Below are positions 1 through 43,392 of a stretch of 43,392 nucleotides of DNA, piece by piece. The stretch is from assembly GCA_000697665.1 (NCBI GenBank), contig KL197736.1, positions 318,095 to 361,486 on the forward strand, given 5' to 3'. How positions within the stretch are numbered: position 1 is the stretch's first letter; each line of letters starts with the position of its first letter. The stretch is from Jaapia argillacea MUCL 33604 (taxonomy: Eukaryota; Basidiomycota; Agaricomycetes; Jaapiales; Jaapiaceae). Both the position numbers and the translations under genes were made by a program. Under the pieces are notes generated by a model. The model was not told the origin of the DNA and did no database searches. It saw nothing but the letters and a program-made list of their open reading frames with translations.

Positions 1-109
1 GCGTGATATTGTTGAGGACAACATTCTTGTACTTCGTTTCAGGAACTCGCTTTGAAATGACCTTGCTACCTGACCGAGCATTACCCTTCTCGTACTTGGT
101 CGAAAACAT
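1..109 (-). CDS. Possible 5' end of a hypothetical gene running off the left edge
   Basis: On the minus strand an ATG at 109-107 opens 36 codons without a stop up to the window edge. The peptide is basic, begins MFSTKYEKGN and is rich in Lys, Val and Asn. No domain can be recognised and the rest of the gene lies outside the window. It could equally be a short chance ORF, because 36 open codons are not rare. The call rests only on the open frame and a reasonable amino-acid mix. Confidence 0.25.
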   Translation of the reverse strand, partial: MFSTKYEKGNARSGSKVISKRVPETKYKNVVLNNIT

Positions 110-191
110 TGTCACAGTGATCAAGTGCCCATCGGAAGCTTAATTGAGAAACATTGGGCCGTCAACATCTGACAGCATACTAGGAGAAATT

Positions 192-990
192 TCAAGGCTC
201 ACGTTCAGGAACATTCACAGTCACCGCATCTGGTACAGCATCAACACCACGCCCAACCTCTTGTCGGTGGAGAACAGGCTGGGGAGCAAACGGGGCTATG
301 GGCTGTGGAGGAGGCGGCATCTGGGGACCGACTAACGGCCTTCCTGGCTCGTCATCTTCTTCATCCTCCTCACCAAAAGCTACGCGGGCGGCAAGGCGTA
401 CAGCCTCGATTTCTTCGTGGCTGTAATAGAACTGAGGGGGGTCAACAGCACCATCTATCAAAGTCACTGAGTGAGTATGGAGACAACAGCTACACCAAGT
501 GAGTGCAAATACATACCTGCCCAAGCAGACTCACGCATCCACAGAAGCGATACTGGACGGACATATATCTGGTTTGAACCGGGAAGTTTGTAGTGAACCA
601 AATGGACATTTGGATTCGGTGGAGCGTCGGCAGGCTGAGGAGGACCAGATGAAGCCAATTCCATGTCAAATGCAGGAGTGGGGGATGAATTCACATACCA
701 GAGCCAGCCTTTTTATAGGAGAAAACAACGGCTGCGGCAGCAGTGGGCAGGGCAACCATATTGGTTTCCAGAGTGCACGACGGCAGAACGATGCCAAAGC
801 GGAGCCTTCGTCTCCTAAGACCCTGAGCACTGAGCGGCGCGGCGGGGTGAACACGATATCGTCTGTAAAATAATGAACATGAAGTCAATCAACTCGAAAG
901 CAGTGGGTCTCGCGGCAGCAACACCATGTTCAGGACACCAGTCATAGGAAAAGTCGGGCAGGGTGTTGGGCGAGTTCAACGTTCGGTGAA
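192..990 (-). CDS. Hypothetical multi-exon protein, 5' end unresolved
   Basis: A consistent minus-strand model joins exons 925 and upward (start not found, perhaps near 990), 862-699, 634-535 and 466-192. Intron boundaries are GT..AG and phases agree at every junction. The protein has a middle section (LVHYKLPGSNQIYV), a section containing PPQFYYSHEEIEAVR, an acidic run (GEEDEEDDE) and a proline-rich tail ending at the stop at 192. I do not recognise the family. No initiating ATG was found in frame in the first visible exon, so an upstream exon is missing or the gene is broken. It sits about 0.5 kb from the left end of the transposon and may have been disturbed by it. The exon chain is moderately convincing; function is unknown. 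Confidence 0.4.
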
Positions 991-1475
991 TGGCGTGACG
1001 ATGATTGTCACATTGTAAGGTTTCAAAAATTCGTGTTACCGAATACGGTAATGCTTCTCATTACCAAGCACAAATTCTTGTGGGTGCGTTCCAGTTTCAT
1101 ATGCAAAACCCTGTAGTCTTGGATTCCTTCCCTTATTTGCCAGCATTTTTTTCTAGCTCCGGGGCACACGTATGGATGGCTGAGGTGGCGGGAGGGGATT
1201 CAAGGAGGGAGATCGCTCACGGACGATAGCGACATAGAATATGATCGAATGTGTCGGGAATCGAATGGTATGTTCCATATAACCTATATTCTGTCTGAAA
1301 TTGCAGCTCTGAAGCCATCCTTGCAGTTCGTTTCGACCCTGGATGCTCTCTTCCGCGGGGCTGTGGGCTGGAGCCTATGTGTCAATGCTGTGGTTGTGTA
1401 TACTGATATAATTCATTCGCAACACGTAGCTTGTTCCACGATAGGCAGGACAGGGTCATCTGAGTGCATCGTGCC
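991..1475. other. Intergenic, no gene seen
   Basis: This stretch lies between the hypothetical minus-strand gene and the left end of the transposon. It holds only short ORFs in unrelated frames (for example plus-strand 1249-1491). None can be spliced to a neighbour or shows a recognisable motif. The missing first exon of the gene at 192-990 may lie here. Confidence 0.5.
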
Positions 1476-4400
1476 TATACACTGTGATTAGGCCACTTCA
1501 CTATAGTATCCATTCCCCCCCTTCACTGCTCCCCCCTCCCATATTGCTCCTCTGTTCTCCCCAATATGTCTGCTGCTCCATCAGATTCCTCGTATCCAGA
1601 TGCTGACTCGTTAGATCAAGAGGAGCGCATCCAAGCTGCGATCCTTATGATTCTCAAGTCTGGGTGAAAACCGAACGGAAAGGCAAACTTATCCTTCCGG
1701 CAGGCTGCAAAGGAATTCCGTGTGCCAAAATCGACACTACAGGATCGATTCCATGGCCTTGGAACAAGACAGCAGGCACATGCCTCGCAACAGACCCTTA
1801 CACCGGTGCAGGAAACAGTCCTGGTCGAATGGATCAAAGTCATGGCTCGTCAGGGGATTCCTGTTACCCCTGCGATGCTTTTGGATTATGCTCGAGATAT
1901 TGCCAATGCCAATGTTGGTGAATCTTGGGTGTGACGCTTCAAGGAACGGCATCCTGAGCTCAAGGTTCGGTGGACAACCAGCCTCGAACAATGTCGTGCC
2001 CAAGCTTTGAATCAAACTACCGTGAGCGAGTTCTTTGAGGTGCTGAAGGAACTCATTGACGAGTATAATCTGGCTCCAGAGAACATCTGGAATATGGATG
2101 AGAAGGGAATACAAATGGGGGTTGGTAAAGATGTACAGGTGCTCGTCGATCGTGAGCTCAAGAATGTGTATCAGGTTGAGAGTGGTGATCGGGAGCTCGT
2201 CACTATCATTGAAGCTGTTTCTGCGACTGGGAGAGTTCTCCATCCCTCTGTCATCTATAAGGGTGCTCATCGTGACCTGTCATGGGGTAAAGAGAATCCC
2301 TGTCATGCTAGGTACGGAGATATTTCTATTGTCATAATTAATCGTGGTAACATTGGTTTGCAGCATCTCGCATTCTCCCAATGGGTGGACGGATCAGGAG
2401 TTAGGGCTAAAGTGGTTACAGAAAGACTTCGAGCCAAAAACAAGAACAGATGGCTATTGACTGCTCATCCTCGATGGCCACAACTTGCATTGTACCTACA
2501 GATTCTGCAAATTTGCCGCCGACAATCGCATTCTCATCCTTTGTCTTCCATCACACACGACACATGCTCTTCAACCTTGCGATGTTGGAGTCTTTGGCCC
2601 CCTCGCTCAATCCTGGAAATCAGAGGTCAACAAGTCAGGACGTGAGCAGATCCGTATCTCAAAAGATAACATCCTTATTTTTTACAAAACTGCTTGTGAT
2701 CGTGCGCTGAAGCCCTCGACTGTGATTTCCGCATTTGCGAAGACAGGTATTTGGCCATTTAACCCAGATGCCATTCCTGACGATATGTATGCCCCTGCCA
2801 CCAATACCACTACACGATCGGCCCCCCCACTTCCGATTGTTCCCCCAACCATATTCGACCCAACATCGAACACATTTCCATCTACCATTTCAATACATCC
2901 ACACTCATCATATCCACACCCTGACACTCCTATTTCCGTGGTGGCATCCATCGCAGCCACCTCAGCGGGAGACTCTTCCGCAACATCAGTTGGGTCCATG
3001 GCATCCACTACAGCATCGACTGCAGCCACCACATCGACTGCAACCACCACGTCAACCCTAACCATTACGGCCTCACCCAACCCGGTATCACTTCCTTTCA
3101 AACTCGTTCCCCTTCCTCGTGCCCTCCCAGTCTACGCTTCGCGCGAAGCCTTTGCACAGCAAAATGTTGACCTACAAGCATTGTTGTTAGAATGTTCCGA
3201 GCAATCACAAAGATACTATGCTCAACTAAAGCTGATGGAAAGCGAGAATGAGAGGTTGCAAAAGAGGGCTTTCCGGAGGAAGAAGAAGAAAAGGATCCTT
3301 GATACTACTCATGCTCATCACATGACTTCCGACGAAAATCTTGATGCACTGGTGAGGGCAGAGTGGGAAAGCCTGATGAAGGCCGTGTTGAAGGAGGCTG
3401 CTCCCCACTTAAAGCACCAAGCAAAGCTCATTGCAGACCACTACAAACGCCTTGCACTTGATGAAAAGAACACGGAGAGGGAGGAGAAACGAAGAAAGGC
3501 AGACGAAGAGAGGATGAAAAAGAAAGCTGCTGTAGAGGCTGAGAAGTTGCAAAAGCGAGCGGAGAAGGCGGCATTAAGAGCGGAGAAGGCAAAAGAGCTT
3601 GCAGAGCGGAAAGCACAGGGGAAGGGACGGAGAGCAGGACGCAGCAGACAAAACAATACCCAAGCCATAGCGCCTGAGGAACCGGACTTGTCCGTGACAA
3701 TGCAGCCGGATCTGGCCCCTGAACTACCTGCGACACCAAGACCTCGTCTGCATCCTCGAAGAAAACAGAATGCCAAATCCATCAGAGATGTGCCTCAGTC
3801 ACCCTCGAATCAATATCTTGTCCTCGGGGAGGATGGTGCGGGAGGTGAAGGCCTGGAAGGAGCGAGAGACATCACAACACCTAATCGAGACACGATAACG
3901 GGAGGATGGGTGGTGTCGACACCGAGGCAGAAGGGAAGGATAGTACTGATGGATGAAGAAGCTGCTGAGATCAAGCCGATGATGATATTGGTGCCCATTA
4001 CACCAGACCGGACAGGCGGAAAGGCAGAGCTTGACGAGGATGAGGGGTGGCAGGTCACTGGCATTGTTGAGTCGAGGACTCAATCACCTCCCAAAGTATC
4101 AAAGCAAAGGACTGCCAAGAGGATTATACAAGATGAAGCTTGCGTGGAGATTTTGCGAACGCCGAGGTCGAGAGGGAGAACGAAAACGGTGGTGGTCACG
4201 GTGTCGCGAGGTGTTGTATCTTCTCCGGATTTGCACGCCGTTGACGTTGTTGGTGTACGCCGTAACCCACGGAGAACGAATCGAAGATGATTCTTGGTGA
4301 ATAAAGTCGAGTAGTATTGCTGTTTGGGGGACAATGGTGCCTCCAGGAGCGGTTGAACCAGCCGTTCCCACGGTTGGCCGAGTACGTACTCATTGGCCGA

Positions 4401-4904
4401 AATTGCACCCTCTGCTGGAAAATATTCATGGTGCCATCCACAACGTCTCAAAAAATATAAAAGCACTTGGAGTGGGTTGCAAAGATATCTTACTACACTA
4501 CTCAAAGAGGAGCCAGGAGGAACACAATAGTTTTTGAAGAGCTATGAAGCAAGAAGCACAGAGTGGCCGAGTACCCGGCAGTACACAGTATGCTGGGTAC
4601 GATTGAATGGGAGCCTGGAGGCAATACGTATGGCCGGATGAAAGGGAGTCAACATCTTGAATTCCATGATTCGAGGATGAGCGACGAACGTCACGAATGG
4701 GTCTGGGTGACAAGTTGTGCTGCCAGTGCAGGATTAACTTGAGAAGTCGCACGTAACGATGTCATGAAAAGTACCTCGTCATGGTGCAAGGACTTTCAGG
4801 TATAGTTAATGATAAGTATAAGGACGACAGCTGGCGATCATCAGCCGGACCCGAAAAGCCCGTATGAGATAAATAGCCCAAAGTTTAAGTGATACAGTGG
4901 TATA
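1476..4904 (+). mobile_element. Pogo/Fot1-type (Tc1/mariner superfamily) DNA transposon, decayed
   Basis: The element is defined by its DDD transposase (1566-4290). The proposed ends are the best candidates by eye. At the left, TATACACTGTGAT starts at 1476. At the right, the reverse complement of 4889-4904 reads TATACCACTGTATCAC. Both share TATA followed by an ACTGT core, and TA is the known target duplication of this superfamily. The match is short and imperfect, so the boundaries are tentative, and the true terminal inverted repeats may be longer and diverged. Length of about 3.4 kb with about 90 nt of 5' leader suits the group. The 600-bp right tail (4291-4904) holds no gene. Confidence 0.45.
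1566..4290 (+). pseudogene. Pogo-like DDE/DDD transposase (CENP-B/Jerky-like), inactivated by three stops
   Basis: One frame runs from ATG 1566 through an N-terminal helix-turn-helix region (FRQAAKEFRVPKSTLQDR, psq/CENP-B type), then the catalytic core. The three acidic residues are visible: NMDEKG near 2092, LILDGH near 2472 and QPCDVG near 2573. An apparent frameshift at 2312-2363 is a 52-nt intron (GTACGG...TTGCAG). Removing it restores SISHSPNGWTDQELG, a typical core segment. Three TGA codons interrupt the frame at 1665-1667, 1932-1934 and 2458-2460, each where Arg (CGA) would fit. After the core there is a Ser/Thr/Pro linker and a long Lys/Arg/Glu-rich coiled coil (about 3200-3640), then a basic tail to the stop at 4288-4290. 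All three catalytic Asp survive, so this is a fairly recent loss rather than an old ruin. Confidence 0.85.
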
Positions 4905-5034
4905 CACACGCTCCTAGAGCTGTTGTAATTGAACCATGGAGATCAAACGAAGCACAAAACTGTCCGGTGGCCAAGATGGCCGGGACACCTAATGGAAAAC
5001 TGCGTCGAAGAAGTGAATGAAAACAGAAAGACGG

Positions 5035-6281
5035 CTAGAGCGGTGCAAGAAGTACAGTCAGAGCACCAGCCGTCAGGATACCTCCCACCAATCCACCTAT
5101 ACCCCGTCTATGCGAAGACCTCCGTTCCCAAGCAGCCCGTTGATTCTCTCTTTCCTGTTGCTCCTGCATCATCATCCTCTGCATTTCCGCTCGAGAATAA
5201 TTCAAACCATCCTGTAACTGCCTCAACTCCTCATCCAACCTCTGAACCACCATCTCATTCCTCCGCCTCTCCTCCTCCAACTCCCTCACCGCTCGCATAT
5301 CTCGGTCCCTCATCGCTTCCATCATCTCCTCTCGTAACTGCTTCATCTCGAACTCGTGCTGCTGCTTGAGCTTCCTGATCTCGCCATCTAACTCCGCTCC
5401 CGCCGACGTATCCTCCAGTTCCGCGCCTTTCGCCATCTCCGTCTGGATCCTGGTAAATTCAGGCTGAGAATGTGTAATGATATCGGAAACGATTTGGTCG
5501 GCGGGTGGGAATTTAGGTCCTGCGACACCACGACCTAGTCGAACGAGTTGGGCGCCCTGGTCTATAAGGGTCTTGAAGAAACCCTCCTTCGTCTTCAGCT
5601 CCAGTTCACGCTGCTCTCCTTCCTGCGGCGACTCGAGCTTGTCCCACATCGTGGTGATGATAACAACGTTCTTCATCGATTCCGCACCGCATAGTTTCTT
5701 GAACATCCGCAGATTACGCTGTGAGGAGTTGCCCATTCGAGGATCAATGATTCGATGCATGTAGATAATACCAGCTAACTTCTGGTTCTGGTCGTATCTA
5801 GGTCACCGTAACATCAGACCAGTTTGACGAAATGGAGGGAGGGTAGACTCACTCGGCCTTTAAGAACGTCGCAATTTTCCTCAAGACGTCAGCGTCTGTC
5901 ATCCCGCCCGCAGCTCCCCGAGAGTCATCAAATCCAGGGGTATCGATAAAAGTTATGCATGCAGAGCTATTTGGCACGAAATAACGAGAGCGATGGATTT
6001 TCGCGGTTTGAGATTGAAGTGAGTGCCCGACAACTATCTCCTCGTCGTTCGTAATCGATTTGATGAACTGAGAAGGGACATCGTTTAGCAGGGGTCGTTG
6101 AATTCTGCATAGTGACGCATACCGAGGATTTCCCTGTCCCCGTCGCTCCCATGATACTATCGCAAAACATCGGTCATATGGACAATTCGAGCAGAATTGG
6201 GACTCACGCAATCTTCGCTTCGGGCTCGCCATCAGAGCCTTCAAACTGATAGGGTGGCGGATTTGGCATGTATCTGCTCAT
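5035..6281 (-). CDS. AIG1/GIMAP-like P-loop GTPase with coiled coil and hydrophobic C-terminus (short type, copy A)
   Basis: Exons are complement(5035-5797, 5853-6067, 6123-6156, 6208-6281), giving 361 aa with all phases consistent. G1 is GATGTGKS (28-35). G3 is DTPGFDDS (from residue 78). The G4 position reads TTMWD (156-160) instead of the usual (T/N)KxD, keeping the Asp. A charged coiled coil follows (about 225-335), then a hydrophobic end rich in Gly, Leu and Ala (about 341-361) that could anchor the protein in a membrane. AIG1/GIMAP proteins are membrane-associated regulatory GTPases in animals and plants; fungal members are uncharacterised. The start at 6281 is the first ATG in frame, and a TATA-like CATATAAGG lies about 40 nt upstream. 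It is head-to-head with copy B, which has the same 34-nt and 215-nt internal exons. Family is well supported; cellular role is unknown. Confidence 0.88.
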
Positions 6282-7346
6282 GGTGTTGGAGGGAGGCGCT
6301 ACAGAATAAGAAGCAGGACCTTATATGATACTGGGATAGCGCGGGGCGCTGGCTGTAAGAGCCCCGACCTGGATCGGGCGTAGGGAATCCCAAACCGTTG
6401 GTATGGATTTACATACTATGTACGGTTGAAAATGATTGATTGACCTCGACCCCTAAGATCCGAATACCAGACAAAGGCAGTGTATCCTGTGAACGCAGTG
6501 TTTAGCGCTCGCCCACCGATTTGGCGGTCGGGAGGTAAAGGCGTGGTTGATTGAGCTTATCGTTAACCAATGGTAAGCTGACTTCAGTTCCTGACTTCAT
6601 TTGCAACTTCTACCGAGTGAGCGAGAAGATTCAGGTGACCAGGGTTGTAAGGGATACTTACCAAGTTTGACCAAGATGATCTTTTTGGTCCTGGATTCTG
6701 CGGCTGTGGCCGTTCCACGAGTTTCCTCAAGGACCCCGGACACCAGTAAAACGCAGTGTTTTCAGGACGTGAAGACTGGATGCAGGACAATCGAAGACAT
6801 TGAATGGACAGAGCCTTCCTAACAAAATTACAGCGGATGTTGTTATGAACATGACAATCTCGTGGATGTCATCCAGGAGAACCGAGGCAGACGGATTTGA
6901 GACGGTGCTGAAGAGAAGTTGAAGTCGGAATTTGCTAGGAAATGTCACACCTGTGACATGCAGTCAGTCCTCGGACTTCAACTTTCCACATTGCACAGCC
7001 TATTTGTCGACCTGCCTGGTCACTTTTAATTGATGCCTTTGCTCGGATGTATGCTGTACTTACATCGAGCGCTACGCTCTTGTGCCGCCTCTCAATAGCT
7101 TGATTGACAGGTTGTGGTCTCCATAAGGCGGTAATTACCTAGGCTCTCCTTCGTTCGGTATCACGACGGCAGTGGTTGGCCTACAGTTTCAAAGTTGGTT
7201 ATCAATATACCCTCTTGAAACTCGCATCGCTAACTTCGGACAGCAAGGTCAAAAATTCGATATACCTCCCTCACTGACAGGTCCCCCCCCCTCCCCCCAG
7301 TCCCCATCTCCCCCACTGGTTCTGACATAGGTCTTCATCCTTCGAG
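6282..7346. promoter_or_regulatory. Divergent intergenic region between GTPase genes A and B
   Basis: This 1065-bp spacer separates the start codons of the two short-type GTPases and must hold both promoters. On the A side a TATA-like element is seen (plus strand 6320-6328, CTTATATGA). On the B side a C-rich tract (about 7284-7310) lies about 40-60 nt before the ATG at 7347. No ORF here can be joined to either gene. Shared control of the two copies is plausible from the layout but is not shown. Confidence 0.45.
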
Positions 7347-8603
7347 ATGTCACACAATCAAGGATATTCCGTTATGAAACGGCGGGATGCCCAAATCGCG
7401 TGAGTTACCCTGTAGTTTGAATGGCTGGCGGACCACTGAATGAAGGTGTATATTGTTCCAGTGTAATGGGCGCTACGGGAACTGGGAAATCGTCGGTAAG
7501 GTGATCTCTTCTAAAGTATAGTGTCAAAACCAACACGACGACAATGTTTAGTTTGTTAAAGCAGTCACCAACGACCGTAGAGTCCACATTGGTCATTGTT
7601 TAGACTCGGAGACGGACACGATTACTCTTTCCCGATTCTACGAAGAACCCGACGCTCGTTGCGTCACACTCATCGACACACCTGGATTCGACGACTCTCG
7701 AGGAGCCGCTGGCGGTTTGAGTGATGCTGATATCTTAAGGAAGATAGCTGCGTATCTCGAACAAGAGTACGTCTATTCTATATTTTGAGTTTTCTAGAGC
7801 CCCACTGACCTCTCGCGACCTCTAGGTACGACGATGATCGTAAATTGGATGGACTCATCTACTTGCATCGAATCTCCGACGTCAGGGTTGGCAACACCTC
7901 CCAACGTAACCTTCGAATGTTCCGCAAACTGGTCGGTTCCCAATCAATGAAGAACGTCGTCATCGTCACTACTATGTGGGACTTGGTTCCCCGACAAGAA
8001 GCGGAGCGACGCGAACGGGAACTTATGACGAGCAAAAGTTTCTTCAAAACTCTTTTGGATAATGGTGCTGAACTCGTTCGATTTGGTCGTAATTGCCAAG
8101 GAGAAAAGTTCCAGCCGCCTCTCGAGGTCGTTTCCGACCTGTTGAAATGGAGCGAGCCGGAATGGCTTTGCATTCAAACGGAGATGGACGAAGGAAAGGG
8201 AGTGGCAGAGACATCTGCCGGGTCTGAGCTCAGTCAAGAGCTCCGAGCTCTTATCACGAAGCACCAGAACCAAATGAGGGAGCTCCGACAGGAACTGGCG
8301 GAGGCTCTTCAGGAGAGGGATATGAGATTGAAGAGAGAACTGGATGTGGAACGGTCAAAGTTGGAGCACGAGGTGAAGCGTTGGGAAAGAGAACGTCAAC
8401 GATTGAGGGAAGATTTGGATTCTCTTAGGGCGACGGCTGAGAGGCAGAAGATTGTTTCTCAGACGAGATTGGAGCAAGAGCGCGCGGAGTATAAGAGGAC
8501 GATGCCGAGTTGGACGTCATCGTTGGCGGACGGTGTTAAGGCTGGCGCCAGCATTTTCTCAGCACTCCATGGAGCGGGAGCGCTTGCGGGCTTACACTTC
8601 TAG
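7347..8603 (+). CDS. AIG1/GIMAP-like P-loop GTPase (short type, copy B)
   Basis: Exons 7347-7399, 7462-7495, 7552-7766 and 7826-8603 give 359 aa. G1 is GATGTGKS (21-28), G3 is DTPGFDDS (from 71), and the G4 position is TTMWD (149-153). The segment RGAAGG(L/M)(S/T)DAD after G3 is nearly identical in copy A, and internal exon lengths (34 and 215 nt) are exactly the same, so the two are paralogues. Residues about 215-320 form a charged coiled coil. The C-terminus is enriched in Ala, Gly and Leu and is weakly hydrophobic, less clearly a membrane anchor than in copy A. The start at 7347 is the first ATG in frame and matches the exon-1 splice phase of copy A. It converges on copy C. GTP or ATP binding is a family expectation; no partner is visible. 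Confidence 0.88.
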
Positions 8604-9175
8604 GTGAAGACTCGCCATCGTCGCTGGAATATCGTTGGGCGAATTCATTCAGGACATCCTCATTTATATATCCATCTGTTGCATGAATAGTGTGGCTCTT
8701 CTCTGGCTCCTTCAGCCTAGGTTATTTTTGATATCTCACCTCTTCTGCACCCCTTCGTATGGAAAGATCTTGCAATTGCTTGTTCGCAGAACTATGCTGT
8801 ATATATATTGTGCTGTGGTTCATCATAAGGAAAATATCTATGGACTGGTCGCAACCGCCGCATACCTGCAGGCTACACCACCTCCGAACTTGATAATTTG
8901 TTAGCTGGTGACGTCCACTCCACCGCGAGTCGGCGCTGAGCGTTGTTGAGCTACTTAAGTACTAATCAGATTGCAAATGTGTGTATTCTTTCATGCTGTC
9001 ACAACCGAAGGTACCTCGGCGTGTGATACTGATAGAGCCAGACTTCACGACATCCGCGCGCGACGAGCAAAAGATGAACAATCACTGCTCACGTCCTCGT
9101 ATTGTCGTAGATATCTACAATTCAAACCCACCAAAACACCCAGATATGCATAGAAATTATCGCAAACACTCCACC
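8604..9175. other. Convergent 3' spacer between GTPase genes B and C
   Basis: This 572-bp stretch lies between the stop codons of two convergent genes and probably holds their 3' UTRs. It is locally AT-rich, with runs such as TATATATATT near 8800. The small plus-strand ORFs (8635-8904, 8971-9153) have no recognisable content and no splice continuation. Confidence 0.5.
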
Positions 9176-11171
9176 CTACGATGGATACCAAGAAGTCGTC
9201 ACAGATCCCAAAACCCGCCTTGAACTCGCCAACCACCCACCACCCTGCATCTGGGCCAATTGTCCCTCAAGCCTCGCCTTCACATTATGCAGCTGCAGCA
9301 TATGGTCTGCAAGACGGACTCGGGCCGTCCGGTCGACAGCAGGCAATCGCAAGTAAGCTTCGATACGTTGTATATCACCCACAACCGCATCCAGTTCTTT
9401 CCGAATAGGTTCGCTCGACTGACTTTGTTGGTCGATTTGGGCCTGTACACATTGTTGGGTTAAGATTCGGTTGACCTCCTCCCTAACTTGACGAGATTGT
9501 TGGAGTAGTTGTGCGAAATTCTGGTTGGTTGCGTAGGTGGTTGAGATGGCTTGAGTAGGTTGTTGGGCGGAGTTATATGGTTGATAGGATAGGGGCGGTA
9601 GCGGGGCCTGAGAGAGGGAGTTCGTCCGGGAAGTTGAAATGCGAGGCCCGCCCTGTAATGCGCCGAGGGTGGCTACGGTAGAACTGCCACTGGGAGTTGG
9701 CTGTTGTCGGGCGTTCGTCGCCGAAAGATTGGCTTTATTATTGGCGAGAGCCGTCGCTAGATGCTTATAAGGAGACCCGACGTCCATAGGCTGAATCTCC
9801 AAGGTAGCATTCGTTGTAGAGGGTATAGGTCGGAAAGCAGGAGATGATGACTGAGGACGAAGAGTGACAGCGGACGACATTGTTTCTCCAGAGCTGTCAA
9901 AGTCGATGAGCTGGGCCTCAGCCACTGAACCTGCGGCTGGCGCTGGAGACTGGGCAGGACGACGGGGCAGAGGGGGTGGGTGATGGCGGTAGGGTGGAGG
10001 CGGCGCAGCTCCTAACTTCTCCGCCTCAGCTTGCAAAATCGCAATCCTCTCTTGGAGTGCTTGTACATCCGCCTCAATCTCCCTTCGCACTTCATCTGTT
10101 TCTCCCCCAACTTCTTCCATCTCAATATACAACTCTCGAAGCTCCTGCTCGTTCCGTGCAGTCTGGTCAAGGATCTCCCTCCGGAGTTCGATTCCGGCCT
10201 GTGTGTCGGTGAGGAGTTTTCCCTCTTCTATCAACTCCCTCTGAATGAGGAGAGGAGTAGGTTCGTTATGGAGAAGGTTGATAATGATGGATTGTGCCGT
10301 GGCGAATATCCCATCGTGGCGAACCATGTGGGCTCCTTCATCAACGAGAGGCTTGAATAAAGTGGACTTGGATTTAAGTTCCTCCTCCCGAGATGCACCG
10401 ACAGCTGGGTCGACCTGGCTCCACCTCGTTGTAACAATGAGAACATTCTTGAAGGCGTGTGTACCGCATAACTTCTGAAACATTACGAGGTTCCGAAGGG
10501 CTGAGCCTCCCATTCTGGGAGACGAGATGTTATGAACGTAGATGACGCCGGTCAACCTTCTGCCCTCGTTGTATCTGCGATAGACTTCGCTTAGCCGACG
10601 AGCGATGGATGACGAATGGAAGGACGTACTCTGTGGCAAGGAATTCGGCGATTACACCCAGAATATCGGCATCGCTTCTGTTCGTATCATCGAATCCCGG
10701 TGTATCCACTAGTCTGACACGACGACCGTCGACCAAGAACGGCTGGGAGAGTTCGACTTTGTCTGTACAAGATTGTAGGCTATCGCTAACCCGCAGACGC
10801 GAGCTGCTAACGAGGTTTATGAACTGAACGGCGATGAGTTAGATGGGGACCATAACGGAATGCGCCCACAGCTACTCACGGTTGATTTTCCTACTCCCGT
10901 AGCACCCATTACACTTAGAGCAAAGATGGTGAATCAACAGGGCGTGAGGACAGCCATTGAGGAAAACATACGCGATCCGAACCTCATCATTGCTTTTCGA
11001 TGGTGCTAGCGAGAAATCGGTTTGATTGTCTTGATTTCCTATGAGTAGGAACTCACCTGGTGATGACCTGCCAGTGATGGAGGTAGGTTTCGGGGGAACA
11101 GGAGGTGGTGTTCTGTCATGTTTCTTGTTCTTTGAAGAAGCTATGACATGTTGCGTTGTATTGGAAGACAT
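9176..11171 (-). CDS. AIG1/GIMAP-like P-loop GTPase, long type with Pro/Ser-rich linker (copy C)
   Basis: Exons complement(9176-10574, 10630-10823, 10880-10913, 10972-11005, 11057-11171) give 591 aa. A short Pro-rich head (PPPVPPKP) precedes G1 GATGVGKS (53-60) and G3 DTPGFDDT (from 101). At G4 the sequence is TTRWS (174-178), so the Asp that normally reads guanine is Ser. A coiled coil (about 235-300) leads to a long low-complexity Pro/Ser/Thr/Gln linker (about 300-470). The C-terminal roughly 100 residues are predicted helical and end with a Trp-containing tail. The C-terminal part resembles that of copy D, so it is probably a folded conserved domain. Copies C and D align without gaps through about residue 178. 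The P-loop sits in its own 34-nt exon, as in A and B. Nucleotide preference may differ from true GTPases. Confidence 0.87.
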
Positions 11172-12520
11172 GGTATGAAGCGCAACGGGCGTCGAAAACA
11201 CCAACAAAAAGACTTAAAGGATGAGACTTCTCGACTGCGATCACGAGGCAAAGCGCAGGTAAGGTACCAATATAGTGTTAGCCCTTGGCACAGGGCAGAA
11301 CATGGTCCAGATAAGCAGAGCCCCAGCCCTTGACGCCGAGCTCACTATATTTCAAGAAAGCTGAGCGCCCGATATCAGGACCCCAGAAACAGCGCAAACA
11401 AATTGATCATCACGATGTGACATGTTTGTCACTCATCGTCCTTTGACTCCTTTTGGCTTTCCAAACATCCTCCTTTCCTCCACCCAACTCCGACTCGGGA
11501 CAACTTTACCGCAAGTACCTGGTACCTGGCGCCGAACGTCGCTCTCGTGGTAGCCTTGCCACCTCCCCCTGTTCCTGATCTTGCCAATTGAGTGACCAAT
11601 TTCCGAGCCACACCGTCCTGGCTATGTTGCTACTCTGATGTATGAAATCCAACCTGCAGTCAACCGTGTGATTGTGAAACCGGGTTCCGAGCAAGACTTT
11701 GACGCTTGCTGAAATATGGTCATCGACATAGGAGCTTTTCCAGAGGTATTTTTCCGTTTCCCAAGGAATCTTCGTAATGTTCTGGTGACAGGCTTCTGGA
11801 TGATACAACGACTTGCGGAGCGCTGGGCTAAGTCTCCCTGACGACATATCTCACCGCCGTAAGGCTGGAGGCCCGAACGAGATCTGACCAGTCCGATTTC
11901 AATGGAATGCTCGCCATGAAGGTCCGACGTGTGCTCCACCTTTCCACCCCGCTGGACTTGATTTCTGCTCGAAGAGAACGTAGTGGCCAAGGCAAGTAAT
12001 TCACTCGAACATTACCCAAATGTGACCTTCCCATCTTTCTGAATCTTCCAATCTCCTTGGTACGCTCGTCCGTCAGTTTCATGTCGTTGGTTGCTTTCTA
12101 TCGAGTGATAAATACTTGAATTCCACCTGCTGAAACTGGTATCTCGAATTGACATCCTGCCCTTCATGTCGTTCCTTCCTCTCAGTGATGGTGAGCTATT
12201 CGGTCGGAGGAACCGAATGTGACAATCGCGTGATGTAACGGTGACATTGTGCCGGACCCAATCTCCGCTGCCTCAACGCCACAAGCTCGAAATGTGTAAG
12301 CGCCTCCGTATCCTCGATATCACCCGATCTTGGGTTGTTTGTGGTCCTGTATTTACTCATGCGGAACAACATGGCTGTGATACTCCGATGAGCTCAATGA
12401 AATCTACTGCTGTGCACAGTACTACACCGTGTGGCGATAACTCTTGACAGCCCTGATCGCATCCAGCCGTTAATCTCAACCCCTGCATGCTTTGTGTTCT
12501 CTTCATCCATGATACCACAT
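11172..12520. promoter_or_regulatory. Divergent intergenic region between GTPase genes C and D
   Basis: This 1349-bp spacer between the start codons of the long-type pair must carry both promoters. No convincing TATA box was found close to either start. ORFs such as minus 11506-11847 and 11622-11990 overlap one another in different frames and have no splice continuation or motif, so I treat them as chance. No repeat linking this spacer to the A/B spacer was noticed by eye. Confidence 0.4.
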
Positions 12521-14580
12521 ATGTCATCGAGTACTTCCCACTTGGGGTCTCATAAGCGACCTGCAGATGTCGGGTTTCCCAGAAGTTCTGGTGATGGAGC
12601 TGCTCCTCAACAGAGGTCGCCTGCACACCAGCAACAACTTACCTTGGGTAAGCTTGTCTCGAGCTCATCGTAGAGTTCATTCTCACTTCTGTTTCTCAAA
12701 GCCAAGGATGAGGTTCTGATCATGTATGTGGATTCCAGATCCATTCGGACGGACGAGGCTTGACTGACAACTCCTGCCCATCATACAAGGGTGATGGGGG
12801 CGACTGGTGTTGGAAAATCATCGGTGAGTGAAGGGCTTCATGGCGTGTTTCCTACAAGTTCCTGAACCGGTTTATTCAGTTTATCAACCTTGTTAGCTCC
12901 TCAAATCTGCGGGTCAGTAATGGCCTCGAGTCATGCACGGACAGGATAGAATACTCGCGATCCGTTTCTATTAGAGGCCGTCGTGTGCGACTCATCGATA
13001 CTCCCGGGTTTGACGATTCGCAGAGAAGCGACGCCGATGTTCTCAATCAAATCGCCTCTTTCCTTTCAACCGAGTTCGTATCGTTTCCATACACACTCAC
13101 TCTATCTGGCTGACTTCAATTTTTGGTTCTTCGTTAGGTATTACAATAAGAGATACCTCACTGGCGTGATATTCCTCCATTCAATCGCTGATGTCAGGAT
13201 GGGGGGTGTTGCCCGTCGTAACCTCGCCATGTTTCAATCCCTCGTTGGTCAAAACGCAATGAAGAACGTTGCGATCGTCACCACAAGATGGAACCAAGTG
13301 GAATCACACCTGGCGCTTGATCGAGAAGCCGAGTTACAAACGCATCCCAATCTTTTCAAACCATTTCTTGATGCAGGTGCTCATTTGTTTCGCCACGATG
13401 GTTCCCTCCCATCCGTACACACGATTTTATCATCCCTCGTCCATAACCCGCCCATCCCACTCCTAATTCAAGTCGAGATTATTGACAAACGGAAGCTTGT
13501 GGCTGATACATCGGCTGGGAAGGAGCTTCAGAAAGAGCTCGTTCAGCAAGAGGCAAGGCACCAAGAAGAACTACGTGCGTTGGCGCAGGAGATGGCTGAA
13601 CTTGGTCAAGCGGACGGGCAATTGAGGCAGGAGATTGAGGGGGAGGTTAACGAGCTTCGCGATAAGATCGACCGTTTGAAAGCTGAAGCTCAGAAGTTAC
13701 GATCGCGACGCCCTGTTCGCACTTCCACCTCCCGCCCTTCTGTGGAACAAGCGTACGCCACGAGACCTGTCATTCCAGATGATCGTCGCATGGAGCGTGA
13801 TTATCCATCTCGGAACCCTGGTCCCTCCACTCGCGTTCCTGACCGATCAGCTCGGTACAACGACAGACCAGACGTGTTTAACCACCCACGGCAACGCTCT
13901 AATTCAGTCTCCTCGCCGAGCCAGTCTTACCCATCTTCTCGCTCACGCCCTGACGGACCGAACGTCCTAGTCCGCCAACGATCGCACTCGGCCGCATCAC
14001 AACGGCCACCACCTCCTAATATTGGTCCCAGTGCCCCTCGTAGAGACCCTTCTGCTCAACGCAGTAGTCAAGGACGCCAACAATCTCGGGAGCGTGATTA
14101 TGGAAGTGGGGATCCGCGGAAGACTCGATCGTGGATTTCGTTACCTGGGAGTAGAGGTCGTGAGAGTAGTCGGGAACGTGATAGGCCGACCAGTGAGACT
14201 AGGTACGGAAAGGAGGACGCTACGAGACTTTGTGAGGAGTCTAGGAGGATTCGAGTGGATGTTGAACGGTACCTTCCAGTATGTTCTTTCTATTCTCTAT
14301 GACGCGGCGCTTGGTTGACATACGGACACATCAGCCTCAATACCCTATAGATCGATATATCCCCGACCCTGTTGAGAACGAGCTGGAAGAAGTGAAAAGG
14401 CTTATCAAAGTTGTCGATAAAGCGCTGGACAACCCGCCTCGTAGGTTGAGTAGGAGCGATTTGAAGCATTTGAGTAATTATTATCATCGTTTGGAAGAGA
14501 TGAAGGGACGGTTGGTGGATTGTCTTCCGGCGGATTCGAAACGTTCGCGAGGGTTGTGGGGTTGGATAACGGGGAAGTGA
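12521..14580 (+). CDS. AIG1/GIMAP-like P-loop GTPase, long type with Arg/Ser/Pro-rich linker (copy D)
   Basis: Exons 12521-12647, 12702-12723, 12790-12823, 12880-13073, 13138-14278 and 14335-14580 give 587 aa. The start is chosen at the second of two in-frame ATGs (12509 and 12521) because MSSST matches the start of copy C. G1 is GATGVGKS (53-60), G3 is DTPGFDDS (from 101), and the G4 position is TTRWN (174-178), lacking the usual Asp. A coiled coil is followed by an Arg/Ser/Pro-rich disordered linker (about 245-470) and a C-terminal helical segment (VENELEEVKRLIK) ending with a Trp-rich tail. The last intron (14279-14334) has no counterpart in copy C. Exons of 34 and 194 nt are shared with C. 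Donor GTTCGT at 13074 is unusual but is required by homology. Confidence 0.86.
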
Positions 14581-15038
14581 TGAGGGATTATCGCTTTGAG
14601 GGGGTGGGGGTCTGTATATTTTTGTGACTTTCTTGTGTACCATGTGAGAATACATGGCCCTATCCTGAATCCATCGTCTGAGCGGAGGGAGATATTCCCC
14701 AGTTGTTCGCCATTGCGTGGATACAACCACATGCGATCGCTCAATGGTCCTGCCTCGATTTTGTGCATAGAATGTGGTCCCTCTAGAATATCGACGTTTC
14801 TTTTCCCCAGTTTATCTTCTGCTGTGAGGTATCGGGTACCGACGGTGGTCTTTGTGGTACAGGCCGTGGGACCCGGATAAGACTTCCATTATTAGTGACG
14901 GCAACCCGCCTTCTTACTCAATAATTCGTGCTGGCTTGTCCTGCCTCCAACTGCCTTTTCTCTGGTCTCCCATCGGCTGGCTCGTGTTTTACTCCGACCA
15001 CCATTTGTATGCTGGAACTTTGGGCTTGAATTATCTGG
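14581..15038. other. Intergenic between GTPase D and the MFS transporter
   Basis: This 458-bp same-strand spacer must hold the 3' UTR of copy D and the promoter of the transporter. No gene or clear regulatory element is seen. Overlapping short ORFs (14596-14880, 14852-15082) lack motifs. Confidence 0.45.
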
Positions 15039-17438
15039 ATGGCTTCTGTATCTGTAGCCTCACCTGCACTCCTGAGTGTTGACAGGCTTGTGACACTTAT
15101 CGCTTCAATATTCGTGGCGTTGGGGTCAGGGACGAACTATGTGCGTTCAGCCCGTATCGGATTGATAACTGGAGGCTCATATTATCTGGGTGGTATGTGA
15201 ATTGAAGGTTTTTTCTGGTGAGTTGTTCACCCTTGTTGCCGATGAACGGGGAGAGTCGTAGAAGGGATGCAGTTCCACTTGGTCTCGCAAGAAATGTGCT
15301 TGTAGCTGCCAAGGTGGACTGGGACGGCGCACTGAGTCGCTGCCCTCGTATGCCAGACTTTTCCACTTGATCTATCTCTGTCGTGTGGTTCTTTCTCGCA
15401 CGGTATTGACAATCTGATATCTAGCATACGCACCCCAACTTGGTGCTCGTTTACAAATAAACCACACGCAATTGAACGTGATAGGGTTAGCGGGGAACAG
15501 TAGGACCTTTTCCTTTGCCTGGCCATGTCAGTATCTGAAACAATCCAACAGTTGGGGTGTATAGCTCTGGTCCGATATGGGGTCGTCTTGTTGACTCCCG
15601 GGGTCCACGGATCCTCCTCGTTTCATCTTTTCTATTCCTTCTATCAGGATATTCTGGTATCCGTCACATTTATGACGCGGGATTCGATTCATTCACAACT
15701 TTGAGTATGGTTCTTCTGGTCGCGTGCAGCTTCATAACCGGATCAGGGGGGAATGCGGGGTTGACGAGTAGCGTTAATGCGACTGCTAAAAGCTTTCCTG
15801 ATAAGGCGGTGCGTACGCTACCATTCATCTCGTTACCACAAGACTGAGTTTCATGCTTGTCACTGTCAGAGAGCTACCTCCACCGGCATCGTCCTCTCCG
15901 GCTTTGGTCTATCGGCGTTTTTCTTCTCCACGCTCGCACACGTAGCATTTCCGGGAGATACTTCCTCCTTCCTCCTCGTTCTGGCTCTTGGCACGTCGTT
16001 GCCCATGATCTTTGGCTTCTTCTTCGTTCGACCCGTGCCACTACCCTCATCCGACTCAACTCACACAATGGAGCATGGTACCGACGAAAGTGAGAGTGAC
16101 GAAGGGGAAGAAGACCGATTGTTAGGTGTCGATGCTGTGGTAACAAACATTTTCGAGGGTCGGGCCAACACATCACAAACTCATTTGCTTCCCAATTCCG
16201 AAGATTCCCATATTACTCATCACACCCATCACCACCATACGGAGTCCTCTCATTACATCGTCCCTCATGTCTCAGATGCCGTTGAACTCAGTCCTACTCG
16301 GAGCGATACGCCTATTACGGCGAGAAACAGGTCCAGGAGTTATCCAAGGAGCCTGAATCTGTCCAGAGGCAGATCCAAGGTTCCAGCTAGCAGTGGGCTT
16401 GCGGAGAAGGTCGTTGATGGGCCAAACATTACGGGAAAGGAGTTGTGGTCGACGGGAGACTTTTGGTTGTTTTTCACCATCATGTCGCTCTGTAGGCATC
16501 TTCCTTTCTCTGATTGTGCAATTAGTTCTAACGCTTAACCGTATCAGTGAGCGGAACAGGCTTGATGTGTAAGGAATTTCTCTACCCAGGTGCTTGTAAG
16601 AGACTGACAGGAGTGCTTCCATAGATATCAATAACGTTGGATCCGTATCCCAAGCACTGTCTGCCCAAGGGAATCCCGATTATGACATGGTCGAGGCAGC
16701 GAAATGGCAAGCGGCGCAGGTGTCTACAGTTAGTATCACGAATTGCCTTGGTCGAATCATCATCGGTAAGTGTCCCGCGACTTTCACAGAATCGGAAGCT
16801 TAGTGTCCTTTTCTCTCAAAGGCCTGGCCGCAGATTTTACCAAAAACCGTCTACATCTACCCCGAGTGTACTGCGCGTCCCTGGTCGCTTTGATGTTCTT
16901 GATTTCCCAGGTAACTTGCATGTCAATCGAGGATGTGCAGAATCTGTGGAAGGCGAGCGCGTCACTTGGACTAGCGTACGGAGGATTGTTTGGGTTGTTC
17001 CCTACATTGATGATTGAGTGGTTTGGGTTGCGTGAGTACTCGACCATATATCATCTTCTCTTCGCTCAATACTAGATTGTAGCTCACTTTTCGGAGAATT
17101 GGGGCTACCTCTCCCTCTCGCCTATGCTCGGCGGTAACTTATTCTCGATCGCCTTTGGTACCAACCTCGATGCACACGCACCTTCTGATCACCAAGTATC
17201 CGGCGTTTCGTCCTTGAACGCCACCGCGCCTTCCTTACTGAGTCGTGATGGCCTTCCTTCTATTCATCAATGTTATGAAGGTCGGGAATGTTATGTTGCG
17301 AGTTTGTATATGACGACGAGTGCGTGTTTTGTTGCGCTGGGCCTGTCTTTGTGGGCCGCATGGAGGGATAGGCAGCGGAAACAGGAGGTGGAAGTGATTT
17401 GGGAGGTTGTCCCGACATCAGACGAAGAGGATATGTAG
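15039..17438 (+). CDS. MFS transporter, nodulin-like / monocarboxylate-type
   Basis: Nine exons (15039-15140, 15208-15217, 15425-15499, 15552-15808, 15870-16491, 16548-16568, 16625-16765, 16822-17031, 17083-17438) give 597 aa with all phases agreeing. The N-terminus (VALGSGTNYVFSAYAPQLG) and the following GVYSSGPIWGRLVDSRGPR loop are typical of the fungal nodulin-like MFS family (yeast Mch1 and YMR155W relatives). About twelve hydrophobic segments are expected. A long cytosolic loop in the middle is acidic and then His-rich (HHTHHHHTESSH). The second exon is only 10 nt (GTTTTTTCTG) and restores the VFSAYA motif. The exon after the central loop is 21 nt. The substrate cannot be read from sequence. 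It is a plasma-membrane or vacuolar carrier by family expectation. Confidence 0.88.
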
Positions 17439-20400
17439 AGTATATGCTGGATTAGACAGATATAGATGGCTAGCGTTCTGTATAACAATCTCTTTCCTTC
17501 CGTTGCCCACTGGCAGTGTATAATGCGTTCGGCGGCCGGAGATGCATTATTGCTGTTGAGTGATGTGAGTAAATGCAGTCAATTCATCTCAATTTACTTA
17601 CCTCATCTGGACCAGAGCCACTCTCTCTCCGACCTGGCGTGAAATTGTTTGAAACTACTCACACTGACGACTTCGAGTTCGAGCACTTCGAACACTCAGG
17701 CTCCTATTCTCTACATCCCACCAAAGAACAAACCGTATGGTCTGACCGGGGAGGTTGGATTCAGACTCCAGCAACGGTCGCAATTTTGTCAAACGCCTCC
17801 CACCTGTTTCCACTCATATTTTTGGCCATGTCTGCGGAGAGGACGCACTACTAAACCCGGGGAACTTGCCAACATGGACTCTATACTAACGGCAACATCG
17901 TGAATTTGTTGGGAAAGACATAGACGACGGTACAAATGCCGGTGTGTGATAAACGTTGGCTGATATGGAAATCCTCTGCTAACACTCCTTCAAAGACGTT
18001 CGTCCGATATGACCCATTTGGGTGGCATTGATTTGATTGCTTTGGGACGACGGAACACGGACCTTCGTCCACGGGATAGTGCTAGAGTTCAACACCACAC
18101 ATCTCTCGCTCTCCATTCTGTCCGAATACGAACTTTGGGAATGATCCCTTCCAGTCGAGAGACCGTTACGAGTCGGATGATTGTCAGAGTGATGAGGGCT
18201 TGGGATGGAAGCGATGAATAGTATTCGGGGAATCATCGCACTTGCTCCTGGAAGATAGTGGATGCGAAGGACAAGCTTTCCAGTGGCGGTAGGATACCCC
18301 GCGGCTGCCTTGCACTTTCCCAGTTCCTAAAATCTTTAACTGGATGATTGGAGCAGTCCCGTGCTGTGACGAGGTGGCCCCTAATTTCCTGGATGCCACG
18401 CCAGATACCACGCCACTCTCCTTTGGTCGTCATCAGTATGCGACGGTACACAAACGTGATATACGTCGTGTACTGTCTTGCGATCCCGCCGATATGTCCA
18501 CGCCACTCCCAACGGGTCTTTGACAACCAGTTGCCTCTGTACCCCGAGCGTCGGCAGATCTCTAGTTGAACTCACGCGACTTTGTGATCTTTCGCTCATC
18601 TAAAATGGATATCCCACCTCTCCGCGCTAGGAACTAGGACTTGATTCTTAGTGAAGGTCACCACGACGCGATTTTCGTCAGCCTGCAGGCTTTCTTGGTC
18701 TGTTCCACCGAAGGAAACAACATAGATCGAATACGATGCACCTCGATTTGGATCAGAATAGATATGAGAAGGCCATGGTGCCAATTTCGCTTATGCACTC
18801 CTCGCTACCAAAAGAACTGCACCGTTTGTCATATTTCCATGGTCTGTGGACGCACGAGACCCTCAGGAGATCACTTTAGACGCTCGCACACAAGCTGAAT
18901 GGCACGGCAATATCAGAGCCGGTGGTCTTTTGTGGCTGATTTTATTCTCCACCGTTGAAGTGTCATTGTTCTGACGACGATGAACACGGAGAATATGGAA
19001 GTGAGCCCCGTTATTGGAAGCAGTGCCGTCGATTTTGCGATGATGAACAAACCCGTGATCGTCCTGTAAACCTGTGAGCATCCGTTCGAGTCCTGCCCCT
19101 CCTACTTGACTGACTTCTATCCAACTGTTTTTTGCTCTCAACGGAAGTGAAGACGAAAAACCGCAGTGTTGGCTCTTGGGAATGTTCTGTAACCATCGGA
19201 TTATGCGTTTCGTGTCCGAGGTATTTGCGAGGGATAGCCACGATACTCTTCTGGATGCGTTGCAAGAAGTTCAGATGCGCAGGAAGTTTCCACCCCACAT
19301 TGACTGAGTCGCAAAGTCTCTTTGCCAAGCTTCGAATTACTCGTTTCTACCATTCGTCGCGGAGTGCCAAGGGTGCCCCCACTCCCCTTCATCGACAGTG
19401 TGGAGTCAGATCATGACTTGGGGTCAAGGAGTTATCCAGATGCTGAGAGAGGACGATGTTCGACAGCGGTCTATTGGCCGTCTGGCCGTCAGGCTCTCCT
19501 AGTGATGTGGTGGGGGCCCTGTGGCCGTCGTTGTTGCACTCCTTCTTTGTGGTGTCGGGCACAAACCAGCCCGAGGCCTCGTCAGCTGTCCGGCCTTGCG
19601 GTACCCCGACAGGGGATCACCTGGAGTCCCTTTTCCGCCTCCTCGTCCGCAACTCTTGCCAGGTGAGTTGAGTGATGCTTATCGTGAAAGATTTTCGTTG
19701 ACGATTTGGCCTGGTCTAAACCATAACTATCATCAACGATAAGCCGTTGTGTGCAGGCTAGCTCGGGCACCGATCGGCGCCCTGGTCAACCAGCTTCTGG
19801 AAATTAAGCTCGTCACCCCATCGTCCCGGTCCTCCTTGCCTTGATCCTAGTGGCGTTCACCTCTCGTAAGATGGATTCCTTCACGGCTTGCCGTTGTGGC
19901 TGCTTTCTAAGAGGCTTCCATCCTCCTGACTCTGGACGATCGCCTCGTATACTCCTGTTCGTGTATCAGCTTCTCATGCTCGAAGTCACCGGGCGGTGAT
20001 ACTCGGACAAAACTTTCGCCACCTTACCATCCTGGAGATGTAGCAGGGCCCAGCATGTTCCATCTGGACAATGAAGACAGCAGCGATCGACAGAACTCGC
20101 TGTTTCCTCAGCCTTCGGCACGACGTGAGCCCCGTCTGGCATTTGTTTCTCTTGTACCAGTCGCTTCCATCCGACGAATACACCCGACGAACATCAAAGT
20201 GCGATGATATCGTACGAATCTGGTCATCTTTTCGCCTTGCCCCTCTCTTCATGACGACGGACCGTGTATCCACATACCCCATCTAGTGGCGACGATACCA
20301 GGTTTCGCGTCGGGGTCAATCTTCCTCGGCAGCTCAGTGGACGTTCGTCTGATCGTCATGCCTATTTGGAGGGCCACGGGTATTTAGCCAACCCCCGGTG

Positions 20401-21688
20401 ATCGAAGTTTCTTTCCTTCCCGAGTCGAAACGGGTCGAAACTCACACCTGCTGTAAGTATTCGGGCTTCGCCGAGGGTCCGGATTCAATTCTGGTTACCG
20501 GCCTGTGGTGTACGCAATCTTGGTGTCGGGAATTTTCTCAAAGATATGAAGACTCATTCGAGCCTAGTCAAGTCTCGAAGCACCGCTTACTCGAAATTCC
20601 AGCAACAGATGTCCCTAGTCGTGAGCTGTCCATCGTCCTCCCAATGTCCTGCAGTCAGGTCACGCACAAATTTCGGAGAGGTATGCAGGTACTGCAACTC
20701 GCAATGTCGTGACAAAAATAACCCTGTTGGCCTCTGATCTTCTTGCTTCTCTCTGGGAAAGTGAAGAAGCTCGGGTTTAGTGCGGAGGTGCAGTAGGTGG
20801 TCCCATCGGGACCGTCTCGACTTCACTTTCAACAGGACGTGGTATACTTATCTGATATGTGTGAAGTCAGTTTCATCTCTAGATTTCATGCGTTTTTGTG
20901 TGAGATATTCCCCCAGTCTGGCTCCATGGGGCGTGCTAATCTGATATCTTTGGTGCCTTGGCTCTCATAGTTCCAACTTATCTTCCAGTGTCGTGTTCTG
21001 GAGGTCTCACACCCTGTGGTGGATCATCTCATGTGCAACCTAGAACTGTGGAATCCGACAATACCAATCTCAGAATATGTACGAGCTCTGCCGCAAGAGA
21101 CGGCCAGTGAGCTCTGGAGGGGGACGTGGATTGCATACTCGCGCTCAGCGGTTTGCCTTGGCCCTAGGTGTGGCCGTTACGTGAATGTACGTGAGTGCAT
21201 CGATCAGTGGGTGCTTCCGGTTTAGCACTGAAAAGCTACACGCTGATTATCCTTCCTCGAATAAAGATAGTACAAAGCCTATCTACCCGTTGCATTTTTG
21301 CGCTATTATTATGCCATCATTCACCTGTCCCACTTGGAACTGCGTGCTACATGGACGGGTGTCCTTCCCAGATACTTCTTTGTCTCGCAAGATCATCGGA
21401 GCATGTGGCGCGCTCGTCGAATCTATTCTCAATCCAGTTTCGTTCATTTCTTCTCGCGATCGGAGAAATCCATACGAAGGGGAATGTCGCAGCTTAAACG
21501 AATTCGATCTTCGAACTCTGGCGGAATGGGCAACGGATGATGGCTATTCATTCAAGCTCTCCATGCGCGAGAGGGGAGAACCCTCGATTGGCAAATAGCT
21601 CGTGCGAGAGTGAACAAACCCCACGCCTCCAGCTCCACGATACGAGGCCAGAACTCCGAGCCATTCATCGCATGCTTTTGCGAACGAG
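17439..21688. other. 4.2-kb stretch without a recognisable gene
   Basis: Many short ORFs occur on both strands but none could be extended across splice sites into a protein with recognisable motifs. Some pieces look coding-like, for example plus 18778-18966 in the frame reading FAYALLATKRTAPFVIFPW and a minus-strand piece reading GASYSIYVVSFGGTDQ. They do not connect. A decayed gene, or a very intron-rich gene of an unknown family, is possible. Short 19456-19671 ORFs overlap in three frames. I call no gene here. Confidence 0.4.
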
Positions 21689-21694
21689 TATAAA
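21689..21694 (+). promoter_or_regulatory. TATA box of the Ato-type transporter
   Basis: TATAAA stands 131 nt before the ATG at 21826 and is followed by a pyrimidine-rich stretch (CTTCTCTACTTCTACTCTTC, from about 21707) suited to transcription start. It is one of the clearest core promoters in the window and fits a strongly regulated gene. Confidence 0.55.
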
Positions 21695-21825
21695 GGCTGC
21701 ACATTGCTTCTCTACTTCTACTCTTCAGCCTTCTTCCTCCCTCATCCCTCCCTCTATTTGTGGGTCCATTTGGTTCAGCAGCCCCTTTGTCCTCGCAGAT
21801 CTCTTAGGAACTCGAAAACTTCACA

Positions 21826-22986
21826 ATGTCCGGCTCACCCACAATGATGACCAAGGAGGAGAGCGGTAACGGATACTACCCAGAGCCTCTTCATCGTGGC
21901 GCTCCTATCCAATACGTACAGGCCCCTCCCCCTCGCGTCTATGCCGATCCCGTTCGTATTTCTCTTTGTATTCTACTGGTAAACCTCCTGACACTCCCTG
22001 CACATCACTAGGCACCCTTGGGAATGTTGGCATATGGCACTGTCTTCCTCTGCTCGTCCCTTGTTACTCTCGGTGCTGGAGGTGTGACCACTCCCAACAT
22101 TATCCTCGTCTTTGCCATCTTGTGAGTGGATTCGGACCCTGTCATCAAACGAATAGGTGTTAACAATTACACAGCTACGGCGGTATTTTCCAATCGTTGG
22201 TCGGCATGTGGGAAATTTTCCTTGGGTAAGCATTTATTGAGTGATTGTCGATCCATCAAACTCATTCCTTGGATATCTGTAGTAACACTTTCGCTGCGTA
22301 AGTTCATACCTGAGCCCATTCCCTAAGATCAACTCTCAAATCTTGACGATTAGGACTGTCTTTGCTACTTACGGCGGATTCAACTTCACATACGGCTCTC
22401 TCTACCTTCCTCAGATTGGTCTTGCGTAAGTCTCGCCCACTCGATATTAAAGGCATCGCAATGACGTATTATATTTCATAGTTCGGCCTACTCTGTCAAC
22501 GGTGTCGTTACTGAGGAGTTTACTCATGCCATCGGTATCTACCTTGCCATCTGGTGGTACGTTTTTTGCATACCATATTGCCGACTGCGCCTGAATTTCT
22601 TTTGTCTCATGTAGCTTGATCACTGGTCTCTTCTGGTAAGACCTATTCGGTACTGCTATTCTTTGGACGTCCGTTAAACTTTATGTAGCATTGGCGCTTT
22701 ACGCACCACCGGCCCCATCGTCTTCACCCTCGGCTCGACTGTCATCGCCCTTGCATGCTTGTCCGCTAACTGCTTCCACCGTAAGCATCGCCTCTTCCAA
22801 TCTCTCCTGATCTCAAATCTGAACTCCTTCTTTCTAGCCAACCCCCATCTCAACACTGCTGGTGGTGCCATGGGTCTCGTTGCTACCTGCGGTGCATACT
22901 ACGGTGCCCTTTCAGGATTCTGGTCGAAGGATGCCACCTTCCAAGTCATCCGCCTTCCCCCCGTTATCCTCGCTTCCTCCGTTTAA
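21826..22986 (+). CDS. GPR1/FUN34/YaaH (Ato) family acetate-type transporter
   Basis: Nine exons (21826-21951, 22012-22121, 22175-22225, 22283-22297, 22354-22425, 22482-22556, 22615-22635, 22689-22780, 22838-22986) give 236 aa, the usual size of the family. The signature region reads DPAPLGMLAYG (family consensus NPAPLGL). The next parts are YGGIFQSLVGMWE and a second half with TYGGFNFTYGSLYLPQIG. Six membrane helices are expected. In yeasts and Aspergillus, relatives (Ady2/Ato, AcpA) carry acetate and are induced by acetate or glucose loss. Exon 4 is only 15 nt and exon 7 is 21 nt, so ORF-based callers would miss much of the gene. Donor GTTCGT at 21952 is unusual. Neighbours give no operon-like context. 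Family assignment is firm; the substrate is inferred. Confidence 0.93.
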
Positions 22987-24557
22987 AGCGCGATAGTGCT
23001 CGGCAATTAGTGGTTTTACAAAGGTTAACTGTCGAAAAGGTGTAAAGAGGTATCAGGGATTAAATATCCTGTCATAGATTAATGCTTTCAACAAGATCAG
23101 GGATCCTCCATCATCATTCTCACTATTATTTACCTTGTGTCCGACTCTATGACAAATTCATGTTCTGAGCCTCCTCTGCACAATGGCATCCGTCCTTTCG
23201 GCGTTCGACGATGTATGACCCACCTGGCCCCGAACGAATAGTCCCGGTACAGGAGAGTTGCAAGTTCTAGAAAGTCACATTGCATTACGGGACCAACCTA
23301 TGAATGGAGATATGGATTTTAGAACGAGACTACGCCCCATTTTCCGTTCCACCGATGAGAAAGTTCTTATGAGGATGGCTATGACAGGGTTAGGGCGTAC
23401 ATGGCGGACCGCGTCGGCCCTTGGGTTTTGCTTATTTTTGCTTCAGTTCTCTGCCCAGCGTCTATCCTGTATATCTGGAAAAATGTTCGAACATCGTCAG
23501 ACCCACTACAGTTTGTGGCTCACTCTCCTCGAGACTCATACTCACGAAATGAAACACACAGACGTCATCGGAAATTATCGTGGAAAACCCTTCTGCTTGT
23601 GCCGTTAACCTGAGTCGATAGGCTTTCTCGAATTTCGGAACATGATAGGCCTCGGAATTCTCACCCAAACTGACGTTTCGTGTAGCCACTCTACCGCAAT
23701 GATCCGTTATCGACGAAGGTAAGGAAGACAGACCATTCTGCGAGGCCCCTGCGGCCCTCGTTATGCCACCCACGAATCTTTGAACGCCGTCGACTGAACC
23801 CAGACCTGTCACTATCGGCGGACTTCTTCGACTTCATGAGCACACGCGTCACCATCTTGTTTCTAGCCTACGTGTTCTTCACACTTCAAGGCCCAGTGTT
23901 CAACCCTTTGGCCTCGGAGATTTCCTTCACTTGTCCCACCGTTGTGCCGAACTTGGTCGGGTCTACATACTTCTTCTCCCCTTGGACGCCAAGGATATCC
24001 CACATTCTCGATGCTCCTCCCGGGAGTTTTTTATTATCCCCCCCCTTGAGGATAGATTATAATACAAAGCCTCCAAACGTGCAAGTTGGCCATTCAATAT
24101 TCAATCTCATCCGGTATGCCTCGAGGGCACGGAAATCTCACGTTGTTCCTCTGGCTCTCACCTACACCGCTCAGTACCTGGGCCTCTTCCCGAGAGCCAC
24201 TTTGTCTCGCCTTTCGATTCTGATCTGGTTTTCAGAGGGTGAACGAACATCAGTCCTCATCACTTTATTCCACCTACCCAGGGTGCCAATTGCAAGGCTC
24301 CTTCAAGGGTATCCACCTCTCCGTCGTTTGCTTTGCTCCTGTAGCATCCGCATGGCTGTATTTCTGTTTATTCATTGGTTACGCTTGTCGAAACTTTGCG
24401 ATGATTCTTGAGCATCGAGCTAGTTAAGGCCAATGCACCTCGACAGTGGCATCGTCACGAGGTCATTGACCAGCTAGTGTGACGACCTGTGACGATTATC
24501 ACCTCCTTCTCCTCGTTCCCTCGCCTTCCACCAAAGCCTGGGACCTTAGCATCGAAG
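22987..24557. other. Intergenic with one unconfirmed 191-aa ORF
   Basis: After the Ato gene no recognisable gene is seen for 1.57 kb. The longest open frame is plus 23836-24411 (191 aa from an ATG, hydrophobic start MSTRVTILFLAYVFF). A second hydrophobic ORF, 24239-24427, overlaps it in another frame, so a decayed membrane protein with a frameshift is possible. Neither has a motif I know. Overlapping ORFs at 23258-23608 and minus 23462-23812 are likely chance. Confidence 0.35.
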
Positions 24558-26268
24558 ATGCAAAGCCAAGTCATGGTTCCAATGGAGCAGAAAACTGTCG
24601 TCTCTGTTATTCGAATGTTTGAGCAACAGACGAACAACCACGAGGTCATTTCCATATCTTGTGATACATAGCCACTAGTGGGCACTACGGGCCCTGCAAA
24701 CTGTCCCGAACGAAAATGCTAACATCCCCTACTATAGAAAGAATTAGAAGACAAAAAGCTTGAACTTGCCGTCGCAAATTCCGAGAACCGTGATCTCCGG
24801 GTTGGTCGTTTGGTGTAGCTCGTTTGCTAAGACAACGAGGCTAACACGGTTGCCTCGGAACCAGGACGAGCGGGACGCCCTTACGGCCAGTTTGAATGAC
24901 CTGCGCCGATCGGAAAATGTGCAGGTATGCTGATTCTCCCAGGAGGTACCCCGTATTCCGGTGGGTTGACCTCACCGCGTATTGCAAGACCCTGATCGCC
25001 GACCTCGCTCAAGCACGGGAGGAGAACGAAAGGCAGAAAGTGAGTTGTCCTCGCTATCCCTTTATAATTACCTGGATAACCAATGCAATGCGAGTGACGC
25101 CAGATCGCGTCAAATGCACATCGCAGTACCTTGACGGCTGATCTCGCTCAAACTCGGCAGGAGATCAAGAAACTGAAAGTGAGTTGTTCTCGTTAGCAAT
25201 TTTGCATGGTCTATGGCTACCTGTGATAACCAATGTATCATGGATGACCCTAGATAACGGTAAGGGACAGCGAGAAAGCGTTGAAGAAGGAACGAGACAT
25301 CCAGGTCAAATCTTCTGAACAGTTGCGGGCGCGAGACACCGAGATTCAAGTTTGTACTAAAGTGCAGTGGTTTTCTGATAGCTAGACTGACTTCCTCGTT
25401 AGGATTTGAAAAGGAGAATCGCAGATCTCGAGGTTCGACAATCCTAGAGCTCTTTCACAGGCACAACACTCATCTCATCTTCTGACAGAAATGCAACGAC
25501 AACCAGAAAGTAGAACTAGCTCAAGAGCGAGTACGTTCTTACCCCCAATCTTACTCATGTCCGTCTCAACTCCGGTCTGCGTGTTAGGAGACGATCAACA
25601 GGTTAATAGCCGAGAACAAGGCTCTGAAGGTTACACGCCAGGCAAGTGATACGATACAGGCCTCGAATTACTTAAACCAATTAAGAGTCATTTGTAGGAT
25701 TTGGACTGTAGCTGTCCCCATCAGGGAACACATGGTGACCATAATTGTCAGGAGGAATCCGGGCATGGGTATGTTCGTTTGCTACCCTTTGAAGATGTCT
25801 ATCAATCACATAAGGACAGTGCTGCTCCAGGACCCGAGCATAACCCCCCCGCCCCTGCCGATTTACCCGTAATTATTCTCAGCACTCGTGTTACGTCGAG
25901 AAGGAACCGCGGGCCCGAAGAACGGAATTGTAAACCATGCACAATAGCGAAAACGAAGGTCAGATATCTTCACCTTCGTCAAGTATCTTGACCAAATACC
26001 AGTCCTCTTTACAGTGCAGTCTCGACCGACCAATTTGTGCCAGATGTCAAAGCATGCCAGATAAGGTCACGGTGAGTATCTATGAATTATGAAATCTGCT
26101 ATTGATATTCGCGTGTGCTGATCACGCGGGGGTGGTTTCTACGCCATTTAGTGTCAGTGGTTCACCAAGGACGACCCGCCACCGAAGCGAAAGAAACCTC
26201 GGACTGCGTATTACCCTTGGTGCGTTCCATTCGTGTTTGAATTTCCCTGTATTGACTGCTCGACGTAG
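24558..26268 (+). CDS. Coiled-coil protein with C-terminal Zn2Cys6 cluster, tandem copy 1
   Basis: Twelve exons (24558-24644, 24738-24800, 24865-24924, 24989-25039, 25104-25178, 25254-25349, 25403-25432, 25489-25530, 25588-25629, 25698-25958, 26015-26071, 26152-26268) give 326 aa. Every intron is in phase 0. Exons 1-9 encode a Lys/Glu/Leu/Arg-rich coiled coil, with individual exons of 10-32 codons. Exon 10 is less ordered and contains Cys/His residues (CSCPHQGTHGDHNC). The Zn2Cys6 fungal binuclear cluster spans exons 10-12 as C-x2-C-x6-C-x6-C-x2-C-x8-C, beginning CKPC and continuing CSLDRPICARC. Such clusters bind DNA in Gal4-type regulators but are usually N-terminal. No fungal transcription factor middle domain is present. 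The stop at 26266-26268 follows a Lys/Arg/Pro tail. Its next-door paralogue has the same layout. Confidence 0.72.
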
Positions 26269-26817
26269 CTGAGTCCACTCCTCTTGCTGTACGATGCGAT
26301 CATCCTGCTTTCGAAATGTTTTATGTATGCTCTCCCGTGTTGTGATTATTGCTGTACAGCTTCTTGCTTGTCCCTGTTTTCTACTCAATTGACCTCATGT
26401 ATCAACCAATGTTGTTCTGTACAATCGAAACTCTTGCATTTCTTTACCGCGCTCCGGAACCCCAAATAACCAAGTTGCGCGTTCTGTCACAATCACGTGA
26501 TCGCTCCCTTGACGACTTGCTCGTTAGACAATTCGTGTTCCGCTCACAGATGTGCCCCCTACATGACCATCCCTATCGTTGCCCGAGAGCTCACTTCCCG
26601 CTTCGGGGTGAGGCATGGGACATCACTTGCATAACAGCCCTTGACGGGAGGTCGACGTACCCAATCCTTACCAAAAGACGGCACTAGTATTTACGTATAT
26701 CCATTGCCACCTGATCCACAAGAGCCACCACAAACACCATACTCGTTACTGTCATCACCCCTGCCTTGCCCCTCCCAAGCCTCTGCTTCCTGGATCAAAA
26801 TAGGACTCAACGAGAGA
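26269..26817. other. Spacer between the two tandem zinc-cluster genes
   Basis: These 549 bp hold the 3' end of copy 1 and the promoter of copy 2. ORFs here (26284-26469, 26349-26687) are Cys-, Ser- and Thr-rich and overlap in different frames; no motif or splice continuation was found. Confidence 0.45.
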
Positions 26818-28542
26818 ATGGCATCTCTCAACATCAATGTACCACCTGAAGTTGTTGGGAGAATGCTCAGCCGGCAATATGAGGATATCAAGGGCCTTGA
26901 GCGTGAAATCGCTGAAGCCAAGGTGAGTCTCTCCCTCTGGACATGAATCGCATCGTTTCTCACTCCACGGCCGCAACCCCCAGTTGGTTATTGGTACGCA
27001 GAAAGTTCAGATAGACGACCTAAATCGACGACTCGCCGAGGAGCAGGTCGGTGAACCATGATGGTTAGTCGTGACTACACTGAATTGCGTATGATCAGGC
27101 AGAACGAAAAAGACTAGAGGAACAGCTGGCGTCCCTACAAAAGAGCCATTCCATTGTATGCCCCATACAACAATCTTACTACGCTCAACAAACTAAGCCC
27201 AAGAACGTGTAGAAGCAGGAAGATGCCGAGTCTGAGCGCCGGATTGCGAGTACCGATCTCGCTAGATTGATGGTCAGTGTCAACGTCCAAACTATACGGC
27301 GAGGTTGTGAATTGTTCTCATCTACTCCCCGTGCCGTACTCATCCAGGCCGCCGAGACCAGCCTTACGACCCAACTAGCGGAGAAGTTAGCTGCTACGAG
27401 GGCTGCGGAACAAGAGCTCGTAGTAGCTAGAGAGAAGCATCGCGTTGATTACACGGTAGGTTCCCATTCCACTATCGCCTCATGCGATGCCTTAACGCCT
27501 ATGGTTGATGATATTGACAAGGCCTGGCAAGTGAAATATGACGCTCTCCATCAAAGCCACGAAGAGCTGAAGGTCAGCTTGTCCAATGATAACTCGAACC
27601 GGCTGGAGGACCTGGGCCGCTGACAGGATCACCCAGGTTGCAGGCCATCAAATCGAAGATAATTTACAAGATGCTGCAGTACGCCTTCCGGTTTGGAAAG
27701 GCTCAATCCTAGCTGATTCATCCTCCAACCTTAGAAGCTGGCCAAGGATCGACAACTTGAATCGGAACAGCACAAGAATGCATTTGACGTGAGTTAAGAA
27801 TTTAAGAGGCTCAGCCATCCTCCGAATCCTCAAGCCGTTTTCCAGGATCTTCAACGACGCTACAACGCTCTCGAGGTTGAACTTGTAGAGACTGTTTGTA
27901 CTCTTTTGTTGCCCCTCTACACCGATCTCTAACGGAAGTTTTGACCACAGAGAAAACGAGCGAAGTAGCCCTATATCCCTCATGCAACACGCTTCAAATC
28001 TTACAGCGGCTCGCAAATAGGACCGACGATGGTATTGTACAACCCCCCTCTTCTGGAAAGAGGCGAAGACTGGAAGTCGAGTCGGATCCAGACTTGACAG
28101 CTGATAACCGCCTCAAGAGAAAAATCGTTTGTTTGACCTGCAGGAAGAGAAAGAAAGGAGTGAATTCATTCCACTTAGTTTCCTTCGCTGAACTGAATCT
28201 CTTTCTCAGTGTGATGGCAAAAGGCCAATCTGCTCGACCTGTCATGAGACCTCCCATGTCGTGAGATTCTCGATCGTAACTCCTTTGTTGAGTCGTAATT
28301 GAAATCTCTTCAAGTGTGCATACGCTGATCAACCTCGCGACGGGTCCTCTGAATCTGAAGACACAGAGGCGCCCCCTTTGGGTGCAACCACACTGTCAAG
28401 ATCAAGCAGCCCGAATTCTGTGGGATGGGATCCGATTCAACGGATGGTCCCAATTGGCCGGCCTCCCGTGATAACGACCGCTCGTCCGCTCTCCAAGCAA
28501 ATCCGTGCGGCTGTCTATCTTCGTATCTATTTCATTCACTGA
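26818..28542 (+). CDS. Coiled-coil protein with C-terminal Zn2Cys6 cluster, tandem copy 2
   Basis: Twelve exons (26818-26922, 26984-27046, 27099-27155, 27213-27272, 27348-27455, 27522-27572, 27637-27678, 27735-27788, 27846-27893, 27953-28159, 28210-28260, 28315-28542) give 357 aa, again with all introns in phase 0. The N-terminus MASLNINVPPEVVGRML resembles copy 1 (VPMEQKTVVSVIRM). Exons 1-9 form a coiled coil. Exon 10 has a basic stretch (GKRRRLEVES) then CLTCRKRKKG. Exon 11 continues CDGKRPICSTC, and exon 12 begins with the sixth Cys. Spacing is C-x2-C-x6-C-x6-C-x2-C-x6-C, a standard Zn2Cys6 cluster. Introns fall after the second and fifth Cys in both copies. The Ser/Pro-rich tail ends at 28542. 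Acceptor choices for exons 6, 7 and 10 were decided by frame and are less certain. Likely nuclear DNA-binding; target unknown. Confidence 0.75.
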
Positions 28543-28816
28543 AGTGTTCTCTGCGTGTAGGTTCCAAGTGGTTGCAGTCTCTGAACCAGGGCAAGTAATA
28601 CTTGATCAGTTGTCGCAGTCGTTGGGTGTATCATAATCTGAGTTTTGTAACCACGTTTGTGTCGTGTTTGGGAAACTAGCACGGGTATGTAAAACATTGT
28701 TCGATACAATGGGGATGGGAAATGATGGGATACGATGGAGAGAAATGGCAGTGGCGATATAAGTCGAAGATTGACGGTCTGGGAGGCAAAGGGACGAATA
28801 AGTCCTGACGATAGCA

Positions 28817-29797
28817 CTAGGCTGCCGCGTAAGATGGGAAGTAAGAAACCTCGTAAGGTGGAACTCGGACAGAGGTTTTACGGCAAGGCAAAAGAGGGCG
28901 GGCGTCAATGGTAGAGACGACTTCAGTTTGCTCGAAAGTAGGAACTCTGCTGGGGCTGACGGACTTGACGGGGACCGATAGATATGCAACCGCGAGCTCG
29001 GGCTCCCCAGGCGTGCCATGCAATCTCTTGAGCCCTTCGACTCTCCTCAGTTGATACTTCTCAATGACAGAATCGATGTGAGCTTGTACGACGTCATGGT
29101 TTGTCAAGATGCAGTCGATTTGAGTTTGGGTTTGACCTGGGTAGCGCGAAGTGGGAGTGAGGGGGAGGGGAGTGGCAGGGAAGATCGGGGTGCGAGCGTG
29201 AGCGGTCGTTGGGGTTGTTGCTGTGGAGGTGGTCCAGATGGACGAGTGGGGGGTTGTTGGGGAAGGGGTATGCATGAGGTGGGCTGGGATGAAGGGAATA
29301 GCGGACGGATCCAACTTGGCATCGGTAACAGTTGCTGTCAAGTCCGAGGTAGATACGGCTTGGATGTCATCTGACAAGGACGTGCCCAAGATTGGCAGAA
29401 GAGGGAAGGAATCAAATGATTGGAAGGTTGTTGAGAGGTTGAAGTTCGGGCACTGATCCCAGTCACCAGATTGGAAAGCTTTGGTATCGAGCTTGGTATG
29501 ATCGTTCCTCTGATCACGAGCATCATAAGGTTACGGTGGCACAAGTGAGTCAACTCGCCCAGAAGGAAGAATTTGGAAATTTGAACTTACCGCACCGAAT
29601 GTGACGACCTGCCCCCGTTGTACGGGGGAAGGGACTTGGATGACGAGGGATTCAAGGAGCTTGGTTCTTTGTATATGGGCCGACTGTTGTTTACGATGAG
29701 CTGCGAAGCCCTTGACCGGAGAGTGATAGATGATATCTCCTGTCGTATGACCCGAAAGCACGCCACCATCGTTGGCTAGGTCTCTGAGAACAGACAT
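28817..29797 (-). CDS. Hypothetical Pro/Ser/Thr-rich protein
   Basis: Two exons, complement(28817-29509, 29591-29797), give 299 aa with an 81-nt phase-0 intron. The N-terminal part (MSVLRDLANDGGVLSG, SPVQRGQVVTFGA) is ordered in composition. After about residue 115 the protein becomes Thr/Pro/Ser-rich and probably disordered, with a short helical stretch (QAHIDSVIEKYQLRRVEGL) and a C-terminus ending YFPSYAAA. I do not recognise a domain. The second exon is open for 231 codons, far longer than chance. The ATG at 29797 is chosen because the frame upstream reaches a stop with no other ATG; an additional 5' exon cannot be excluded. It is divergent from the 5-phosphatase gene and convergent with zinc-cluster copy 2. 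Confidence 0.6.
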
Positions 29798-30396
29798 GAA
29801 GATTGCCAAGGGAGATGACGAGGTGATGGACACGAGATCGTCCGAGGAGTCGTCGAATTTCGAAAGAAATAAAGACAGGGAAACCAGCAGAGACTTGGGC
29901 TGCCGTCAACACAAACATGCCTCGTTTCTTTAAGTATTAGAGTGGAAGTCCAGCGGCTGACAGCCTCGATCAATACCCGAGCGGCGTGCTCGGGTGGTCA
30001 GCCTATCCGAGAAACCATGTATGGTCAGTTCCGCCAAGACCAAGAAATAAGGTCATTTATGGGGTTTTTCCGTGTCAATTGTTGGTCTGGAAAGACAGGA
30101 AAGATTGAAACGAGACGGCAATCGGAAAGCAGGTGGCTGCAGCACAAGGTCCATGCGGCGCCTAATGAAAAGTGGCGCGACACCTTTTTGACAGCCACCA
30201 ACTATAGCACCGGTTATAATAAGGTCACTGCTCAACACTGCTCGCCGTCGTTGTCTTCGTCGGTGGCGAGGAGCAAACCTTTCTTCGACCGTAACCACCA
30301 TCTTTATCAACTCTGTCGACTGTCACTATCTTGACTGACGGCAAGGTCGTCTGGCCCAGTTCCCGTACTCCGCCACACCTTCGACGCCGGTTTATC
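29798..30396. promoter_or_regulatory. Divergent promoter region, hypothetical gene / 5-phosphatase
   Basis: About 600 bp separate the two start codons. No sharp TATA box stands near either start. The region contains a run of CTGTCGACTGTCACTATCTTGA just before the phosphatase frame, ending with an in-frame stop that fixes the ATG at 30397 as the first possible start. Confidence 0.4.
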
Positions 30397-33300
30397 ATGC
30401 CATCTCCGCCTCAGTCGCCGCTTGTCGACCTGGTTCCTCATGCAGCTGTTTCTGACCTGAAGTCGAGGTTTGAGAAGTTGGCTCATGAGACTTCATCACC
30501 TCCGAGGCAGGCGGGAGGTAAATCGCTCCTGAGTCCGCAGCCTCCACCGCGGTCAGCCTCAGACTCTGATGACCAGGACGCACCTGGGGCTTCGAACGGA
30601 AGTCTTCTACGTAGCAGCTCGTCGTCATCGGATCTAAAGTCTGGAGGTAAAAGGCCGCCGCCGCCACCACCACCGTCGAGGGGAGGTGCGAAGCGTGCAA
30701 CGCCATCACCGTCTGGATCTCCCCTCATTCGGCCCGTCCCGATGCCCCCATCGTCTACCTCGATGCCGAATGTGCTATTATCCAGTCCTGGATCTGGAAA
30801 ATCTGCACTTCTCAGTAGGAAGCCCCCTCCACCACCAGCACCTGCACCCTCAGTTCAGGGAGAATATGACCTCACATTGCCGTCGCCTTCGACGAGCGTG
30901 GCTTCGTTAAGAGATCGGTTCGGGTGAGTCTAATGAATTGTTCATCTCTTCCTTCCGGTCTATTGCTGGAGAAACTGGAGGTTGAAGGGGGCTTTGGGGT
31001 TAGGGCTAGCTGCAAGGCAAGGGAAGCCCAATCGGCACCATCATAGGGCGCTTATTCTGGACTTGATGCATTTGGCGAAGCGTCCCCTTTCTCTTGTGCA
31101 AGCTATGCTTGCCATCGTACCGCTCCACTCCCATATCAGTTCATTTTTTGAACTCATCGCTCACCCGCTTGCCTTACAGCGTTGCTCCAATCATCCTCGC
31201 GCCAAAACCGGTTGTTGGACACTCTAGAGTCCCTTCGGGATCTATCCTCACCTCTTCGAATACCCTACATTCTGGCGATACTGTCCAGTCTCCCGTCGAC
31301 TCACCACGAATATCCCATCTATCCATATCTACCGCTGCCCATACAGCCAGCGCACCAGATATCAAATTGCACAGCCCATTCTCCGACGGACATAGTTCTG
31401 ACTCCGACAAATCAGCCGCCTCCTACAAACCACCTCTCCCTTCACGCAAGCGAACGTCCGATGCGAATGGTAATGGTCACAAGAAGACAGCATCTTCTGG
31501 TAGCTCTGATAGCCATACCAGTACGTTCCTTACCTGTTTCTATTGTAGTTTTACTAACTCCGCTACCTAGGCGTCCCTTCTTCTCGCCCCGGTGTACCAC
31601 TTCCTCCCAGACCACCCCCTCGCCATCAAGCGAGTTTGGCGCCCTCCTTTGGGAGCGAGTCGTCAAGCAGCACTAGTAGCACTCCAATCACTCAGAACCG
31701 CCCACCATTACCACGACGACGACCAACTACCCCGGTTGACGATTCACATCCTCCTCCTCCACCTCGCTTACCTGCCCGTCATCCTTCAATCTCTGAAGCT
31801 GATCCCTATGTTGGGCCGCCCTCAGCACCACCAGCGCCAGAGCGTAGGTTAGCGAAATTACCTCCTCCACCAACTCGAACTATTGGACTTGGGGATCGAC
31901 TACCTCCAGCTCGTCGACCACCATCGCCATCGTCTGACGAGTCGGAAGACGAGGATGTGAAGAGCAAGATATTGGATACTATGCCCGATACCAGTCGATC
32001 ATCACGTCGCCCACCCATTATCTCTCACTATCAATCAGAGGCCAGGGTCACAGTTCCTTCCCATTCGGGTTTAGTAGCTGTTTCTGGGCATACTGTTGTG
32101 GAAGCCCATACGCACCATGTCCGGATATACGATCTTTCTTATTCAGAAACACCCCGATGGGACGTGGATCTGAAAGATCTCTTGAAGGATTGGAAAGTGA
32201 AGGAGTGGAAAGTGACGAGTTCAGAGTTTCGGGGAGGTTGTGCGGAGGCGGATAAGGGATGTTTGTTGTGGGTTGGGACGAAAGATGGTCATTTATTGGA
32301 GTTTGATGTTAGGAGTGGGGTTTTGATGGACGCCAAGCCCGCTGCCCACACCCATGGTATTACCCACATCTTCCGCCACGGTTCGTCTATGATCACCCTC
32401 GACGACAGTGGCAAGGTCTTGGTATTCACCGACAGTGAAGGTGACTTGCGGCTTGGGTTCACCCAGCCTCGAGTGGTGAGGATCGCGGACAAGCAGGACT
32501 TTGCAAAGATGTTGGGTGGGAAGTTGTGGACTTCTGCAAGGATGGAAACTGGCGGAAGTGGTTCTGTTTCCAGAGGACCTATCGTAAGGGTGTACGACAT
32601 CTTGGTGCCTGGTAGCACAGGGAAGTCGATGTTGCCGACCGAACACGTTGGCAACGTCACGTCCGGTACGATCTTGCCTTCTGAACCCAACCACGTATAT
32701 TTGGGACACGAAGGCGGATTCATCTCCATCTGGGCGCTTGGGAATGTCGACACACCTGCTTGTCTGGAGGTGATGAAGGTGTCAACTTCGGACGTTCTTT
32801 GTTTGGAAGGGGTAGGCGAGAAGCTGTGGGCTGGAGGGAGGAAGGGGATGATCGCTGCTTACGACGTTGTGCCACGACCCTGGATCATGACCAATAATTG
32901 GATGGCTCACTCTGGCTTACCGGCTACAAAACTGTTCGTGGATCCCTTTAGCATCGAGAAGATGGGGAAGTTATGTGTTGTGAGTGTGGGGAGAGATGAG
33001 AAAGTGCGATTCTGGGACGGTTGTCTGTCCGCAAACTGGATCGGTAAGTTTTGTTCTTATTCATTCATATTAATATCTAATCGCTTCTATTCATACATTA
33101 GACGCTGAGCTTCTTAAACAAGAGGATAACTTCAGCAGTCTCCGAGAACTCAACGTGTTAATGATATCATGGAACGTCGATGCCGCGAAGCCAGACGCGC
33201 TCAACGGTGTTCCTGAGAATGTCAACTTCCTTGACGATGCCCTACGAACAGTTGATTCCCCTGATATTATCGTATTTGGCTTCCAAGAGCTTATCGATCT

Positions 33301-34396
33301 CGAAAATAGGAAAATGGCTGCGAAGACCGTCCTGCTTGGTGGAAAGAAGAAAGCGCCGGATGGTTCGATCTCGGAAAAGGTGACCACGTCGTACAAGAAG
33401 TGGTATGACCGTCTCGTATTGGCTGTTCGACTTGCGATGCCTCCAGACGTCCCTTACACCGTTATCCACGCGGAGAACCTGGTCGGCCTCTTCAGCTGTA
33501 TTTTTGTGAAGAATACCGAAAGGATTGCTCTGAAAGATGTGGCGATCACCACTGTCAAACGTGGAATGGGTGGTCGGTACGGGAATAAGGTACGGATTGA
33601 ATATTATGTTGATTTGTTTTCCTTTTGATATCGGATAAACAGGGCGGCATTGTTGCTCGTTTCGTCATTGATGACTCGTCCATATGCTTCATCAATTGTC
33701 ATCTTGCCGCTGGCCAGCATCACGTTCGTCAGCGCAACGCCGACGTCGCCGCCATATTGGAAGATAAGGAAGTGTTTCCTGCTGTCGATTCCACGATCCA
33801 CGAACCGTTAGCCTACGTTGGAGGAGGTGATGGTTCGATGGTTCTTGATCATGAGATCGTTTTCGTACGTGCATCATCCTCAGCACTGGACCTTCATACT
33901 AAATGTATCTCAGTTCAGCGGAGATATGAATTATCGGATAGAACAACGTCGAGAAGCCGTGGCCGCGGCTGTCAAAGCGAACGATTTCGACTATCTCATT
34001 GCACACGACCAGCTATGCAAAGAGATGAAGCATAATCGCGGTTTTCGTTTACGCTCCTTCACGGAAGGCCCACTTATATTCGCACCAACTTACAAGTACG
34101 ATCGCAGGTCGAACGAGTATGATACCTCCGAAAAGCGCCGCGTACCTGCTTGGTGCGATCGAATACTCTGGCGTTCACGAGATGAGAGACGTGTTACTCA
34201 ACTTCATTACCAGAGGTATGAGGCCAATATATCTGATCATCGACCTATATCCGCTGGGTTCCGGATGACGGTGAAGAGCGTGAATAAGCATGTTCGGGGT
34301 CGGACGAAAGAAGAGGTGGAGAGCTTGTGGATGATACAGGAGTATCAACTTCTGTCGGACGCGCGTGAATACTACAAAACCCAGGCTCTGGTTTGA
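30397..34396 (+). CDS. WD40-like inositol polyphosphate 5-phosphatase
   Basis: Certain exons are 30397-30923, 31180-31520, 31571-33043, 33102-33589, 33643-33864 and 33914-34396. Joining them directly gives 1177 aa in frame. The 256-nt gap 30924-31179 is long for this genome and may hide a small exon. The first 400 or so residues are a Pro/Ser-rich disordered region with poly-Pro runs (PPPPPPPSRGG). Next comes a beta-propeller-like section (VRIYDLSYSETPRWDVDL, VGTKDGHLLEFDV, VRFWDG). The last 430 residues are the phosphatase with the family motifs ISWNVDA, GFQELIDL, INCHLAAG, FSGDMNYRI, VPAWCDRILW and SDHRP. Enzymes of this family remove the 5-phosphate from PI(4,5)P2 or soluble inositol phosphates. 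WD40 plus 5-phosphatase architecture is also known in plant 5PTases. All visible catalytic motifs are intact. Confidence 0.9.
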
Positions 34397-35300
34397 GGTG
34401 AGGGTCCCGGGAGGTTAGTGATGGCTGCCCATATGCATTCTTACATTTTACGATCGAACCTCGTCAACGCATCACACATTTCTAGACACAAGACATGTTA
34501 CTGGACTTTGCAATCGGACACTACGGTCGTTGTACCACTGGAATGTATATGGTAGATACTCTTCATAATGGGAAATCATATATATGTATTATTCGCAAGA
34601 AGTTCGACGGCAGCAGATTCGCCAGCGAAGACCTTGGCGTCTATTGCAACTTGCAATAAATAGAAATGTTGATGACAGAAGGGGGGAGGGGATCGCATTG
34701 GGATGTCACACAAGATGTATGATTCGAAATAGGATAGAGAAGAAGAATAAATTGGTGAAAATGAGAAGGGATTCTACTGATGGGTTACCTCGCCGATCCT
34801 TGCGACACCGAAAGAAAATCGCACCAACTGGTGTTATCCCACAGGTCGCGGTCGGTAGCAAGGGATTCACCGAGTGCTCGGTTGGGTTGCCAGCTAGCGT
34901 CCCCATTCAACCGCTCAACCAGAAGGGAGCGTCTAAGGTGCTTGATAGGTCCCGCATGGGTGATGACGAAATATTGTTCGTGAATGAACACATTCGCCAC
35001 CGGGATTTCTGGGAGAGCTATTTTTTGCTCTGACGAAGATAGTGATGTTCTGCCATGGAAATTGCAGTCAGATGGTGGTGGTACGACCTAGTGGGATGTT
35101 GGATACCATACCCGGCAAACACGTTCATAAGAGCTCGATATAAACAGCCACGCGTCCCAGATTCTGCGCGCGGATCGTCAACCAGGCCCGTTAGGCAGCG
35201 ACTATCTCGCCATCCAGGAATCAGCATGACAGATGCCTACAAAACCCGATATCATGTGGAGACACCGTCATGCCAGTCGTGCTGATTGATACCTCAAACT
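34397..35300. other. Intergenic between 5-phosphatase and lactone oxidase
   Basis: About 900 bp on the same strand hold the 3' UTR of the phosphatase and the promoter of the oxidase. The open frame 34584-35033 is 149 codons, Arg/Lys-rich and starts in the AT-rich 3' flank; no homology is recognised and an overlapping minus-strand ORF exists, so I do not call it a gene. Confidence 0.45.
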
Positions 35301-36972
35301 ATGGCAGATGTTCATCCAAATCTCGCGCCCCTCTCCGAACTTGACCTAAACACCATCTACAGACGACTTGATGCTATCAGAGGAGATGGTGGTAATGCAG
35401 GAGCCAGGTTTTCGAATTGGGCGAGGACGTATTCTTGTCGACCTGCAGCGATCTTTGAGCCCAGAAATGAAGATGATTGTAGGCTGGTTGTGGAGTTGGG
35501 AAGACGAGAAGGCAAGACTGTTCGAGCCGTAGGTGTCGGCCACAGTCCGAGTGATTTGGCTTGCACCGATGGCTATTTGGTCAAGATGGGAAAGCTGAAT
35601 CAGTTGGTGGAGGTGAGTCCTGGCGTTACGTTTCTTCTCGTAACCTTCACCAGCTTCAGTCTCCGCCTCTTACCAACATACCCGCACAGGTCAACGAGGA
35701 GAAGAAAATCGTTGTCTCCCAGCCTGGTATCACCTTATCAGCCCTCCGCATCGCCCTAGAGCCTCACAACCTTGCCCTTCCCAATGTTGGTTCCATCGCT
35801 GCCCAAACCCTCGCCGGAGCAGTGGCCACTGCGACCCATGGCTCGGGGTTGAAAGACGGCGTCATCTCTTCACACGTCCTCTCCTTGACAATTCTCCTAT
35901 CAGACGGCAGTGAAATGCGTTGTTCCAAGACCGATCACTCCGACTTGTTCTACGCATCGTTATGTGGTTTGGGCAGCACCGGCATCATCCTCGAACTTGA
36001 ACTCTCCGTTGAAGAGAAGTTATCTTTCAAAGATGTTCGGTTTTCGACTAGTTTCGATCATGCTGTACGGGATCTAGAGGAACTCGCCCACAGTTCACAA
36101 TATACTCGAATGTGGTGGTTCCCTCAAACCAATGTCGTGCAAGTTAGCCTTTCAGATCCTACGTCCGAGGTGGGTGATTTTATTCATCTGTCATGGTATG
36201 AGATATACGTCTGACCGAGAAGCACAGTCGAAGAAACCGCAGAGGAGCTGGTCCATTACGCCTCTAATTCAATTTCACCTCACGCAATTCCTACTACTCC
36301 TCGGGTTGATATTCCCGGTGTTCAATCTTTGGGCAGGGTATCTCGTTTCCTGGTTTGTAAGAGGAAAAACCGTCACCATTGACGAAGGCCACAAGATCTT
36401 CAACCTCGATTATCAAGTACGCATCCGTTCCTTTCCCCAACAAACTGCTCTCATATGATTGCATAGTACCTCCAACATACCCTCGAATTCGCCCTACCCA
36501 TTTCAAGCGCCCCTAATTGTCTCCGCGACTTGCGTACCTACTTTGACAAGGAACACAAGAACCCGTACGGGCTTCGTCCGCATTTCCCTGTCGAGATTAG
36601 GTTCTCGGAGGAGGACGAGATATGGTTGAGTCCTTCGTACGGTCGGAGGACGTGTTGGATTGGCATCGCGCAATATAAGTGCGTTTCCTTTGCCTTTCTG
36701 CCTCCGCCTTGAAATGTTTATTCATCTCGTGTCATATCGATAGGCCCTTCGGTTTCGATGTTCCCCACGAAGAGCTCTTCTCAAATTTCACCAGGATCCT
36801 CCTCCTTCATGACGCCCGACCACATTGGGCCAAAGCGCACAACCTTGGTCCAGGACCGTTGAGGAAGTTGTTCCCCCATTTCGACGATTTTGTGGAGACA
36901 GTGAAGAAGTACGATCCAATTGGGATGTTTAGGAATGAGTATGTCGAGAGACACATCTTATCTGGCAGTTGA
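35301..36972 (+). CDS. ALO1: D-arabinono-1,4-lactone oxidase
   Basis: Exons 35301-35612, 35690-36169, 36228-36416, 36467-36678 and 36744-36972 give 473 aa with consistent phases. The enzyme oxidises D-arabinono-1,4-lactone to D-erythroascorbic acid, the fungal analogue of vitamin C, with O2 reduced to H2O2. The N-terminal FAD_binding_4 domain contains RAVGVGHSPSD, whose His is the expected site of covalent FAD attachment, and GSIAAQTLAGAVATATHGSG for FAD binding. The C-terminal ALO domain ends with PHWAKAH, the conserved HWAK motif. A hydrophobic stretch in exon 3 (FLLLLGLIFPVFNLWAGYL) fits the membrane association known for yeast Alo1 in the outer mitochondrial membrane. Start is the first ATG in frame. 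It converges on the SAMHD1-like remnant. Confidence 0.94.
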
Positions 36973-37314
36973 TGCGATCGGAACGTTGGCATGGCAGATA
37001 CCTAGGTACACATAATATAGATCCAGGATAAGATGGATCAAATAGCGCAACTGTACAGCATGTATATACGGGGGAATCATGGTACAAAGGCATGTGTGTG
37101 TGTTTATGACTAGGCGCAGATGATCGCGACAGCAACAACACCAGGCTCCTAGATACAATCCTCCCCTTTCGCCCAGCTTCTGGGTAATCCTCCCGTTCCC
37201 TCTTCGCCTGACTCCTCGTCTTTATACCCTGCGAAGGCGATTTTGGGAACCTCCGCGGTACGGCCACGAAAGTGTTAAATGGAGTAGTCTTATGACGGAA
37301 GAGGGCGGAGGTAC
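36973..37314. other. 3' spacer between lactone oxidase and SAMHD1-like remnant
   Basis: The stretch contains a GT-rich run (TGTGTGTGTTTATG near 37092). A basic peptide on the minus strand (TRSQAKREREDYPEAG, from about 37220) follows a good acceptor (CCTTCGCAG) and could be the C-terminal tail of the SAMHD1-like remnant, but the intervening domain is missing. Confidence 0.35.
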
Positions 37315-37895
37315 CCACTTCTCGACATCGATCCCATTCCGTTTATTGGCCAGTCTCGAACAAAAACATCTTCTCTCTCCCACTGTCAACAACGTATACT
37401 CAAGCCAGTGAGGTCGCAGCAATGTTCGGAGGTTGCTCGGAAGATTGGTGTTTCGATACTTACTTGCATCGTCTCGAGTCGCCTGCGATGAGAGAGCTTC
37501 CACGAACTCGCAGTCGGCAGGCGGGAAGTCAATCTTCATCTCTTGAACGAGTGCGTCCCCATGTCTCCACATATTCCCTTTCCTACAACGTCACATACCA
37601 GTCATCCACCCAATTCGGCTCCGTACTCACAAAGCTTGCGATAAAATGAGCAAATATCCCAGACGTGACTCCAAGGTCCGTGTCCTAAATCATGACACAG
37701 CCCCACCAACTCAACACGCAACACACCCCTCTCAGCAATCCCCAACTCTGACTGGTTCTCCGTGAGGTGTTCTGCCATTACACGAGCGAGACATGCGACG
37801 CCTAGTGAATGTTCGAAACGGTTGTACGAAGCGCCGGGCGAGAAAAGCAAGAGGTAGCAAGCTGCTTGATTTCGCGAAGGCGTTGGAATTGGGGA
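37315..37895 (-). pseudogene. Internal fragment of a SAMHD1-like HD-domain phosphohydrolase
   Basis: Pieces on the minus strand match the family in order: [14 protein letters not shown] (37895 down), then [17 protein letters not shown], then [20 protein letters not shown] with the HD motif, then MWRHGDALVQEM, and last ANKRNGIDVEKW ending at 37315. SAMHD1-type enzymes hydrolyse dNTPs. Two breaks in frame are visible. One lies between QLAT and FSPGA, where no intron can fit, and another lies just before ANKRNG (MFLFET is in a different frame). The family's N-terminal lead-in and the C-terminal part after EKW (normally DYxxRD and beyond) are missing. Splice sites between pieces are mostly preserved. 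It abuts the DUS3 remnant at its 5' side with an incompatible reading phase. I regard it as a recent gene fragment, not a working enzyme. Confidence 0.7.
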
Positions 37896-37955
37896 CTAGC
37901 GGTGGATGAGAACCTGAATGAGGGAACGAGAGGAGCGGGGGTACCAGAAACTCAC

Positions 37956-40029
37956 CTCCACCACCGAACAAAAATTCAGCAGCACCAAAACATACCCCCG
38001 GTTTCCCATCCAGACCCACTAGATAGGTCGTTAGCGATATACGGGAGTAGAGGTGGGGTTAAGGAGGGGTGTAGAGGGAGGGAGGGAAGGAGGAGGGGGA
38101 GAAGAGAGACTTACTCTCCCCACAAGTGATATCAGCTCCTAACGAAACACGCAATCTCCTAAATGGCTGCAAACACTCATAATTAGGTCTTCAAAACAAA
38201 GAGAAGCGGAGAGAAGTTGGAGGATGGGACACGTACTAATTTACCAACTATCGTGAGTGGTGCCAAATCTGCAAAGCGGACGTTTGGAGGGGTTAGCGAA
38301 TATAGTCAGGAAATGTGTTTACATCCAGGAGTATGAACGCTGAAGAAGCATATATCCCGGACGCGAAAGGTAAACACGCATATGCACAGAACGGACCATA
38401 AGAAGAGTCAAATCGAAGACTCAAGCCCGTCGTGATGAAGGCTCGAAGCCTGCCCCAGCGAGTAATAAGCGCCCAAAGCAAACGAATGTAAGGCAATAAG
38501 GGTTGAACATGGGGGGTCAGAAAGTGCAGATAGATCCGAGCATTCGAACACAAAAAAGTGGATAAGGGAAGTAGGTCGATGCATACAATTGGGAAAGGCG
38601 GATACAGACAGATGGACGAAGACTGCACAAGCATATATGCCGTGAATGAGAAGACAAGCTCGCATATACTAGCACCGACTCGAACACAACACGAAACCCG
38701 CCACAAGGAAACCGAGGGGAGGCGAAAAGACGTACCAGTCATACAACTCCAACTCCAAGTCTTCTTCTTGTTAAGCCTCATCGGCACGTCTGGCGTATAG
38801 GTATCCCGGCGTATAGTTGCTGGAGAGGCATTCGAATGCAAGGCCGTAGGGTAGCTGGAAGGTCGACTGGAGTAGACGCCATCGTGGACAGTTGGACGAA
38901 AGTCGTCGATATATTGGGCGCCGAGTCCACTTGCATTTCTCGTTCTCGCTCCGGGTCACCGATAACGACTACCTCCTGCCCAGGTGCACCCACAATGGCC
39001 CCGTCTCCAACATTGCTCGCTAGAGCCTGTTTGCCATCAGGATTGTATCATTTCCTGTGTCAGCTTCTAGTTTTCTAACGTAGACGTCTGTTATTGGGCG
39101 GTACTAGTGAGGAACGGGTCAGTAAGTACAGGGGTGTGAAGAGGGGAAGGGTAGAGAGAGGGTGCAGACGAGGGAAAGGATCAAAGCCAGAAGACTCACT
39201 TTCAAGTCCTTAACAATTTCATACTCTCGGCATCGACGTAGTTCATCTCTTCACTCGAAAGAGCAGCCCGTGCCTTCTTTTCTTCATCAACCGATAACTC
39301 AGCTCCTCGCTTGCGTGCGAGTGGAAAGCTGGACTTGTGCTCCGAGAAAGCGACATTTGAGTCCATGTCGACATTCGCCTCTGGAGTCAAAGACTGTACA
39401 CGTTATATTGGGGTTTGTGGAGGGATACGGGTGCCAGTGGGGGGCCTCAGAGGCTGATGTTGAGGCGGGAGGGAACACGACGAATGGAGGAGTATTTTGG
39501 AGATCAAATTTGGAAGGCAAGTAAATATCCGCGGGTTCAGAGGAGAGGGACGCTGGATATCGGGGTCGGGTGAAGCGGCATCTACATTGAGAGGGCTATT
39601 AGCACGAGCAATATTTCAGTGGCAAAAACAAGACAAGGAACCACTCACCTCTCACCAAGTTCACACCCCCTGCCTAACGCAACTCTCCAGCACAACTGGA
39701 TATCATCCCTCATCATCCCCATCTCCGTCCCTTATTTGCTCCCTTTCTCTCCTTCTTTTCTTCTTTAGCGAGTTTCTTCCTCTGCGCGCCGGTCAGTCTC
39801 TTGGACCCACCCTGGCCGTCGCGTGCGTTGCGAGTGTGAGATGTGGTGTGAGATGTGGTGGCTTCTGCTGCGTCGTCGTCAGGGATGTCGATGGGCTGGT
39901 TATATGCGATTAAGTACCTGCGGTGTCGTTAGCATGTTGACTTGGGGGAGTGAGCAGGCCTAGGAGGACGTACTCTGCTTTGATAGTCGCCGTAACCGCT
40001 GGATACGACTTTTCTGCCAGTGGCTCCAT
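37956..40029 (-). pseudogene. DUS3: 5' part of tRNA-dihydrouridine(47) synthase (DUS3-like), frameshifted
   Basis: Minus-strand pieces follow DUS3 order. These are start MEPLAEKSYPAVTATIKAE (40029-39974) and an exon from 39917 with SKRLTGAQRKKLAKEEKK. The first zinc finger follows (RDDIQLCWRVALGRGCELG), then DIYLPSKFDLQNTPPF from 39581. After these come the second finger (CRHGLKCRFLG), SSEEMNYVDAESMKLLRT and PGQEVVVIGDPERE. Last are LAPLTIVGKL (38268-38237) and PFRRLRVSLGADITCGEM (38166-38115, Met completed at 38018). DUS3 reduces uridine 47 in tRNA. Frame breaks occur before the first finger, after the second finger and before TPDVPMRLNKKK, and a TGA interrupts LLRT-K. The rest of the TIM-barrel catalytic domain is absent. 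An intron of 467 nt (38735-38269) is far longer than others here. The last exon piece (38018-37956) does not look like DUS3. Confidence 0.75.
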
Positions 40030-42267
40030 CTGCGACTTGTGCCAAGCTATCCGCTGGATTGAGACAGGCGGGTTAGGGTCGGAAGGAGACGAGGAGGCAC
40101 CAGCTGCAGGAGGTGGAAGATGAGTGAAAGTCTTATCTTATCTTATCTGCCTCTCGACCGTATCTCATCCTTCCTTTTGTGGGGATTACTTGTACGAGCC
40201 CGACTAGTATACAGGTGTCTCTCCCTCTGACGATCCCACTGACTTGTTTGGTAACCAAAGACGGCATATACATCAGAGTCCAATAACCTAGCCACAAGTA
40301 ATCCAAGCAGAATAAAAAAACAAGATCAAAAAGCTTCTCAAATATATCAAAATCGTTCGGTGATTCTCCGAGAACCTCCAAAACATGAGTGAAAATTATC
40401 GGTTTGCCACAACACCGGGTCACCAACGAATGAGCATAGACGGGGCGAATGAATCAAGATCCTGACATTGGCAACATCAGGCTCCGGTCCGTCGATGGAT
40501 CCGACAGAAGAAATAGAACCCAAACATGCCAGTCTTCCCCCCCCAATCGTCAAAATCAGACAACTAGATTGCCTCCTCGACGATACCACCCATGCGAAGA
40601 GTTGGGTGAGTGAGAGCGCGACGTCGGATCGAGCAGTTGATGACGGATGGGGTGTGAAATTCGAAGTGGACAAGGGGGTATGAACAGCCTGGTATTGGCG
40701 GAAGCCTATTGATGGAAAACAATGTTGGATGAGGCGGAAAGCTACGATCAATAGAACGGACATACCTGATTGAGAATCAGCAACCTCTCCTAACGTCAGA
40801 AATGGCGCTCCGGCTCGCCCACTTCTCTGTCTTGCGGGGCATGTCATTTGCGTTGTGTTTGCTGACCGCGCACGAGTAGGGTCAGTTGCCAGATGTAGAG
40901 GCCGGAACGACGCCGAGGATCGACATTGGTACACGTCCTCGAGAGTTAGCTGGGAGTAGGCCTCAGAAACAAAGTGTCAAGGCAGACGAAGGACTCATAC
41001 CTTTCGTCAGGGGAATGATAGATGCTGACTTCGATCATCGATCGTTCGGTTGTTAGCCACGCCTCTCCGAGCGGCCAACCACCGCAGAGTTCAAACCGAT
41101 TGAGTCGGCCCATCATTTGAACGTATTGGTGACAGGTGGAAAAACATCACATTGACCACGAAAGACGAGGGAAGGCTGATGGGTGAGGGGTTGAGATTGG
41201 CTAGTTTTTTGCTCTTCCTCGGTCTCGGGACGGTGGTGTGGACGCCGTAGAGTAGGAGATGCACAGACGGTGGTGCTCTCCGAGGGGCCGAGTCAGGGGA
41301 GCTCGTAGCGTTCTGTAGCAAAATCGGAAGCGAATTGGTGTTGGCGTGAAGGGGGACATTTGTGCGGAAAGGAGAGGTTCCTATCGACGAGGCGCGCCGC
41401 GTGCGGTGATCGGGTCGATACACCGAGCCCGTGTTCATACTGGTAGAGCCATTGATAGCTACGGGGGCGATGTGGACGGGTAGCGGCTGGCTATGGCTGA
41501 ACCTCTCTGCGCAGACCGACGATGTCGATGTGACGGACGCAAAGGTGTACGAGCGACGAGGGTGGGGTGCTGACGAACAATTCGAAGTTAACGAAGGGCG
41601 ATATGGACGCCTGGCATTGAGGAAGGCCTACTGTTCGGATAGATTGTGAGATGAGATGGGAGGGCCCCGATTATGAGGACAAACATACCCGCTCGAACAA
41701 CGAAGCGCTCTTCCAGCTTGTTCCCGCGTCCAAACTCACGCTCTCGCTCGGCTACACCTTCCTCCAGCGGCCCATGCAAGAGTCAAAGAGAGACCAGAAA
41801 AGTATCTGGCGTCCTAGGTGAGGATGGGATGGATGGCTCGAAGTCCGATGATATATTCAGCGTAACGCGGAGTTGCGATGTGTTGCCTGTAGATGGGGTC
41901 GACCATCAATAAAGGCGTGATATGAAAGACGGATGAACCCACGAAATGAACATTTGTTAGGACTATGTTGGGATCAACCCTCCGGGTCGATGCGACTTGC
42001 CATGAGCCGGATGAGCGTAAGGCTGCTGTCCGGTTTGGACCACTGGAAGATAGCTATAGACGAGAGACGAGCGTGTAACGGAATGAAGCTTTTGCTAGCA
42101 AAGACGTTGATAGGGGATCCTGGCACGAAGATTGACGAAGTGTGGTGGATTGAGGAAACGAGCGCTTGTGTTCGCAGTCACCAGCGTCTATCACGATAGC
42201 CAATCGATGGTCGACGCGCGTCCTTCCTCAGCTACTTTGCCAACAACCACCATCTACGTATACACAA
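40030..42267. other. 2.2 kb with no confident gene
   Basis: Several ORFs overlap on both strands: plus 40468-40683 (a coherent start MDPTEEIEPKHASLPPPIVK, from 40495), minus 40347-40934 (195 aa) and plus 41431-41912. The plus peptide up to DDTTHAKSW followed by GTGAGT looks like a plausible first exon, but I could not find its continuation. Two roughly 100-bp segments, near 40610-40710 and 41535-41640, resemble each other (see findings). Nothing here is recognised. Confidence 0.35.
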
Positions 42268-43392
42268 ATGTCTGCACAGAACGAAACTCGAGGATTGAGA
42301 TTGCTCTCGCTCGGTATGTTTGCACCGCGTATCCATGATCGTGCGCTCACCCAACTGAGCAGACGGTGGGGGCGTCCGAGGCTTATCTCAACTGATCATC
42401 TTGCGAGAACTTATGGATCGAGTCAAGAGCGCTGCTGGTCTTGCCACACCTCCCCTTCCGGGAGAGTACTTTGATCTCATCGGTGGCACTGGTACCGGCG
42501 GGTAAGTACACATCGGCGTGCTCCTCACTTATCTGCTGACGATCACATCTCGGCCTCAGGCTGATTGCCTTGATGCTGGGACCTCTCCGCATGTCGGTCA
42601 CAGAAGCAATTACGACTTATGGTCAGATGTCAGAGCAAGTCTTTTCAGAGACAAAGTGGAAGGGTAAGGATAGCACTTTCAAGGCCAGCAAGCTGGAGGA
42701 TTTTATCAAGAGGATTCTTGCTACGAAACTTGGTAATCCTGATGCCCGAATGCTGGAGCTCGGTAATGATAACCCTTGCAGGACGTGAGTCTCTCTTTGT
42801 TCTTGGATTGTAATGTAGTTCAAGTTCTATTTTAGCTTTATTTGTGCTATGCCTGCTCATAGCATCAACTCCGCTATCCCTCGATTATTCCGCACCTATC
42901 AAGTTCCCAAAGGTTCAAGTTTCAACTGTATGGTCTGGGAAGCTGCCCGAGCTACATCTGCCACTTCAAACATTTTTAAGCCCATTAGAATTGGTGATTC
43001 TTTGATGCGGGAGCTATTTATTGGTGGTGGCATAGGCTGCAACAATCCAATTAGACAGGTTCTTCAAGAAGCTGAGCTTGTCTTTCCATCCAAATATGTA
43101 GCATGTGTTTTGAGCATTGGTGCTGGGCATCCTAAAACTATCAGTTTTGCAAGTTCTGGTGGACTTTTCAGCAATGTTCTTCCACTTTCAGTATGCACCA
43201 CAATGCATGACATTGCTACTGATTGTGAAGGAACAGCTGAAGAGATGGCCAGACAGTTTCAAACCATATCAGACTTTTATTTTCGATTCAATGTTGATCA
43301 GGGACTGCAGAGCTTTAAGCTTGGACAGTGGTATAGGTTGAGTGAAGTGCAGACCCATGCTGAACAATATCTACATACAATCAATGGAGATA
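42268..43392 (+). CDS. Patatin-like phospholipase-domain protein, truncated by window edge
   Basis: Exons 42268-42313, 42363-42501, 42560-42784 and 42836 to the edge give at least 322 codons without a stop. The N-terminus has the patatin oxyanion-hole motif LLSLDGGGVRGLS. The nucleophile region reads DLIGGTGTGGLIALML, where the GxSxG Ser position is Gly. The second catalytic region reads FIGGGIGCNNP where classic patatins have DGG. Thus neither Ser nor Asp of the dyad is seen. In Agaricomycetes such patatin-like domains are often the N-terminal module of NLR-like proteins followed by NB-ARC/NACHT and TPR; that part would lie beyond the edge. From exon 3 on, codon third positions turn clearly AT-rich compared with exons 1-2 and with the rest of the window. 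Start is supported by a good ATG and by family N-termini. Confidence 0.85.

Follow-up and report, generated by a model that had tools for sequence, protein, structure and literature searches.

The AIG1/GIMAP GTPases act in immunity. GIMAP7, a vertebrate member, forms a face-to-face dimer with an arginine finger in trans. For AIG1/GIMAP proteins, the G2 and G3 motifs are defined as SxTx and DxPG in the account of PMC7053062, some GIMAPs are described in PMC8201404 as having a helical part and, at the C terminus, a hydrophobic anchor, and R-fingers are said to exist both in TOC34/TOC159 and in AIG1/GIMAP (PMC11238149). Plant IAN/AIG1 genes occur, as reported in PMC12845241, in tandem arrays and as head-to-head duplicates, and fungal AIG1-like proteins are, according to PMC6872716, often annotated merely as hypothetical or P-loop proteins.

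The locus considered here lies in a window of 43,392 nucleotides (the whole stretch of DNA analysed, from Jaapia argillacea MUCL 33604, contig KL197736.1) and holds four genes, A to D. It resembles the plant IAN/AIG1 loci in its array and its head-to-head genes, but differs from them in that its inverted repeats are at chance level and A and B are not sisters. Judging from the sequences, these genes probably belong to a locally expanded set of membrane-tailed fungal AIG1/GIMAP-like GTPases, whose function we infer, with birth-and-death growth and one diverged soluble pair (C and D).

Gene models and domain layout

A sequence-only reading of this region had described four P-loop genes in the order minus, plus, minus, plus, and the ends that it gave (stop codons at 5035 for A and 14580 for D) fit our spliced models, which were built from splice consensus and homology. 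Gene A (5035–6281, minus strand; exons 6208–6281, 6123–6156, 5853–6067 and 5035–5797) encodes a 361-residue AIG1-like GTPase with a helical part and a hydrophobic C-terminal tail, and gene B (7347–8603, plus strand; exons 7347–7399, 7462–7495, 7552–7766 and 7826–8603) encodes an AIG1-like GTPase of 359 residues whose tail is marginally hydrophobic. Genes C (9176–11171, minus strand; exons 11057–11171, 10972–11005, 10880–10913, 10630–10823 and 9176–10574) and D (12509–14580, plus strand; exons 12509–12647, 12702–12723, 12790–12823, 12880–13073, 13138–14278 and 14335–14580) each encode 591 residues with a common layout of G domain, helical part, low-complexity linker and C-terminal helical module. 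All four models have an ATG, a stop and GT-AG introns and are open throughout. Three G-domain introns, of phase 2/0/2, occupy matching positions in all of them, and these phases recur in 22 of the 26 spliced family models, one of the 22 having a broken frame.

The proposed division into short proteins that end in a hydrophobic tail, strong in A but marginal in B, and long ones with a linker (C and D) holds. In proteins of the A/B type the G domain is followed by a further stretch and then by the hydrophobic C-terminal tail, which is marginal in B and C20. When the best 14-mer within the last 26 residues was compared with 5000 shuffles (nine tests, uncorrected), the score was reached by 6 shuffles for A, 125 for B, 107 for C20, 0 for 309k, 1 for 313k, 0 for 311k and 3 for C15, as against 2985 for C and 3158 for D. 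The latter two are tail-less and have related C-terminal parts (BLASTP 2e-5). For the C-terminal 114 residues of C, three helices are predicted with modest confidence (mean pLDDT 73, pTM 0.47, from two sequences); a genome-wide search with this module found only itself, not even that of D. Signs of a coiled coil after the G domain were limited to weak Pfam helical or coiled-coil matches in B and D, all below cut-off.

Family assignment and G motifs

The assignment to AIG1/GIMAP-like GTPases made in the sequence-only reading is supported by Pfam and PDB profile matches and by the G motifs, and on these grounds we class the family as AIG1/GIMAP-like yet divergent (paraseptin, TRAFAC). Pfam AIG1 (PF04548, curated cut-off 27) scores C (29.3) and D (35.8) above its cut-off and A (23.5) and B (23.0) below it. 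Among 12 family G domains, matches at E<=0.001 were obtained for all 12 with MMR_HSR1 and for 11 with AIG1. PDB profiles matched include GIMAP7 (1.1e-7, profile positions 2–139 of 231), in an alignment that spans G1 to beyond G4, as well as the paraseptins, i.e. septins and Toc34, over G1–G3. Septins and Toc34 differ from the A–D family in G4 and in their C-terminal parts. The family profile also matches that of the genome's other AIG1-type set (L001–L008, on contigs C7 and C3; six of the eight frames used), with a probability of 97.2% across 122 columns; the PR of the conserved box is aligned. That set differs from the A–D family in its G4 (TGLE or TGFE) and in having its shown G domains in a single open frame. 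The Sordariales orthogroup OG0000027, as presented in PMC12258605, is likened to the family by Pfam names alone, so that kinship is a lead; PMC3764205 proved a false one, the matches being strain names.

Motifs were counted in an alignment of 24 family rows. The earlier description of intact G1 and G3 motifs is borne out: GxxxxGKS and DTPGFDD are present in all four proteins, and GxxxxGK[ST] and DTPG each in 21 of 24 rows. G2 reads SQT in A, SET in B and SCT in both C and D, and SxT is likewise found in 21 rows. These three motifs are shared with vertebrate GIMAPs (GIMAP2/5/7), as is the Arg-to-Gly spacing of the conserved box, which is 17 in A, B, C, D and GIMAP7. Set against NKxD or its TxGD and TxCD/E variants, the G4 of A and B (TMWD) fits T-x-x-D, a further likeness to GIMAPs, but TRWS in C and TRWN in D do not. 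The G4 Trp, a departure from GIMAPs, is present in 24/24 rows; the Asp is present in 20, being lost in C, D, C28:208k and C4:545k. Also unlike GIMAPs, C and D combine this loss with a linker and a helical end.

The AIG1/GIMAP box LG-R-F/Y-TxE D/E is absent from A–D, where the letters are HRIxDxRM and only the Arg and the 17-residue spacing agree. This Arg occurs in 19 rows of the 24. The other five have K, T, P, H or a gap there, and they include two near relatives, 311k (T) and C15 (K). Similarly, the G5/IAN motif RxxxFNN is absent from A–D, where the likely position has an Arg and nothing more of the motif (LVRLGRG, LVRFGRN, MVRHDGI and LFRHDGS, respectively), again differing from GIMAPs.

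Relationships among the four genes

The sequence-only reading took each divergent pair to unite closest relatives. Among the four this is so: G-domain identity is 59.9% for A–B and 60.3% for C–D, compared with 43.4–47.6% across pairs. Genome-wide it is true of C–D but not of A–B, because A is nearer to C4:959k (75% over 191 columns) and to C20:428k (69% over 239 columns) than to B (58% over 239).

The protein tree, which the sequence-only reading had set as its own refuting test, leads to the same division: it counts against that reading for A and B, which stand apart, and not for C and D, which stay together. From the 26 spliced models, 24 were aligned (C3:424k lacks the P-loop part and C28:224k has a broken frame). 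The first tree has 22 rows, C28:154k and 216k being dropped for a missing P-loop exon, and the second has 18, with C4:545k, C28:198k, C4:959k and C28:177k dropped as well. C and D are sisters in both (support 99/97 with 22 rows). A falls among single-gene copies from other contigs, with B as the sister of the entire A clade (93/93 with 22 rows; 94/92 and 87/88 with 18). An A+B clade is rejected with 22 rows (AU p 0.0002) and, less strongly, with the 18 rows that exclude the decayed C4 copy (0.0126 and 0.0158 under two models). Duplication en bloc of a pair that was already divergent is likewise rejected (A+C p 1.6e-9, B+D p 6.6e-8), as are the groupings A+D and B+C. Since a single genome is sampled, the shape of the tree could have been altered by gene conversion among neighbouring genes. 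Because B is sister to the A clade, it could still derive from inverted duplication of an A-clade ancestor.

The wider array and gene order

The original count of four genes is too low. A/B-type genes also lie at C28:308.8k, 311.0k and 313.3k, to the left of the window, giving seven neighbouring family genes, and about 25 family stretches, some of them fragments, are found on the same contig. The four genes are thus part of a larger array whose members point in mixed directions. Between the 309k–313k genes and A sits a DDE_1 transposase frame (2461–4287, plus strand; Pfam DDE_1 37.0 bits, cut-off 22), which is not a GTPase gene; a phage search with this stretch gave 0 matches and is uninformative.

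When the strands of 19 genes are set at random, the minus, plus, minus, plus run appears in 62% of cases, a chance expectation of 0.62 counted over 19 hand-placed C28 loci with the small fragments at ~152k, 178k, 180–181k, 200.6k and 218k left out. The head-to-head order of C and D accompanies a real sister pair; that of A and B would be either incidental or older than A's own copies. The array is a caution that head-to-head order combined with top identity inside one window is no proof of a sister pair.

Alternative explanations

Two alternatives concern what the genes are. Membership of another Era/Der-like TRAFAC family, rather than of the AIG1 type, is suggested by MMR_HSR1, which is the best Pfam model by E-value in all four proteins (32.2 bits for A and 30.6 for B, cut-off 21.9) while A and B miss the AIG1 cut-off, and by two further matches: Der/EngA is the top PDB profile, summed from three weak stretches, and Era is the most frequent NCBIfam match, well below its cut-off. 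We regard this placement as unlikely, given that C and D score above the AIG1 cut-off, that the GIMAP7 alignment runs from G1 to past G4 with equal Arg–Gly spacing and that the family profile matches the other AIG1-type set. We give still less credence to a decaying array of mostly relic genes with little function, maintained by tandem duplication and transposons. Several stretches are indeed truncated or hold stops (C4:958–959k, C28:154k, 216k, 222k and 224k) and the transposase frame lies inside the array, but A, B, C and D are fully open, and the models of 309k, 311k, 313k and C20:428k are open across the aligned stretch and on until the last exon ends. The substitution rates (dN 0.405; pS 0.764 for A–B and 0.702 for C–D) also speak against relics in that dN is below dS in every pair with finite dS, but dN/dS is poor evidence here, as synonymous sites are almost saturated and the same is seen in the decayed C4 copy (0.135, 0.30).

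The other two concern the head-to-head pairs, whose start codons are separated by 1065 bp (A–B, 6282–7346) and 1337 bp (C–D, 11172–12508). This divergent order, the C–D sister relationship and the suggestion in PMC12845241 that plant IAN head-to-head pairs may share a promoter, untested there, would be in keeping with the view of the sequence-only reading that there are two functional modules, in each of which one bidirectional promoter serves a matched pair of GTPases. Such modules are hard to reconcile with the separation of A from B in the trees, with a strand order so readily reached by chance and with the A-type copies on C4 and C20, whose DNA matches A and not the A–B intergenic region, and we judge them decidedly unlikely. 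Nor do the two regions have anything significant in common by blastn (best E 0.61). Inverted repeats are not above chance in either, the best score being reached in 10/100 dinucleotide shuffles for A–B and in 96/100 for C–D, and with these results promoter elements common to both regions were rejected; a bacterial-type promoter scan of the A–B region has no bearing on a fungus. The same shuffles count against an origin of each pair by inverted duplication at palindromes, after which the A lineage would have given rise to the 309k–313k genes and the C20 and C4 copies, although an ancient inverted repeat could have been erased, since synonymous sites are near saturation. With B sister to the A clade, C and D sisters in both trees and the same mechanism proposed for plant IAN genes in PMC12845241, this origin is a possibility that we hold tentatively.

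A proposed model for A/B-type and C/D-type proteins

In the favoured reading, a birth-and-death array of membrane-tailed GTPases, the family would have grown as single genes were duplicated, inverted and dispersed, with decay of some copies. In A/B-type proteins, the tail would seat the protein on a membrane, GTP binding would be followed by face-to-face dimer formation, and the conserved-box arginine may act as a finger in trans by analogy with GIMAP7. C and D would be soluble relatives whose recognition of the base is weakened or altered; they could bind or regulate the membrane-tailed members, either at the G interface or through a coiled coil. Going further, C and D with their changed base-recognition motif might have weak nucleotide binding or an altered specificity and serve as soluble switches of the A/B-type GTPases, in a circuit like that of GIMAP2/GIMAP7 but of independent fungal origin, perhaps in a non-self or stress response; we rate this extension the least probable of the proposals made here. 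The array provides a compact testable set in which membrane-tailed members stand beside tail-less ones and G4 has changed naturally, its Asp being replaced by Ser in C (codon AGC) and by Asn in D (AAC), codons that differ by one base.

Gene structure and kinship of the four GTPases

Splice-site-built models bear out four intron-bearing AIG1/GIMAP-like genes at the ends claimed in the sequence-only reading: A (window 6281–5035, minus strand, 361 aa), B (7347–8603, plus, 359 aa), C (11171–9176, minus, 591 aa) and D (12509–14580, plus, 591 aa). Each model has an ATG, a stop and GT–AG introns of 51–66 bases. Three introns are common to all four in position and phase: one of phase 2 ahead of the P-loop, one of phase 0 directly after GKS[ST] and one of phase 2 at the E/Y junction. 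This 2/0/2 series is found in 22/26 spliced family models, including A–D and the broken frame C28:224k (loci are named by assembly contig and position; C28 carries the window at 318095–361486).

G-domain identity is 59.9% for A–B, 60.3% for C–D and 43.4–47.6% across pairs. The earlier view that each head-to-head pair consists of closest relatives holds for C and D, which are sisters (support 99/97) in a G-domain tree (22 rows, 242 columns), but not for A and B. In this tree, a seven-member A/B-type clade (100/98) joins A to C4:959k (97/91), to C20:428k (97/97) and then to the C28 genes 309k, 311k and 313k, with B outside them all (93/93). Constraining A and B to form a clade lowers the likelihood by 37.1 log units (AU p 0.0002). 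With the decayed C4 copy and three further rows, long or partial, removed, a second tree still rejects A+B, more weakly (19.9 units, p 0.0126; under LG+G4, 22.1 units, p 0.0158), and C and D are again sisters in the reduced trees (99/96 and 98/96). The groupings A+C, B+D, A+D and B+C were all rejected far more strongly than A+B.

The placement of A agrees with DNA comparison. C4:958354–959630, which contains stops, is a 75–80% match to A and its 3′ flank, and C20:428.6–429.7k is a 67% match to the A coding stretch; matches to B at C4 and C20 are these same A-type copies read in reverse, and the A–B intergenic region has no match at either copy. By identity, the closest single row to B is A (58%), which explains the impression of an A–B pair. 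C15:44k joins C/D, though not firmly (69/77 with 22 G domains; 85/86 and 87/89 in the reduced trees).

G-domain motifs and C-terminal regions

Among 24 aligned family rows, G1 (GxxxxGK[ST]), SxT and DTPG are each present in 21; motif definitions are given in PMC7053062. G4 reads T/S-x-W-D, with Trp in 24/24 and Asp in 20/24; the Asp is replaced by Ser in C, Asn in D, Gly in C28:208k and Asn in C4:545k, and the codons of C (AGC) and D (AAC) are one base apart. The alignment also contains a box near HRIxDxRM, whose Arg is present in 19/24 rows, including all of A–D; 311k has Thr instead, and C15:44k Lys. In both A–D and GIMAP7 the Arg lies 17 residues from the next conserved Gly, a register that is our own reading, as the HMMER alignment put a gap there. 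Its GIMAP7 counterpart would be the catalytic Arg103. Der, GIMAP7 and septins rank close together in a PDB profile search, so the branch is not settled by sequence alone. R-fingers occur in paraseptins, according to a septin paper (PMC11238149).

The genome has a second, separately clustered AIG1-type set, L001–L008 (C7, about 1.11–1.19 Mb; C3, about 118–129k), with TGLE or TGFE at G4; its best AIG1 score is 45.8 bits, versus 35.8 bits for D.

Nine tails were tested for a hydrophobic stretch: A, 309k, 311k, 313k and C15:44k have a strong one, B and C20 a marginal one, and C and D none; tails of other family members were listed, their true ends being unsure. The linkers of C and D (about 175 and 182 residues) are rich in Ala/Pro/Ser and Arg/Ser/Pro. 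The parts that follow are alike (27% identity over 84, BLASTP 2e-5) and are predicted with modest confidence as three helices, with a low-confidence end. The tailed proteins may be membrane GTPases activated by dimerising, and C and D would be soluble relatives with changed base recognition. Among the matches listed from open-licence literature and few subscription journals, no paper treats AIG1-like gene clusters of mushrooms.

Origin and extent of the array

The evidence favors a birth-and-death process in which single genes are duplicated and inverted, the A/B and C/D types having parted early. A real inverted duplication fits the sister relation of C and D; with A and B, only the ancestor of the A clade could have taken part in one. 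Head-to-head duplicates are also described for plant IAN genes and ascribed to inverted repeats (PMC12845241). The fungal array shares this gene order but differs in that no intergenic inverted repeat in the A–B and C–D regions exceeds shuffles. As synonymous sites are near-saturated, this does not disprove an inverted-repeat origin.

Searches of the 43.7 Mb assembly (43,724,918 bases, 95 contigs) with A, B and D, scoring best candidates and merged by eye, give at least about 25 separate family stretches on C28 (476,732 bases, 1.1%) and at least about 10 on C20, C15, C26, C4, C3 and C24 together; some are fragments or stop-bearing, some may together belong to a single gene, and weak matches to the other AIG1-type set were left out. 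Three A/B-type genes (C28:308.8k, 311.0k and 313.3k, minus strand) adjoin the window on the left and make seven neighbors with A–D, with a DDE_1 transposase frame in between (window 2461–4287, 37.0 bits). For 19 hand-placed C28 loci, small fragments left out, neighbors are same-strand in 8 cases, divergent in 5 and convergent in 5, and 62% of random strand orders contain −+−+ at some point.

C28:146k–239k holds another array of the family, of mixed orientation and with several broken members. Window 715–1115, perhaps a mobile element, has 98% repeats, whole or partial, at two C22 sites (79.8k and 87.9k), and window 1914–2630 has a 65% relative at C25:484577–485304. A GPR1/FUN34/YaaH family match lies on the plus strand at window positions of about 22680–22950 (33.3 bits, cut-off 25). 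To the right of the array are part of an endonuclease/exonuclease/phosphatase gene (33812–34393) and part of a gene for an FAD-binding, D-arabinono-lactone-oxidase-like protein (35555–36211).
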